Assembly: GCA_021775455.1 (NCBI GenBank)
Contig: JAJFHU010000029.1
Span: 1-55,385, forward strand
Source of the DNA: Hyphomicrobiales bacterium
GTDB taxonomy: Bacteria; Pseudomonadota; Alphaproteobacteria; Rhizobiales; Rhizobiaceae
Length of the DNA stretch: 55,385 nt
Reading direction: 5' to 3'
Made by a program: the position numbers and the translations under genes. The notes under the pieces were generated by a model, which worked only from the letters and a program-made list of their open reading frames with translations, ran no database searches and was not told where the DNA came from. Positions 1 to 55,385 of this stretch are shown here, piece by piece. Numbering within the stretch: position 1 is the first letter of the stretch; every line of letters begins with the position of its first letter.

Positions 1-303
1 CCTACCGCTGATATTGTCCTGTCAGGCGCATATTGCCGGTCAAACAAAGTCAATTACAAAGATATCCGAAAAATTGCGAAACTCGTCGCCACAACAACAA
101 TCAATGAAACAGAAAGACTACTTTCCACACAGCCTCCGGACTTTGCAACCAGTCCAGAATTGCAAACTATCGAAGCCACGACACTTACGGCACGTCTGCT
201 ATGTGCTGCCAAAAGCGGGCATGCAGCAATTCAAGCCAGCGTCAGCTTCGAAACTATTCCGTTGAAAAACTCGGCTGATTGTTTGCTTTGGATAGGCATT
301 TGA
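1..303 (+). CDS. C-terminal part of an unidentified protein, cut by the window edge
   Basis: Frame 1 is open from the first base to a TGA at 301-303, giving 100 codons without a stop. The frame contains no ATG, so the start must lie outside the window. The composition looks like protein (mixed hydrophobic and polar, few rare residues), and the last stretch reads AAIQASVSFETI. A competing frame from base 14 overlaps it but has a basic, low-complexity composition typical of a shadow. I do not recognise the family and give no function. Followed by about 290 bp without an obvious gene before the MFS gene. Confidence 0.45.
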   Translation, partial: PTADIVLSGAYCRSNKVNYKDIRKIAKLVATTTINETERLLSTQPPDFATSPELQTIEATTLTARLLCAAKSGHAAIQASVSFETIPLKNSADCLLWIGI

Positions 304-592
304 ATGAGTGCGACCTTCGCTTTTGCACCTGTTATGCGCTGAAGCTTGGTGTTGGAATCAGTTTTCGCTCCAGATTTTCCGATAGCCGACATTCGCCATC
401 CAGATACTAGACTACATTCATACAGCAAATTCATCTGGCAATTTCTAGCCTGATAGAAGTAACAATTGATCGTTTTACAACAACTCCGATTGTTGGATGT
501 ACCATCACCAGAAAACGACCAGTCAGTCGCAAACAAAGAAGCAGGCAAAGTTCACTCTTGCCAAACTGGCATACAACACACTGGGACTTTCT

Positions 593-1828
593 ATGCGTCG
601 CGCACTATTAGATAACTGGACACTTTTTCTTGGCATGGCCATGTTGATGGTCGCCAATGGGCTGCTAGTTACCCTTTTGTCTATCAGGGGGGCAGAGCTG
701 GGGTTTTCACCGCTAACCATTTCAATCATGCAGGCATGTTATCCCGTGGGGGCACTGATTGGTACGATTACAGTGCCTAAATTGGTTGAAAAAGTTGGCC
801 ATATTCGAGTGTTTTCAGCGCTTGCCTCAATGGTCTCGGTAGCGGCGATCATCCACCTGTTAACAAGCGATCCCATGAGTTGGAGTGGAATGCGATTCCT
901 AGCTGGTGTCTGCTTTCCCGGTCTTTATGTTGTCACCGAAAGTTGGCTGAACGCAAAGAGTGAAAATCGTATTAGGGCGCAGGTTTTATCAATATATTTC
1001 ATTATCCAGACACTGGGACCGGCGGCTGGTACAGCGCTGGTTGGTTTTCCAGATCCGACCGGCAATCTGATGTTCGGGATTGTCTCGATACTGATATCAG
1101 TTTCTATTGTTCCGTTACTCCTGTCTGGTATCCATGCACCTGAATTTACCGCTCCGGACCGCATGACTGTGATCAAACTTTACCGAGTTTCGCCCATGGC
1201 AGTGACGGGTATTACGCTGATGAGCATAGGTGTCTCGGCGTGGTTTATCGCACTGCCGCTTTATGCTCTTAACCAGGGATTCTCTGCTGCCCAGGCATCG
1301 GGGGCTTTGGTCGTCGCAATGATTGCAGCCGGAGTTGTTCAGTTTCCCATAGGTTGGATTTCAGACAAGACCGACAGGCGCAACGTTGTAATCTGGCTAT
1401 GCGTAATATCAGCATTTACAGCGGGCTGGCTTACGATTGACGACTCGCAGATCGTAATCGGATTTGCGGTGATTGCTGCCATGACATTACCTGTTTATTC
1501 AATCCTAGCAGCACACGCCAATGACCAGTTACTGCCCGCACAGGTGGTGCCAGCGAGCGGTACAATGGTGTTTCTACTACAACTTGGCCAGGTTTTTGGC
1601 ATGTTGCTGGGACCAAATGCCATTTTCCTGGCTGACGGACGTGGATTGCAGATACTGATTTGCCTCATCAGTATTGGTGTCGCCCTATTTGCCGTGGCTC
1701 GCCGTGTTACCAAGGAGGCACCAGAAGAAACCGGCGAAGCACAGGCAATCGGTGTTATCGGCGTTGCGCAACCGGGTAACTTACATGCTCAGGCATTAGC
1801 AGTAGCAGATGAGACCATTGATGAATAA
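593..1828 (+). CDS. MFS transporter (YcaD-like group)
   Basis: A 411-residue inner-membrane protein with about 12 hydrophobic segments. It begins with a membrane-entry segment after MRRALLDNWTLFLG and has the MFS loop-type segment PIGWISDKTDRR between TM8 and TM9. The motif VVTESWLNAK in the TM4-TM5 region is typical of the YcaD/UMF-like MFS group, and the second MFS protein of this window (48309-49538) has the equivalent VIESWLQSK. I chose the ATG at 593 rather than an upstream ATG at 497, because the 32 extra residues are hydrophilic and basic. The acidic, alanine-rich tail after the last helix is unusual in length. The substrate is unknown. It stands alone, with no clear operon partner. 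Confidence 0.85.
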   Translation: MRRALLDNWTLFLGMAMLMVANGLLVTLLSIRGAELGFSPLTISIMQACYPVGALIGTITVPKLVEKVGHIRVFSALASMVSVAAIIHLLTSDPMSWSGMRFLAGVCFPGLYVVTESWLNAKSENRIRAQVLSIYFIIQTLGPAAGTALVGFPDPTGNLMFGIVSILISVSIVPLLLSGIHAPEFTAPDRMTVIKLYRVSPMAVTGITLMSIGVSAWFIALPLYALNQGFSAAQASGALVVAMIAAGVVQFPIGWISDKTDRRNVVIWLCVISAFTAGWLTIDDSQIVIGFAVIAAMTLPVYSILAAHANDQLLPAQVVPASGTMVFLLQLGQVFGMLLGPNAIFLADGRGLQILICLISIGVALFAVARRVTKEAPEETGEAQAIGVIGVAQPGNLHAQALAVADETIDE

Positions 1829-2070
1829 TCGTGCTCACGGCCCTTAGCTGCCGTTCGGTCAGATCAGCTTTCTCAAACCAAATTTCCCCCGAGCAGACAT
1901 TCGCCCTTATGAAAGTGGAATCTGCACCTCAAGGCCTGTTATGCGAACTTAGCGGAGTTTAGTGATACCAAGCCAAACGTCCGATTCGGGGTAATTTCCC
2001 AGTTTTAAATCAGTGGTGTTATGCTTCTCATTACTCTTTTGCGAAGTAGGATTAAGAATTGGACTACGCT

Positions 2071-3069
2071 CTATGTCCGAGTCTTACGATAGTTCGCCGG
2101 TGTTGTCCCAAGCCATCGTTTGAACGCTCGGGTGAAGGAGCTTTGCTCAGAAAAACCTGTTAGAAACGCAACATCAGCTAACGAATATTGCTCGTCCTTT
2201 AGCAATCCTTCTGCAAGCTCGCGTCGTGTATTTTCAGTCAACATTTGGAAACTCAAACCATGTTCAGAAAGCCGCCGATGGAAAGACCTTGCGCTCATAC
2301 CTAAACCTTTCGCAACATCAGCCACCCGCGGTGAGCCTTCGCTCAACGCTTGCGCAATCGCGTCTTTCGCCTTTCCAACCACCGGTGGAAGCGTTGCGAT
2401 TTTGGCAAGCTGGTTGTCGAGGTCTGATGTCAAATATTTCGAGATGCCCTCATCGCCGAGAATGTTTCGTCGTTCGCTGTCCTCATGAGAAATGAGGACA
2501 GCGTCGAGGTCAGCAGCGAAGGTGACTGGGCATCCGAACCACGCCTCGTGGAACGCCTTCGACTTTGGCTCCCTGTGTTTGACAAAGACTTCGAGTGGAT
2601 TGAACTGAACCGGGCAGACTTGCCGCGACAGAGACACGGCACTTGCAAGCGTGGCTTCATTAGACAATCGCAAACCCAGCCGTCGCTCGCCCTCCCGATG
2701 CAGGATGAAGAATACTCCGCGCGAGTGTTGTCGAAGCTCGTAAGTAACAACACCGGTCCAAATCCGTGCATAGCGCTCGATACGCGAGCAGGAACCCATA
2801 AGGGTTGGCGCTGCCTTCCATGCAAGTCCAAGTGCACCGTATTCATCGCACCGCATGGAGGCACCGACATGAACTGGAAGTTCAGTCACGTCGATCTGCT
2901 CGGCCATGCCTTCGAGCATCTCGTAGTAAATGTTTGCTGGGATCATGACTTTCGGATCCCACGGTGCATCTGGATCAATGCCCGCGCCTTCCAACGTCTT
3001 CCGCTGATCTATGCCTGCTCCGGCAGCAGCAACCATCTTCCGTGCGAATAGAGACGTTACATAAGCCAT
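2071..3069 (-). CDS. AraC-family transcriptional regulator
   Basis: A 332-residue DNA-binding protein. Residues about 20-210 match the arabinose-binding-like sensor domain found in OruR/ArgR-type AraC proteins (segments such as GALGLAWKAAPTLMGSCSR). The last 100 residues hold the double helix-turn-helix (GLGMSARSFHRRLSEHG, then LADVAFLTGFSEQSSFTRAF with the conserved GFSEQSSFTRAFKRW signature). It is divergent from the NmrA-like gene at 3246, with a 176 bp shared promoter region, so it probably controls the 3246-5239 redox genes. The ligand is unknown. Confidence 0.9.
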   Translation of the reverse strand: MAYVTSLFARKMVAAAGAGIDQRKTLEGAGIDPDAPWDPKVMIPANIYYEMLEGMAEQIDVTELPVHVGASMRCDEYGALGLAWKAAPTLMGSCSRIERYARIWTGVVTYELRQHSRGVFFILHREGERRLGLRLSNEATLASAVSLSRQVCPVQFNPLEVFVKHREPKSKAFHEAWFGCPVTFAADLDAVLISHEDSERRNILGDEGISKYLTSDLDNQLAKIATLPPVVGKAKDAIAQALSEGSPRVADVAKGLGMSARSFHRRLSEHGLSFQMLTENTRRELAEGLLKDEQYSLADVAFLTGFSEQSSFTRAFKRWLGTTPANYRKTRT

Positions 3070-3245
3070 GACCGAAGCTCGTTGGTTGGTCGATACGTGT
3101 ACATTTATTCATGATAACGCGTTCATATCCACCTGTCACAGGAGGCAATTGGCACGTTTGGTCAAAACTCTGGCAATCGCGGTCAATATTCTAATCCCCC
3201 GTCCCGACTACTTCTCTGTCATCGCATTCAGCAAGGAGTAGACCC

Positions 3246-4073
3246 ATGCAATCACAACCAATCCTCGTCGTCGGTGCCACCGGTAAGACCGGTTCACGCG
3301 TTGCCTCCAAGTTGGAGGAGAAGGGTGTAAGTGTCCGGCGAGGATCGCGCAATGCTGAAATCCAATTTGACTGGGAAATCCCTGCCACTTGGGCACCAAC
3401 GCTGCAGGGCGTGACCAAAGCCTACGTTACCTACTTTCCTGATCTTGCCTTTCCGGGTGCCGTTGAGAAACTGGAAGCTTTCACTAAAGTGGCTGCTGCA
3501 AGCGGCTTAAAACATATCGTTCTTCTCTCCGGTCGCGGTGAGCATCATGCCCGTCTGGGTGAAGCAGTCGTACAGGCTTCGGGTTTGGATTTCACACTCG
3601 TCCGTGCTTCATGGTTTGCACAGAATTTCAGCGAAGGATATCTGCGCGACCCGATTCTCGCCGGTGTGCTGCCCATGCCTGGCGGCGATATTCGCGAGCC
3701 GATAATTGACATCGACGACATCGCTGATGTGGTCGTGGCGGCGCTCACGGAAGATCATCATAGAGGGCAACTTTATGAAGTCACTGGCCCCCGGCTTTTG
3801 AGTTTTGCTGATATGTCAAAGATTCTGACTGCTAAGATCGGTCGCCCTATCCAGCATATCCCAATTACGTTTGAAGACTTCCACGCCAATGTAGCGCAGG
3901 CCGGTGGTGACTTTGTTGCTGACGTATTTACTGCAATTGCTCGTGAAACGCTCGACGGCCGCAATGCCAAAATCTGCGATGGCATTGAACGGGCTCTTAG
4001 CCGTAGACCACGGAACTTTGCCGACTTCGCAGCTGCGGCAGCCTCCCGGGGCGTTTGGTCTGCCGCAGCCTGA
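3246..4073 (+). CDS. NmrA-like NAD(P)-binding oxidoreductase
   Basis: A 275-residue soluble Rossmann protein. The N-terminus LVVGATGKTGSRVASKL carries the GATGxTG dinucleotide-binding motif of NmrA/atypical SDR proteins. Such proteins act as redox-dependent reductases or as NAD(P)-sensing regulators. Residues about 95-125 hold IVLLSGRGEHHARLGEA and a family-typical TLVRASWFAQNF segment. The start is well supported by an AAGGAG Shine-Dalgarno sequence 8 nt upstream. It is the first gene of a three-gene set (FMN reductase 35 bp downstream, then a DUF1772 protein) opposite an AraC regulator. This arrangement fits an inducible quinone or xenobiotic detoxification unit, but the substrate is not evident. 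Confidence 0.88.
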   Translation: MQSQPILVVGATGKTGSRVASKLEEKGVSVRRGSRNAEIQFDWEIPATWAPTLQGVTKAYVTYFPDLAFPGAVEKLEAFTKVAAASGLKHIVLLSGRGEHHARLGEAVVQASGLDFTLVRASWFAQNFSEGYLRDPILAGVLPMPGGDIREPIIDIDDIADVVVAALTEDHHRGQLYEVTGPRLLSFADMSKILTAKIGRPIQHIPITFEDFHANVAQAGGDFVADVFTAIARETLDGRNAKICDGIERALSRRPRNFADFAAAAASRGVWSAAA

Positions 4074-4108
4074 TACAGAAACCTTCCAGTAAAGATCGGA
4101 GAATACCC

Positions 4109-4696
4109 ATGCAAATTCTAGCTTTCGGTGCAAGCAACAGCAGAAATTCTATCAACAAAGCCCTGGCGCGTTTCACTGCGACACTGGTCCCCAATGCCGA
4201 TATCGAGGTCTTGGATCTGAATGATTTCGACCTGCCTATCTTTAGTGAAGATATTGAGAAAGAGATTGGACAACCCAAAGCAGCGAAGGAATTTTTTGAG
4301 AAAATTGGTTCCGCTGACGGGTTGATCGTATCATTTGCAGAACACAATGGATCCTATTCCGCCGCCTACAAGAACCTCTTCGATTGGGCGAGCCGGATTG
4401 ATCAAAAGGTATTCCAAGGCAAGCCGACGATCTACCTTGCGACCTCTCCTGGCCCGGGTGGTGCGGGGAGTGTATTAGCCTCAGCGAAAGGCTCGGCCCA
4501 GTTCTTCGGGGTGGATCTAAAGGCGGCTGTTTCCGTTGCCAATTTTTATGATGTTTTTGATGCTGAAACTGGGCGCATCACGGAGCCGAACGCGTTGGTA
4601 GACCTGAGTTCCGCCGCCAAGGCTCTTGCCTTACAAGATGTTCCAGTACTTGGAACCCAACCGAGTAAGCCTTATCAAATTATGCAGGGTGCCTGA
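4109..4696 (+). CDS. NADPH-dependent FMN reductase-like flavoprotein
   Basis: A 195-residue flavodoxin-like fold. The FMN phosphate-binding loop is ASNSRNSINKALA (GSxRxxSxN type) at residues about 7-19. The second flavin loop is EHNGSYSAAYKNLFDW near residue 80, matching the family's PEYNxSxPxxLKNAxD motif. The family reduces FMN, azo dyes or quinones with NADPH. I chose the ATG at 4109, which begins the first beta strand (MQILAFGAS) and is preceded by a GGAG at 4098-4101. It is cotranscribed with its neighbours by spacing (35 bp upstream, 33 bp downstream). Confidence 0.87.
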   Translation: MQILAFGASNSRNSINKALARFTATLVPNADIEVLDLNDFDLPIFSEDIEKEIGQPKAAKEFFEKIGSADGLIVSFAEHNGSYSAAYKNLFDWASRIDQKVFQGKPTIYLATSPGPGGAGSVLASAKGSAQFFGVDLKAAVSVANFYDVFDAETGRITEPNALVDLSSAAKALALQDVPVLGTQPSKPYQIMQGA

Positions 4697-4729
4697 AAAC
4701 ACCTCGCCACCGCTTAGAAAGGAAACGAA

Positions 4730-5239
4730 ATGTCGACCTGGTTTTTCTTGCTTACGCAATTTTCAATTATTGCCTATGCCCTATTGGGCGGTGTATTTCT
4801 TGCATTCTCTGATTTCATCATGCGGTCCTTAGCAAAGACCAGCGGCGTTGGCGGTGTGGAGGCCATGCAAGTTATTAATCGCGAAGTCTTACGCTGGGTT
4901 TTCATGGCGCTTTTCATGGGTATGGCTCCGGTGTCGCTGTTGATCGCGCTTTATAGCGGCATTGTTATCGGCGAGACATCAGGTTTGCTGATGATGATGG
5001 CTGGACTTGTCTATTTCATCGGTTGCTTCGGTGTAACCATTTTCTGCAACGTTCCCATGAATGAAGCGCTGGCTGGCATGGATATCAGTCTTGAGGCCAC
5101 CCGAGATTACTGGACAAAAACGTATCTTCCTAAGTGGACGTTCTGGAACACGGTGCGGACGAGCGCCTGCGCGATATCTGCCGGATTGTTGCTTTTTGCT
5201 CTACTTTCGGGGGCAACTCATATGATCTTGCCGATTTAG
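4730..5239 (+). CDS. DUF1772 membrane protein (anthrone-oxygenase-like)
   Basis: A 169-residue protein with four predicted membrane segments (residues about 5-30, 55-80, 85-110 and 140-165). The conserved segments NVPMNEAL and YWTKTYLPKWTFWNTVRT are the DUF1772 signature. Fungal relatives act as anthrone oxygenases; bacterial members are uncharacterised and often sit beside reductases and AraC/TetR regulators, as here. It has a good GAAAGGAAACGAAATG start. It is the last gene of the AraC-linked set. Confidence 0.85.
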   Translation: MSTWFFLLTQFSIIAYALLGGVFLAFSDFIMRSLAKTSGVGGVEAMQVINREVLRWVFMALFMGMAPVSLLIALYSGIVIGETSGLLMMMAGLVYFIGCFGVTIFCNVPMNEALAGMDISLEATRDYWTKTYLPKWTFWNTVRTSACAISAGLLLFALLSGATHMILPI

Positions 5240-5573
5240 GGTGGGGTTAGGTTTTTTATTCGTTTTCAAAAAACAGTAAGCGTGTTGTGGTCCGACTAGC
5301 CATCTCAAAGCGGCCCATTCAATCCAAAAAAGCGAATGGGCAGGTTGGGCTCGGAGTCGTCTTTGCTGTTTCAGAATCAATAACTGATTTGATCGGCGCT
5401 CACGGCCCATACCGGGCATTAAGCGGCACTTGCTAACACCGATCCGAATTTCACCAAAGCGGACAATCGTAGATGGATGGCAGTCAGCTTCTGCAATGCA
5501 TTGGGAAGAATCTATTTTACCTTTTGCATTGAAATTCATCAAATTTGACATCCGTTCTTTGTTTTGCTTATCT
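5240..5573. other. Intergenic region before the SOS mutasome
   Basis: About 330 bp between the DUF1772 stop and the LexA box. No convincing gene is seen. The reverse strand is open over much of it, but the translation is rich in Arg, Cys and Gln, without a ribosome site or recognisable domain. A GCGGACAATCG stretch near 5459 resembles motifs in other gaps of this window (see findings). Confidence 0.5.
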
Positions 5574-5588
5574 GAACAAAACAAGAAC
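5574..5588. promoter_or_regulatory. LexA operator (alphaproteobacterial SOS box) of imuA-imuB-dnaE2
   Basis: GAAC at 5574-5577, seven bases, then GAAC at 5585-5588. This is the exact inverse of the alphaproteobacterial LexA consensus GTTC-N7-GTTC. It ends 12 bp before the imuA start codon at 5601, so bound LexA would block initiation directly. The cassette downstream is a known member of the alphaproteobacterial SOS regulon. Confidence 0.88.
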
Positions 5589-5600
5589 AAATAATCACTC

Positions 5601-6443
5601 ATGTCTCAACGTGCGTACATCATGGAAAGCCTGCGCCAATCCGTTGCCAAAATTGATGGGAGACGGGAGTGTCTCGCCATGGCAACGCATCATGAACGTT
5701 TGAGGATTGGAATTGGTGAGATTGACACGCTGCTGGGAGATCGCATTGCGCTCAACGAATTGCATGAAGTTAGATGCTCGTTTTCACGCGACATCGGTTG
5801 CGCCTGCGGCTTTGTTGTGGCGCTCACGGCACAACTGAAAAGCGCCGGAAAAATTGTCTGGATCACCGAACCTGCCATTGGTGATGCGGGTAGATTGTTC
5901 CCAGATGGTTTGGCGCATTTTGGTTTTGATGCTGAGAGGCTGGTTCAAATCAATCCGCTGCATTTGAACGATGCATTATGGGCTGCTGGTGAAGCAGCAA
6001 GAAATGGCAGCCTTGCAGCGATTGTCTTTCACGTAAAGGGTAATCCAAAGATGTTTGATCTGTCTGTCAGCCGGAAACTGATGCTGCGCGTTCAAAATAG
6101 CGGCAGGCCATTTTTCATACTCAGGCAAGCAGGGCAAGAGGAAGCATCGAGTACGGCTACACGATGGTATGTGCAGCCCGAGCAATCGCTTCCAGACAAC
6201 AACTTTGAAAAGGGTGTGGGGCACATGCGGCTGCGCCTTACCCTTGAAAAGAACCGCAACGGTCAGACGGGACAATGGCTGATTGCATACAACCCACAAT
6301 CAAGGTCCTTTGAACATGCCGCATCAAACACAGCCACAACGCATTCTGGCCTGCCAGTTTACGCACCTTTCCACCGACCGGATCTGTCGGCACAGATGGG
6401 GCAAATTCTGGCGCCTGAACGGGAAAAGCGGCAAACCTCCTGA
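5601..6443 (+). CDS. imuA: ImuA, RecA-like accessory protein of the mutasome
   Basis: A 280-residue protein of the ImuA/SulA-like RecA-fold group. It works with ImuB and DnaE2 in SOS-induced translesion synthesis. Visible family features are GIGEIDTLLGDRIALNELHEV near residue 35, IVWITEPAI and GRLFPDGLAHFGFDAERL in the middle, and MRLRLTLEKNRNGQTGQW near the end. The order imuA-imuB-dnaE2 and the LexA box confirm the call. No strong ribosome site precedes the ATG at 5601; ATGs at 5622 and 5679 are alternatives. Unusually, its last 43 codons overlap the imuB reading frame. Confidence 0.88.
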   Translation: MSQRAYIMESLRQSVAKIDGRRECLAMATHHERLRIGIGEIDTLLGDRIALNELHEVRCSFSRDIGCACGFVVALTAQLKSAGKIVWITEPAIGDAGRLFPDGLAHFGFDAERLVQINPLHLNDALWAAGEAARNGSLAAIVFHVKGNPKMFDLSVSRKLMLRVQNSGRPFFILRQAGQEEASSTATRWYVQPEQSLPDNNFEKGVGHMRLRLTLEKNRNGQTGQWLIAYNPQSRSFEHAASNTATTHSGLPVYAPFHRPDLSAQMGQILAPEREKRQTS

Positions 6444-7887
6444 CAGCGCACCCCTTGTTGTTGTCGATACATTAAAGAACGCAGTTCGTATCGTCGCTCT
6501 GCAGGCTGATAAAAGATTGTCCGGCATCTCCATTGAACAAACCCTGGGAGATGCCCGCGCCATCAATCCTGACATTGATTGTGTTCAACATGATGTGCAC
6601 GCAGATATGAAGCTACTCAAGCAGATTGCCAGATGGTGTGAACGCTATACGCCCTTGGTGGCGCTGAGCGGTAAAGATGGCCTCTTTCTCAATATTACCG
6701 GCTGCGTCCATTTGTTTGGCGGCGAAAAAGCCATGCTTGAGGATATCATGGTACGCTTAAAGGCCCAGGGCTTTGCTGTCAGGCTTGGCATTGCCAATAC
6801 GGCTGGCGCTGCATGGGCTCTATCCCGATACGGCGATTGCATGATTGCGCCTCAAAATGCCCGGGCTTTGCTTGAACCGCTGCCGCTTGATGCGCTGCGG
6901 CTTTCCAAAACAACTGTCAGGGAATTGGCGCAGCTTGGTTTCAAAACCATTGGATGTCTGGCTGACCTTCCACGTGCACCCATTGCTGCTCGTTTTGGTA
7001 ATGAAGTGCTGTTGAGACTGGATCAGGCTCTTGGTCGGGAAGATGAAGCCTTGTCTCCTTTCCAGCCGGCAGCCGAACTGGTTCATGAAAAACGCTTTTC
7101 CGATCCTGTTGTCCATGAAGACGGCATCAGGGCAACCATCCTGATTTTGGCAAAACAACTTGCCCTGCGGCTCGAAGAGCGCGGGCTTGGCATGCGCAAG
7201 TGCAAACTCTTGCTGTTTCGGGCTGACGGGGAAGTAACATTTCTTGAAGTTGAAGCCTCTATTCCGATGCGCGATGCCAAGCGCATTGCTGCCTTGTTTG
7301 ATGAGCGGTTGGCAAACTTGCGCGATGAATGGGATGCGGGATTTGGTTTTGATGTTGTGCAATTGTCCATACTGCGCAGTGAAAGACTGGAGGCCAGGCA
7401 AGAAGACATGATTACAGGATGCCTCTCGCAAGAAAAACTTTCCCGGCTTGTCGATCATCTCTCAGCCCGACTTGGTTCAGACCGGGTGCAGGTTTACCAG
7501 ACAACCGCGACCCATATCCCGGAGCGGAGGTCTTCACTTGCTCCAGCAATGCATAATCAGCCGCAACAAGCTGCAACGGAAAAAACAGATACTGCCATAC
7601 GCCCCATCCTGCTTTTCCCCCGTCCTGAACTTACTGAAGTCATGGCAGAGGTTCCCGAAGGCCCCCCCATCCGCTTTCGCTGGCGCAAGGCGCAATATGA
7701 AGTCACATGCTTTGAAGGTCCGGAGCGCATTGCCTGTGAGTGGTGGAAGGATGGCAGAAACGCGCATACACGGGATTATTTCCGCATCGAGACCAGTGAA
7801 GGGTGCCGCCTTTGGCTGTTCCGGTATGGATTATATGAACGCGAGACTGATGCGCCCAAATGGTATGTGCAGGGGATATTCGCATGA
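6316..7887 (+). CDS. imuB: ImuB, catalytically inactive Y-family polymerase homologue
   Basis: A 523-residue mutasome protein that links DnaE2 to the beta clamp. The N-terminus RILACQFTHLSTDRI aligns with the ImuB opening strand but lacks the metal-binding aspartates of active Y-family polymerases. Family blocks DGLFLNITGCVHLFGGE (residues about 115-131) and LGIANTAGAAWALSRYG follow, and the typical C-terminal WYVQGIFA ends the protein. I chose the ATG at 6316, close to the conserved strand; an in-frame ATG at 6283 is possible. It overlaps imuA by 128 bp in another frame and shares an ATGA with dnaE2. Confidence 0.9.
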   Translation: MPHQTQPQRILACQFTHLSTDRICRHRWGKFWRLNGKSGKPPDSAPLVVVDTLKNAVRIVALQADKRLSGISIEQTLGDARAINPDIDCVQHDVHADMKLLKQIARWCERYTPLVALSGKDGLFLNITGCVHLFGGEKAMLEDIMVRLKAQGFAVRLGIANTAGAAWALSRYGDCMIAPQNARALLEPLPLDALRLSKTTVRELAQLGFKTIGCLADLPRAPIAARFGNEVLLRLDQALGREDEALSPFQPAAELVHEKRFSDPVVHEDGIRATILILAKQLALRLEERGLGMRKCKLLLFRADGEVTFLEVEASIPMRDAKRIAALFDERLANLRDEWDAGFGFDVVQLSILRSERLEARQEDMITGCLSQEKLSRLVDHLSARLGSDRVQVYQTTATHIPERRSSLAPAMHNQPQQAATEKTDTAIRPILLFPRPELTEVMAEVPEGPPIRFRWRKAQYEVTCFEGPERIACEWWKDGRNAHTRDYFRIETSEGCRLWLFRYGLYERETDAPKWYVQGIFA

Positions 7888-10800
7888 GTGCTTGTGTTGA
7901 ACTTTCCGCTGTCAGCAATTTTTCGTTTTTGCGTGGCGCATCCCATGCAGAAGAGTTGGTGGTGAGTGCCAAACGACTTGGCCTAACCGGTCTTTCCATC
8001 ACGGATCATAATACGGTTGCCGGACTGGTGCGCGGGCATATGGCCGCGAAGGAAGCGCAATTGTCCTTTGCGCCCGGCTGTCGGCTTGTGTTTATGGATG
8101 GATCGCCGGATGTTTTTGTCTGGCCAGAGAACAGATCCGCTTGGGGCAAACTTTGTGAACTCTTGAGCCTTGGCAAGCGCCGTGCACCTAAAGGTGAGTG
8201 CCATTTAGGTCTGGAAGACTTGCTGGCACACGGCGAAGGGCTCTTTATGGCCATTCATCCCGTTAAACAAAAAACAGCGGATTTGGTGCCCGCTATCAGT
8301 CAACTCAGAAGCACATTCGGTGATTATGTACATTTGGGTTTGGTTCGCGCCTATGGCAGTGTTGATCAGCGGCGCATGATTGAGATCAGGCAATTGTCCG
8401 GTGATACACACACACCGATGATAGCGCTGGGAGATGTGCTGTACCACAAGGCTGAACGCCGTCCGTTACAGGATGTTATGACTTGCATCCGGAAGGGCGA
8501 AACGCTCGCTGCCATCGGCACCCAGCTGGAGACCAATGCCGAACGGCATTTGCGGTCTCCGCAGGAAATGCTCCGCTTGTTCAAGGGGTATGAGCAGGCG
8601 GTTTCGCAAGCCGTCAATCTGTTCAACAAAATGCACTTCTCGCTTGATGAGCTCAAATATCGGTACCCCGATGACCCCGTATTTGAGGAACTGGGAAGCA
8701 AGCCTGTTCCTTCGCAGAAGGCATTGGAACAACTGACCGCAAAAGGGTTGAAGCAGCGCTACCCGCAAGGAGCGCCCAAGAAGGTTCTGGATGCGGTTGC
8801 CCATGAAACAGCACTGATCGAAAGGCTGGAATATGCGCCTTATTTTCTGACTGTGTATGACATGGTGCGTTTTGCCCGCAGTCAGGGCATCCTGTGTCAG
8901 GGTCGAGGGTCAGCTGCCAATTCTGCTGTCTGCTATTGCCTTGGCATCACCGAGGTTGATCCCGGAAAAGTCGATCTGCTGTTTGAGCGGTTCATTTCCG
9001 AGGAACGCAATGAGCCGCCGGATATAGATATAGATTTCGAGCATGAACGGCGCGAAGAGGTTATCCAGTACATCTACCAGAAATACGGACGCGAAAATGC
9101 CGGACTTGCCGCCACTGTTGTGACCTACCGGGCCCGTTCGGCAATCCGCGAAGTCGGCAAGGTGTTTGGCCTTTCCGACGATGCCATCACCGCGATTTCC
9201 GGTACCAAATGGGGAAGTTGGTCAAGGGAGATAAGCAAGGAAGACACCGTGCGTGCGGGTCTCAATCCTGATGATAAACACCTTGCCCAATTACTCGACA
9301 TTGCACAGCAGATTGTCGGCTTTCCCCGCCATCTCTCCCAGCATGTTGGTGGATTCGTGATTACACGCGACCGGCTTTCCTCCCTCATTCCGATTGAGAA
9401 CGCGGCAATGGAAGACCGCACGATTGTGGAATGGGACAAGGATGATCTGGAAAGTCTTGGCATGCTCAAGATTGATGTGCTGGCTTTGGGCATGCTGACT
9501 TGTATTCGCAAGGCATTTGACTTGCTTGACTATCATTACGACCGCAAGGAAACACTTTCGTCGCTCAAGGATGGTGATGTGCCGACCTATGACATGATTT
9601 GCCGGGCGGATACCATCGGTGTTTTCCAGATTGAGAGCCGTGCGCAAATGTCTATGCTGCCAAGGCTTCGACCGCGCACCTATTATGACCTTGTGATCGA
9701 AGTGGCAATTGTCCGGCCTGGACCCATTCAGGGCAATATGGTGCACCCTTATCTAAAGCGCCGTCAGGGCAAGGAACCGGTCATTTTTCCCAGCAAGGAG
9801 TTGGAGGGCGTTCTGGGCAAGACGCTGGGTGTGCCGCTTTTTCAGGAGCAGGCAATGAACATTGCCATCGTCGCAGCCAAGTTTCCGCCTGGAGAGGCCG
9901 ACAAGCTCCGGCGGGCCATGGCGACTTTCCGGCGAGTGGGAACCATTGGTTCCTTTCACAAAAAGATGGTGGAAGGCATGGTGGCCAATGGCTATGGCCG
10001 TGAATTTGCCGACCACTGTTTCAGGCAGATTGAAGGCTTTGGTGAATATGGCTTCCCTGAAAGCCATGCGGCAAGTTTTGCGTTGCTGGTTTATGTTTCC
10101 TGCTGGCTCAAATGCCATTACCCGGATGTCTTCTGTGTTGCCATTCTCAATTCACAGCCGATGGGATTCTATGCGCCGGCTCAACTGATCCGCGATGCAA
10201 GAGAGCATGGCGTCGAAATGCGGTCTCCAGATGTCAACTTTTCTGACTGGCACACACTTTTGGAGCAGGATGCCGTATCCTGTCCCGTCAACCCACAGCA
10301 TCAGGAGATGACCGGTGTCATGAAGAACACCCATGCGGTGCGAATCGGCCTGCATCAGGTAAAAGGGTTCGGTGAGCAGGATGCGAAGATGTTGATAGCG
10401 GCAAGGGGCGCTGGCTATGACAGCGTGTGTGATTTATGGATGCGTTCCGGTATAGCAAGGCGGGCAATTGAGAAGCTGGCTGAAGCCGATTGCTTTCGTT
10501 CAATCGGCCTGGACCGTCGCACTGCACTTTGGGCCGTAAAGGCGCTTGATCCACTGTCCAGCGCCGAGCGGTTGCCGCTCTTTGCGGCTGCTGATCATGA
10601 GAACTTGCAAATGGAACCGGAAGTGCATCTGCCACCCATGCACTTGGGCGAGCACGTAATGATTGACTATCAATCCCTCGGCTTTTCTCTCAAGGCACAT
10701 CCGGTGAGCTTCCTGCGCGCACAATTGCGGCAACGCAGGTTTATTCCGAATGTGGAGTTGCGGGATCTTCCCGGCAACAGGATTGTCACTGTTGCAGGCT

Positions 10801-11237
10801 TGGTGCTCGTTCGCCAAAGACCCGGTTCAGCCAAGGGTGTGATCTTTGAGACCATTGAAGATGAAACCGGCGTTGCCAACATCATTATCTGGCCGAAGAC
10901 GTTTGAGAAATATCGCAATCTGGTGCTTGGCTGCCGCTGTGTCGGCATTCGGGGAAAGCTGCAAAACGTCGACAACGTCATTCATGTGGTGGCGCATCAT
11001 GTTGAGGACATAACGCCAATGCTGTCAGCGCTTCATGATTCCGCCACAGCCATAGAAAGCCTTGCCAATGCTGATGAGGTGCGCAGGCCTGTCGAAGATA
11101 TAAGGCAAAAGATCAAACCTGCCTCCTGTCTGCACCGATTGCTGCAAGACGCACCGGAACTGAAAACCGACTACACAAAGCTTGCGGTCCAGCGCCAAAC
11201 CCGGACCAGCTTGCCCAAAGGGCGGAATTTCCATTGA
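7884..11237 (+). CDS. dnaE2: DnaE2, error-prone DNA polymerase III alpha subunit
   Basis: A 1117-residue C-family polymerase for damage-induced mutagenesis. An N-terminal PHP domain (residues about 5-230) begins CVELSAVSNFSFLRGASH. The polymerase core has ILCQGRGSAANSAVCYCLG and the catalytic aspartates in PPDIDIDFEHERREE near residue 380, and the third catalytic region LGMLKIDVLALGM near residue 527. An OB-fold follows near residue 970 (TVAGLVLVRQRPGSAKG). The short tail ends KGRNFH, as in most DnaE2 proteins. The ATG at 7884 overlaps the imuB TGA (ATGA), which implies translational coupling. Length is normal for the family. Confidence 0.96.
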   Translation: MSACVELSAVSNFSFLRGASHAEELVVSAKRLGLTGLSITDHNTVAGLVRGHMAAKEAQLSFAPGCRLVFMDGSPDVFVWPENRSAWGKLCELLSLGKRRAPKGECHLGLEDLLAHGEGLFMAIHPVKQKTADLVPAISQLRSTFGDYVHLGLVRAYGSVDQRRMIEIRQLSGDTHTPMIALGDVLYHKAERRPLQDVMTCIRKGETLAAIGTQLETNAERHLRSPQEMLRLFKGYEQAVSQAVNLFNKMHFSLDELKYRYPDDPVFEELGSKPVPSQKALEQLTAKGLKQRYPQGAPKKVLDAVAHETALIERLEYAPYFLTVYDMVRFARSQGILCQGRGSAANSAVCYCLGITEVDPGKVDLLFERFISEERNEPPDIDIDFEHERREEVIQYIYQKYGRENAGLAATVVTYRARSAIREVGKVFGLSDDAITAISGTKWGSWSREISKEDTVRAGLNPDDKHLAQLLDIAQQIVGFPRHLSQHVGGFVITRDRLSSLIPIENAAMEDRTIVEWDKDDLESLGMLKIDVLALGMLTCIRKAFDLLDYHYDRKETLSSLKDGDVPTYDMICRADTIGVFQIESRAQMSMLPRLRPRTYYDLVIEVAIVRPGPIQGNMVHPYLKRRQGKEPVIFPSKELEGVLGKTLGVPLFQEQAMNIAIVAAKFPPGEADKLRRAMATFRRVGTIGSFHKKMVEGMVANGYGREFADHCFRQIEGFGEYGFPESHAASFALLVYVSCWLKCHYPDVFCVAILNSQPMGFYAPAQLIRDAREHGVEMRSPDVNFSDWHTLLEQDAVSCPVNPQHQEMTGVMKNTHAVRIGLHQVKGFGEQDAKMLIAARGAGYDSVCDLWMRSGIARRAIEKLAEADCFRSIGLDRRTALWAVKALDPLSSAERLPLFAAADHENLQMEPEVHLPPMHLGEHVMIDYQSLGFSLKAHPVSFLRAQLRQRRFIPNVELRDLPGNRIVTVAGLVLVRQRPGSAKGVIFETIEDETGVANIIIWPKTFEKYRNLVLGCRCVGIRGKLQNVDNVIHVVAHHVEDITPMLSALHDSATAIESLANADEVRRPVEDIRQKIKPASCLHRLLQDAPELKTDYTKLAVQRQTRTSLPKGRNFH

Positions 11238-11442
11238 GAACAGATTTCTGCTTTAAGAAAGCTGCATCACAATCCAATAAGCGATTGAACGGCAAACTGG
11301 GTGGGTAAAGATAATTCATAAATCCGAGAAGAAGGTTTGTAAGGGGCTCCTTCCAGACCTTTGTGCCGTGTTTCTAGTATGCTTTTGAATGTCAGCACAA
11401 TGTTGATGGTGCGGTGGTGAGGGATGGTTAGGAGAAAGTGTC

Positions 11443-12075
11443 ATGAACACTCCCAACCTACCGATGATAATTCCACCACGCTACGCATGGAACAGAGGCC
11501 GAATAATTGGCCAGAAGCGACCGCTAATGCCCAAACATGTTTGGGCAATTCGTGTCCGGTTAGAACTGGCTGAAAACCATCGTGATCTGGCCCTGTTTAA
11601 CATGGCAGTGGACAGTAAGCTTCGTGGCTGTGACCTTATCTGCTTGAAAGTGCCTGATGTTTACACATCGGGTAGAATTAAGGAAAGAGCTTCGGTTGTT
11701 CAGAGCAAAACCGGCAAGTCAGTTCAGTTTGAAATCACGGAAGGCACACGGAAATCACTTCGTGAATGGATTGGTCATCCAGGAATGACAGGTTGTGATT
11801 TCCTTTGGCCAAGCAGGTTTCATGCACCTGATCATATCTCCACAAGGCAATATTCAAGATTGGTAAAAGATTGGGTGACATCAATTGGCTTGGAACCAAG
11901 CGATTACGGAACGCATTCACTCAGACGAACAAAAGCTGCACAGATCTACAAGAAGACTGGGAACCTCCGAGCTGTTCAGCTTTTGCTTGGCCACACGAAG
12001 ATGGACAGCACAGTTCGATATCTCGGTGTCGAACTGGAAGACGCACTAGCGATCTCTGAAAGTGTAGAAATTTAG
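11443..12075 (+). CDS. Short tyrosine recombinase / integrase
   Basis: A 210-residue protein consisting almost only of the catalytic domain. All catalytic residues can be placed: Arg61 (SKLRGCDL), Lys89 or Lys92 (QSKTGK), His158 and Arg161 (HSLRRTKA), His184 (LLGHTKM) and nucleophile Tyr193 (VRYLGVE). The N-terminal SAM-like core-binding domain is missing, as in a known group of about 200-residue alphaproteobacterial integrases. The start is supported by AGGAG about 10 nt upstream. It sits alone at the left edge of an IS-scarred accessory region, so it may be a relic of the element that brought the island. No att repeats were identified. Confidence 0.9.
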   Translation: MNTPNLPMIIPPRYAWNRGRIIGQKRPLMPKHVWAIRVRLELAENHRDLALFNMAVDSKLRGCDLICLKVPDVYTSGRIKERASVVQSKTGKSVQFEITEGTRKSLREWIGHPGMTGCDFLWPSRFHAPDHISTRQYSRLVKDWVTSIGLEPSDYGTHSLRRTKAAQIYKKTGNLRAVQLLLGHTKMDSTVRYLGVELEDALAISESVEI

Positions 12076-12220
12076 TAAACACGTTGGACCGGCTATGTTG
12101 CCGGTCCATCTCTACTCAATGTCCACTTTTCATCGCTTGATAGAGATACCGCAAAAATGATGAATGGCTTCTTCCCCCCATAATTTCCGTTCAGGCCATA
12201 GTTCCTGTCCATTAGGCGCT

Positions 12221-12349
12221 GACGTTAGACACCTCACCCCAGCTGACGTCTACTTCGGACGCGGCCAATCAATCTTGGAACAAAGGGAAAGGATCAAACA
12301 AAAGACATTCAAACAGCGGCGCTTGCAATACCGTAAACATGCCGCCTAA
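12221..12349 (+). pseudogene. IS3-family transposase (orfB), C-terminal remnant
   Basis: The frame ending at 12349 reads DVRHLTPADVYFGRG followed by ERIKQKTFKQRRLQYRKHAA. This closely matches the extreme C-terminus of IS3-family integrase-core proteins (LTPADVYFGRGxxILxxRERIKxKT). The DDE catalytic region is absent upstream, where the 12076-12220 sequence shows no matching frame. It is an insertion-sequence scar about 150 bp downstream of the integrase. Confidence 0.75.
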
Positions 12350-12465
12350 TATCAACTGAAAGTTGAGCCAGATACTCGCTTAGCTCACGCCACAAACAGT
12401 CCATATTTATCTGACGACGGACACGCAGGAGCCAATCGCGGCGTCAGGTCTGAACCCCCACCCTC

Positions 12466-12609
12466 CTAAGTGCTCGTCGTATAGACAACGAGGGCAATCA
12501 CTATGGCGATAGTTACGAGCGATACGCTCCACACCTGCCATCTCTGCATCCCACGCATGCTAAACGACTCGCGGGCAAACTTGTCTGGATCTTTATTTGT
12601 CTGTTTCAT
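12466..12609 (-). CDS. Small single-pass membrane protein, 47 residues
   Basis: A tiny gene on the reverse strand. It starts at an ATG (12609) with GGAG nine bases upstream and ends with TAG at 12466-12468. The first half is polar and basic (MKQTNKDPDKFARESFSMRG). Residues about 27-43 form one hydrophobic helix (WSVSLVTIAIVIALVV) with a short polar tail, a typical N-in small membrane protein. It lies just downstream of another small frame (12629-12790), 19 bp apart, so the two may form an operon. I do not recognise the family. The clean ribosome site and helix argue for a real gene, although it lies among IS remnants. Confidence 0.5.
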   Translation of the reverse strand: MKQTNKDPDKFARESFSMRGMQRWQVWSVSLVTIAIVIALVVYTTST

Positions 12610-12628
12610 TGTTTTCATCTCCGTTAAT

Positions 12629-12790
12629 TCACTGGTGTGTCAGATACAACGCGCGCCGAAGCACATTGGTTCCGTCCTGTTCGATGCCTCCGGTAATCGC
12701 TGCCAAGTTATCCGACCGGGCTTCACGTACTCTACGCTTTTTGGAACTAGGGCTTCGTCCGTTGTCCGCTTCCTTTTGCTCGAAGGACAA
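12629..12790 (-). CDS. Possible small basic protein, 53 residues
   Basis: The reverse strand is open from a TTG at 12790 to a TGA at 12629-12631. AGGAAG lies nine bases before the TTG. The product is highly charged: an Arg/Lys-rich patch (SSKKRRVREARSDNLAAI) precedes a helical C-terminal part (IEQDGTNVLRRALYLTH). No family is recognised. Support is the ribosome site, the proteinlike composition and the tight spacing to the 47-residue membrane protein gene downstream. It could instead be the tail of a decayed longer gene. Confidence 0.3.
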   Translation of the reverse strand: MSFEQKEADNGRSPSSKKRRVREARSDNLAAITGGIEQDGTNVLRRALYLTHQ

Positions 12791-12961
12791 CTCGTGTCAC
12801 TTCCTATGTCGAGAGGCATACATTCAGTGTGGAAAGACCTATCAAGGAACAGAATGACATGCGATTAGGCGACCGGCACTAATCCAGATCAGTGTTTGGG
12901 TCGGACAGGGGCATTGTCACATTAACTACTGAACGGTACAGGGATTTCTCACCGCTGTAAT

Positions 12962-13258
12962 TCAAGCAGCAGTGCTTGCATATCCCCACACCTTGAACGC
13001 ATCGACACGATACTTCTTAAAGTCGGTTCGATTAATGAGATGTCGTTGGAGATAGAAGGTGTTGTAAGTGGCAGATTGAACATTGAGAAATCTCTGGGTG
13101 GAGCTGGGTGATTTAAACTTTTGCATCTTTCGTTCTCTCCTTCGAACAGGCTGATGTGAGTTTTCCGTTCTGTTGTTTGCACGTTTGTTATCAATGTGTT
13201 CCGCGTTTAAGCCCAGCTTCTTGAATGAGGTAGACAAAAACCGCATCGCGCTGCCAGC
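12962..13258 (-). pseudogene. IS6-family transposase, C-terminal remnant
   Basis: The reverse frame contains NNRTENSHQPVRRRERKMQ, then FKSPSSTQRFLNV and YLQRHLINRTDFKKYRVDAF. These are the C-terminal blocks of IS6-family DDE transposases (NNRAENSHQPxRxRERxM, then FKSxxxAQRFLS). The frame continues back through SAMRFLSTSFKKLGL to about 13258 and stops there, where the MscS sequence begins on the other strand. The N-terminal two thirds, with the first catalytic aspartates, are missing. GGGGCATTGTCACATTAA near 12908-12925 could be part of the terminal inverted repeat, but no partner end was found. Confidence 0.8.
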
Positions 13259-13261
13259 ATT

Positions 13262-13954
13262 TTGCCTTTAGTTCGGGCATTCCTTTTTGCCATGTTGATT
13301 GTGCTCGTTGTATTGATTGCCCTCACCGAGGCAGGCGTGGCCATCGGCCCTATGTTGGCGGGAGCCGGAATATTCGGCGTGGTTTTGGGTATGGGTGCTC
13401 AAAGCCTTCTAAAGGATATCCTGGCAGGTGTTTTTTACATTATCGATGATGCATTCAGGATTGGTAAATATATCGAAATAGGAACGCTTCGGGGAGAAGT
13501 TGAGACTATCTCACTACGATCAATGCAGGTTCGCCATCACCGGGGCGCATTGCATACAATACCGTATGGCACGATCCTTTCTATATCAAACTTAAGCCGT
13601 GATTGGGTGATTGTGAAAATCGTTTTTCAACTGCCACTGGATACGGACCTAGTGCGGCTCAAACAAATCGTAAAGCGAATTTCAGCAGAGTATATGGAGA
13701 ATAACAAACTCGCACCGTTCATACTTCAACCTCTAAAATTTCAAGGAGTTGACGAGTTTGACTTGAACGGGATTTTTGTCAGATTGAAATTCATAACAAT
13801 TCCGGGCGAACAGTTCGTGATACGGCGTGAATTACTATTGCGTTTGAAAACTGCCTTCAGTGAGGAAGGTATTGAATTTGCCAAACGAAGCGTCACGGTT
13901 AACTCAATAGACCCAAAAGCTATTGCCGCAGCAGATGATCACGATGAACTATAA
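13262..13954 (+). CDS. MscS-type mechanosensitive channel, 5'-truncated at an IS6 junction
   Basis: About 230 residues that begin abruptly inside the membrane domain: LPLVRAFLFAMLIVLVVLIA (TM2-like) and then the pore helix TM3 with AGAGIFGVVLGMGAQSLLKD. The MscS beta domain (IGKYIEIGTLRGEVETISL, then LHTIPYGTILSISNLSRD) and the alpha/beta tail are intact. Full-length relatives carry one or more helices and usually a long periplasmic part before this point. An in-frame TGA lies at 13226-13228, and the IS6 remnant abuts at about 13259. Only TTG at 13262 or ATG at 13292 could start it, without a clear ribosome site. It is probably a nonfunctional remnant. Confidence 0.8.
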   Translation: MPLVRAFLFAMLIVLVVLIALTEAGVAIGPMLAGAGIFGVVLGMGAQSLLKDILAGVFYIIDDAFRIGKYIEIGTLRGEVETISLRSMQVRHHRGALHTIPYGTILSISNLSRDWVIVKIVFQLPLDTDLVRLKQIVKRISAEYMENNKLAPFILQPLKFQGVDEFDLNGIFVRLKFITIPGEQFVIRRELLLRLKTAFSEEGIEFAKRSVTVNSIDPKAIAAADDHDEL

Positions 13955-14310
13955 TTTTGTTTGACCTCAATACCGACAAATCATCAAAGCTAAAACAATT
14001 CTGAATAGAAATTTCCGCATCGGGTCATTTGGTCTTCCCCATGTTTCGTGGACGGTTCAAAAAGATCCGGTTGCCTGACTGGGCAGGTTGTATATTGCGC
14101 CGGTCGAAGTGCGCCCTCACAATACAGAGTGGTCACCGGGCTGGGTTTCTCATCACCAAATCAGCCCAATCAAGTGCGGACCACAGCCTGACATGACAGA
14201 TCAGGGTCGGATTCGCGGTCCGATGCCTATTGTGCTAACTTTGTCGGCGATTGGTTGGTACCATTTTGGAAATCCCGGCTTAATTGAATAGTCTGAAGGA
14301 AAATCGGGAA
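13955..14310. other. Intergenic region, no gene seen
   Basis: About 355 bp between the truncated mscS and the DUF992 gene. A forward frame from 14088 is open for 67 codons but has a shadow-like composition and no ribosome site. The stretch presumably holds the promoter of the DUF992 gene; no clear -35/-10 pair was picked. Confidence 0.4.
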
Positions 14311-14817
14311 ATGAACAGGTTCAACTGGCTACTGGCAAGCTTAATCATCACAATGACGGTCATCACAACCTCTGATGTGTATGCCGAAGGGCGAACCTTT
14401 GCGGGTGTATTAGTTTGCGCTACAGAAGATAGTTGGTCTGCAACTATTGCCGCGAAGAAACGATTTCAATGCACGTTCTCGGAAAAAAATAGCGAAGTAC
14501 GCGGAATGTACGTCGGGGAAATTCGGAGTTTCAATTTGGATGTCGAAATGACAGGCGACACTGTTCTCATGTGGCAAGTGAGTGGTATGCCAGAGAAAAT
14601 TGGCGAAAATTATGAGCCGGGAGGATTGGAGGGCTCGTATGCAAACGCAGAAGATGCTTCGGAAGAAGACTTGCAGCTCAGCAGGAATGCGCTTGTCGGA
14701 TTCGGGCCTCGTTCCTTTGTTCTGCAGCCGATCAGCGTGCAAGTAGAGACTGGACTCAGTATTGCGGCCGGAGTACACCATTTGGTTCTAACTTATGTCG
14801 GTCCAATATTGACCTAG
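14311..14817 (+). CDS. DUF992 exported protein
   Basis: A 168-residue protein with a signal peptide (residues about 1-24, hydrophobic LLASLIITMTVITT, likely cut after VYA). The mature part follows the DUF992 pattern: an N-terminal GVLVCATE strand, FQCTFSEK, YVGEIRSFNLDVEMTG, VLMWQVSG, a GLEGSYAN loop, and the C-terminal FVLQPISVQVETGLSIAAGV. DUF992 proteins are small periplasmic beta-rich proteins widespread in Hyphomicrobiales, with no known activity. The ATG at 14311 was chosen because the signal peptide begins there; AAGGA lies about 11 nt upstream. Confidence 0.85.
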   Translation: MNRFNWLLASLIITMTVITTSDVYAEGRTFAGVLVCATEDSWSATIAAKKRFQCTFSEKNSEVRGMYVGEIRSFNLDVEMTGDTVLMWQVSGMPEKIGENYEPGGLEGSYANAEDASEEDLQLSRNALVGFGPRSFVLQPISVQVETGLSIAAGVHHLVLTYVGPILT

Positions 14818-15279
14818 CGCATTTTCCGAACTGATTGAATCGGAGGGGATTCCCACTGAAACATCTTTTTCTCCAATCCTCAATTACATTGGTTTCAATA
14901 ATAGGAGGAGCAGATTTGTAAACAGCTTCCGGAAAATTTTCGCCGGGTGGGTAGCTAATGTTCAAGTATCGCGAACCTGAGGCACCTGTGAATCAGGGTG
15001 GGCAAATTTAGCGGCGATTTTCGATATTTTACTCTGATAGCAAAAATGCAATACTCCGCAATTTTCGAGTTTTTCAATAGTATCTGCCAGTAATGGACAC
15101 TCTGGATATTTTACTTCTGCGTAGCTTTTTCGATCTTCGATAGATAAGCTTCCGGCCAGGAAGGATCGTAGGGTTGCCGCCATTCTATTTGCCGATGCCT
15201 GCTTGAGAGATGGGCACAAGCGACGGTGTACGACTATGTTGGCATCAAATCTATAATTATATAACCTTGGAGGAATCAC
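14818..15279. other. Intergenic region, no gene supported
   Basis: About 460 bp. The reverse strand is open from 15279 to 14962 (105 codons), but the translation shows no domain, and its start codon coincides with the Shine-Dalgarno/start region of the forward DUF6494 gene. The forward strand has no frame of note. The last 40 bp are AT-rich (TATAATTATATAACC) and probably contain the promoter of 15280. Confidence 0.4.
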
Positions 15280-15501
15280 ATGGACGATACCATGCTTGAT
15301 GTATCGATGCGAAAGTTCCGCAAACTGGTTGGGGCAACCTCACAACAGCAGATTGAGAACGCTGTGCGCGAATTTGACCGAACATCCAGAAAAGTTGCGG
15401 TCAAGATGGTTCTAACCGGCGGTGATATAGGTCTAGCCACACTGTCACTGGCAAAATTGACCTGGGTGAAGCGTAGGCCGCAAAACTGGTTGCAAGGATG
15501 A
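15280..15501 (+). CDS. DUF6494 family protein with an apparent C-terminal frameshift
   Basis: A small protein starting behind a perfect GGAGGA ribosome site. Residues 8-33 (DVSMRKFRKLVGATSQQQIE) match the DUF6494 core, in which family members read FNMxLRKFLKKVGVTSQREIEKAV. After LTGGDIGL near residue 52 the frame runs into atypical sequence to a TGA at 15499. The alternative frame starting at 15435 reads SHTVTGKIDLGEA and ends with TAG at 15474-15476, which resembles the usual DUF6494 ending. A one-base loss near 15433 would explain this. Family function is unknown; members often neighbour TSUP transporters, as here. Confidence 0.7.
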   Translation: MDDTMLDVSMRKFRKLVGATSQQQIENAVREFDRTSRKVAVKMVLTGGDIGLATLSLAKLTWVKRRPQNWLQG

Positions 15502-15505
15502 GCCA

Positions 15506-15703
15506 ATGTTGTCGCATTATACTGTTGGGCTAAAGCTGAAGGGAAAAGCGGACCGCGTTATGGTGGATGCTGAAGACGCGCTCATCGCGGCTCTTAAAGT
15601 CAAGGCTGAGCATTCGGATGCAACAATCACCTATGTTCGTCGGCAAAATCGCCGAGGTGACTTGCGGCATCCAGCCCATACCCTCGCCGAGGATACTAGC
15701 TGA
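15506..15703 (+). CDS. Small conserved-looking protein of unknown function
   Basis: A 65-residue hydrophilic protein with start ATG at 15506, AAGG eight bases upstream, 4 bp after the DUF6494 stop. The N-terminal half (YTVGLKLKGKADRVMVDAED) looks like a beta hairpin, followed by a helix ALIAALKVKAEHSD and a basic segment VRRQNRRGD. The helix-rich, ordered composition and the operon-like spacing suggest a real gene cotranscribed with DUF6494. No function is assigned. Confidence 0.55.
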   Translation: MLSHYTVGLKLKGKADRVMVDAEDALIAALKVKAEHSDATITYVRRQNRRGDLRHPAHTLAEDTS

Positions 15704-16225
15704 ACCAATTTTCGAAAATACTGGCTCCCTTACCACGGTCGTTGTGTTCAATAATGCGGTGGGCATCCTCGACAGAACCGCCGTCAATGCTGTCATTGAG
15801 CGCCGGGGTATCAATATCGAAATGCGGATAGCCAAATTCGAGCAGGCCCTGGAATTGCGACTTCTCAAAAAAAGCATGATCGGGCCAACGAAGTTCCGAA
15901 TGCAAATTGGGTCGCATTTATAAAAGGTTTTTCAACACAACTGCTATCGAGCTCTTCTCGAACATTCCTGCAAGGTTGGCGGCGAATACTGATTTCGGTC
16001 TTTTTAAGCCCCAGTTGCAATGCCGCCTCACAAAGCGCTGGGGAGGACCAACAAACCGCAAGTTCCATTTTGATCATACTGTTTAAACCCGCAAAACAAT
16101 CGATGTCTCTTGCACGCTAAGTGAAGACTGCACAATCATAAAGCAAAGCCACTCGATATCTAATGCGTTAGATTAATTTCCACCTAATGTTGGAATGATG
16201 CTGTAGTAGGCTGTGCCATTGCAGT
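15704..16225. other. Intergenic region with a possible dehydrogenase-like scrap
   Basis: About 520 bp between the small protein and the TSUP gene. Both strands have partly open frames. The reverse frame 15917-15696 (73 codons) ends with IDGGSVEDAHRIIEHNDRGK, which faintly resembles the C-terminal AEAHRYLExxxxxGK motif of quinone oxidoreductases. No nucleotide-binding domain precedes it, so at best it is a decayed fragment. No RNA gene or strong terminator was recognised. Confidence 0.3.
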
Positions 16226-16981
16226 CTAGTTAGACATCAGCGCCAAAGAAAGATTGCGCAAACTTAGGGCTATCACGACAGTGGCAACCGCGATCATGAC
16301 CGGTTTTTCGGGTAGATGTTTGGTTGCGTAGGCCGCAAATGGCGCCGCAAGGGCGCCGCCAATGACGAGGCCGGTTATAACCGGCCAAAGGGCGACCCCA
16401 ATGGTCGCGACAAAGGTCGCGGTAACCGTGGTTGTCACGAAGAATTCAGCCGCGTTGGCAGAACCTATGGCAAAGCGTGGATTAATGCCGCGCACAATCA
16501 GGGTTGTAGTAACCATCGGTCCCCAACCGCCGCCGCCGATTGAATCGAGGAACCCTCCTATGAGGCCTAGGATTCCGATGTGTTTGGAAGAAATAGATGG
16601 TCTTTGTGTGTTCCAAAGTGCACGCCGCAGGATAACAAATCCCATGATCACCAGATACACACTGACTACTGGTCGAATATAGGCACTTGATACCGTAGCC
16701 AGGATGTAGGCACCGATGGCGCCACCTACCATCCCTGGAAGGGCAAGCCGTTTGACCAGGCCTCGATCGATATTTCCCACACGCCAATGCGCGGCACCGG
16801 AGGCAGCCGTGGTAAAAATTTCAGCGGCATGTACTGAAGCGCTAGCTGTCGCTGCAGTGACTCCCGAACTCATAAGAACTGTCGTGGCAGTCAGGCCATA
16901 GGCCATACCAATTGCACCATCAACAATTTGCGCAGCAAATCCAATGGCGGCGTAGAGTAGAATGTCATCTATAGCGGTCAA
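16226..16981 (-). CDS. TSUP-family transporter (TauE/SafE-like sulfite or sulfonate-related anion exporter)
   Basis: About 251 residues and 7-8 membrane helices in two repeated halves. The first half begins IGFAAQIVDGAIGMAYGLT, where the acidic GAIGMAYG motif is typical of TSUP/DUF81 proteins. The second repeat begins IGGFLDSIGGGGWGPMVT, the classic GxxxDxxxGGGWGP motif. TauE/SafE members move sulfite, sulfoacetate or other anions across the inner membrane. The frame is open upstream to an ATG at 17119, but the extra 46 residues are polar and unlike a membrane start, so I prefer TTG at 16981 with GGA nearby. It is divergent from htpX. Confidence 0.85.
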   Translation of the reverse strand: MTAIDDILLYAAIGFAAQIVDGAIGMAYGLTATTVLMSSGVTAATASASVHAAEIFTTAASGAAHWRVGNIDRGLVKRLALPGMVGGAIGAYILATVSSAYIRPVVSVYLVIMGFVILRRALWNTQRPSISSKHIGILGLIGGFLDSIGGGGWGPMVTTTLIVRGINPRFAIGSANAAEFFVTTTVTATFVATIGVALWPVITGLVIGGALAAPFAAYATKHLPEKPVMIAVATVVIALSLRNLSLALMSN

Positions 16982-17133
16982 TTTTTTCGTCCGACTAGGG
17001 TAAGTTTTGGGGCAATTTTGGGCCGTATGCCTAGGTACCGGAGATAGGTAGGAAACGCTAGCGATACTCTCACAGTTGACGTGGCAATATCTGAACTTGA
17101 AATTGCGGTTGGTCGTCAAACTCTAAGAATTAA

Positions 17134-17260
17134 TTCGTACGAAACCGGCGTGCGCGCAGTTATGATGACGGAATTCGATCGAACCGACCCCATACATTCG
17201 CTGTTATGCGGCCAAACTGAACATTGAATGAAAACTGATTACTCGTTCGTAGCGTACGAA
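17134..17260. promoter_or_regulatory. Two TTCGTA/TACGAA inverted repeats between the TSUP and htpX genes
   Basis: TTCGTACGAA at 17134-17143 is a perfect 10-bp palindrome. TTCGTA-GCG-TACGAA at 17246-17260 has the same half-sites with a 3-bp spacer. Both lie in the 300-440 bp divergent region and look like operators for an unidentified dimeric regulator. No regulator gene is adjacent. This region holds no other gene. Confidence 0.4.
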
Positions 17261-17419
17261 GCTCAAAGAACTGTAAACCCGGACTTTTGGATTGTTTTTG
17301 ATACAGGAGAGATCACTCCTCTAATTTAGGTCGTCTCCATCTTACATATGACAGACAGCCATGAATAGTTCGCCGCGAGACCTGCGCGCTCATCAGGCCT
17401 TGGAATTGGACCAAACACG

Positions 17420-18292
17420 ATGAAGCGCATATCTTTATTTCTCGCAACCAACATAGCAGTTCTGCTCGTAATTGCTGTGATTGCGAATATTCTGGGTCTG
17501 GGGCAGATCGCTGATAGCAGTGGGCTCAATCTGGGTTCGCTATTGGCACTGTCAGCGATCATCGGCTTTACAGGATCGATAATTTCATTGCTCATCTCGA
17601 AACGGATGGCCAAGTGGCAAACCGGTGCTCACGTGATTACCCAGCCGGTAAGCGTCGAGGAAAGATGGCTACTAGAATCGGTAAGCAAGCTTGCCACGAA
17701 AGCCGGAATCAAAACACCCGAGGTTGCCATTTATGATGGGGAGGCAAATGCCTTCGCGACCGGTGCCTTCAAAAATTCTGCGCTGGTGGCTGTTTCAACA
17801 GGGCTTCTTGAGGCCATGAATCGGGATGAAGTGGAAGCCGTCCTCGCTCATGAAGTTGCTCACGTCGCCAACGGTGACATGGTTACAATGACTCTCATCC
17901 AAGGCGTGTTGAACACATTCGTGGTTTTCCTGTCGCGCATTGTCGGTTACATTGTTGACAAGCAGCTGAACCGGAATGGGAACGGTCAGGGTGTTGGCTA
18001 TTTTGTTACCTCGATCGTGTGCCAGATTGTTTTCGGCATTCTTGCCTCCATGATCGTTGCTTGGTTCTCCCGCCATCGCGAATTTCGAGCGGATGCAGGG
18101 GCGGCCGACTATATGGGTCAGCCGAACAGCATGATTGGCGCATTGATCCGCTTGGGCCGCATCGTACCTGGCCCTCTTCCAAAGTCCATTCAGGCATCGG
18201 GCATAAGCGACAAGCCGAGCATAATGGCACTTTTCTCGACTCATCCACCGCTTGAGGATCGGATTGCCGCGCTGCAACACAGTAGGCATTAG
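17420..18292 (+). CDS. htpX: HtpX, membrane zinc metalloprotease (M48)
   Basis: A 290-residue inner-membrane protease for quality control of misfolded membrane proteins. Two N-terminal helices (residues about 5-28 and 38-60) precede the zinc site HEVAH at 144-148. Two more helices (about 157-180 and 194-216) follow, and the third zinc ligand is Glu221 in REFRAD. The cytoplasmic tail ends with the family's [13 protein letters not shown] motif. All catalytic residues are present and length is normal. It heads a run of stress-type genes (CBS protein, TerC, ExoD). It may be a second, island-borne copy, as HtpX duplicates are common in stress-tolerance islands; this is inference. Confidence 0.95.
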
Positions 18293-18367
18293 TTATCTTG
18301 AGGCTTGAGTTGCTAAACTTTACGGCGTGGATTCTCCGTGTCCGCCAAAACTAATGGGAAAGCAAAA

Positions 18368-18859
18368 ATGACAGTTCAAAGAATACTAAACAGCAAGGGT
18401 ACTGCTGTCCCAACAATTTTACCCGACGCGACCATCGTCGATGTTATTGCCCGCCTTGAGGAAGAAGATTCAGGAGCGCTCGTCATCAGCAGCGACGGAA
18501 AAGCCATTGAAGGCATTATTTCTGAACGCGATGTCGTGCGCGGGTTGCGCAAATTCGGGACCGATGCAATGGCTAAGAAAGTAACCGAATTGATGACTGA
18601 AAAGGTCATTACCTGCAATGACAACGATCGGGTTGCCGGCGTAATGGCGATGATGGACGACAAGAAAATCCGACACTTACCTGTCGTAATTCATGGAAAT
18701 CTTGCTGGGATGATCAGCATTCGCGACATCATAAAGCTCCGCCTTGATGAAGTGCAGGCCGAGGCCGAGGCAGATGCGAGCATATATCGGCCTCGGATGA
18801 TTTCGGCACTGCCAACGGATGGGAAATCCGGTTATTGTTCAAAGATTAAGGAAAACTAG
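18368..18859 (+). CDS. CBS-domain pair protein
   Basis: A 163-residue cytosolic protein with two CBS motifs. The first is at residues about 10-65 ([36 protein letters not shown]). The second is at about 75-130, with [20 protein letters not shown] and [17 protein letters not shown]. Stand-alone CBS pairs bind adenine nucleotides and sense energy or redox state. The C-terminus beyond IYRPRM is longer than in typical 143-residue relatives. I start at the ATG at 18368 (MTVQRILN, the family start); a GTG at 18338 is in frame. The TerC gene follows 14 bp downstream. Confidence 0.88.
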
Positions 18860-18873
18860 AGGCAAAGAATAAA

Positions 18874-19626
18874 ATGGAAACGCTTCTGACACTGGCCACG
18901 CAGCCCGCCGCTTGGATTGCTTTGGCAACTCTCATCGCAATGGAAGTTGTGCTTGGCATCGACAATTTAATTTTCATCTCAATTTTGACCAACAAGCTTC
19001 CCGAGCAAGCTAGGCCCCGAGCCCGGCGCATTGGTATTGGCGGAGCGTTGGTGCTGCGCCTCGCGCTGCTTGGAACAGTCGCCATCATCGTCAAACTGAC
19101 CGCCCCAATTTTCACGGTCTTCGAGCATGGATTTTCATGGCGTGACCTGATCCTGATCGCGGGGGGCCTCTTCTTGGTGTGGAAGGCAACCATGGAGATT
19201 CACCATAGTGTTGATCCAGACCCCGGGCCAGACGCCCTTAACGCTACTGTTGCATCGTCGAACGTTGGCGCAGTCATAGTTCAAATCCTCGTTCTCGACT
19301 TGGTGTTTTCCATAGACAGCATTATCACAGCCGTCGGCATGACCGAGCACATTCCGATTATGGTCATCGCCGTTATCGCCGCTGTTTTGGCGATGTTGCT
19401 GGCAGCCACTCCACTCGCTAATTTTATCCATGCCAACCCGACAATCGTGATGCTTGTGCTCGGGTTCCTCTTGCTGATCGGAACAACATTGATTGCTGAA
19501 GGCTTCGGAGTACACGTCCCGAAAGGGTACATATACGCAGCGATGGCATTTTCCGCTCTGATCGAAGGTCTCAATATGCTCTTTCGAAGCGCCCGCCAAA
19601 AACGTGCGGAAAGTGAGTTGCTATAA
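18874..19626 (+). CDS. TerC-family membrane protein (YgdQ-like)
   Basis: A 250-residue protein with seven membrane helices in two TerC repeats. The acidic motifs are [16 protein letters not shown] (residues about 23-38) and [16 protein letters not shown] (about 146-161). The conserved Asp/Asn residues in GIDN and SIDS are thought to bind metal. Family members export Mn(II) or take part in tellurium and envelope stress resistance. Unlike the second TerC protein of this window (35233), this one belongs to the longer YgdQ/YoaE-like group and lacks a CBS tail; a separate CBS protein is encoded just upstream. Confidence 0.88.
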
Positions 19627-19673
19627 AGCAATGTGCATCGAATGAATACCATTGAGGAAGGAGCGTCGCATTC

Positions 19674-20315
19674 GTGAAACAGGATAATTCTCCACCTACC
19701 ACGGAGCGAACCTCAATCCTTCTGAAGCAATTGCTTGCCAAGTTACCCGAAGATGACGTCTCCGTCGGGTTCATTGTCCTGCAGATGCGGCGACGGTCAT
19801 TCGGTGGGATATTCATCGTTCTGGCGGCATTCGGGCTTTTACCCGGCATCTCGTTCTTTGCAGGACTTGCGATGCTTGTGCCGGCTTTTCAGATGGCGCT
19901 TGGCTTTCGCGCACCGTTGCTACCACGTTTCATTCGTCAACGCCGAATCGGAGTAACGGCAGTTCGAGCCCTGGGCAACAGGGCAATTCCGTGGATTGAG
20001 AAAGCAGAGTTTTACATTAAGCCGAGATGGATTCCTTTGACTCTGCCTCCGGTGCCTATGATCATCGGTGTCCTCACAATAGGCCTAGCTTTGGTCCTCA
20101 TGCTTCCGCTGCCGTTTAGCAATTTTCCTCCGGCGCTGGCGTTGATATGCTTCTCTTTGGGACTTCTCGAACGGGACGGAATGATGGTCGGTTTCGGTCT
20201 CATTCTGGCAATAACTGCGCTGATTGTAGGTGGAGTCGTGGCGATGATTGCATCGGAGGCATTACTGCTGCTGGTCAAACAGCCTCCCGACTGGCTGTCA
20301 TGGAAGTATTTTTGA
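19674..20315 (+). CDS. exoD: ExoD-family membrane protein
   Basis: A 213-residue protein with an N-terminal cytosolic segment and about four to five hydrophobic segments. It matches the ExoD/YrlC pattern: VGFIVLQMRRRSFGGIFIVL, then ALGLLPG-like FGLLPGISFFAGLAMLVPAF, and a second copy of the LPLPF motif at SNFPPALALICFSLGLLERDG. ExoD of Sinorhizobium affects exopolysaccharide production and alkali tolerance. It starts with GTG at 19674, with AAGGAG about 10 nt upstream. It is the last gene of the stress run. Confidence 0.87.
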   Translation: MKQDNSPPTTERTSILLKQLLAKLPEDDVSVGFIVLQMRRRSFGGIFIVLAAFGLLPGISFFAGLAMLVPAFQMALGFRAPLLPRFIRQRRIGVTAVRALGNRAIPWIEKAEFYIKPRWIPLTLPPVPMIIGVLTIGLALVLMLPLPFSNFPPALALICFSLGLLERDGMMVGFGLILAITALIVGGVVAMIASEALLLLVKQPPDWLSWKYF

Positions 20316-20610
20316 TAAGACCTCTATTCCCCCAAATCTGATCCAGTAAAACAGTTAGACTCAGTAGTTCGACAAACATCATCCGTCCGCAATGGGTCAT
20401 CATTGACGAGAGCAATCCATTCGAGTTGTTTCGATTGCGACAATGCCATTTTGGTAAAAATGGGCTCGGAGCGGTCATGCGGCTACGCAGCATCACGAAA
20501 ACAATCTCCGTCGGATAGATGTCCGCTCTTCACAAATTGACATAACCTCTGCGCAGTTGCGGTGAATTCACACTTTCCGCCCATTGTCGCCGTTACAAAG
20601 TATTTTGCTG
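20316..20610. other. Convergent intergenic region
   Basis: About 295 bp between exoD and the terminator of the reverse module. No gene is seen on either strand. GATGTCCGCTCTT near 20518-20530 is another copy of a GCGGACAT-type motif seen in other gaps of this window. Confidence 0.4.
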
Positions 20611-20640
20611 ACACAAAAAACCCCCGGCTATTGCCGAGGG
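20611..20640 (-). terminator. Rho-independent terminator of the 21356-20644 genes
   Basis: On the reverse strand, CCCTCGGC pairs with GCCGGGGG around an AATA loop (one mismatch in eight pairs). A run of six T follows. It starts 4 bp after the stop codon of the 20644-20994 gene. Confidence 0.85.
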
Positions 20641-20643
20641 TGG

Positions 20644-20994
20644 TTATTGGAATAGGCTTAGTTGACCGTCTTTTGGATCACTGATCTTGTAAACCGCACG
20701 CGCCATAGCGATGGTAGCGCTGCCCGTAAAGAGCGGCTTTTCTTGGACGTGATTGACAATGTGCCAGCCACCCCAAATGCGCAGGCTTGGTCCGGCAAAA
20801 GAAATCAATGGGCGACCGGGCCCACCACTACCACCAAAGATGCCAAGAACCTTCTGCAGCGCAGTGGCCAGTTCCTCATCGCTCATGCCGGTTTTGATTG
20901 CTTGTGAGTATCTCCTTGGCAGGGAAGCGGTGGCCAGTTTGAAGATCATGACCTTGTCAGCTTCGGTGAGAGACCGGTTAATATCATCCGCCAT
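20644..20994 (-). CDS. Unidentified accessory protein, 116 residues
   Basis: A soluble 116-residue protein. The N-terminal half is helical (LTEADKVMIFKLATASLPRR, then MSDEELATALQKVLGIFG). A glycine-rich turn (GGSGGPGRP) leads into a mixed C-terminus with FAGPSLRIWGGWHIVNH. The ATG overlaps the stop of the upstream DUF3768 gene by one base (TGATG), so the two are translationally coupled. I do not recognise the family. Such genes accompany DUF3768 on alphaproteobacterial plasmids and integrative elements. A strong terminator follows. Confidence 0.65.
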   Translation of the reverse strand: MADDINRSLTEADKVMIFKLATASLPRRYSQAIKTGMSDEELATALQKVLGIFGGSGGPGRPLISFAGPSLRIWGGWHIVNHVQEKPLFTGSATIAMARAVYKISDPKDGQLSLFQ

Positions 20995-21356
20995 CAGTAT
21001 TCATTGGCAATCATGATGGTCAAAACCCGAACGGTCTTGGTAACGTCCGATGGGTCTTCCGAACCGTGCAGCATGTCCGGAGCATAACAGTCGATTTTCC
21101 AGAAGAGCTTTTCACCGAGAATTTCCAGTGATCCAAAGTCGTGTTCGCCATAGGGATCATTGGCTTCAGAAAACGCATCAAAGCTGCGAACAGCCTCGAT
21201 CACCTGACCAAGTCTCATTTGGGGATCAATATCGGTGAGGCTTTGTACCCCTGCCGTCATCAACACCTGACCTGGGATGCCGCTATCCCCCTTGCGAAAG
21301 CGATCATTGAGCTCGCGGATTTTTTCAGTCTTTAGTGTTTTGGTTCTGTCTGTCAT
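20994..21356 (-). CDS. DUF3768 family protein
   Basis: A 120-residue soluble protein. The family blocks are IRELNDRFRKG (residues about 13-23), VLMTAGVQSL, VRSFDAFSEANDPYGEHDFG (about 56-75), EKLFWKIDCYAPDM and the end RVLTIMIANEY. DUF3768 proteins of unknown function occur on conjugative plasmids and ICEs of Alphaproteobacteria, usually with DUF736 proteins, as here. AGGGAGAAAATG precedes the start. It heads a two-gene operon ending at the 20611 terminator. Confidence 0.85.
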   Translation of the reverse strand: MTDRTKTLKTEKIRELNDRFRKGDSGIPGQVLMTAGVQSLTDIDPQMRLGQVIEAVRSFDAFSEANDPYGEHDFGSLEILGEKLFWKIDCYAPDMLHGSEDPSDVTKTVRVLTIMIANEY

Positions 21357-21491
21357 TCATTTTCTCCCTTGCACCGCGTCCGACCATTCGGGCGCGCTGC
21401 TCAGGAGAAAAGAAATGCCTGCCTCCGATATGGATAAGCAGGCATTGAATTGGCTTGAATTTGAAGTTGACGTCGCCAGGCAGTGGTTCAT

Positions 21492-21812
21492 TCAGCCGGA
21501 AGGGTTCCAGATGATGGCGAACTCCTTGGTTTCCTTTGATCCGGGCATTCTGCCCAGATTGGCATAGAGCGTGCGGTCGCCAAATTCTGGCGCCGCCAAT
21601 GACAGGGAAACAAAGTCCTTGCCGGTGGAGATCGCCTTGCGGTTCCAGGCAGCACCAATTTCGACTTCGCCTGACATGACCCGAAAATCCGGTGAAGTTT
21701 CTGATTTCTTCTTGTTGAGAACCAACTCGATGTTCTGCCGGATTGAGAGGGTGCTGAGACGGCCCTTGTAGGAGCCGTCCGGTTGAAGCGTGACTTGACC
21801 AATTGAAGGCAT
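21492..21812 (-). CDS. DUF736 family protein
   Basis: A 106-residue soluble protein. It shows the DUF736 pattern: IGQVTLQPDGSYKGRLSTLS at the start, PDFRVMSGEVEIGAAWNRK in the middle and FVSLSLAAPEFGDRTLYANL near the end. Members are small beta-rich proteins carried by plasmids and ICEs; function is unknown. I start at the ATG at 21812 (MPSIGQ), preceded by AAAGGAATGATC. Longer in-frame starts add a polar stretch without family similarity. It is separated by 135 bp from DUF3768 and by a terminator from 21988. Confidence 0.85.
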   Translation of the reverse strand: MPSIGQVTLQPDGSYKGRLSTLSIRQNIELVLNKKKSETSPDFRVMSGEVEIGAAWNRKAISTGKDFVSLSLAAPEFGDRTLYANLGRMPGSKETKEFAIIWNPSG

Positions 21813-21946
21813 GATCATTCCTTTCTGATGCTTGGGATAGGTGGGGAATTGCCATTGCTGAAAAGAGCTTTGGGCTTTCCAGATCATACCATGCAAAAAT
21901 CGTCGCCCTTAGCTGGGGAAGGGAAGTCGGACTTTGTCAAATCAGG

Positions 21947-21978
21947 AAAAAAGCACCTGTCCGAGAAGGCAGGTGCTT
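21947..21978 (-). terminator. Rho-independent terminator of the 21988-22221 gene
   Basis: On the reverse strand, AAGCACCTG (21978-21970) pairs perfectly with CAGGTGCTT (21959-21951) around a 10-base loop and runs into six T. It sits 10 bp after the stop codon of the small gene at 21988. Confidence 0.88.
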
Positions 21979-21987
21979 GAGAGTTCA

Positions 21988-22221
21988 CTACGCTATCAAC
22001 TCGACCGAATAGCAACCGCGCTGATCCATCAGGAAAGCCAGCATTTCCAGTTGCAACGGCTGGATCGTGTCGGCCAAAAACGAGACCGCGTTCTCTACAC
22101 CATTTTCATAGGCCAGCAACACTTCCAGCGGATCACGGGTGAGATAAAGATCACCCTCCATAGCTTGGTGGGTATTGAAGATGTGCTCTTCCGGTTTAAA
22201 GCCGGTTCGCAGAGCGGTCAT
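21988..22221 (-). CDS. Small accessory protein of unknown function, 77 residues
   Basis: A 77-residue soluble acidic protein with helical segments (DPLEVLLAYENGVENAVSFL and LQLEMLAFLMDQRG). The sequence looks well ordered and coding, and the strong terminator just after its stop supports a real single-gene transcript. No family name is known to me; it sits beside DUF736/DUF3768 genes and is probably part of the same plasmid/ICE-type cargo. GGCTCGGTGG before the ATG is only a weak ribosome site. Confidence 0.65.
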   Translation of the reverse strand: MTALRTGFKPEEHIFNTHQAMEGDLYLTRDPLEVLLAYENGVENAVSFLADTIQPLQLEMLAFLMDQRGCYSVELIA

Positions 22222-22612
22222 CCACCGAGCCTAAACTATGTTGCCGCAAGGATCTCAGATTTGCGCTCCTCCCGCTCCGCCTTTGGCGACTTACAACAAT
22301 GCATCAGACCCAATGATTTGTTGCCCGGAATGATCCGAATTGCGATCAGATTGTCATACCTTGTGCACGGAAAGTGCACGGAGGTCTTTGCAAGTCGCTG
22401 ATATTATTATGTTTTATCTCCAATCCATCATGGGTGCGATTGCAAAAATCTTGTCGTCTTTCGTCACAGGATATCAATTCAGCGCTTCATTAAAATTCAC
22501 GCGCTCATAGCACCATCCATAACATTGTGCACGAAATTTGGATCACGTGACTTCTGTGCTTGGCTGAACAATTAGCACCCTTTGGCACCACACTTAAGAG
22601 ATATGCATCAAT
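22222..22612. other. Intergenic region at the island/catabolic boundary
   Basis: About 390 bp without a supported gene. It contains a tandem GTGCACGGA-AA-GTGCACGGA at about 22363-22382 and a further GTGCACG near 22529. The promoter of the 21988 gene must lie here. The right end holds the 3' end of the catabolic operon; no hairpin terminator for that operon was recognised. Confidence 0.4.
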
Positions 22613-22984
22613 TTATTTGTCCGCTTCGAACTTCTCCGCTTCTTCCTGCAGGATTGGAGCCGCCAGGGCTATCGAATGAATGCCCATAATTGACGTGAGT
22701 TGAATTACCTCCAGTATTTCTTCCTTCGTCGCACCTTCGCGAAGGGCATTCTGGATATGACGACGAACACCCGGTGCCCAAAGATGGGTAGTCGCCGCAT
22801 TAATCGCAATGAAGATCAGTTCCTTGGTCTTCTGTGGCAGTGGCCCCTGCTTCTGCGGCACAGAGCGAAAGACAAGAAATGCCTCCAGATAATCCGGATC
22901 CATTTCTTCCAGCATGTCCCACATCGGGTTCCAGTCTGCAGTTTGCCGCTGTGCTTCGGTAGCAGGATACTTCTTGTGGTTCAT
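22613..22984 (-). CDS. Carboxymuconolactone decarboxylase / AhpD-like protein
   Basis: A 123-residue protein of the CMD superfamily. The core helix pair LPQKTKELIFIAINAATTH is followed by GVRRHIQNALREGATKEEILEVIQL, which is the CMD repeat. The CxxC of true AhpD peroxidase partners is absent, so a peroxidase role is unlikely. Decarboxylase-type members act on lactones or keto acids. The ATG at 22984 is 1 bp after the stop of the thiamine-diphosphate enzyme (TGATATG), with GGAAG eight bases upstream, so it is the last gene of the seven-gene operon. Confidence 0.85.
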   Translation of the reverse strand: MNHKKYPATEAQRQTADWNPMWDMLEEMDPDYLEAFLVFRSVPQKQGPLPQKTKELIFIAINAATTHLWAPGVRRHIQNALREGATKEEILEVIQLTSIMGIHSIALAAPILQEEAEKFEADK

Positions 22985-22985
22985 A

Positions 22986-24674
22986 TCAACTTCCACGGTG
23001 CTTGAAACTGTCGCGACGGAACGAGTAAAGCGCAGCCGGATCCATTGCTACATCAACTACTGCTGGCTTGCCACAATCAAGCGCTGCCTTGATCGCCTCG
23101 CCTGCTTCAGTGCAACTTTCAGCCCGAAAACCTCTTGCACCATAAAGTTCTGCCAACTGGCCAAAACGCGGGCTGGAAATATCAGCGCCGATGTAGCGCT
23201 CTCCAAAGAAATCACGTTGGTAGGCCTTCTCTGCACCCCAGCACTGATTGTTCATGACCACCGTGACCGTATTGATGCCGTGATCAACCGCCGTGGAGAG
23301 TTCCGAAACGGTCATTCCAAAACCACCATCACCCATCAGTGACACAACTGGACGATCGGGGCAGGCAAGTTTGATTCCAAGACCGCAAGCAAACGAAAAC
23401 CCGACCAGCCCAAAATCAAGTGGCGTAAACAGGCTTTTCGGCTGCCAGTAATTGAGCGCATCGGTTGCTTGTAGACAAAGCGTTCCCGCATCCATTGTAA
23501 TGGCAACGTCCTTGGGCAGTGTATCCCGCAAAGTCCGGAACAGGCCGAAGGGCTGGATGGGCATTGCTGCTGTATCCGCATCAGCGTCACGTTTTTCAAG
23601 GTAAGCCTTGCGCTCAGCCTGATAGGCTTCGGTCCAGGCATCGGCCTTCTTACGATCTGTAATCTTGCCAAGCGCATCTACCAATTGAAGTGCAGCAGTG
23701 GGCGCGTCCGCCCAGATACCAAGTTCAACCGGAAAATAGCGACCAATTGCAGTTGGCTCCAATTCCACCTGAATAATCGCTGCATCCTTGTTGATATTGT
23801 CATAGGTATAAAAAGTCGAATTGAAGCCCAAGCGTGTCCCAAGAGCCAGAATGACGTCGGCTTCCTTGACCAATCTGGATGCAACCGCATTACCGCGCGG
23901 CCCCATTTGCCCCGCATTTAGAGGATGCCCGAATGGAATTGCATCCCCATGACCGGGTGAAGTCACAATCGGACAATTGAGTGCTTCTGCAAGCGCCAGC
24001 GCCTGCTTGTCGCCACCAGTATTCTTGATGCCACCGCCTGCAATAATGACCGGTTGCGAAGCACCGGCCAGAAGTTTCGCTGCGGTGCTGATTTGATCTG
24101 CATTGGCAGCTGGCATCGAATTCGAACGGTATGCTGATGGGCTTTGCATATCTTCAAACTCGGCATTGGCTGACAACACATTCCGTGGCAGATTCAGTTG
24201 AACCGGTCCGCGACGTGGTGTCATGGCTACCCGAAACGCTTCGCGAAACATTTCCGGAACCCGGTCTGCACTCGTCGCTGTCCACGTCTTCTTGGTAATC
24301 GGTGTGAACAGTGACTGTTGGTCCACTTCCTGAAATGCATCGCGGTAAACGTGTCCGGAAGATAATGATCCGGCAATGGAGACAACAGGTGAATATGCAG
24401 CCTTTGCCTGTCCAAGACCGGTGACCAGATTGGTTGCGCCCGGCCCGTTCTGACCTGCCAGAATTACACCTGCTTCGCCGGAAGCTCGCGCATAGCCATC
24501 CGCCATGTGTGTCCCGGTTCGCTCATCATGAACACCGATGAAGTTGATCTCCTTTGCGTCATAGAGTGCATCGAACATCTCCATGGTCGCGGAACCAATC
24601 AGGCCAAACACATGCTTGGTATTTTCGGCCTTCAGCGCCTCTACGGCAGCTTGACCTCCAGATAATTTTTTCAT
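22986..24674 (-). CDS. Thiamine diphosphate-dependent enzyme (Xsc / acetolactate-synthase-like)
   Basis: A 562-residue three-domain ThDP enzyme. The catalytic Glu51 is in VHDERTGTHMADGYARA. FQEVDQ is at 114-119, a central domain spans about 195-335, and the cofactor motif GDGGF at 448-452 ends in NNQCWG at 475-480. The C-terminus reads YSFRRDSFKHR. FQEVDQ and FRRD-x2-K features recall sulfoacetaldehyde acetyltransferase (Xsc), but benzoylformate/oxalyl-CoA-type decarboxylases and acetolactate synthases share the fold. Within an operon with an aldehyde dehydrogenase, decarboxylation of a 2-keto acid or C-S/C-C cleavage next to an aldehyde are the likely reactions. The precise substrate is not determined. 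Confidence 0.88.
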   Translation of the reverse strand: MKKLSGGQAAVEALKAENTKHVFGLIGSATMEMFDALYDAKEINFIGVHDERTGTHMADGYARASGEAGVILAGQNGPGATNLVTGLGQAKAAYSPVVSIAGSLSSGHVYRDAFQEVDQQSLFTPITKKTWTATSADRVPEMFREAFRVAMTPRRGPVQLNLPRNVLSANAEFEDMQSPSAYRSNSMPAANADQISTAAKLLAGASQPVIIAGGGIKNTGGDKQALALAEALNCPIVTSPGHGDAIPFGHPLNAGQMGPRGNAVASRLVKEADVILALGTRLGFNSTFYTYDNINKDAAIIQVELEPTAIGRYFPVELGIWADAPTAALQLVDALGKITDRKKADAWTEAYQAERKAYLEKRDADADTAAMPIQPFGLFRTLRDTLPKDVAITMDAGTLCLQATDALNYWQPKSLFTPLDFGLVGFSFACGLGIKLACPDRPVVSLMGDGGFGMTVSELSTAVDHGINTVTVVMNNQCWGAEKAYQRDFFGERYIGADISSPRFGQLAELYGARGFRAESCTEAGEAIKAALDCGKPAVVDVAMDPAALYSFRRDSFKHRGS

Positions 24675-24685
24675 TATTCAGCCTT

Positions 24686-25492
24686 TCAATTGGCCTTGTT
24701 TGCCAATGTTTCATGTAAAAATGCAAGGATCGGACCTGTGAACAATGCAGGCCTTTCTACCAAACCCATATGTTGCAGTTGCGGAACAACGATTACGCGG
24801 GATCCGGAAATTTCGGATCCGATAGCATGACTCATTTCTGGCGTACTGCCAGTGTCATTCTCACAGGTCATAACCAGAGTTGGGTGCGTAATCGGTGGCT
24901 TCGGCCTGATCAGTTCAATTACGCCACTTGCCAAAACCTGACGGCACTTGGTGTAACTGTCTGTGTCATTTGCCAAAACCCAATTGCGAACTTGCTGAAT
25001 GACATCATCCCGCCCCTCTCTGAATGTGGGTGTAAACCAGCGTTCAATCGTTGCATCCAGAGTAGCGCCTGGACCACCTGCACCTGTGTCAGCGGCTCTT
25101 TGCTCCACCAGTTGTTGGGCTTCAGGGGTACGCTCATGCGGGGAGTTCAAAATTGCCAATGCTGATACCCGATCTGGATAATTCATGGCAAAACGTCGAT
25201 TGATCATTCCACCGAGAGAAAATCCAACAAGAGGCGCAGTTTCAATTCGAAGTTCATCCAGCAGCACGGCCAGCTGCTCAGCATATAATGTCAGGTCAGG
25301 CACCCGTGGCGGATTGGCACTCTGACCATGACCATATAGATCGTAGGTCAGAATCCGATAGTGTTCTGCAAACACCGGCACATGTTGATCCCACGTGTTG
25401 GGAACACCAAGCCCATGTATGAGGACCATAACCGGGGCATGTTCCGACCCATGCCACCGATAGGTTGTTCCGTTATTGGTAACTTCTGACAA
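24686..25492 (-). CDS. Alpha/beta-fold hydrolase
   Basis: A 268-residue soluble hydrolase with a complete catalytic triad. The nucleophile is Ser92 in GFSLGG, the acid is Asp213 in CENDTGST, and the base is His241 in LQHMGLVE. The oxyanion-hole motif HGLGVPNTWDQH is near residue 26. It resembles 3-oxoadipate enol-lactonase and RutD-type carbon-nitrogen or ester hydrolases. It lies 11 bp upstream of the ThDP gene and 2 bp after the PF06684 gene, so it belongs to one operon. Hydrolysis of an ester or lactone formed by the flavin monooxygenase would fit; this is inference. Confidence 0.9.
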   Translation of the reverse strand: MSEVTNNGTTYRWHGSEHAPVMVLIHGLGVPNTWDQHVPVFAEHYRILTYDLYGHGQSANPPRVPDLTLYAEQLAVLLDELRIETAPLVGFSLGGMINRRFAMNYPDRVSALAILNSPHERTPEAQQLVEQRAADTGAGGPGATLDATIERWFTPTFREGRDDVIQQVRNWVLANDTDSYTKCRQVLASGVIELIRPKPPITHPTLVMTCENDTGSTPEMSHAIGSEISGSRVIVVPQLQHMGLVERPALFTGPILAFLHETLANKAN

Positions 25493-25494
25493 GC

Positions 25495-26091
25495 CTATAC
25501 CCCTGCCGGATTATCCACATCACGACCCATTTCCTTCAGGTCTTGATATCGGTCTCCAATCCTGTGATGCGGATGACCGCCAATGGATGCGCCCAATGCG
25601 ACAATGATTTCATCATCAGCCGGTGCATCGGGAATGGACAAGTGGATGGTCTGGTAGTGAGAACGACGACCGCCATCATCCTTGTCCATAAGCGGGATCA
25701 TCAACGACGTGCCTGCCGCACCCCTCGTGTTTGAAAACACAAGATAGGACTTGGCGTCTACCGCTTCTCGATATTGATTGCCAAACCAGAGTGTATGGGT
25801 AAGTGCCTGGGCATGTTCCAGTTCGCCACCCATGCCAACAACCGAAGCCTTGCCATAACCTTCAAGTTTATCGCCGGTCACTTCAAGAATCATGTCGGTT
25901 AGAAGCTTTCCGGTTACCGGTCCGTACTCCCGAATTTCCGGTCCAAGGTCTTCTACAAATCCACGTCCAAACCAGGGATTCTTGACAATGGCAATTGCTG
26001 ATACCAGTTTGGTTGGCGTCGGAACCTCCCTGCTACCCTCAACCATCGTGGTTTGAATGTTGAGAAGTGTACGTCTGATTTCTACAGTCAT
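25495..26091 (-). CDS. PF06684 ('amino acid synthesis', DUF1185) family protein
   Basis: A 198-residue soluble protein. The family is recognised by VEIRRTLLNIQTTMVEG at the start, VKNPWFGRGFVEDL near residue 36, GYGKASVVGMGGELEHAQAL near residue 77 and VALGASIGGHPHHRIGDR near residue 165. The family name is historical; to my knowledge no enzyme activity is established. Members recur beside luciferase-like monooxygenases, flavin reductases and alpha/beta hydrolases in soil and marine Proteobacteria, as here, so a hydrolytic or lyase step in the same pathway is likely. It lies 23 bp after the monooxygenase gene and 2 bp before the hydrolase gene. Confidence 0.85.
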   Translation of the reverse strand: MTVEIRRTLLNIQTTMVEGSREVPTPTKLVSAIAIVKNPWFGRGFVEDLGPEIREYGPVTGKLLTDMILEVTGDKLEGYGKASVVGMGGELEHAQALTHTLWFGNQYREAVDAKSYLVFSNTRGAAGTSLMIPLMDKDDGGRRSHYQTIHLSIPDAPADDEIIVALGASIGGHPHHRIGDRYQDLKEMGRDVDNPAGV

Positions 26092-26114
26092 GTAAATTTA
26101 TCCCTGAAAACTGA

Positions 26115-27149
26115 TTAAGAAAAATTCGGCATTACTTTGTCGATGAAAAGTTCCAACGAGCGTTTCTGCTGCCCCATGTCCATACCCATTGATGCGTAGT
26201 AGATGAAAGCATCTACTCCAATATTGTCATATTGTTTCAGTTTTTCCGTCACCACCTCTGGTGAGCCAAACAGGAGATTTTCTTCCAAAGTTGCCGGATC
26301 GTAACGGAAATTCCCGTCAAGCTGGTCCGCCGGGACGTGTTCGGGGAAACCATTGATCACATCACCCTTCTTCGTCATCAGGTTTCCAAACTGCCCCAAC
26401 ACACCGCGAACCGATGCCATCGCAGCTGCTCGATCATCCTCATTGTCGTAAATTGCAGAATGACGCATCAATGCCCAGGTGCCATCATATTTGCCGCCAT
26501 TGGCAGCAATTGAAGCATCAAGTCGCGCGCGGTATTCTTCGGCCTCACTAAACGGCATGGTGAGCGGCCAGGACATGATGTTGCAACCATTTTGCACGGC
26601 GTAATCGAAGGTAATTGGTGCGCGCGCAGCTACCCAGATTGGCACGTCCTTTTGAACCGGCTTCGGGCAGGATGTCGCTTTGGGAAATTGCCAGTATTCT
26701 CCCTTGTGTTCGTAGTCGCCTGCCCATAACTTTTTCACTACCGGAAGCATTTCCTGCATATATTTCCAGCTGTCTTTCTGATCAAGGCCTGGAAACATGC
26801 GGTCAAATTCGCGTTGGTAAGCACCAGATCCAATACCGAATTCAAGACGACCATCACTGATCAAGTCCAAAAGGGCAGCTTCACCTGCCAGATTGATCGG
26901 ATGCCAGTAAGCAGCATTCACAACACCCACACCCAGGCGAATTTTCTTGGCGTACTCTCCCCACCAGGTCAGCATTTGAAACGGGTTTGGAGCTATCGTC
27001 ATTTCGAGCGCATGGTGTTCCGCTGCCCAGGCGATTTCAAATCCGGCAGCATCCGCCATCTTGACCATTTCAAGCGTATGATCGCGCACCGCCTTCATGT
27101 CAATTTCAGGCGTCATGCGTTCCAGATTGATTGCAATATGAAATTTCAT
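26115..27149 (-). CDS. LLM-class flavin-dependent monooxygenase
   Basis: A 344-residue TIM-barrel protein of the luciferase-like family. Typical blocks are ADAAGFEIAWAAEHHALEM (residues about 32-50), KKIRLGVGVVNAAYWHPINL (about 67-86), LISDGRLEFGIGSGAYQREF (about 93-112) and PIWVAARAP near residue 175. The EHH motif is common to LuxA-like monooxygenases. Such enzymes use FMNH2 supplied by a partner reductase, here most probably the 28676-29203 product. I chose the ATG at 27149 with GGAG eight bases upstream; a longer frame overlaps the upstream gene. The substrate is unknown; it does not look like a close SsuD or RutA. Confidence 0.9.
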   Translation of the reverse strand: MKFHIAINLERMTPEIDMKAVRDHTLEMVKMADAAGFEIAWAAEHHALEMTIAPNPFQMLTWWGEYAKKIRLGVGVVNAAYWHPINLAGEAALLDLISDGRLEFGIGSGAYQREFDRMFPGLDQKDSWKYMQEMLPVVKKLWAGDYEHKGEYWQFPKATSCPKPVQKDVPIWVAARAPITFDYAVQNGCNIMSWPLTMPFSEAEEYRARLDASIAANGGKYDGTWALMRHSAIYDNEDDRAAAMASVRGVLGQFGNLMTKKGDVINGFPEHVPADQLDGNFRYDPATLEENLLFGSPEVVTEKLKQYDNIGVDAFIYYASMGMDMGQQKRSLELFIDKVMPNFS

Positions 27150-27171
27150 GTCAATTGCTCCTTTGCAAAAC

Positions 27172-28653
27172 TCAACGGCTGTGAAACTGGCTTGCCAGTG
27201 GTTCATCAGAAGTGTTCATCCAGACGGTTTTTGGCCTGGTGTAATCCATCACGGCCTGAAAGCCGCTCTCGCGTCCATAACCGGACGTTTTCATGCCACC
27301 GAATTCGGCAACCGGTGAAATCACCCGGTAGGTGTTGACCCAGACAATCCCCGCCTTGACTGCTTCGGCTACTCTCACGGAACGCGCACTAGAACGGGTG
27401 AATATCCCGGCGGCCAATCCATGAACCGTTTCGTTTGCCAACCGCACGGCCTCTTCTTCGGTCTTGAACCGGATGACGCTCACAACCGGCCCAAACAGTT
27501 CTGTATCGACAATTTTCAGATCCTGGCTCGGGCATTCGACAATTGTCGGTTCATAGAAGTTTCCAGACAGCCCTTCCGGCTCCTTGCCGCCGCAACGCAC
27601 GGTGCCACCCTGGTCTATGGCCAGGGCGACCTCCCGCTTGATGTTTTCCAGTTGCGCTCTTGTGCAAAGCGGTCCCATCTGGGTTTCATCAAGCATCGGA
27701 TCACCAATGTTGACGGAAGCCGCAACCGCTTCCATGCGCTCAAGGAATTCATCAGCAATTGCTTCATGAAGATACAAGCGTGAACCTGCCACACAGCTTT
27801 GACCGGAAGCAGCAAAAATTCCGCCAACGGCACCGTTCACCGCACTTTCAATGTCCGCATCATCGAATACCAGAATTGGTGACTTGCCACCCAGCTCCAG
27901 CGACACTTCAGCAAAATTCTCCGCCGAATTATGAACAATGTGCCTTGCTGAAACCGGTCCACCGGTAAAGGAAACCCGAGCAACGAGTGGATGCGAGGTA
28001 AGCGCTTTGCCACAAGGATCGCCGTGACCAGTGATGATGTTGACTACGCCATCCGGGATTCCGGCCTTTTCGATCAGCTTGCCAAACTCCAGCATGGCCG
28101 AAGAGGCATGTTCAGATGCTTTCAAAACAATGGTATTTCCCGCCGCCAGTGCCGGTCCGATTTTGACCGCACTCAGGAACAATTGCGAATTCCAGGGAAC
28201 CACTGCTGCAATTACCCCAAGAGGCTCGCGCTTCGTAAAAACAAACATGTCAGGCTTGTCGATAGGGAGCGTATCACCGTTAATCTTGTCCGCACACCCG
28301 GCATAGAAATGAAAAAACTCGGATATGTACTTTGCCTGCCAACGCGTTTCCTTGAACATCTTGCCGGTGTCTATGGTCTCTATACGGCCAAGTTCCTCAG
28401 AAGCATCGCCAAGCAGATCAGCAAGTCTGCGCAGGCAATGACCTCGTTCGGTCGGGCTCATTTGTTTCCAGGGACCGAAATCCAGTGCGCGGTGAGCAGC
28501 TTCTACGGCCGCATTGACATCTTTAGCAGTGGCCTCCGGCACCCGAGACCAAACTTCATTGGTTGTGGGGTTGATGCTTTCAAATGTTTTGCCATCAGAA
28601 GCATCGACCCATTTGCCATCAATCAGCATTTGATAATTCGCAATGTCACTCAT
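27172..28653 (-). CDS. Aldehyde dehydrogenase (NAD(P)-dependent)
   Basis: A 493-residue classic ALDH. Active-site Cys287 is in SGQSCVAGS, general base Glu253 is in LELGGKSP, the oxyanion Asn is in VVPWNSQL (155), and the cofactor motif FTGGPVSA is near residue 229. Similarity of form is to the betaine/phenylacetaldehyde class. It would oxidise an aldehyde generated by the monooxygenase or by the ThDP enzyme. It is the second gene of the operon. I start at the ATG at 28653 rather than a TTG two codons earlier. Confidence 0.93.
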   Translation of the reverse strand: MSDIANYQMLIDGKWVDASDGKTFESINPTTNEVWSRVPEATAKDVNAAVEAAHRALDFGPWKQMSPTERGHCLRRLADLLGDASEELGRIETIDTGKMFKETRWQAKYISEFFHFYAGCADKINGDTLPIDKPDMFVFTKREPLGVIAAVVPWNSQLFLSAVKIGPALAAGNTIVLKASEHASSAMLEFGKLIEKAGIPDGVVNIITGHGDPCGKALTSHPLVARVSFTGGPVSARHIVHNSAENFAEVSLELGGKSPILVFDDADIESAVNGAVGGIFAASGQSCVAGSRLYLHEAIADEFLERMEAVAASVNIGDPMLDETQMGPLCTRAQLENIKREVALAIDQGGTVRCGGKEPEGLSGNFYEPTIVECPSQDLKIVDTELFGPVVSVIRFKTEEEAVRLANETVHGLAAGIFTRSSARSVRVAEAVKAGIVWVNTYRVISPVAEFGGMKTSGYGRESGFQAVMDYTRPKTVWMNTSDEPLASQFHSR

Positions 28654-28675
28654 GCTCAATCAATCTCTTTGAAAT

Positions 28676-29203
28676 CTAATTGGTATTTACTGTCATCGGA
28701 GAAATGCTCCGAAAGGTACGATCCAGATAAATCAGCGGTTGCGTAATCTGGCCATCCATTCCAGTTACCGCACCGATGAAAATCCTGTGGCTGCCACTGA
28801 GATTCTCGTGCACCACATCACACTGGAAACTGAGCGCATTCGAAATTGCCGGACAGAGTCCGACAGGGTGCACGCAGTCTATCCCGTCAAATCGATCCGG
28901 AAGTTCTGCATCCTGATTTCCCGCGAAGCGCTCCGCCATATATCGCAATTCCTGCGAAAGTACATTGATACAGAATTTGCCATTACCGCTGACTGACCTT
29001 GCAATTCGGCTGTTGGCATTTAGGCAAACCAGCAATGTTGGCGGGTCAGCCGACACCGAGCAAAAAGCACTGACCGTTGCTCCGTGAAGACCGCAATCAC
29101 CATCGGTCGTTACGACCGCAACGGAATTGGCAACTTGACGCATATGGCTCAAGTATGCCCCACGCACATCCATTGTATGTTCACTTGGTTGCTGACAAGT
29201 CAT
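28676..29203 (-). CDS. Flavin reductase (HpaC/RutF-type)
   Basis: A 175-residue FMN-binding split-barrel protein. The family motifs are SVAVVTTDGDCGLHGATVSAF at residues about 27-47, SADPPTLLVCLNANS, and GKFCINVLSQEL near residue 74. It makes reduced flavin for a two-component monooxygenase, here the LLM enzyme two genes downstream. AGGGA lies seven bases before the ATG at 29203. It is the first gene of the seven-gene operon, divergent from the LysR regulator across 124 bp. Confidence 0.9.
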   Translation of the reverse strand: MTCQQPSEHTMDVRGAYLSHMRQVANSVAVVTTDGDCGLHGATVSAFCSVSADPPTLLVCLNANSRIARSVSGNGKFCINVLSQELRYMAERFAGNQDAELPDRFDGIDCVHPVGLCPAISNALSFQCDVVHENLSGSHRIFIGAVTGMDGQITQPLIYLDRTFRSISPMTVNTN

Positions 29204-29297
29204 GAAAAATCCCTCTGCCTACTGGCATCCACAAACCGGCTACTTTACATACAGTCACTTTAGAATTATTGTAAAATGAATTGTTTCTCACACTTTA

Positions 29298-29312
29298 TTC
29301 GAAATTTTCGAA
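29298..29312. promoter_or_regulatory. Candidate operator TTCGAA-N3-TTCGAA in the LysR/flavin-reductase divergent region
   Basis: Two copies of the self-complementary hexamer TTCGAA, at 29298-29303 and 29307-29312, are separated by ATT. They lie 15 bp before the LysR start and 94 bp from the flavin reductase start, the usual place for LysR autoregulation. No experiment or comparison supports it beyond position and symmetry. Confidence 0.4.
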
Positions 29313-29327
29313 TTTAAAAAAGTAGTT

Positions 29328-30164
29328 ATGAGCCTGATACTGATCAAGACATTTCTGGCAATTGTTGAAACCGGAAGCTTGGTAAAGGCATCAAGGCAAT
29401 TGCACATCACACAATCAACTGTAACTTCTCGACTGAAATCTCTGGAAGAGGATGTGGGGCAGGTTCTGGTACACCGTCAAAAATCCGGCATAATGCTGAC
29501 CGCACCAGGGCACAAATTCCGCCGTTACGCAGAAGCCATGAACAATATGTGGCAGCAGGCATTGCTTGAAACCACATTGCCAAGCGGAATGGATTCCATG
29601 TGTACGCTCGGTTGCGTTCCCGATTTGTGGAGCAATCTTGCACGACCGTTGATAAGGGCCATTCGCAAAGATCACCCAACTACCGCCTTGTCCCTGAGAA
29701 CCGGAGACACGGTCCAAATTGAAGAATGGCTTGCCATGGGGCTCATTGATGCTGCGATCACATATCGCTCCACAACGCAGGCCAACATGAGTGTCCACCA
29801 GCTCAACCCAGAAGCACTTGGTGTATTTTCAACAGTCAAGGACGGGCGCACCCGATTCGATCCAAATTACGTTTATTTTGACGCCGGATTGGAGTTCGGT
29901 CGTGACCACGCTTCCACTTATACCGATGCAGGAGTGGCAAAACACAGTTTTGACAGTGCTCAATGGTGCATGGAGTACATAATGGATTGTGGAGGGTCGG
30001 CCTATCTTCCGAAACATCTTGCAGAGCCGCATGTGATAAATGGCAGACTGTACCATCTTGACGAGGCACCGGATTTTTTCCGGGACCGATTTCTGATTAC
30101 CAATGATACTGCATCTCCCGCATGGAGTTGGTTACCAGGGCTGGTGAACAAAGTTGCTGCCTGA
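29328..30164 (+). CDS. LysR-family transcriptional regulator
   Basis: A 278-residue regulator. The N-terminal winged helix-turn-helix spans residues 1-60 (FLAIVETGSLVKASRQLHIT, then QSTVTSRLKSLEEDVG). The effector domain follows, with an unusual WCMEYIMDCGGSAYLPKHL near its end. It is divergent from the seven-gene operon, which it presumably activates in response to a pathway intermediate. The protein is slightly short for the family (usually about 300). Confidence 0.93.
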   Translation: MSLILIKTFLAIVETGSLVKASRQLHITQSTVTSRLKSLEEDVGQVLVHRQKSGIMLTAPGHKFRRYAEAMNNMWQQALLETTLPSGMDSMCTLGCVPDLWSNLARPLIRAIRKDHPTTALSLRTGDTVQIEEWLAMGLIDAAITYRSTTQANMSVHQLNPEALGVFSTVKDGRTRFDPNYVYFDAGLEFGRDHASTYTDAGVAKHSFDSAQWCMEYIMDCGGSAYLPKHLAEPHVINGRLYHLDEAPDFFRDRFLITNDTASPAWSWLPGLVNKVAA

Positions 30165-30205
30165 AGGGCATTTAATCACGAGCTGATTATAAGCGACAGT
30201 TTCAA

Positions 30206-30273
30206 AGACAAAGCAGCGCAAGAGCGCTGCTTTGTCTGTTTGCCGCCAAAAGGAAGGAACTCAGGCGGCAAAC
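30206..30273. terminator. Tandem perfect hairpins between convergent genes (bidirectional terminator candidate)
   Basis: GACAAAGCAGCGC (30207-30219) pairs perfectly with GCGCTGCTTTGTC (30224-30236) around AAGA, extended by one A-T pair. Directly after it, GTTTGCCGCC (30238-30247) pairs perfectly with GGCGGCAAAC (30264-30273). The pair fills the gap between the LysR stop and the UxaA-type stop, where both transcripts must end. T-runs are short, so they may act as RNA-stabilising 3' ends as much as intrinsic terminators. Confidence 0.65.
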
Positions 30274-30301
30274 CTTGTTTTGGAATGTCGTAACTGCCAA
30301 C

Positions 30302-31483
30302 TCAGGCCGAACGATAAAGTTTGGTCATCGAAAACTCACGGTGACCCAATGCTTCAGCAGCCGTATGGCGACCGTTGGCTGTGCGAACTATCATTTCAAT
30401 CAGGGCATCACCTGCCTGATCAATCGTTTGTTCGCGCGAAAGGACACCGGTTACATCCACATCAATATGCTCTGACATGGTACGCAACGTACGGGGATTG
30501 CCCGATATTTTGATAACCGGCACAATCGGGTTACCAACAACGTTACCTTGTCCGGTTGGGAAGGTGTGGATCACATATCCACCCGCCGCCATGAGTGTTA
30601 CGCATTCCGCTGCCGCAGAAGATGAATCCATGAAGTAAAGACCTGGCCCTTTTTCTGGTGTTTCTGCCGGTCCCATTGCATCAATGTATTGCGAAGTACG
30701 GCCAATCTTTTCAAGATTTCCAAGGGCCTTTTCTTCAATGGTGGTCAATCCACCAAGTATATTGCCCTTGGTGGGCTGACTGTCGGAAAGGTCGTCAGTC
30801 TGATGGGCAAAAATCACGTCATCCTGATAGGCGTTCCAAATCTCCTTGAATTTCTTGGCAGCTTCCGGATTGGCAGCACGTTTTTCGCAGATATGTTCCG
30901 CACCAGTAATTTCCGAAGTCTCGCCGAAACAACCATAAAGACCATGCGGCAAGAGTTTGTCATACATGTTTCCAACGGTTGGGCATGAACTCAAACCGGT
31001 TGTCGTATCGCTTTCACCGCATTTCGTCGAAACCCACAGTTCGGAAAGATCGCACTCTTCCTTCTGTAGCTCTGTTGCCCAATGAACATATTCCTTGGCT
31101 TTCCAGCCAGCTTGGCGGACAGTTTCGAAATCACCCTTTTGTTCAATCGAAAATCCCTCAACCGGTTTGCCGGTTTTTGCAATTCCCTCAACAATGACCT
31201 TTGTCCATTCTGGCTCAATCCCGATGACTACTACTGCAGCCACATTCGGATTTGCGCCGGTACCAATGATTGTTCTGAAATGAAGATCAAGATCTTCGCC
31301 AAATTGCAGTCGCCCATAGCTGTGAGGTACTACCAGAGTACCTTTCACATTGTTGGCAACAGCTTCACAAGCAGCATTTGAAATATCGTCAACCGGAAGT
31401 ATCAGAACGTGATTTCGAACCCCAACACGTCCATTCTCGCGGCGCCAGGCATTGATTTTTGTTTTTGAATAATCCTGAGCCAT
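30302..31483 (-). CDS. UxaA-family lyase large subunit, sulfolactate sulfo-lyase beta (SuyB)-like
   Basis: About 393 residues of the altronate/galactarate dehydratase C-terminal (UxaA) superfamily. Landmarks are [20 protein letters not shown] near residue 17, [35 protein letters not shown] near residue 155, [12 protein letters not shown], and [17 protein letters not shown] near residue 290. The [11 protein letters not shown] variant and the pairing with a separate 95-residue SAF subunit match my recollection of SuyB, which releases sulfite from (2R)-sulfolactate, better than UxaA proper. Substrate assignment remains an inference. The start overlaps or abuts the SAF stop (TAATGATG). Confidence 0.8.
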
Positions 31484-31485
31484 CA

Positions 31486-31773
31486 TTACCACCTTTTTGT
31501 TTTCAGATTGTGAGTGTGGACGTGGTCACCAGTCTTGGCACTGCCGACAAATTTTCCGATATCTTCGCCATACTTGATTGCCGTATCACCTTCAGACAAA
31601 TCCTTGAGCGCAACCTTGTGGCCAATTGGAATGTCGGCATTTGCAGTCAACTCAAAATCTGAATTGTCCTCCGTGACCACACACAGCATTTTAGTGCCAG
31701 CGGTCAAACCTTCAATCACCACAACGCCGACATTATCAACCTTGTCATGCACCAATAAATGGGGCTTTCCCAT
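31486..31773 (-). CDS. SAF-domain small subunit of the UxaA/SuyAB-type lyase
   Basis: A 95-residue SAF-domain protein starting [18 protein letters not shown], with GGAG nine bases upstream. The core reads [20 protein letters not shown] and [20 protein letters not shown]. The final HVHTHNLK is the SAF metal-site signature of altronate dehydratase N-terminal domains and SuyA. It forms the heterodimer partner of the protein encoded immediately downstream, with overlapping stop and start. It is divergent from the GntR regulator. Confidence 0.85.
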
Positions 31774-31819
31774 TCTCTTCTCCTGTATAGAAAATAAAAC
31801 TAGATAATCTAACTTATAT

Positions 31820-31829
31820 CTTATATAAG
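31820..31829. promoter_or_regulatory. Candidate GntR operator palindrome
   Basis: CTTATATAAG is a perfect 10-bp palindrome, preceded at 31813 by a partial copy (CTTATAT). It lies in the 73-bp divergent region between the SAF/UxaA operon and the GntR gene, 17 bp before the GntR start. AT-rich TATA-centred palindromes are usual for HutC-type GntR regulators. Confidence 0.45.
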
Positions 31830-31846
31830 ACTTAATCAAGCGATCA

Positions 31847-32623
31847 ATGAATAATTTGTCGGACGTCATCAAAAAAACGGAACTCTCAGTGACAGAAGAA
31901 ACACTGACACCAGTCAAAAATGTACCACTTTACATTGAAGTAAAAGAACGCTTGCTGGAAAGTATTGCTGCCGGTCGCTGGGCAGTTGGAGTATCCCTGC
32001 CCTCAGAGTTTGCACTTGCTGATCAACTGGGCGTCAGCCAGGGTACCGTTCGAAAAGCACTGGGTGACCTTGAGAAAGAAGGAATACTGGAACGCAAACA
32101 GGGGCTTGGCACCTTCATTCGCCAGGCAACACTGGAGCGATACAGCTACCATTTCTTTCGTGTCCAACGACGTGACGGCACACGCGTTCAGCCACTGGAA
32201 ATCAGTCAATCCCTTGAACAGCGTGTTCCTGTCGATAAAGAACGCAAGCTGTTTTCTGGGCTGGGAAGAATCAACCGTGTCTGGAACCTGTCTCGAATTC
32301 GCAGTATCGATGGCATTCCTGCGCTGATAGAGCAAATCGTAATTCCCCACGCGCTTGCACCCAATCTTGATAAACAGGACAAACTACCCAATGCCCTGTA
32401 CCCATTTTTCCAAAGTGCTTATGGAATTACTATCCTGAAGGCCGAAGAAAGCCTTTATCCGTCCATCGCCAACAAAAGCGATTGTAAGGCTTTGAAACTG
32501 CAACCCAATACACCAATCCTGATAGTAGACCGTATTGCCAGGGACATTTCTGGTCGTACAATTGAATTACGACATTCGCGATTTCATTTGCCAGAGCACA
32601 ATTACTCAATTGAATTGAATTAG
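31847..32623 (+). CDS. GntR/HutC-family regulator with UTRA domain
   Basis: A 258-residue repressor-type protein. After a 25-residue polar lead, the winged helix reads VPLYIEVKERLLESIAAGRW and LPSEFALADQLGVSQGTVRK. The C-terminal UTRA effector domain includes RSIDGIPALIEQIVIPHAL and the closing SRFHLPEHNYSIEL. It is divergent from the SAF/UxaA lyase genes, so it most likely senses the lyase substrate or a related acid. It converges with the IclR gene. Confidence 0.93.
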   Translation: MNNLSDVIKKTELSVTEETLTPVKNVPLYIEVKERLLESIAAGRWAVGVSLPSEFALADQLGVSQGTVRKALGDLEKEGILERKQGLGTFIRQATLERYSYHFFRVQRRDGTRVQPLEISQSLEQRVPVDKERKLFSGLGRINRVWNLSRIRSIDGIPALIEQIVIPHALAPNLDKQDKLPNALYPFFQSAYGITILKAEESLYPSIANKSDCKALKLQPNTPILIVDRIARDISGRTIELRHSRFHLPEHNYSIELN

Positions 32624-32689
32624 CGCGGCATTCATTCATGACGATTATTCAGCGGTCATATCCACGTGACAATGGGTGGTCAAATGATA

Positions 32690-33469
32690 TCATTCTCCAA
32701 AAAGGGTTTCCGATAATTTGTGGGATGCTTTCTGTAGTAGATCAAATTTTGCCGTCATACCTTCAATCGAAAGACGCATGATCGGGCCATGAAAGGCCAG
32801 TGATGCATGATAACGCAGTTCCGGGTCAAAAACCGGAACTGCGATCGCGACCATCCCATCCATGAATTCCTCATTGTCAATCGCAAAACCTTGCTTTGAT
32901 ATCTGCTTGAGCTCACTCAGCAACTGATCGATGTCTGTAATGGTGTTCGATGTAAGTTGTTCGAGATTCAGTGCATTGACCATTTTTTTTCGTTTTGCCG
33001 ACGGAAGGCAAGAAAGAAATACCTTGCCGCTGGCAGTACAGTGAAACGGCACGTGACTTCCAACCGGCAGTTGAACCCGGAATGACCAGTCAGTTTCAAT
33101 CCGGTCAACATAGTTCATGCCATCGTCTTCCGGCATTACGAAATTTACGGTCTCACCAACTTCATCTGCAACTGACTGTAATATCTGGCGGCGAATTATG
33201 TGAAATCTGGACGCAGTCAATATTCCGGTGGCAATTTCACGTGTACGCCTTGATGGCCTGAGCCGGTTTCCTGCTCCATCTCGCACCAACAAGCCTTCCT
33301 CGATCATCGTGTTGCAAACTCTGTGTATCGTCTGCTTTGGCAATCCCAATTCCCGATTGATTTCGGTCGGAGACAACGGAATTCCGGCTTTAGCGATCAC
33401 CTCCATAATCAGTATCATTCTCAAATTTGTGGGTATGCGTTCGTTTGCATCGAATTTATCCACACTCAT
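32690..33469 (-). CDS. IclR-family transcriptional regulator
   Basis: A 259-residue regulator. The N-terminal helix-turn-helix is at residues about 10-75 (LSPTEINRELGLPKQTIHRV). The effector domain contains HVPFHCTASGKVFLSCLP near residue 130 and GFAIDNEEFMDGMVAIAVPV near residue 190, both IclR hallmarks. GGGAGG lies six bases before the ATG at 33469; a longer frame to 33523 lacks a ribosome site. It is divergent from the GMC oxidoreductase gene and is a likely regulator of the GMC-TerC-TRAP block. Confidence 0.93.
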   Translation of the reverse strand: MSVDKFDANERIPTNLRMILIMEVIAKAGIPLSPTEINRELGLPKQTIHRVCNTMIEEGLLVRDGAGNRLRPSRRTREIATGILTASRFHIIRRQILQSVADEVGETVNFVMPEDDGMNYVDRIETDWSFRVQLPVGSHVPFHCTASGKVFLSCLPSAKRKKMVNALNLEQLTSNTITDIDQLLSELKQISKQGFAIDNEEFMDGMVAIAVPVFDPELRYHASLAFHGPIMRLSIEGMTAKFDLLQKASHKLSETLFGE

Positions 33470-33544
33470 GTTACCCTCCCAACTGACAATTTTCGCAAAG
33501 CTCCCCTTGCTCAAACGCTCCAAATATGCACATATGAAACAAAT

Positions 33545-33563
33545 ATGAGATAAAAAGTCTCAT
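33545..33563. promoter_or_regulatory. Candidate IclR operator ATGAGA-N7-TCTCAT
   Basis: Perfect 6-bp inverted arms at 33545-33550 and 33558-33563 flank TAAAAAG in the 124-bp divergent region. They lie 31 bp before the GMC start. An AT-rich ATATG repeat just upstream may extend the site. Position and symmetry are the only support. Confidence 0.4.
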
Positions 33564-33593
33564 TTTTTAGCAATATTGTCAATGTGAGGTCGA

Positions 33594-35192
33594 TTGATTG
33601 AATTTGACTACATAGTTGTAGGTGCGGGGTCCGCAGGTTGTGTTCTGGCCAATCGTCTTTCTGCTAACCCGAACAATCGTGTCGCGGTGGTAGAGGCGGG
33701 AGGGCCAGACACATCGCCATGGATTCACACGCCTGTGGGATATTTCAAAACAATGGGCAACCCAAAAACGGACTGGTGCTACAAGACAGAAGCTGATCCG
33801 GGCCTTAATGGCCGATCACTTCCTTGGCCAAGGGGCAAGGTTTTAGGCGGATCAAGTTCTATAAATGGCCTGCTTTATGTTCGTGGGCAGTCGGCTGACT
33901 ATGACCATTGGCGTCAGTTGGGGAACACTGGTTGGGGATGGGATGACGTTTTACCGTATTTCAAAAAATCGGAAGACTGGGAAGCCAATGGTTCAATTTT
34001 GCGGGGTGCAAACGGACCACTGGCAGTTTCCAAGAGCCGTTTGAAGCATCAGGTGGTTGATGCCTGGATCGAGTCTGCAATTGATGCAGGCTATCTCCTC
34101 AATCCGGACTATAATGGTGAAAACCAGGAGGGTGTTGGATACTTCCAACTGACTTCGAGACACGGAAAACGATGCAGCTCTGCTGTTGCCTACCTGCGGC
34201 CGGTCAAAAAACGACCAAATCTGAAGATTTTCACTAACACAATGACAGAAAAAATTCTGTTCGAAGGTAAAATTGCTACGGGCATTAAAGTTAGGCAAAG
34301 GGGGAAGCCTTTCACGCTTACCGCCAAACGGGAAATCATATTGTCCGCCGGCGCAATCGGCTCGCCGCAAATCATGATGCTTTCCGGCATCGGCAAGGCA
34401 GATGAAATCTCGGGGCACGGTATTGAAACCGTCCACAATCTCCCTGGGGTCGGAAAAAATTTGCAGGATCATTTGCAAGCAAGGCCGGTTTACAAATGCA
34501 ATGTTCCCACGATCAATACACAGGTCGCCAGCCTCTTTAGTCAGGCAATGATTGGACTTCAATACATCCTCACAAGAACCGGCCCAATGACCATGGCAGC
34601 AAGCCTGGGAACCGGATTTTTGAAAACGCGTCCAGAAATTAAAACCCCGGATATTCAGTTTCACATCCAGCCATTCAGTGCGGATTCCCCTGCTGCGGGG
34701 CCGCACAAATTTTCCGCGTATACCGCGTCTGTTCTTCAATTGCGCCCGGAAAGTGCGGGACATCTGGAATTGAAATCTTCTGATCCGGAACAGCATCCTG
34801 CTATCCACCCCAACTATCTGGCTACTCCTACTGACTGCCAAACCATAGTCGAGGGCATCAAGATTGCTCGCCGCATCGCCAGGCATTCACCGATGCGCGA
34901 CCTGATCACGGAAGAACATGCGCCAGGTCAAGGCGTCGCAGAAGATGACGACGAGAAAATTCTTGAATGGGCAAGAAATACATCAACGACAATTTATCAC
35001 CCGACTGGAACCTGCAAGATGGGAACGGACCCGTCCTCAGTAGTGGACCCTCGCCTCCGGGTACACGGAATAAAAAACTTGCGGGTTGCAGATGCGTCGA
35101 TCATGCCGGTAATTGTTTCCGGCAACACCAATGCACCGGCGATCATGATTGGCGAAAAGGCATCAGATATGGTTTTGGAAGATGCGCAGTGA
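33594..35192 (+). CDS. GMC-family FAD oxidoreductase (choline/alcohol dehydrogenase-like)
   Basis: A 532-residue flavoprotein. The FAD-binding GAGSAG is at residues 10-15. The GMC signature 1 region is PWPRGKVLGGSSSINGLLYV (about 78-97), and signature 2 is ILSAGAIGSPQIMMLSGIG (about 249-267). The catalytic pair is the His in YHPTGTCKMG and the Asn in GNTNAPAIMIGEKAS. It oxidises a primary alcohol to an aldehyde or acid. The start is a TTG preceded by GAGGT; no ATG is available near the conserved strand. It is the first gene of a forward run with TerC, TRAP, SDR and alcohol dehydrogenase genes. Confidence 0.93.
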   Translation: MIEFDYIVVGAGSAGCVLANRLSANPNNRVAVVEAGGPDTSPWIHTPVGYFKTMGNPKTDWCYKTEADPGLNGRSLPWPRGKVLGGSSSINGLLYVRGQSADYDHWRQLGNTGWGWDDVLPYFKKSEDWEANGSILRGANGPLAVSKSRLKHQVVDAWIESAIDAGYLLNPDYNGENQEGVGYFQLTSRHGKRCSSAVAYLRPVKKRPNLKIFTNTMTEKILFEGKIATGIKVRQRGKPFTLTAKREIILSAGAIGSPQIMMLSGIGKADEISGHGIETVHNLPGVGKNLQDHLQARPVYKCNVPTINTQVASLFSQAMIGLQYILTRTGPMTMAASLGTGFLKTRPEIKTPDIQFHIQPFSADSPAAGPHKFSAYTASVLQLRPESAGHLELKSSDPEQHPAIHPNYLATPTDCQTIVEGIKIARRIARHSPMRDLITEEHAPGQGVAEDDDEKILEWARNTSTTIYHPTGTCKMGTDPSSVVDPRLRVHGIKNLRVADASIMPVIVSGNTNAPAIMIGEKASDMVLEDAQ

Positions 35193-35232
35193 AGATTGAG
35201 CGAACACATACTTTGAAAGGCATGCTTTATTG

Positions 35233-35877
35233 ATGCTTGAAATATTTTTTGATTTTGGTTCGATTGTCATAGCAGACATTGTTCTGTCCGGCGACAACGC
35301 ACTGATAATCGGCATGGCAGCTGCGTCGTTGGCGCCCGAGTTGCGCAAACGGGCAATTATATACGGAATGATAGCTGCTGCGGTTTTGCGAATTATTTTC
35401 GCTGTAATCGCAACAAAGCTGCTGGGAGTTCCGGGTCTGTTGCTCGTTGGTGGACTGTTGTTGTTCTGGGTTTGCTGGAGACTTTACAAGGATATCCGCG
35501 AACATGTGGATGAAGAAGCTGTACATTCCCTGGAAGAGGCAGAAGACCCGCATGCAGGCTATACCGGAAAGCCACGCCGCACCCTTAAACAGGCCCTGAT
35601 ATCAATTACAATTGCCGATGTATCCATGTCGCTTGACAATGTGTTGGCAGTGGCCGCAATCGCCGACGGCAACGAAAAGATGTTGATTTTTGGCCTTGGT
35701 CTTGCAATCCTTTTGATGGCGTTTGCAGCAACGTTGATCATGAAATTGCTAACCAAGTACACCTGGATTTCGTGGCTCGGTCTTGCGGTCCTGCTCTATG
35801 TGGCGGGAGAAATGTTCTATCGCGGTGCCTTCGATCCCGCGAATGGTGTGCTCCATCTTCTTCAAGGAGGAGTGTAA
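35233..35877 (+). CDS. YjbE-type TerC-family membrane protein
   Basis: A 214-residue protein with seven helices. The TerC acidic motifs are VIADIVLSGDNALIIGM (residues about 11-27) and IADVSMSLDNVLAVAAIA (about 128-145). A hydrophilic loop of about 40 residues (acidic, HVDEEAVHSLEEAEDPH) lies between the halves. YjbE-type TerC proteins are linked to Mn(II) export in Bacillus. A TerC gene embedded among catabolic and TRAP genes is uncommon; co-regulated export of a toxic product ion or metal is possible but unproven. It lies 40 bp after the GMC gene. Confidence 0.88.
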   Translation: MLEIFFDFGSIVIADIVLSGDNALIIGMAAASLAPELRKRAIIYGMIAAAVLRIIFAVIATKLLGVPGLLLVGGLLLFWVCWRLYKDIREHVDEEAVHSLEEAEDPHAGYTGKPRRTLKQALISITIADVSMSLDNVLAVAAIADGNEKMLIFGLGLAILLMAFAATLIMKLLTKYTWISWLGLAVLLYVAGEMFYRGAFDPANGVLHLLQGGV

Positions 35878-35998
35878 CCGACTAATTTGGCGAAAGGCCC
35901 GCCAATGAGCTTGTGGTGAATAACCGTTGCCCCGCCTCTCCAGCGGGATCATCAACGCCACCACTCAATTTTTGGAGGAAAAGAAAGGGAGGATAGAC

Positions 35999-37156
35999 AT
36001 GTCTATTCTAAAAAAAGCCGGTACGGCGGTAATGGCAGCGGCTGCTTTCGTCTTTTTGTTATCTGCATGCAGTAATGAAACGAAAAAAGAGACCGCAGAA
36101 ACGAAAACTGAACAACCAGCCGAAGTTAAAAAGACAGTAATACGCGTGCAATCTGTAATCTCTGCCAAGGCAGATGAAGTGACTATGCTCAAGGAATTCG
36201 CAAAAGACGTCAGCGACTTAACCGGTGGTACGGTTGAAATCGAAGTGCTGCCTGCTGGTGCGGTTGTTGGTGTCAAAGAAACCCTTGACGCCGTTCACAA
36301 AGGCCTTGTTGAAGGCGGCTTTGCCTGGACTCACTATTGGTCTGGTAAACACCCGGCAGCCATGCTGTTCGGCTCTCCAGTCGCTGGCGCAGGTGTTGGT
36401 ATTGACAACATCGCATTTTTGTCCTGGTTCCAGTACGGCGGTGGCAAAGAACTTTATGACCAGCTTTGGACAGAGATGGGCATGAACGTTAAGGGCTTCA
36501 TGCTTCAGCCAGTTGGCCCGGAAGCTCTGGGTTGGTTCAAGGAGCCTATTAATTCAATGGACGACTTTCGGAAGTATCGTTTCCGTACACCTCCAGGCAT
36601 TCCCGGTCAGACTTACAAGGATATCGGCATTGCGTCTGTAGCCATGGGTGGCGGTGACATTTTGCCTGCTCTCGAAAAAGGCACAATCGATGCTGCTGAA
36701 TGGTGCTGCCCAAAGCCTGACTCCGTGTTTGGCTTCCAGAAAGTGCTGAAACATTACTACCTGCAGGGTCTTCACCAGGTTGTGGTGAATGCAGATTTGT
36801 ACATCAATGGTGACGTGTACAATTCACTTACACCGCTTCAACAAAAAGCACTCGAAGTTGCTGCAAATGCCTCTTTGTCAAAATCCATGTCTTACCGGAT
36901 TTACGAAAACGGCAAAGCGCTGAAAAAACTAGTCGAGGAAGATGGCGTCATCCTGCACGACACGCCTGCGGATTATTTTCCGGCATACATGAATGCTGCA
37001 AAAGCAGCTCTTGAGAAGAACGCCGCTGAAAACCCGTTCTTCGCCGAGGTGTGGCAATCACAAAAGGATTTTGCTGCAATTGCAGTTCCATTCTGGGCTG
37101 GTTCACAAGCCTCAAATGCCGCATTGGGCAAAGCCTATGCTGATACTGTAAAATAG
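35999..37156 (+). CDS. TRAP transporter substrate-binding lipoprotein (DctP-type)
   Basis: A 385-residue periplasmic binding protein. The signal peptide ends in the lipobox LLSACS (Cys near residue 24), so it is lipid-anchored, followed by a Glu/Lys/Thr-rich linker. The DctP/TakP pattern is visible in VEIEVLPAGAVVGVKETLDA, then RKYRFRTPPGIPGQTYKDIG, where an Arg normally clamps a carboxylate or sulfonate, and GTIDAAEWCCPKPDSVFGF. AGGGAGG lies before the ATG at 35999. It delivers a ligand to the fused QM membrane protein downstream. The AEWCCPKPD segment suggests the TakP/alpha-keto-acid-like branch. Confidence 0.93.
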   Translation: MSILKKAGTAVMAAAAFVFLLSACSNETKKETAETKTEQPAEVKKTVIRVQSVISAKADEVTMLKEFAKDVSDLTGGTVEIEVLPAGAVVGVKETLDAVHKGLVEGGFAWTHYWSGKHPAAMLFGSPVAGAGVGIDNIAFLSWFQYGGGKELYDQLWTEMGMNVKGFMLQPVGPEALGWFKEPINSMDDFRKYRFRTPPGIPGQTYKDIGIASVAMGGGDILPALEKGTIDAAEWCCPKPDSVFGFQKVLKHYYLQGLHQVVVNADLYINGDVYNSLTPLQQKALEVAANASLSKSMSYRIYENGKALKKLVEEDGVILHDTPADYFPAYMNAAKAALEKNAAENPFFAEVWQSQKDFAAIAVPFWAGSQASNAALGKAYADTVK

Positions 37157-37170
37157 ATACTAGTGTTGAT

Positions 37171-37188
37171 GGCGGGCTCCGGCCCGCC
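37171..37188 (+). other. Intercistronic stem-loop after the TRAP binding-protein gene
   Basis: GGCGGGC (37171-37177) pairs perfectly with GCCCGCC (37182-37188) around TCCG. There is no T-run. Such hairpins after binding-protein genes protect the upstream mRNA, or partly terminate, giving more binding protein than permease. Confidence 0.7.
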
Positions 37189-37256
37189 GCTTCCTCATTC
37201 ATGAAGGCCGCAATGCGACCTTGATGAATTGGGAACAGCCTGGGGAGGGAACCAAT

Positions 37257-39620
37257 ATGGCAGACGATATCAAAGCTGACGAACTCGACATCACCGATGA
37301 GTTGATTGCTGAGCGACGAGCAGAAGAACCGGGCCAAACACCCGAGGACATGACTCCTTGGCAACGTCCGATCACTGCATTTGTTGATGTGTTGAACCTT
37401 TGGGCCGGCCGTATTATTTGCCTGTTGCTCATTCCGCTTATTATCGGCACTGTTTTTGAAGTTGTCTCGCGCAAATTGTTCGCCGTATTAACCGATTACG
37501 GTTATAACCAGACCGCTATCGATTGGGGTCTCGGACCTACGTTGTGGAATTATGATGTCAGTCGCATGACGGGCGGGGTGCTTTTTATGGCGACCGCAGG
37601 TTACGCGCTTATGCGCGGTGTCCATATTCGCGCCGATTTCCTGTATCGCAACTGGACGCCTAAAACCCAGGCCACTGTGGATGCAAGCCTTTACCTCCTG
37701 CTTTATTTTCCCGCCATGCTCTTCTTTTTCTGGAGCGCACTCGATTTTACCCTTGATGCATTTAATGTACGAAATGGCTTCGCGTTCAATGGCTGGGAAC
37801 GCGCCAGCGACTCAACATGGGCGCCTATATTGGGCCCTGCCCGTGCTGCAATGCCAATTGGTGCACTACTGCTGTTCATGCAAGGCTTCCCCGAATTGTT
37901 CCGTGCCTTCCATCAAATGGGCAAGGAACGAGAACGAAAATTCGTACGCATCCTGCCAGTATATTTTCTGCTGTTGGCGGTCATATTTGTCAGTATGTTC
38001 TTCCCCGATTCAGTTCCGTTCGATGAATGGTGGCAATCACTAGCGGGTGGCTCTGGCATTTTTGACTTTGAAAAATCCACAATCGGATTATTCATGCTGG
38101 CGGCGATGCTTTTCTCAATCTTCGTCGGATTTCCAATCTCGTTCACACTGATCTTCCTGGCCTTTACATTTGGATCATGGGGCGCTGGCAGTGCGGTAAC
38201 GTTCTTCCTGATGACGCTTCAGGTAAACTCCACCATGCTGGACGATCAGCTTGTCGCCGTACCATTGTTCATTCTGATGGGAATTGTGATGGAACAGGCC
38301 GGACTTATGGAACGGTTGTTCCGCGCAGTCCAATTGATGATGTCACGTACACGCGGTGCGCTGTATATCGCGGTATTGTTTGTTTCGACCATATTTGCCG
38401 CTGCCACGGGTATTGTCGGCGCTTCCGTTACAATCCTTGGCATTATGGCAGCAACAACAATGAACAAATCCGGCTACAATGTCAGGCTGGCTGCAGGGAC
38501 GATTACAGCTGGCGGAACGCTGGGTATCTTGATCCCGCCTTCCATCATGTTGATTGTGATGGGTCCGGTTCTGGAAATACCGGTTACCGACCTTTTCCGC
38601 GCGGCCATTGTTCCAGGTGTTCTGCTAGCCGTTCTTTATATGGCTTACGCATTGGGTCGCTGCTGGTTAAACCCAAATCTTGGTCCAATACTACCGCCAG
38701 ATGAACAACCGGAAACGTCTCCTTATTATCTGATGGAAGTCATTGCTGTAATGGCATCCACGATTGTTTTCTTCTATTTGATTACTGCTGGTGCGACCGG
38801 AAATCTTGCCTTCATTCCCCTCGGCGGATTGATCATTCCGATCGCCTGGCTTTGCTTCATGTTCTTCGCTTACCGATGGGCAAGAGCAACAAAACCGGGG
38901 GGGTTTTATTTCTCTGACCTTTGGTACGAGTTCTTCATGGGCCTCGTTCCACCGACAGTGTTGATTGCATTTGCACTCGGTTCAATTTTGGCTGGCTGGG
39001 CTACACCGGCAGAAGCTGCCGCGTGTGGTGCATTTGGTTCGATACTCCTGTCTCTGGCTTATCGCAAGCTGACCTGGTCGAAGTTCTACGAAGCAATGAT
39101 CAAGACGCTGGAAATTTCAGTGCTGATCATGTTCCTCGTCGCTGCATCAAACTTCTTCGGTGCTGTGTTCTCCAATTTGGGAACTCCGCAGTATCTGACA
39201 GAGTTGCTGCTCTCGATGAATCTGTCAGTCGCCGCGATGCTGCTACTGGTTATGGCATTGGTGTTCCTGCTCGGTTGGCCTCTTGAGTGGGTGCCAATTG
39301 TTCTGATCATCGTGCCGATCCTCGTGCCATTGCTTGTGGAACTCAATGTCAATCTCACCTGGTTCGCCATCCTTGTTGCAGTTAACCTGCAAACGGCATG
39401 GTTATCGCCACCGGTGGCTTTATCCGCCTACTTCCTCAAGGGCGTCGTTCCTGAATGGGATTTGAAGGATATCTATTACGGCATGATGCAGTTCATGGTT
39501 ATCCAGGTAATTGGCTTGATGTTGATCTTCACGCTTCCAGGCTTCGCCCTTTGGCTGCCGGACTGGTTGTCTTCTGCAGGCTCGGCAGGCTTCTTCACCT
39601 ATACCGGCTGGGGGCAGTAA
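37257..39620 (+). CDS. TRAP transporter fused small and large permease (DctQM)
   Basis: A 787-residue membrane protein. After an acidic 45-residue lead, a DctQ-like domain (residues about 45-240) has four helices and a YALMRGVHIRADFLY motif. A linker with a fifth helix leads into the DctM domain (about 275-780, about 12 helices). It contains VPLFILMGIVMEQAGL, ATGIVGASVTILGIMAATTM and the TITAGGTLGILIPPSIMLIV signature. Fused QM proteins are a known TRAP subclass. The DctQ part is enlarged compared with usual (extra helices and a long loop with WNYDVSRMTGG). GGGAGGGA precedes the ATG. Confidence 0.94.
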   Translation: MADDIKADELDITDELIAERRAEEPGQTPEDMTPWQRPITAFVDVLNLWAGRIICLLLIPLIIGTVFEVVSRKLFAVLTDYGYNQTAIDWGLGPTLWNYDVSRMTGGVLFMATAGYALMRGVHIRADFLYRNWTPKTQATVDASLYLLLYFPAMLFFFWSALDFTLDAFNVRNGFAFNGWERASDSTWAPILGPARAAMPIGALLLFMQGFPELFRAFHQMGKERERKFVRILPVYFLLLAVIFVSMFFPDSVPFDEWWQSLAGGSGIFDFEKSTIGLFMLAAMLFSIFVGFPISFTLIFLAFTFGSWGAGSAVTFFLMTLQVNSTMLDDQLVAVPLFILMGIVMEQAGLMERLFRAVQLMMSRTRGALYIAVLFVSTIFAAATGIVGASVTILGIMAATTMNKSGYNVRLAAGTITAGGTLGILIPPSIMLIVMGPVLEIPVTDLFRAAIVPGVLLAVLYMAYALGRCWLNPNLGPILPPDEQPETSPYYLMEVIAVMASTIVFFYLITAGATGNLAFIPLGGLIIPIAWLCFMFFAYRWARATKPGGFYFSDLWYEFFMGLVPPTVLIAFALGSILAGWATPAEAAACGAFGSILLSLAYRKLTWSKFYEAMIKTLEISVLIMFLVAASNFFGAVFSNLGTPQYLTELLLSMNLSVAAMLLLVMALVFLLGWPLEWVPIVLIIVPILVPLLVELNVNLTWFAILVAVNLQTAWLSPPVALSAYFLKGVVPEWDLKDIYYGMMQFMVIQVIGLMLIFTLPGFALWLPDWLSSAGSAGFFTYTGWGQ

Positions 39621-39631
39621 CGAGAGTCTGA

Positions 39632-40369
39632 ATGTTTGACCTTGTTGGAAAAACTGCGCTTGTAACCGGCGGCGGGGCTGGTATTGGCAAAGCAATTGCC
39701 CATGCCCTGTCCGATGCCGGAGCAGAAATCATTCTGGTTGCGCGGCGACAGAAATTGCTTGAAGAGGCATTGGGATCCCGAAAAGGAACAGCCATAGCGC
39801 TGGATTTACTGTATGAAGGCGCCGTTGCTGACTTGGCAGATCAATGTCATACCCTCGGCAAACTGCCAGACATATTGGTAAATGCTGCCGGGGTTAATCT
39901 TCGCCAGCATGCTGATGAGGTCACTGAAGACGGCTGGAACAAAACCATCCGGCTTAATCTTTCAACCCCCTTCTTTATTGCGCAGAAATTTGTTCCCGAA
40001 ATGAGGAAGAAAGGTTGGGGGAGGATTATCAATTTTGCTTCCCTGCAATCGGAGCGGGCTTTCGAAAACGGAATTGCATATGGCGCCTCAAAGGGTGGCG
40101 TCGCGCAACTGACGCGTGCGATGGCTGAAGCTTGGTCAAAGGACGGAATCAACGCCAACGCAATTGCTCCCGGGTTCTTTCCAACCGAATTGACGGCAAC
40201 CGTTTTTGATGACGCAGATCGCGCCCAACACAATGCAAATCAAACAGCAATTGGAAGAAACGGAACGATGGAAGACCTCGCCGGCCCAGCATTGTTTTTT
40301 GCCTCAGATGCCAGCCGATATGTGACCGGTCAGGTGCTTTATGTCGATGGAGGTTTCACAGCAAAATGA
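39632..40369 (+). CDS. SDR-family oxidoreductase (gluconate 5-dehydrogenase-like)
   Basis: A 245-residue classical short-chain dehydrogenase. The cofactor motif TGGGAGIGKAIAHAL is at residues about 11-25, followed by VNAAGVN near residue 85. The catalytic Ser is in INFASLQSERAF, and the Tyr/Lys pair is in YGASKGG (residues about 149-155). The C-terminus RYVTGQVLYVDGGFTAK is typical. It lies 11 bp after the TRAP permease and overlaps the next gene (ATGA), so the TRAP ligand is probably its substrate, a polyol, sugar acid or hydroxysulfonate. Confidence 0.93.
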   Translation: MFDLVGKTALVTGGGAGIGKAIAHALSDAGAEIILVARRQKLLEEALGSRKGTAIALDLLYEGAVADLADQCHTLGKLPDILVNAAGVNLRQHADEVTEDGWNKTIRLNLSTPFFIAQKFVPEMRKKGWGRIINFASLQSERAFENGIAYGASKGGVAQLTRAMAEAWSKDGINANAIAPGFFPTELTATVFDDADRAQHNANQTAIGRNGTMEDLAGPALFFASDASRYVTGQVLYVDGGFTAK

Positions 40370-41361
40370 AGGCATTGGTATACACGGGAAGTAAGCAAAG
40401 CGAAATTCGGGATATAGATGCACCCTCCCCGCAAGATGGTCAATGTGTTGTGGAAGTCGCCAATTGCGGAATTTGCGGCTCGGACATGCATGCATGGCAT
40501 GGTCACGATCCACGCAGGGTGCCACCCCTGGTTTTGGGCCACGAAGCAGTTGGCATTGTTCGCACCGGCAAACTCACAGGCCAAAGGGTTGCCATCAATC
40601 CCTTGATGACCTGCGGGCATTGCAATGCCTGTACAAGTGGGCAGGAGCACTTGTGCGCCGAACGCGAATTGATCGGGATGCGTGTGCCAGGCGCATTTGC
40701 AGAACAAGTTGTAATCAGCGAACACAATTTGACGATCCTCAACAATAATGTGGCCTTCGAACAGGCAGCGCTTGCCGAGCCACTTGCCTGCGCAGTTCAT
40801 GCGGCAAATTTTGCATTCGGACCGAATATGAAGGCGCCAACAGATCTCAAGATTGCGATCCTTGGTGGAGGAGCAATTGGATTACTGTCTGCATTGTACT
40901 TCCGATTGAAGGGTGTCGCGGACTTGTGGATCGCGGAAACCAACGCTCTGCGCCGCAAGACGTTGCAAAATCCGCTGAAACTGAACGCTTGGGATCCAAT
41001 CTCTGAACCAAACAAAGTCGGAGATGCAGATGTTGTTCTGGATGCAGTTGGATCTGGCTCGACCAGGGCCGCAGCTTCGAAAATTGCAAAACCTGGTGGG
41101 CTGATTATTCACATCGGCCTGCAGGACAGTGAGCCAGGATTGGACACCCGAAGGTTGACCTTGCAGGAAATCAGCTTCATCGGAACCTACTGCTACACCA
41201 ATGCAGATTTTGCGGAGGCGATCAGGTTGCTTGAGTCAGCCGAGATTTCAGGTGCTGGTTGGTGTGATATCAGGCCACTGGACGAAGGCGCTGAATCGTT
41301 TCAAGACATACATAATGGCGTAGCTGCCCCTAAACTTATCCTGAACATTTCCGATATTTGA
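40366..41361 (+). CDS. Zinc-dependent alcohol dehydrogenase (L-idonate/threonine dehydrogenase-like)
   Basis: A 331-residue medium-chain dehydrogenase. Catalytic zinc ligands lie in CGICGSDMHAWHGHD and GHEAVG. The four structural-zinc cysteines are in CGHCNACTSGQEHLC (residues about 84-98). The NAD site is ILGGGAIGLLSALY near residue 165. It overlaps the SDR gene by 4 bp and is the last gene of the TRAP-linked run. Together with the SDR it resembles idonate/gluconate-type or dihydroxypropanesulfonate-type oxidation pairs. The central domain is slightly short compared with family members of about 345 residues. Confidence 0.92.
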   Translation: MKALVYTGSKQSEIRDIDAPSPQDGQCVVEVANCGICGSDMHAWHGHDPRRVPPLVLGHEAVGIVRTGKLTGQRVAINPLMTCGHCNACTSGQEHLCAERELIGMRVPGAFAEQVVISEHNLTILNNNVAFEQAALAEPLACAVHAANFAFGPNMKAPTDLKIAILGGGAIGLLSALYFRLKGVADLWIAETNALRRKTLQNPLKLNAWDPISEPNKVGDADVVLDAVGSGSTRAAASKIAKPGGLIIHIGLQDSEPGLDTRRLTLQEISFIGTYCYTNADFAEAIRLLESAEISGAGWCDIRPLDEGAESFQDIHNGVAAPKLILNISDI

Positions 41362-41762
41362 CCAAATATTTTGCGATTTTGTATGTCCCTGCAATTCTGC
41401 TTAATTTCGCTTGCAAAATGTCGCAGCGGAACCAGATGAAACTGGCTAAAAACCGATAACAATTCCGAATGAAGATTTAATGAAAAGCAACTGTATTTAA
41501 CGCTAATAACGAGTTCAGACGTTGATTTTCAAGCAGTTTACGCGTCGGATTGTCGTTTATTCGACGAAAACAGGTCGCAATTGAAAAACGAATATCGGCC
41601 ATCAGGTAACAATACTGTTTACTGCTACAAAGCAGACGCCATAAATGTTGGGTGGGTGGACAAATCAAGTCACTCGGTTAATGTAGTGGCAGCATTGAAT
41701 GCTGTTCCCTTGAACTTGGTTTGAGGAGGCATTTTCGTGTGAATTAAACTTGGGAGGATTAC
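41362..41762. other. Intergenic promoter region of the ABC transporter operon
   Basis: About 400 bp without a supported gene on either strand. It must hold the promoter of the 41763-48239 operon. GGGAGGAT lies just before the binding-protein ATG. No clear hairpin terminator for the preceding dehydrogenase gene was recognised. Confidence 0.4.
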
Positions 41763-43427
41763 ATGAGATTCTTTAAAAAGGACGGCAATCCAATGCCGTC
41801 AGCAATTGTTGAAGCCGCTGAAACAGCGAAGAGAGGAAGCGAAGTAGATCGTCGCGAATTTCTAGCTACCGCCAGCGCCTTCGGCGCTACTACTGCCACC
41901 GCCTACGCTATGCTTGGACTGGCAGCACCAACCGAAGCAAAAGCAGCTATTCAAACAGGCGGCACACTGCGTATCCAGCAGGAAGTCCGCGCATTGAAAG
42001 ACCCGCGTACGTTTGACTGGTCACAAATTGCAAACTTTGCCCGTGGATGGCTTGAATATCTTGTCCAGTACAATCGTGACGCAACTTTCGAAGGCAAATT
42101 GCTTGAAAGTTGGGAAGTCAATGATGACGCCACCGAATACACCCTGCGCGTTCGCAAAGGTGTAAAGTGGAACAATGGCGATGATTTTACTGCCGAAGAC
42201 GTAGCTCGCAACATTGAAATGTGGTGCGACAAGTCAGTGGAGGGTAACTCAATGGCCGGACGCGTGGCTTCGCTCATCGATGGTGAAAAAGCTGCTGAAG
42301 GTGCAATCACTGTAGTTGATAGCCACACCGTGAAACTGAAGCCCAGCACTCCGGATATTACGCTTATTCCTGGTTTCGCTGATTATCCGGCTGCGGTCGT
42401 TCACTCTTCGCATGATGGTTCAGCAGAAGGCATGATGGCCAATCCGGTTGGTACTGGTGCATATCTGCCAGAATCGATGGAAGTTGGTGTTAAGGGCGTA
42501 CTCGTACGCAACGAAAATCACACTTGGTGGAATGCTGGCAACGGTGCTTATGCAGACCGCATCGAATTCATCGACCTTGGTACTGACCCTGCAGCATTTG
42601 TTGCAGCCGCTGAGTCTGACGAATTCGACATGAACTATGAAAGCACTGGTGATTTTGTTGAAGTGTTCGACAGCCTCGGTTTGGTAAAGTCGGAGGCAAT
42701 CACTGCAGCAACTATCGTCATTCGTCCTAACCAGGCTGCTGAAGTCGACGGCAAGAAACCATATGCTGACGCTCGCGTTCGTCGCGCATTGGCGATGGCA
42801 TGTGACAACAAAGTTCTGCTTGAACTCGGCGTTGCAGGTCTTGGTACAGTCGCTGAAAATCACCATGTCTGCCCAATTCACCCTGAATATGCTGAATTGC
42901 CGAAACAGGAGCGTGATGCTGCTGGGGCAAAGGCCTTGATGGAAGAAGCTGGCATGGGTGACTATGAGCATGAGCTCTTGTCCATTGACGATGACTGGCG
43001 CAAGAACACAACTGATGCGGTTGCAGCCCAGCTTCGTGATGCAGGCATCAATGTAAAACGGACAATTCTTCCAGGTTCTACTTTCTGGAACGATTGGGCA
43101 AAATATCCGTTTTCATCAACCAACTGGAACATGCGTCCATTGGGTGTTCAGGTTCTGGGGCTTGCTTATCGCTCCGGTGAAGCATGGAACGAATCTGGTT
43201 TTGCCAATGAAGAATTCGACAACCTGCTTTCTGAGGCAAGCGGTATTGCTGATGCCGACAAGCGTCGCGTCTTGATGGCCAAGATCGAAAAGATCATGCA
43301 AGACGAAGGTGTAATCATTCAGCCTTACTGGCGCTCTTTGTATCGCCATGCCAAGTCGAATTTGGTGAATGCTGAAAAGCATCCAACTTTCGAAATTCAT
43401 GTCCATGACATCGGATTTGCTGCATAA
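41763..43427 (+). CDS. ABC transporter substrate-binding protein, oligopeptide family (SBP_bac_5), Tat-exported
   Basis: A 554-residue periplasmic binding protein. The twin-arginine signal [15 protein letters not shown] is near residues 29-43, preceded by an unusually long 28-residue n-region and followed by cleavage near AKA (residue about 61). The SBP_bac_5 fold is marked by [24 protein letters not shown] (split across residues about 113-136), [14 protein letters not shown] and [11 protein letters not shown] near residue 342. Such proteins bind peptides, opines, glycosides or betaine-like ligands. Tat export implies folding or cofactor binding before secretion. It is the first gene of a four-gene ABC operon. 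Confidence 0.94.
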
Positions 43428-43436
43428 ACAAAGATT

Positions 43437-43460
43437 TAGGGGTCGCAATCGCGGCCCCTA
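43437..43460 (+). other. Intercistronic stem-loop after the ABC binding-protein gene
   Basis: TAGGGGTCGC (43437-43446) pairs with GCGGCCCCTA (43451-43460) around AATC, ten pairs with one G-U. Weak T content follows. It has the same position and probable role as the hairpin after the TRAP binding-protein gene at 37171. Confidence 0.7.
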
Positions 43461-43574
43461 TTTGCTTGTTTGACAATTCAAGGTTACCTTTTGGATTCTT
43501 GAGTTCAAAACAATGTTGAGCGGGTCGCACAAGAAATCTCGCCAACAACCCAAAACCCAGGGAGGGGATTAATA

Positions 43575-44621
43575 ATGGGAATGTTCATTCTCAGGCGGAC
43601 GGGAATTATGCTCCTGACTGCGCTTTGCCTGACGTTCGTCGTCTTTTACCTGACGAACCTTTACCCAAATCTCGAAAAGCTTGCCAAGTCGGAAGGCAAC
43701 ATGCGCATGACCGATGTGCAGGTGCAAAGCTGGTTGGATAAAAATGGATACACCCAGAACTTGTTTATCCGCTATGGGGAATGGTTGGGGGTTGTCCCTG
43801 GCTTCATTTACAAACATGAAGATGAAACAGTTACCGGCAGATGCATACGCTTCAGCAATACCTCTGAAACCGCCCCTCGTTTCTGCGGCATTCTGCAAGG
43901 CGACTTTGGGTTTTCAACGACTTTCAAGGAAAACGTGGGACCTCTGATAGTCCGTAAGCTTAAACTGACCGGACTCTTGATGCTGTGGGCGTTTTTGCTC
44001 TACGTACCATTGGCTCTGCTATTGGGTGTTCTTGCAGGCATGCGGGAAGGCTCGAAGACTGATCGATCACTCTCAACATTTGCCATCGCAACGTCAGCTA
44101 CACCGGAGTACGTGTCTGGCGTGATATTAATCGCGGTGTTTTCGTCATCGGCTTTTGGTTTAAAGTGGTTCAAGGGTACATCAGCATCGGCGATGGACAA
44201 TCCTGGTTTCGCGAACTTTACGCTACCAGTGCTGACTATTGCTCTCTTTGGCATCGGTTACATCACCCGAATGACTCGTGCTTCCATGGCGGAAGTGATG
44301 ACCGCACAATATATCAGGACAGCACGTCTTAAAGGCGTCTCGTTCCCGGCAATCGTGATAAAGCATGCCTTGCGCAACGCATTAATCGCACCATTTACCA
44401 TCATCATGCTGCAGTTCAATTATCTGCTTACAGGTGTGGTAATTACAGAAATCTTGTTCAACTACAAAGGTTTCGGCTGGACCCTGGTTCAGGCAGCAGG
44501 CAACAATGATATCGAATTGCTGCTTTCTTGTTCTATCGTGGCCGTGTTCGTTGTGCTGGTAACCCAGCTCATTTCCGACATCGGTTATGTGTACCTCAAC
44601 CCACGCATTCGCGTATCATAA
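43575..44621 (+). CDS. ABC transporter permease (DppB-type) with an enlarged periplasmic loop
   Basis: A 348-residue inner-membrane permease with six helices. The first helix (RRTGIMLLTALCLTFVVFYL) is followed by a periplasmic segment of about 110 residues before the DppB core, longer than usual and containing two cysteines (GRCIRF and RFCGIL) that could form a disulfide. The core has the ATPase-contact motif YIRTARLKGVSFPAIVIKHA near residue 245. GGGAGGGG lies before the ATG. It forms a heterodimer with the next gene's product, 13 bp downstream. Confidence 0.92.
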   Translation: MGMFILRRTGIMLLTALCLTFVVFYLTNLYPNLEKLAKSEGNMRMTDVQVQSWLDKNGYTQNLFIRYGEWLGVVPGFIYKHEDETVTGRCIRFSNTSETAPRFCGILQGDFGFSTTFKENVGPLIVRKLKLTGLLMLWAFLLYVPLALLLGVLAGMREGSKTDRSLSTFAIATSATPEYVSGVILIAVFSSSAFGLKWFKGTSASAMDNPGFANFTLPVLTIALFGIGYITRMTRASMAEVMTAQYIRTARLKGVSFPAIVIKHALRNALIAPFTIIMLQFNYLLTGVVITEILFNYKGFGWTLVQAAGNNDIELLLSCSIVAVFVVLVTQLISDIGYVYLNPRIRVS

Positions 44622-44634
44622 GGAGGGTTGATCG

Positions 44635-45786
44635 ATGGAATTAACCTGGATTCAGATAATCGGTACAATTCTTGCCAAATTCTGGTTGGTATGGCTATCG
44701 ATGGCCATCGTTTTTGCATTGTCGATCAAATTCAAAAGGCAACTTGGCCTTTACGGCAAAATGTTCGACAGCACAGTGGCAATAGCAGGATTTGCCATTG
44801 TGTTGTTTTGGTTCTTCACTGCCATTTATGCAGATGCATTAATAAATTTCGACCCACTGGCACAGATTTCCGGGATGAAAAACAAGGTGCCGGGAACTCC
44901 AGTGGCAGGCATGGAAGACGCTTGGTTCTTGTTTGGCGGTGATAATCTGGCTCGCGATGTATACTCGCGACTTATTATCGGAAGTCGACAGGTTCTGATA
45001 ATAGCGCCAGCAGCAACGGCATTTGCTTTCATGGCAGGCGTAACATTGGGTGTCCCGGCCGGTTACTATGGCGGATTGTATGATACGGTCATGTCATTTA
45101 TCGCTAACCTGGTTCTGTCTTTTCCGGTAATTTTGCTTTTCTATCTGCTGGTTACTCCAGAAATTGTCGAGACCGGAATTCCAGTTTACATGGCCGCAGT
45201 TTTGTTTCTGTTCCCGATCGTTTTCGTATTGATTTTGCTCAATTCGCGCTTTTACACACAACCGGGCAAGCGAAACCTGTATATAGGAATTGCAGCAGTT
45301 ATTGGCCTTTGGGCCTATTTGGGACTGGCGTTTAACCTGGACCCATTGGGCATACTCTATATGGATCCCAACCTGCTCAACATCTTTGTTGCGGTTGTTT
45401 TCGTGAATTCGCCAACCGTCTTTCGTATTGTTCGCGGCTTGGTGCTGGATATTCAAACTCGAGATTATGTAGCTGCAGCGCAAACAAGAGGCGAAGGACC
45501 TTGGTACGTGATGCTTTGGGAAATCTTGCCCAACGCGCGCGGCCCGTTGATCGTCGATTTCTGCTTGCGAATTGGATACACAACCATTCTTCTGGGAACT
45601 TTGGGCTTCTTTGGCCTTGGGGTTAGCCCGGAAAGTCCGGACTGGGGGTCAACAATTAACGAGGGAAGAAAGCTTCTTTCGATTTACCCACACCCGGCAC
45701 TTCCACCCGCGTTTGCGTTGATGAGTCTGGTTCTTGGATTGAACCTGCTCGCCGACGGACTACGTGAAGAAAGCCTCAAGGACTAA
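44635..45786 (+). CDS. ABC transporter permease (DppC-type) with an extra membrane insert
   Basis: A 383-residue permease. The N-terminal region has two helices before FDPLAQISG, instead of the single one usual in DppC. The core begins GGDNLARDVYSRLIIGSRQV (DppC pattern). An insert of two more helices (about residues 175-250, including KRNLYIGIAAVIGLWAYLGL) interrupts the core. The ATPase-contact motif is RDYVAAAQTRGEGPWYVMLW near residue 278, and the end GLNLLADGLREESLKD is standard. The insertion marks an unusual subfamily. The ATPase gene follows 11 bp downstream. Confidence 0.92.
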   Translation: MELTWIQIIGTILAKFWLVWLSMAIVFALSIKFKRQLGLYGKMFDSTVAIAGFAIVLFWFFTAIYADALINFDPLAQISGMKNKVPGTPVAGMEDAWFLFGGDNLARDVYSRLIIGSRQVLIIAPAATAFAFMAGVTLGVPAGYYGGLYDTVMSFIANLVLSFPVILLFYLLVTPEIVETGIPVYMAAVLFLFPIVFVLILLNSRFYTQPGKRNLYIGIAAVIGLWAYLGLAFNLDPLGILYMDPNLLNIFVAVVFVNSPTVFRIVRGLVLDIQTRDYVAAAQTRGEGPWYVMLWEILPNARGPLIVDFCLRIGYTTILLGTLGFFGLGVSPESPDWGSTINEGRKLLSIYPHPALPPAFALMSLVLGLNLLADGLREESLKD

Positions 45787-45797
45787 GGAGATCAATC

Positions 45798-48239
45798 ATG
45801 GCAAAATGGGATTATGATGGTCCGATCCTTGAGATCGAAAACCTGTCCATCAGCTTTATGACCAGACTTTTCGAAATTCCAGCCGTTATGGACTTTTCCT
45901 GTGTGGTACAACCAGGAGAAGCCATGGGATTGGTCGGAGAGTCCGGTTGCGGAAAATCAACCGTTGCGCTCGGTGTAATGCAGGATTTGGGCGTCAATGG
46001 TCAAATTGTTGGCGGTACGATAAAGTTCAAGGGACGTGACCTGAACGAGATGAGCGATGAGGAACTACGTGATTTACGTGGTAACGAAATCGCCATGATT
46101 TATCAGGAGCCAATGGCATCCCTTAACCCGGCAATGAAAATCGGCAGTCAGCTGATGGAAGTGCCGATGATACATGACGGCAAGAATGCGGAACAAGCTC
46201 GCGAACTGGCACTTGAAGTTATCTCAGATGTGAAACTTCCTGACCCCGAACGCATTATTAATGCCTATCCGCATCAGCTTTCAGGTGGTCAACAACAACG
46301 TATCGTTATTGCGATGGCTTTGATGTCGAAACCTTCTCTTCTGATTCTGGACGAGCCAACTACAGCACTTGATGTGACTGTAGAGGCGGGTATCGTCGAT
46401 CTGGTCAAGGACTTGGGCAAGAAGTATGGAACTTCCATGCTCTTTATCAGTCACAACCTCGGCCTCATTCTGGAAACCTGCGATCGGATTTGTGTAATGT
46501 ATTCAGGCGAGGCTGTTGAAACGGGCTCCATTGAAGACGTCTTTGACAAGATGCAGCACCCATATACCCAAGCATTGTTCCGTTCAATCCCGCTTCCAGG
46601 CGCCGACAAGAACGAACATCCGCTGGTTGCCATCCCCGGTAACTTCCCGCTGCCGCATGAGCGGCCGCCGGGCTGTAATTTTGGCCCACGTTGTGATTAC
46701 TTCAAGGGCGGCCTTTGTGACGCCAGAGAGATAAAAATGGTTGGCGTACCGGGGCAAGACCGTCACGAAAGCCGATGTTGCCGCATAAAAAACATTGACT
46801 GGAATGCCAAACTTAAAAGTAAAGCTGAAACAGGTAAAAACGAATTTGGCGAAGTCGTGCTGAAAATGGAAAACCTCAAGAAATACTACGAGGTGTCCGC
46901 AAGCGCGATGTTTGGCGGTGGCGAAACGCGCGTGGTCAAGGCAAATGAATCCCTGTCATTTGAGGCGCGTGAATCGGAAACTTTGGCAATCGTTGGTGAA
47001 TCCGGCTGCGGTAAGTCCACATTCGCAAAGGTGCTGATGGGACTTGAGACCGCAACCGATGGAAAAATCCTGCTGGGAAACCACGAGATCCAGGATATAC
47101 CTATCCAGGAACGCGATGTTCATACTGTTTCATCGGTACAAATGGTGTTCCAGAACCCGTTTGACACGCTCAATCCGTCCATGACCGTAGGTCGGCAGAT
47201 CGTCCGAGCACTTGAGATATTCAAGATTGGTAAAACTGAAAAAGAACGCCATGACCGAATGCTTAAGTTACTTGACCTCGTAAAGCTGCCGCGCGCTTTC
47301 GCTAACAGGATGCCACGGCAATTGTCAGGTGGTCAAAAGCAGCGTGTCGGGATCGCCCGTGCGTTTGCCGGTGATGCAAGGATCGTTGTCGCCGACGAAC
47401 CGGTATCCGCACTGGATGTGTCAGTCCAGGCAGCCGTCACCGATTTGTTGATGGAAATTCAACGCGAAAACAAAACTACACTGCTGTTCATATCGCATGA
47501 TCTGTCCATTGTGCGCTATTTGGCTGACCGTGTTATGGTTATGTATTTGGGGCATGTGGTGGAACTGGGTACAACAGACCAGATATTCGCGCCACCATAT
47601 CATCCGTATACAGAAGCATTGCTGTCAGCGGTTCCAATTGCCGATACCAGCGTCCAGAAAAAGCACATCGTACTGGAAGGGGATATTCCCTCAGCAATGG
47701 ATCCTCCACCTGGCTGCCCGTTCCAGACCCGCTGTGGCTGGAAATACAAAGTAAAGGATGACCTTTGTGAGAAACTTGTGCCACCCAATGTAAGGATGGC
47801 AGATGGCCACACTATCAAATGTCACCTCTCGGCAGCGGATTTTGCTTCAATGGAGCCGGTAATTGTAACCGGCAAGTCGAAAAAATCTGCCGCGAAACCC
47901 AGAAAAAAAATTGCAACCAAGAGAACTCCAACAACCAGTATCAAGTCTACAGTTGCAAATCTCGTCGGTGCACCGAAGGCCATGAAAAAGCCAGCGAAGA
48001 TTGATGATCTTAAGCTCATCTCCGGTGTTGGTCCCAAGATCGAGAAAATTCTGCACAAGCTCGGCATTTATACCTACAAACAGGTAGCGGGCTGGAACAA
48101 GAGCGAACGATCCTGGGTAGATGATCACCTTAAATTTAAAGGGCGCATTGAGCGTGAAAACTGGGTGAAGCAGGCCAGGGCTCTCGATAAAGGTGGCGAA
48201 GCTGAATACGTAAAAGTGTTTGGTAAAAAGCCGCGCTAA
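45798..48239 (+). CDS. Fused double ABC ATPase (DppD-DppF) with C-terminal helix-hairpin-helix domain
   Basis: An 813-residue cytosolic ATPase. The first half has Walker A GESGCGKST near residue 49, signature LSGGQQQR near 157 and Walker B LLILDEP near 177. Its oligopeptide C-terminal motif is PGCNFGPRCDYF. The second half has GESGCGKST near 400, LSGGQKQR near 512, IVVADEP and PGCPFQTRCGWKY near 636. A basic Lys/Thr/Ala linker (about 690-733) then joins a domain of about 65 residues: DDLKLISGVGPKIEKILHKL and WVDDHLKFKGRIERENWVKQ. This is the helix-hairpin-helix type seen at the ends of alphaproteobacterial NuoE and L21 proteins. The fusion to an ABC ATPase is unusual. Confidence 0.93.
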   Translation: MAKWDYDGPILEIENLSISFMTRLFEIPAVMDFSCVVQPGEAMGLVGESGCGKSTVALGVMQDLGVNGQIVGGTIKFKGRDLNEMSDEELRDLRGNEIAMIYQEPMASLNPAMKIGSQLMEVPMIHDGKNAEQARELALEVISDVKLPDPERIINAYPHQLSGGQQQRIVIAMALMSKPSLLILDEPTTALDVTVEAGIVDLVKDLGKKYGTSMLFISHNLGLILETCDRICVMYSGEAVETGSIEDVFDKMQHPYTQALFRSIPLPGADKNEHPLVAIPGNFPLPHERPPGCNFGPRCDYFKGGLCDAREIKMVGVPGQDRHESRCCRIKNIDWNAKLKSKAETGKNEFGEVVLKMENLKKYYEVSASAMFGGGETRVVKANESLSFEARESETLAIVGESGCGKSTFAKVLMGLETATDGKILLGNHEIQDIPIQERDVHTVSSVQMVFQNPFDTLNPSMTVGRQIVRALEIFKIGKTEKERHDRMLKLLDLVKLPRAFANRMPRQLSGGQKQRVGIARAFAGDARIVVADEPVSALDVSVQAAVTDLLMEIQRENKTTLLFISHDLSIVRYLADRVMVMYLGHVVELGTTDQIFAPPYHPYTEALLSAVPIADTSVQKKHIVLEGDIPSAMDPPPGCPFQTRCGWKYKVKDDLCEKLVPPNVRMADGHTIKCHLSAADFASMEPVIVTGKSKKSAAKPRKKIATKRTPTTSIKSTVANLVGAPKAMKKPAKIDDLKLISGVGPKIEKILHKLGIYTYKQVAGWNKSERSWVDDHLKFKGRIERENWVKQARALDKGGEAEYVKVFGKKPR

Positions 48240-48262
48240 TCATATTCGTCAAATCAATTAAA

Positions 48263-48294
48263 GCCGCGCGGATCACAGTTCGCGCGGTTTTTTT
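48263..48294 (+). terminator. Rho-independent terminator of the ABC operon
   Basis: CCGCGCG (48264-48270) pairs perfectly with CGCGCGG (48281-48287) around a 10-base loop and is followed by seven T. It starts 24 bp after the ATPase stop and ends the 41763-48239 operon. Confidence 0.93.
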
Positions 48295-48308
48295 GTGAAT
48301 TCTGACAA

Positions 48309-49538
48309 TCAATTGCCGCGCTTTTTGCGAATGGTATCCACGATAAACATGGTGGTACGTGGAATGTATCGATATGGCCGCGCTTTGCCCGAGACTGGCC
48401 TGCGCAACTTGCGCCACAATGTATAGACCAGCAAAGCCACATGAGCTGCAAGAATGAAGCTGAACATCGCTGGTGGACCATACTCTTCAATCAAATAGCC
48501 GGAAAAGGAAGGTGATACCACGGAGCCAATTGCGTAGAAAAATATCAGCGATGCGCTCATTTGAAGAAACTCATCGCGCTTGGCGAAATCACTGGCGTGC
48601 GAGGCACAAATTGAATAGATCGGCAATGTTGCAAACCCAAACAGGAAGCCACCGATATAAATATATGGAACGCCAAGTATCGGTGTTTCTATACCCAATG
48701 AGATTGAGAAACATACAGCAATTGCAAGCAAGCTGAATCCAATCAATGTAACCCGTCGATTGAGTCGATCGGCGATAATTCCCGCTGGAAGTTGAGCAAT
48801 CAGACCACCAACGATTGCCAGAGAAAGGAACATTGCTATTCCGGTTTGCGAGAGGCCTGACTGTTTTGCGTAAACCGGCGCAACCATTCGAAAAGACGAA
48901 TTGGTCAACCCCACGACAATAACTCCAACCGCAGCCAGAGGCGAAAGGCTGTATACAAAAAATGGTTTGAAACTGGGCGCTTTTGGAAGCGAGGGTAATG
49001 TTGCTTGTGTGAGTGCAAGCGGCAACAAGGCAAGGCACGCCACCATCGCAATCAGGTTATATGAAACATAATGCGCAGGTGTAAGGCCCGCGATCACAAG
49101 TTGGGATAGCAATGTCCCGCTCATGTCCACCATCCGGTAGATTGAAAAGACAGTCGCCCGATTTGAATTATCGAGCTTTGACTGGAGCCAGCTTTCAATA
49201 ACCGTATAAGCTCCGGCAACCGAAAACCCACCACCTATCCTTAAAAGCATCCAGAACCATGGTTCTTCCATTACCGGATGCAACAAAATTGAAATTGTTG
49301 ACACCGCAGCCATAACTGCAAAAGCCCGGGCATGACCTGATCGCATCACAATATAGGGGCTTGCAATACAACCCAGAAAAAATCCCAGGAAGTGGGCTGA
49401 ACCGAGATAACCAATCTCGGTGGGAGAGAAACTGAGTTCCAGCCCGGACAACGCATCGAGTGGACCAAGTGAACCGCTTCCGACCTGTACGAAAATCACT
49501 GAAATAAAAAGTGCCGAAAGGGAAATGATTAATCGCAC
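48309..49538 (-). CDS. MFS transporter (YcaD-like group)
   Basis: A 409-residue, 12-helix inner-membrane transporter. The TM4-TM5 region reads AGAYTVIESWLQSKL and the central loop has PAGIIADRLNRRVTLIG. Like the protein at 593-1828 it belongs to the YcaD-like MFS group, but the two are diverged paralogues. The basic cytoplasmic tail (RKLRRPVSGKARPYRYIP) is long. The start is GTG at 49538 with GGAG about 12 nt upstream. It lies 38 bp after the 2OG-oxygenase-like gene on the same strand, so the two are likely cotranscribed. The substrate is unknown. Confidence 0.87.
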   Translation of the reverse strand: MRLIISLSALFISVIFVQVGSGSLGPLDALSGLELSFSPTEIGYLGSAHFLGFFLGCIASPYIVMRSGHARAFAVMAAVSTISILLHPVMEEPWFWMLLRIGGGFSVAGAYTVIESWLQSKLDNSNRATVFSIYRMVDMSGTLLSQLVIAGLTPAHYVSYNLIAMVACLALLPLALTQATLPSLPKAPSFKPFFVYSLSPLAAVGVIVVGLTNSSFRMVAPVYAKQSGLSQTGIAMFLSLAIVGGLIAQLPAGIIADRLNRRVTLIGFSLLAIAVCFSISLGIETPILGVPYIYIGGFLFGFATLPIYSICASHASDFAKRDEFLQMSASLIFFYAIGSVVSPSFSGYLIEEYGPPAMFSFILAAHVALLVYTLWRKLRRPVSGKARPYRYIPRTTMFIVDTIRKKRGN

Positions 49539-49576
49539 GGGTTCGACAAGCTCCTATGGCTTTGACGCCATACTAC

Positions 49577-50242
49577 TCACAATGGAAGCGCCGCCACAAT
49601 ATGGACCCGATGACTTTCTCCGCCATTAAGCGCTGTGTGATATCCGCGCGTATCGGTGAAATACACTGATCCATCCGCTGGCAAATGCGTAACATGATGA
49701 TTGACAATGAACAATGAACCGGGATTTGAAATAATTGGAATATGCAAACGTGGTTCAGGGTCGCGGTGCCATGAGTTGCAATTGTACAATCCCTTGGAAA
49801 GCACCCTCATCCGGCCAATCTTGAAACGCGTGGTGAGTTCCCTGTGCACTTCTTCGAAGTAGGTCCCCTCAAACTTGGGAACAAACTCGGTAAATGCATG
49901 TTCATTCACTTCTTCTTCCCGCACCACTTCTTCGTAGCTATCGTCTACCCTTGTATGGAACAGACCAGACAAATCGTTTGCGGCTTCAACTTCAACACCG
50001 GGACGCCGAGTTAATGAGAATGCACCAAATCCTGCTGAACGATCGCCTTTGAATTCTGTACGTTCCAGCGCGATATCCAGTGCGTCACGCAGCCTGTCTA
50101 TGTCAAACTTCAACTCAAGTTTGTGGATACCTGGGCCCGGCACGAAGTTGGCGACAGACGCCGTGTCCGGCATTTCGGACAGCCAAGCCTGCATATTGGT
50201 TACATCATTATCGGGTGAAGTTGGGTTGGCCTGCGTCATCAT
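49577..50242 (-). CDS. Aspartyl/asparaginyl beta-hydroxylase-like Fe(II)/2-oxoglutarate oxygenase
   Basis: A 221-residue soluble protein. The C-terminal half has the double-stranded-beta-helix pattern of PF05118: HxD-type WHRDPEPRLHIPI (His159, Asp161, Arg165, His167), SLFIVNHHVTHLPADG, then GYHTALNGGESHRVHIVAAL with the distal His and the 2OG-binding Arg212. The N-terminal 100 residues have no recognised domain. The substrate could be a free amino acid or peptide side chain. GGGGAG lies before the ATG at 50242. It is divergent from the phytanoyl-CoA dioxygenase-like gene across about 150 bp. Confidence 0.78.
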   Translation of the reverse strand: MMTQANPTSPDNDVTNMQAWLSEMPDTASVANFVPGPGIHKLELKFDIDRLRDALDIALERTEFKGDRSAGFGAFSLTRRPGVEVEAANDLSGLFHTRVDDSYEEVVREEEVNEHAFTEFVPKFEGTYFEEVHRELTTRFKIGRMRVLSKGLYNCNSWHRDPEPRLHIPIISNPGSLFIVNHHVTHLPADGSVYFTDTRGYHTALNGGESHRVHIVAALPL

Positions 50243-50390
50243 AATCTCCCCAGACTCAGTTCCATTTTCGCTCGATCATAGACCTGTGGTTGACGCAGAC
50301 AATATGATTTTGCGACATGTACAATGGCAGATATTTCGCACTGGTCGCATTATCGTGCCCGTAGTATCATGAACGACCAAACATGGATTG

Positions 50391-51209
50391 ATGAATACAA
50401 TGACTGAACAACTTGATACCGCAACGATCAGCGCATTTCAAAATGACGGCGCGACAGTTTTGCGCGGCGTATTTGCAGATTGGGTTGAAGAGTTACGCAA
50501 GGGCATTGCCTCCAATATGGAAATTCCCGGCCCGGACAGCAAAATCTACACTGGTGAGAATGGCAGCGGTCGTTTCTTTGGAGATTACTGCAACTGGCAA
50601 CGCATCCCCGAATATCACAACTTCATATTTAATTCCCCTGCAGCTAAAATTGGTGCGCAACTAATGAACAGCAATACTGTTCGCCTGTTCCATGAGCACG
50701 TACTGGTGAAGGAAGCTCAAGCCGGCGTACCGACACCCTGGCATCAGGATCAACCTTATTATTGCGTTGAAGGCCCAAAAACGGTCAGCATTTGGATTCC
50801 GCTGGATGACATTCCCCGTGACAGAACGCTGGAATTTGTTGCCGGTTCACATCTGACCGGAAAACTCTATCGACCCCAGCGCTTTAACGGGCAGGCCCTT
50901 AATGAAAGTGATGGTCTTGAACCAGTTCCCGATATTGATGGCAATCGTGACGAATTCCAGATTCTCGGCTGGGAACTCTTTCCAGGTGATGCTGTTGCGT
51001 TTGACTACCGCACAATTCACGGCGCTCCTGCAAACAACAGCGCCAGTTCACAACGCCGCGCGTTTTCATTGCGCTTGGTAGGTGATGATGCACGGTTCGC
51101 GAGGCGAGAAGGAAACGTAACTTCACCTCCCTTCCCGGCTGTTGGCCTTGAACACGGACAACCCCTGGATGCCGACGAATTTCCGATGCTGTATCAATCG
51201 CAGCATTAG
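50391..51209 (+). CDS. Phytanoyl-CoA dioxygenase (PhyH) family oxygenase
   Basis: A 272-residue Fe(II)/2-oxoglutarate enzyme. Iron ligands are His118 and Asp120 in PWHQDQPYY and the distal His210 in RTIHGAPANN; the 2OG-binding Arg lies in RRAFSLRLVGDD (222-228). The conserved SIWIPLDDI and FVAGSH segments confirm PhyH. Bacterial PhyH proteins hydroxylate small zwitterions such as ectoine or proline, or cleave phosphonates; no closer assignment is possible. The ATG at 50391 is chosen; 50400 is an alternative. It neighbours another oxygenase, an EamA exporter and a Rieske oxygenase. Confidence 0.88.
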   Translation: MNTMTEQLDTATISAFQNDGATVLRGVFADWVEELRKGIASNMEIPGPDSKIYTGENGSGRFFGDYCNWQRIPEYHNFIFNSPAAKIGAQLMNSNTVRLFHEHVLVKEAQAGVPTPWHQDQPYYCVEGPKTVSIWIPLDDIPRDRTLEFVAGSHLTGKLYRPQRFNGQALNESDGLEPVPDIDGNRDEFQILGWELFPGDAVAFDYRTIHGAPANNSASSQRRAFSLRLVGDDARFARREGNVTSPPFPAVGLEHGQPLDADEFPMLYQSQH

Positions 51210-51324
51210 CAACTGTTTAGGCAACGTTTTTGCTTCACGTTCCAAACAATAAAAGCCATACTGACAGTTTGCTTGCAGGATGTTTCGCGCCGGTATTTTA
51301 TTGTGCTGATCTGGAGAGTGCCAA

Positions 51325-52242
51325 TTGTTTCAGAATATGTCACCGTTTGTCCGGGCGGTCCTCACAATCCTGCTGGCAATTTTCCTGTTTGACATAATGG
51401 GTGCGGTCATCAAATTGCTGGGGGAGCGTTATTCACCACAGCAATTGTCAGTATTCCGGAATCTCTTTGGATTGCTACCCAGCCTTGCTGTGCTCTGGTA
51501 CTCGAAGGACTGGCAAAATGCCGGTCGCCCGTTGATCCTGAAGCAATGGAAACTCGGTCTAGCACGCGGCGCTTTTGTAGTTCTGGCCCAATTCTGTTTT
51601 TATCTCTCCCTAACCAAACTGGAATTCGCAACTGCTTCGACAATCGCATTTTCAGGGCCGATTTTTGTAACGGCACTTTCCATTCCAATACTGGGTCACA
51701 CGGTCGGTCTTTGGCGCTGGCTTGCAGTTGGAATTGGCTTTGCCGGTGTCGTGATGGTCATGCAACCAGGAAGTGGCATTTTTAACTGGTATGCAATTCT
51801 GCCACTTGGCGCTGCATTTGGATACGCCAGTATCAGTGTATCGGCCCGGTTGTTTGATGAATCGGTTCCAACTGCATTGATCAACATTTATGCCATTGTA
51901 GCAGCGGTGGTTGGTTCAGCAATTCTCACACTCATGACTTCAGGTTTCACGCCAATTGCGAGCACCGAAGACTGGTACTGGCTGATTGCCATTGGAGTTG
52001 CAGGTGGCGCCGCCGTCTTCTGCCTGATATCTGCCTACCGGATGACCGAGCCCAGCAATCTTTCACCGTTTGAGTTTTTCGGAATTCCGTTTTCATTCGC
52101 GCTTGGTTGGTACTTCTTTGCCGAAGCACCGATAGACCGGCTGATGCCTGGCGTGTTGTTTGTCATCGGCGGCGGATTGTTGATCGTCTGGCGGGAACGA
52201 CAAGTGAAAAAGCAAAAACAAGCCAGTGCTGAATTCACCTAA
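51325..52242 (+). CDS. EamA-family (DMT) transporter
   Basis: A 305-residue membrane protein with ten helices in two EamA repeats. The first is residues about 10-140, including RYSPQQLSVFRNLFGLLPSL and FATASTIAFSGPIFVTAL. The second is about 150-290, including YRMTEPSNLSPFEFFGIPFS. It probably exports a metabolite. The start is a TTG at 51325 with GGAGAG seven bases upstream; an ATG four codons later has no better site. It converges tail to tail, with a 4-bp overlap, on the Rieske oxygenase gene. Confidence 0.93.
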   Translation: MFQNMSPFVRAVLTILLAIFLFDIMGAVIKLLGERYSPQQLSVFRNLFGLLPSLAVLWYSKDWQNAGRPLILKQWKLGLARGAFVVLAQFCFYLSLTKLEFATASTIAFSGPIFVTALSIPILGHTVGLWRWLAVGIGFAGVVMVMQPGSGIFNWYAILPLGAAFGYASISVSARLFDESVPTALINIYAIVAAVVGSAILTLMTSGFTPIASTEDWYWLIAIGVAGGAAVFCLISAYRMTEPSNLSPFEFFGIPFSFALGWYFFAEAPIDRLMPGVLFVIGGGLLIVWRERQVKKQKQASAEFT

Positions 52243-53378
52243 AACTTCCGCTCAAATCCTCCCGTTTTTTCTGCAAGATATTGCGCAAAGTCGAAGTTGG
52301 GTCGCTCCAAATGGCTTAGATGGCCAGGCTTCGCAGCACCGGCACAAATGCCCCGATACACTTTTTCGGTGCACCCGCGATCTTCCACATTGACCTCGTC
52401 CAACAATATTTTCAATTGATCCAGTTGTTCGCGAGCTTCGGGAGAATTGATAAATTCCGGCGCCATTCCACCCCCGAATGAAATCCTGACCTGCCCCGCT
52501 CCCTGCGGATGCAGTGACAAGTACCAGAAGTATCCAGGCGTGAGCGTGATCAGTAAGCTAGGATAGATTGCCAGCAAAAATGTCGTCCGTCGCCGCTCAC
52601 CTTTCATACGCTTGTTGTCTGGATGCGCTAACGCAATTTTCAGCGTCTCATCCTTGAGGATGGTGTGATAGTTAAATGCCTGACTACCCGGAACGCACAC
52701 CATCTCCTCCAGCTTGGAGAGGCCACCAATGGTTCCTGCGTGACATACGGGCAGATGGTAACTCTCCATGAAATTTTCAGCGAGGATTTTCCAGTTCGTG
52801 TCCCAAACGTGGTTTTCATGGAAGGTCTCAACATAATTTTCCATCGCGTAATCGCTGATTAGGCCCTCCACCTCGCCAAGCGATTCAGAAACTGAAGGCG
52901 CATCCGGATTGAGCGTCACCATCACCCAGCCGAGCCACTCCTCGCAGCGGACTTGCGGCAGTTTGTAGTCTGATTTGCAGAAACCGGCATTTTGATCCAT
53001 CGCCGGAGCACCGCGAAGGGAACCATCCAGATTGTAAGTCCATGCATGGTAAGGACACACGATTGCTTTTCTGTTGCCAGAACCTTCCAGCAGGGTCGAC
53101 ATGCGATGCAGACACACATTCGACATGGCCCGCAGGCTGCCGCTCCCGTCCCGAATAACAAAAATGGGCTGACCTGCCAGTTCGTAAGTTATATAGTCAC
53201 CCGTATTTGCGAGACTGTTTGCCCGTCCGACACATACCCAATCCTTGGAGAATACATCCTCCAGTTCACGTTTCAGGAAGTCCTCGCTCGTGTAAACACT
53301 GGTCGGCATCGCCCGCGCTTCATTGAACGGTGCGCTAACATTTTTGATAAGTTCTGAAACCGGTTTGATTTCACTCAT
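52239..53378 (-). CDS. Rieske non-haem iron oxygenase alpha subunit, quaternary-ammonium type
   Basis: A 379-residue oxygenase. The Rieske cluster ligands are Cys89 and His91 (CLHRM) and Cys108 and His111 (CPYHAW). The mononuclear iron site is [13 protein letters not shown], with His208 and His213 and an acid near 333. The residue that bridges the two metal sites is Glu205 rather than the usual Asp. Glu at this place is characteristic of enzymes acting on quaternary ammonium compounds (carnitine, glycine betaine, stachydrine). A reductase partner is not encoded next to it. The ATG at 53378 is chosen. It is divergent from queF. Confidence 0.9.
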
Positions 53379-53507
53379 GATTTTTTCTGCCCACAAAATT
53401 ATTCTTGTCTTATGCTAATTCAAATTTGCGGCTCTGAAAATCCTCTTTGTTGCGATTGGTCAAGGAAAGCATTAATGACCATTGCCAACGAAACGGGAAA
53501 CCACAAC

Positions 53508-53969
53508 ATGACGAAAACCGATACTGCTGGACTTACCCAACTGGGTGCAAATGTGAAGCTGCCAGGCAACCCCGAAGAGGCCATCTTGGAACGTGTACCA
53601 AGTTCGCAGGATGTAGATTATGTTGTTCGATTTACAGCTCCGGAATTTACTTCCCTTTGCCCGATGACAGGCCAACCTGATTTTGCGCATCTGGTAATCG
53701 ACTATGTGCCTGATCAATGGCTGGTTGAATCCAAGTCGCTGAAATTATATCTCGGCTCATTTCGCAATCATGGTGCTTTCCATGAGGATTGCACCGTTGG
53801 CATCGGCCGCAAACTCGTCGACACCTTGAATCCCAAATGGCTGCGGATCGGCGGATACTGGTATCCGCGCGGCGGCATACCCATTGATGTTTTTTGGCAG
53901 ACAAACAATCCGCCGGAAAATGTCTGGATTCCTGACCAGGGCGTTCCACCCTATCGCGGCAGGGGTTGA
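53508..53969 (+). CDS. queF: QueF, NADPH-dependent 7-cyano-7-deazaguanine reductase
   Basis: A 153-residue type I QueF for queuosine tRNA modification, converting preQ0 to preQ1. The catalytic Cys51 is in [15 protein letters not shown] with Asp58. The QueF motif ESKSLKLYL is at 74-82 and the substrate-binding HE pair is in GAFHEDCT (92-93). Length is typical of unimodular QueF. The ATG at 53508 matches the usual rhizobial start (MTKTD); an ATG at 53475 has a better AAGGAAAG site but would add 11 unrelated residues. No other queuosine genes are in the window. Confidence 0.95.
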
Positions 53970-54091
53970 GCGGATCGCCGCAGACTGGCAGCTCCGCTTT
54001 TCTCGATCCGCCATAGCACTTTGCAGGTGCTTCCCCGGAACCCCCTACCCATAAGCCATCTCTCAACTCGTCATTCTCGGGGGTCCGCGCG

Positions 54092-54118
54092 GCAAACAAT
54101 TCTCAATTGTTTGCTTTT
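54092..54118 (+). terminator. Perfect inverted repeat, possible queF terminator
   Basis: GCAAACAATT (54092-54101) pairs perfectly with AATTGTTTGC (54105-54114) around CTC, followed by TTTT. It lies about 120 bp after queF and 170 bp from the convergent esterase stop. The gap 53970-54286 has no other supported feature. Confidence 0.5.
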
Positions 54119-54286
54119 CGCGCTACCAACCCGAGGATCCATGCTGCATTGTTTGGCCAATTTGTATGTGTCGCTCCTGTGTCTGGTGTTGGAATGACAA
54201 AGGGAATGCAAGCAGTGATGGTCGCCAAGCGGACATTCAATGTTTTATTTTTTGGCAAACGAGAACAATATTCGACTGGCATCTCT

Positions 54287-55120
54287 TCAGCGGTCAAGGT
54301 TTTCGAACCAATCGAGCACAATGCTTGTCCAATTTTTCGGCAAAGTGTGGCCTCTTTTATGCAAAACGAGTTCCAGGCTGCCTTGTCCACAGCTCCAGCG
54401 TTTGCGCCAATTTCCGTCCTTGACATCATGCTTCACGGCATTATTCGGACATTCGTTTTCGCGCCGCCAAAGCTTCAGGCCTTCCCAAATATCGGCTTGG
54501 CTGACGGTAACATCAAACTCGTCATTGTGCCATGTGCGGCCTTCGAGCGGCACCAGCTTGTCGGCGAACCCATGGGTGTGGAGCATGTGCACAGGTCCGA
54601 TGCAATCTTCGGTTGCGGGCAGCCAAAAGCCGCCAGAGACCGGAGCGTAGGCATGGGCGAAATCCGGCGCGAGACAAGCTACTTCCCATACCATCGACCC
54701 ACCACGCGAAAACCCGCTCAGCAGTACTCGCTCCGGGTCCACCTGCGCATGTACTGCAGCATCAGCCATTACGTCACGGAAAAACCTGACATCGGCGCGG
54801 GGATAGGTATTCCATCCGTCGCGCACGGCCCAGTCCGTCGGTTTGTTCTGGTGCCACGGTAGTGCGGTTGGCGCGATTACCGCATAACCTCGCTCTGTAA
54901 ATCGGCCAACGAAACGCTTGTTGCGGATAATCTTGGACCCGGTGCTGCCGTAACCATGTAGATACATAACTGCCGGACCGCCCTGCCATCCCGCTGGAAC
55001 TGCAATATGGTATTCGCCAGATGCAATCTTGCAGGGCTCAGTCTCGCTGCCGCAGTCAAGTGCCAGTGCCTGACCTGCGGTTAGAAACATTGCCGAAATT
55101 AACATGTAACGGAAAATCAT
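54287..55120 (-). CDS. Secreted PHB-depolymerase-like esterase
   Basis: A 277-residue exported alpha/beta hydrolase. The signal peptide is residues about 1-20 (MLISAMFLTAGQALA, cut before LDCG). The oxyanion region is VMYLHGYGSTG (51-61) and the nucleophile is Ser138 in SGFSRGGSM. The acid is in HGFADKLVP and the base is His in HKRGHTLP near the end. This is the LpqC/PHB-depolymerase esterase family, related to feruloyl esterases. Several cysteines (C23, C30 and others) suggest periplasmic disulfides. It converges on queF. Confidence 0.9.
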   Translation of the reverse strand: MIFRYMLISAMFLTAGQALALDCGSETEPCKIASGEYHIAVPAGWQGGPAVMYLHGYGSTGSKIIRNKRFVGRFTERGYAVIAPTALPWHQNKPTDWAVRDGWNTYPRADVRFFRDVMADAAVHAQVDPERVLLSGFSRGGSMVWEVACLAPDFAHAYAPVSGGFWLPATEDCIGPVHMLHTHGFADKLVPLEGRTWHNDEFDVTVSQADIWEGLKLWRRENECPNNAVKHDVKDGNWRKRWSCGQGSLELVLHKRGHTLPKNWTSIVLDWFENLDR

Positions 55121-55385
55121 TCAGCATTACCCCATATGTTCAGGTTATCGCCGAGTAGCTACAACAACCTCAGAAATGATGTATCTACTATTGTACATCA
55201 TCTATCAGCAGCACCCAATCACAGGCAATTTGAATGTCCCAATCGGGTCTTGGCTGTGTAGAAACACTGCCGGATTTGGTTTTATTTTCTGGATTGGTTG
55301 TTGTGTTGGGATTTCCGGCAATTTTGCCGATTTTGCATTGCATCGGCCGGTTTATGCCCATCAGGGTGATTGATGCAGGTTTGGT

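Follow-up and report, generated by a model that had tools for sequence, protein, structure and literature searches.

The stretch of DNA analysed here (the window, 55,385 nucleotides from a Hyphomicrobiales bacterium) carries a tightly packed group of catabolic genes next to a LysR-type regulator, and raises the question of which compound these genes allow the organism to consume. Seven open reading frames on the reverse strand encode, in order, a flavin reductase (PF01613; 28676..29203; Pfam Flavin_Reduct, 107 bits), an aldehyde dehydrogenase (ALDH; 27172..28659; Aldedh, 535 bits), a luciferase-like flavin monooxygenase (LLM; 26115..27149; Bac_luciferase, 175.5 bits, with alignment and tree), a TgnF-like PF06684 protein (25495..26091; 193 bits), an alpha/beta hydrolase (24686..25492; Abhydrolase_1, 79 bits), a thiamine-diphosphate (ThDP) enzyme (22986..24674; three TPP_enzyme domains, 114-121 bits) and a CMD-family protein (22613..22984; 40.8 bits). 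All seven family assignments scored above the Pfam cut-offs. The genes are separated by 16, 22, 23, 2, 11 and 1 bases, and the LysR gene (29328..30164, forward strand; Pfam) diverges from them across 124 bases. The layout described in an earlier, sequence-only reading (seven packed genes of these families, gaps of 1-23 bases, a divergent LysR gene) was therefore confirmed from the open reading frames and Pfam. We moved the start of the LLM gene from 27206 to 27149, since ten aligned relatives begin with MKF there and the ATG at 27206 would overlap the ALDH gene; the CMD gene starts at the ATG at 22984. No transporter gene is present within the window's own operon.

The flavin reductase and the LLM would together form a two-component flavin oxygenase, and their pairing with a hydrolase supports a predicted oxidative ring opening followed by hydrolysis. 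This order of events, proposed from the sequence at the outset, fits the protein families, the gene neighbourhoods and the hydrolase residues Ser92, Asp213 and His241, which were invariant in all ten aligned hydrolases from four architectures. Models of RutF and HpaC matched the flavin reductase below cut-off, and no NCBIfam model exceeded its cut-off among the 25 matches listed for the ALDH. This ALDH, the only one in the operon, is 35% identical to an annotated succinate-semialdehyde dehydrogenase at locus L064.

In trigonelline degradation (tgn), TgnC and TgnD fill the ALDH and alpha/beta hydrolase roles. The pathway of Acinetobacter baylyi ADP1 was reportedly described by Perchat et al. 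in PNAS in 2018. The window's operon resembles the tgn system in having both genes of a predicted two-component flavin oxygenase, an ALDH with an alpha/beta hydrolase, and a TgnF-like PF06684 protein, whose relatives include the solved structures 2qtp and 3byq. In PMC7913881, TgnF, a homologue of a PF06684 protein, is reported to stimulate TgnE, the enzyme that oxidises succinic semialdehyde, and no stimulating effect was observed for the PF06684 protein of that study itself. The statement that PF06684 has no established activity had overlooked TgnF; with TgnF a named member of the family, calling the pathway unassigned and like no described one was too strong, and had missed trigonelline breakdown. 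PMC11354265 also groups TgnB with the luciferase-like monooxygenases. The two systems differ in that the window's operon has a single ALDH and no succinate-semialdehyde dehydrogenase (TgnE), and has the ThDP and CMD genes in addition. Its LLM and the tgn-like one of Sinorhizobium share only 37-38% identity, and the likeness to ADP1 is one of gene families. The operon thus looks like a relative of the trigonelline ring-opening pathway to which a thiamine-dependent enzyme has been added.

The flavin reductase, LLM, ALDH, alpha/beta hydrolase and PF06684 families co-occur in at least four architectures. Blocks related to the window's are also present in other genera and families, indicating that the grouping is more than chance. 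The window's architecture (type W) accounts for 62 of the 80 named loci; many of its carriers belong to Roseovarius, SAR116 and similar groups, and we read the record names of many carriers as those of marine groups. Among 385 genomes sampled from the class, five others carry an LLM of 63% identity or more. Four of these five also encode a ThDP enzyme of 70% identity or more, as do 6 of the 384 other genomes in all (hypergeometric P 8e-8, uncorrected for kinship, two of the four being from one family). G489, the remaining genome of the five, has a completeness of only 64%, and the LLM and ThDP genes of G599 lie on separate contigs.

Among 43 well-flanked type W loci, the alpha/beta hydrolase was present in 39, the ALDH and the LysR gene in 36 each, PF06684 in 34, the ThDP gene in 27 and a flavin reductase near the LLM gene in 14; CMD was seen in 4, and a different small protein in 12. 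All seven families occurred together in just 3 of the 43, and the full set was rejected as a single conserved block. The fullest core of type W consists of five genes and the regulator. A sister architecture, ordered PF06684-hydrolase-flavin reductase-LLM-ALDH, is found in Sinorhizobium meliloti (L065) and other genomes of the family; a succinate-semialdehyde dehydrogenase gene adjoins it in L044 and lies about 4 kb away in L048. A SAR11-like genome (1.4 Mb, 30% GC) carries a tgn-like form of PF06684-hydrolase-LLM-ALDH.

Homarine catabolism, with an operon named homABCDER, occurs in Rhodobacterales and SAR116. The pathway was reportedly described by Ferrer-Gonzalez et al. in Nat Microbiol 11:1531 of 2026, cited as reference 55 in PMC13390433. 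Type W is likewise present in Rhodobacterales and SAR116, and its fullest core resembles the homarine system in its complement of five genes and a regulator; the published pathway may already cover this core, and the ThDP and CMD genes would be additions. However, all five families are also those of the tgn-like type, and the SAR11-like genome carries its tgn-like form instead. Shared families and a marine habitat therefore do not by themselves indicate homarine, which weakens an equation of five genes and a regulator in marine bacteria with a homarine operon. In PMC8269262, TgnA/TgnB are argued on steric grounds to be unlikely to act on homarine, for which a distinct oxygenase would then be required.

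We also looked at transport and nitrogen metabolism. Betaine-type ABC ATPase genes were initially counted at 15 loci; 7 of these were not ProV-like when set against a member read as PotA-like, leaving 8 of 86 clustered loci with a ProV-like ATPase nearby, five of type W and three of type B. The reference ATPase is one that we take to be ProV; a weak, sub-cut-off ProX match lies beside it at L038, and an annotated proX gene lies close to the C58 cluster. The five type W loci include L084, L089 and L090, which are close sisters of the window's locus. The genome encodes a type-III glutamine synthetase (669.5 bits, cut-off 469.6; one of 14 control genomes also passes), and a second synthetase-like gene and three glutamate-synthase-like genes lie within about 6 kb of it. 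Gene sets of this kind are used in methylamine utilisation.

Routes other than that of an N-methylated pyridine were weighed. A sulfonate route, in which the LLM would desulfonate or oxygenate the substrate and the ThDP enzyme would be a sulfoacetaldehyde acetyltransferase (Xsc), was suggested by the ThDP enzyme itself, since its top two NCBIfam models are Xsc models. Alignment placed Glu51 and a GDG at 448 in this protein, which is 33% identical to the genome's own Xsc and retains its WGAEK stretch; a SulP transporter gene adjoins the ThDP gene in one relative (L050). However, the enzyme scored 405.7 bits against the 676.4 required by the Xsc model TIGR03457, 270 bits short, whereas a true Xsc encoded on another contig scored 933.5. 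We therefore rejected the sulfonated substrate offered in the sequence-only reading; the LLM also reached only 36 bits against a cut-off of 518 for alkanesulfonate monooxygenase, and we regard the route as very unlikely. Nor did the ThDP enzyme prove essential to the module. Among the 16 well-flanked type W loci without an adjacent ThDP gene, all but L108 and L113 were tested, in genomes of unstated completeness; 12 of these 14 genomes had no relative at E<=1e-100 and the other two had one elsewhere, indicating that the enzyme is an add-on rather than part of the core.

The comparison with the Rut pyrimidine route held for the logic of LLM, flavin reductase and alpha/beta hydrolase, which is identical. 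Of the 13 well-flanked type B loci, 7 have RidA close to the LLM gene, as do L059 and L060. Membership failed: the RutF and RutD models scored below cut-off (103.9 against 254.75 and 68.1 against 238.5), no RutA model appeared in the 25 of 31 LLM matches listed, and the seven operon genes include neither isochorismatase nor RidA, making a Rut-like route highly improbable. The hydrolase also resembles 3-oxoadipate enol-lactonase, the operon has a CMD gene, and by our reading of the sequence pca-like genes adjoin the block at L037. These would suit a carbocyclic aromatic or lactone route, with Baeyer-Villiger opening and PcaD- and PcaC-like steps. Yet the PcaD score was 152.7 bits against a cut-off of 255.85, the CMD protein, the one that would be PcaC, had no NCBIfam match, and CMD is rare among the type W loci; pca (protocatechuate) membership was rejected, and we consider such a route improbable. 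The CMD-family protein has no cysteine. Some other N-heterocycle or cyclic amide, opened by the LLM, cut at the amide by the hydrolase and cleaved as a 2-oxo acid by the ThDP enzyme, is a less remote alternative, though still a rather unlikely one. G575 and G653 encode a ThDP enzyme of 70% identity and lack an LLM at E<=1e-60; at L079 the ThDP gene follows a BD-FAE type hydrolase gene and precedes a TRAP transporter, and at L080 hydantoinase A and B genes lie nearby, with a similar hydrolase by sequence reading. The ProV-like transporters near the close sisters and the link to TgnF, however, favour a quaternary compound.

The LysR intergenic region contains a candidate operator of the T-N11-A type, TTCGAAATTTTCGAA (29298..29312, no strand assigned). 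The pattern TTCR-N7-YGAA was present in 20 of 43 such regions, the window's included, against a mean of 0.5 in mononucleotide shuffles, and is common to loci with and without the ThDP gene. The exact box occurs at two other sites in the genome (the reversed control once); neither is a clear promoter, one spanning a start codon and the other lying within a gene, and we therefore name no further target.

We thus lean modestly towards an operon for the upper part of the breakdown of a quaternary 'betaine', namely an N-methylated pyridine carboxylate, with homarine (N-methylpicolinate) favoured and a trigonelline-like compound next. We infer the substrate and all of the reactions, as well as what the PF06684, ThDP and CMD proteins do. 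The flavin reductase would provide reduced flavin, with which the LLM oxygenase would open the ring oxidatively, leaving an N-formyl enamine with an aldehyde group; the ALDH would oxidise this aldehyde, and the hydrolase would split the enamide or N-formyl bond, giving formate, a short carbonyl acid and methylamine (or an N-methylamino acid). PF06684 may assist, as reported for TgnF, the ThDP enzyme would act last, with either the carbonyl product or some by-product as its substrate, and LysR would control the operon through the T-N11-A box. Against homarine or trigonelline, we could conceive of no product of either that needs a ThDP enzyme. More tentatively, and as a possibility we would not yet call probable, type W may be an undescribed route for N-heteroaromatic betaines, in which the Xsc-related enzyme performs a new C-C or C-heteroatom cleavage of the ring-opened carbonyl product, replacing the semialdehyde dehydrogenase of tgn and the beta-oxidation/BKACE tail of type B.

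The operon probably lets the bacterium consume a trigonelline-like nitrogen-ring compound, such as marine homarine. Both homarine and trigonelline are common metabolites, in the sea and in plants, and it is a live question which bacteria consume them and with which enzymes. If our reading is correct, one oxygenase module with interchangeable tails (succinate-semialdehyde dehydrogenase, ThDP enzyme or beta-oxidation/BKACE) would account for how bacteria fit a single ring-opening chemistry to several nitrogen rings, PF06684 would gain a fixed setting, and a ThDP enzyme whose reaction could be assayed directly would be indicated.

The seven reverse-strand genes at 22613–29203 described in the sequence-only reading are real, and domain searches agreed with the families as named: flavin reductase, aldehyde dehydrogenase (ALDH), luciferase-like flavin monooxygenase (LLM), PF06684 protein, hydrolase, thiamine-diphosphate (ThDP) enzyme and CMD protein. 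A LysR gene (29328–30164, forward strand), also real, diverges from the operon. The LLM start was placed at 27149, where ten aligned relatives begin, and the CMD start at the ATG at 22984, which left intergenic gaps of 16, 22, 23, 2, 11 and 1 bases. Flanking genes on either side appear unrelated; a TauE/SafE family permease at 16226–17119 is separated from the operon by about 5.5 kb that includes other genes. Among the matches listed, no NCBIfam model exceeded its cut-off for any of the seven proteins, and this test therefore gave no pathway name. AhpD-like peroxidases carry a CxxC motif, and such a role is unlikely for the CMD protein (22613–22984) because it is without cysteine; among solved structures the best match is 2q0t, a putative gamma-carboxymuconolactone decarboxylase.

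A scan with an 11-row LLM alignment returned at least 531 relatives, and the best 80 were kept. Titles among these included Roseovarius (15), Granulosicoccaceae (5), SAR116 (4) and Planktomarina (2), carriers that we take from their names to be marine. Eighteen of the 80 loci held a marker (ECH or its hydrolase) of the gene order called type B; the other 62 were called type W, the window's own architecture, by default where the tail was unseen. Well-flanked type W loci (at least 3.2 kb before and at least 5 kb after LLM) numbered 43, and encoded the hydrolase in 39, ALDH and LysR in 36 each, PF06684 in 34, ThDP in 27, flavin reductase in 14, ABM (a small unnamed protein) in 12 and CMD in 4. 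The seven families, for which conservation as a block had been raised, do not travel as one, the set being complete in 3 of these 43 loci. ThDP was found in 0 and BKACE in 8 of the 13 usable type B loci; across all 80, 35 loci have ThDP and 13 have BKACE, with no overlap. Downstream of ThDP, in the 32 loci with room, we found CMD in 7, ABM in 12, both in 0 and neither in 13.

A PF06684 match (E ≤ 0.001) was present in 159 of 297 genomes of the window's family, its own counted. The best 30 such loci comprised the window, four with window-type order (L008, L009, L010, L014) and 25 in which PF06684 adjoins a hydrolase and a flavin reductase or dehydrogenase. Longer stretches revealed a second architecture, PF06684-hydrolase-flavin reductase-LLM-ALDH, labelled type T ("tgn-like"), in loci L042–L049 and Sinorhizobium meliloti L065, with identity to the window's proteins of 57–68% for PF06684 and just 36–39% for LLM; a succinate-semialdehyde dehydrogenase gene lies beside this block in L044 and about 4 kb off in L048. 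In type A (Agrobacterium C58 L061, Thalassospira L063, L051–L053) the order is flavin reductase-ALDH-LLM-hydrolase-CMD, and PF06684 lies close by. Aminobacter L059 and Parasedimentitalea L060 represent type B, in which RidA, hydrolase, ALDH and LLM are joined to a tail that encodes enoyl-CoA hydratase, hydroxyacyl dehydrogenase, BKACE, acyl-CoA dehydrogenase and CoA ligase. The window's genome holds a second, type B-like module (L182; C29, 27000–46900) with acyl-CoA dehydrogenase, CoA transferase, flavin reductase, hydrolase, RidA, ALDH (72% identical to the window's) and LLM (58–59%). Loci L054 and L055 contain a tandem pair of PF06684 genes, 30–32% and 39–41% identical to that of the window.

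In a quick LLM tree, which took in one very long row (L154_11148), type T was set apart (SH-aLRT 100) and 61 window-type rows formed a single group (SH-aLRT 100), with ThDP-bearing and ThDP-less loci intermixed. Three loci with ThDP (L076, L153, L161) and four without (L143, L148, L150, L152) fell outside this group, and type B did not form a single clade (4 changes).

The window's ThDP enzyme, in which Glu51 and the GDG motif were found, scored 405.7 against the sulfoacetaldehyde acetyltransferase (Xsc) model, whose cut-off is 676.4; a true Xsc on another contig of the same genome scored 933.5 and is 33% identical to it. At E ≤ 1e-115 the enzyme occurred in 10 of 385 genomes of the class, the window's counted, six of the other nine at 70–79% identity and three at 46–49%. 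LLM proteins at least 63% identical were present in 5 other genomes of the same 385, four of them among those six. No ThDP relative at E ≤ 1e-100 was detected in 12 of 14 genomes with a type W core and no adjacent ThDP; the remaining two carry one elsewhere. Among six type B genomes checked, one had an 80% relative, which belongs to a distinct type W locus (L179), and another had a relative at 46%. Enzymes 70% identical occur without LLM in L079, adjoining a BD-FAE hydrolase and a TRAP transporter, and in L080, close to hydantoinase A/B. Those of L062 (R. pomeroyi megaplasmid) and L081–L083, 45–49% identical, lie near MttB-like methyltransferases, with flavin oxidoreductases near in L062 and L082; these neighbourhoods perhaps serve to demethylate a betaine ahead of a ThDP step. 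The neighbours therefore tie the ThDP enzyme to nitrogen compounds, not to a single module.

A candidate LysR operator, TTCGAAATTTTCGAA (29298–29312), is of the conserved TTCR-N7-YGAA type. This pattern was present in 20 and missing from 23 of 43 LysR intergenic regions, the window's counted (a different set from the 43 well-flanked loci, in which related loci are not independent), against a mean of 0.5 in 200 mononucleotide shuffles; TTCG-N7-CGAA was found in 12 of the 43 (shuffle mean 0.07). Such boxes also occur at loci without ThDP. The exact box has three places in the genome (reversed control, one), and of the further two, one overlaps a fatty-acid hydroxylase gene's start codon while the other is within an O-antigen-ligase-like gene. 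As we read their sequences, ABC ATPases near 8 of 86 loci clustered together with the window (L038, L084, L086, L089, L090, L149, L160, L163) appear ProV-like, and the remaining seven members of that ATPase cluster PotA-like or unclear.

In the trigonelline (tgn) route of Acinetobacter baylyi ADP1, TgnC and TgnD fill the ALDH and hydrolase roles. Excerpts of the literature give ring opening by TgnA/TgnB as the first step of bacterial trigonelline breakdown (PMC8269262), list TgnB in a luciferase-like monooxygenase network (PMC11354265) and, in a reference title, place trigonelline genes of Rhizobium meliloti on pSym. PF06684 structures have a chorismate-mutase-like fold, for which the portion seen suggests amino-acid metabolism and gives no activity (PMC2954203); TgnF of A. 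baylyi, a PF06684 homologue, is reported to stimulate TgnE, an effect that the same excerpted text did not observe for HcdD (PMC7913881). The window's genome encodes a type-III glutamine synthetase, and glutamate-synthase-like genes lie close by. Because of these genes, the betaine-type transporters, the TgnF link and the carriers' names, we favour an N-methylpyridine carboxylate as substrate, and our best reading, held at somewhat better than even confidence, is that the operon would open its ring first and then carry out hydrolysis.

Homarine is the favoured candidate substrate, and the published homarine operon may be this same core. A 2026 paper on homarine catabolism reportedly names an operon homABCDER and describes its spread. 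That catabolism was reported in 2026, with Mgd taking part, according to an excerpt of a citing article (PMC13390433, its reference 55), and another excerpt describes fast drawdown of homarine by R. pomeroyi (PMC12817926). In passages of PMC8269262, TgnA/TgnB are held unlikely to act on homarine and R. pomeroyi grows more poorly on homarine than on trigonelline; a correction to that study, as excerpted, states that the homarine standard was contaminated (PMC10134881). A tgn-like PF06684-hydrolase-LLM-ALDH arrangement also occurs in L212, from a genome (G555) of 1.4 Mb, 30% GC and SAR11-like make-up, and thus shared gene families alone are not decisive between homarine and trigonelline. Type W is a form of the trigonelline-like ring-opening module, to which the ThDP enzyme, missing in many relatives, is a frequent add-on.
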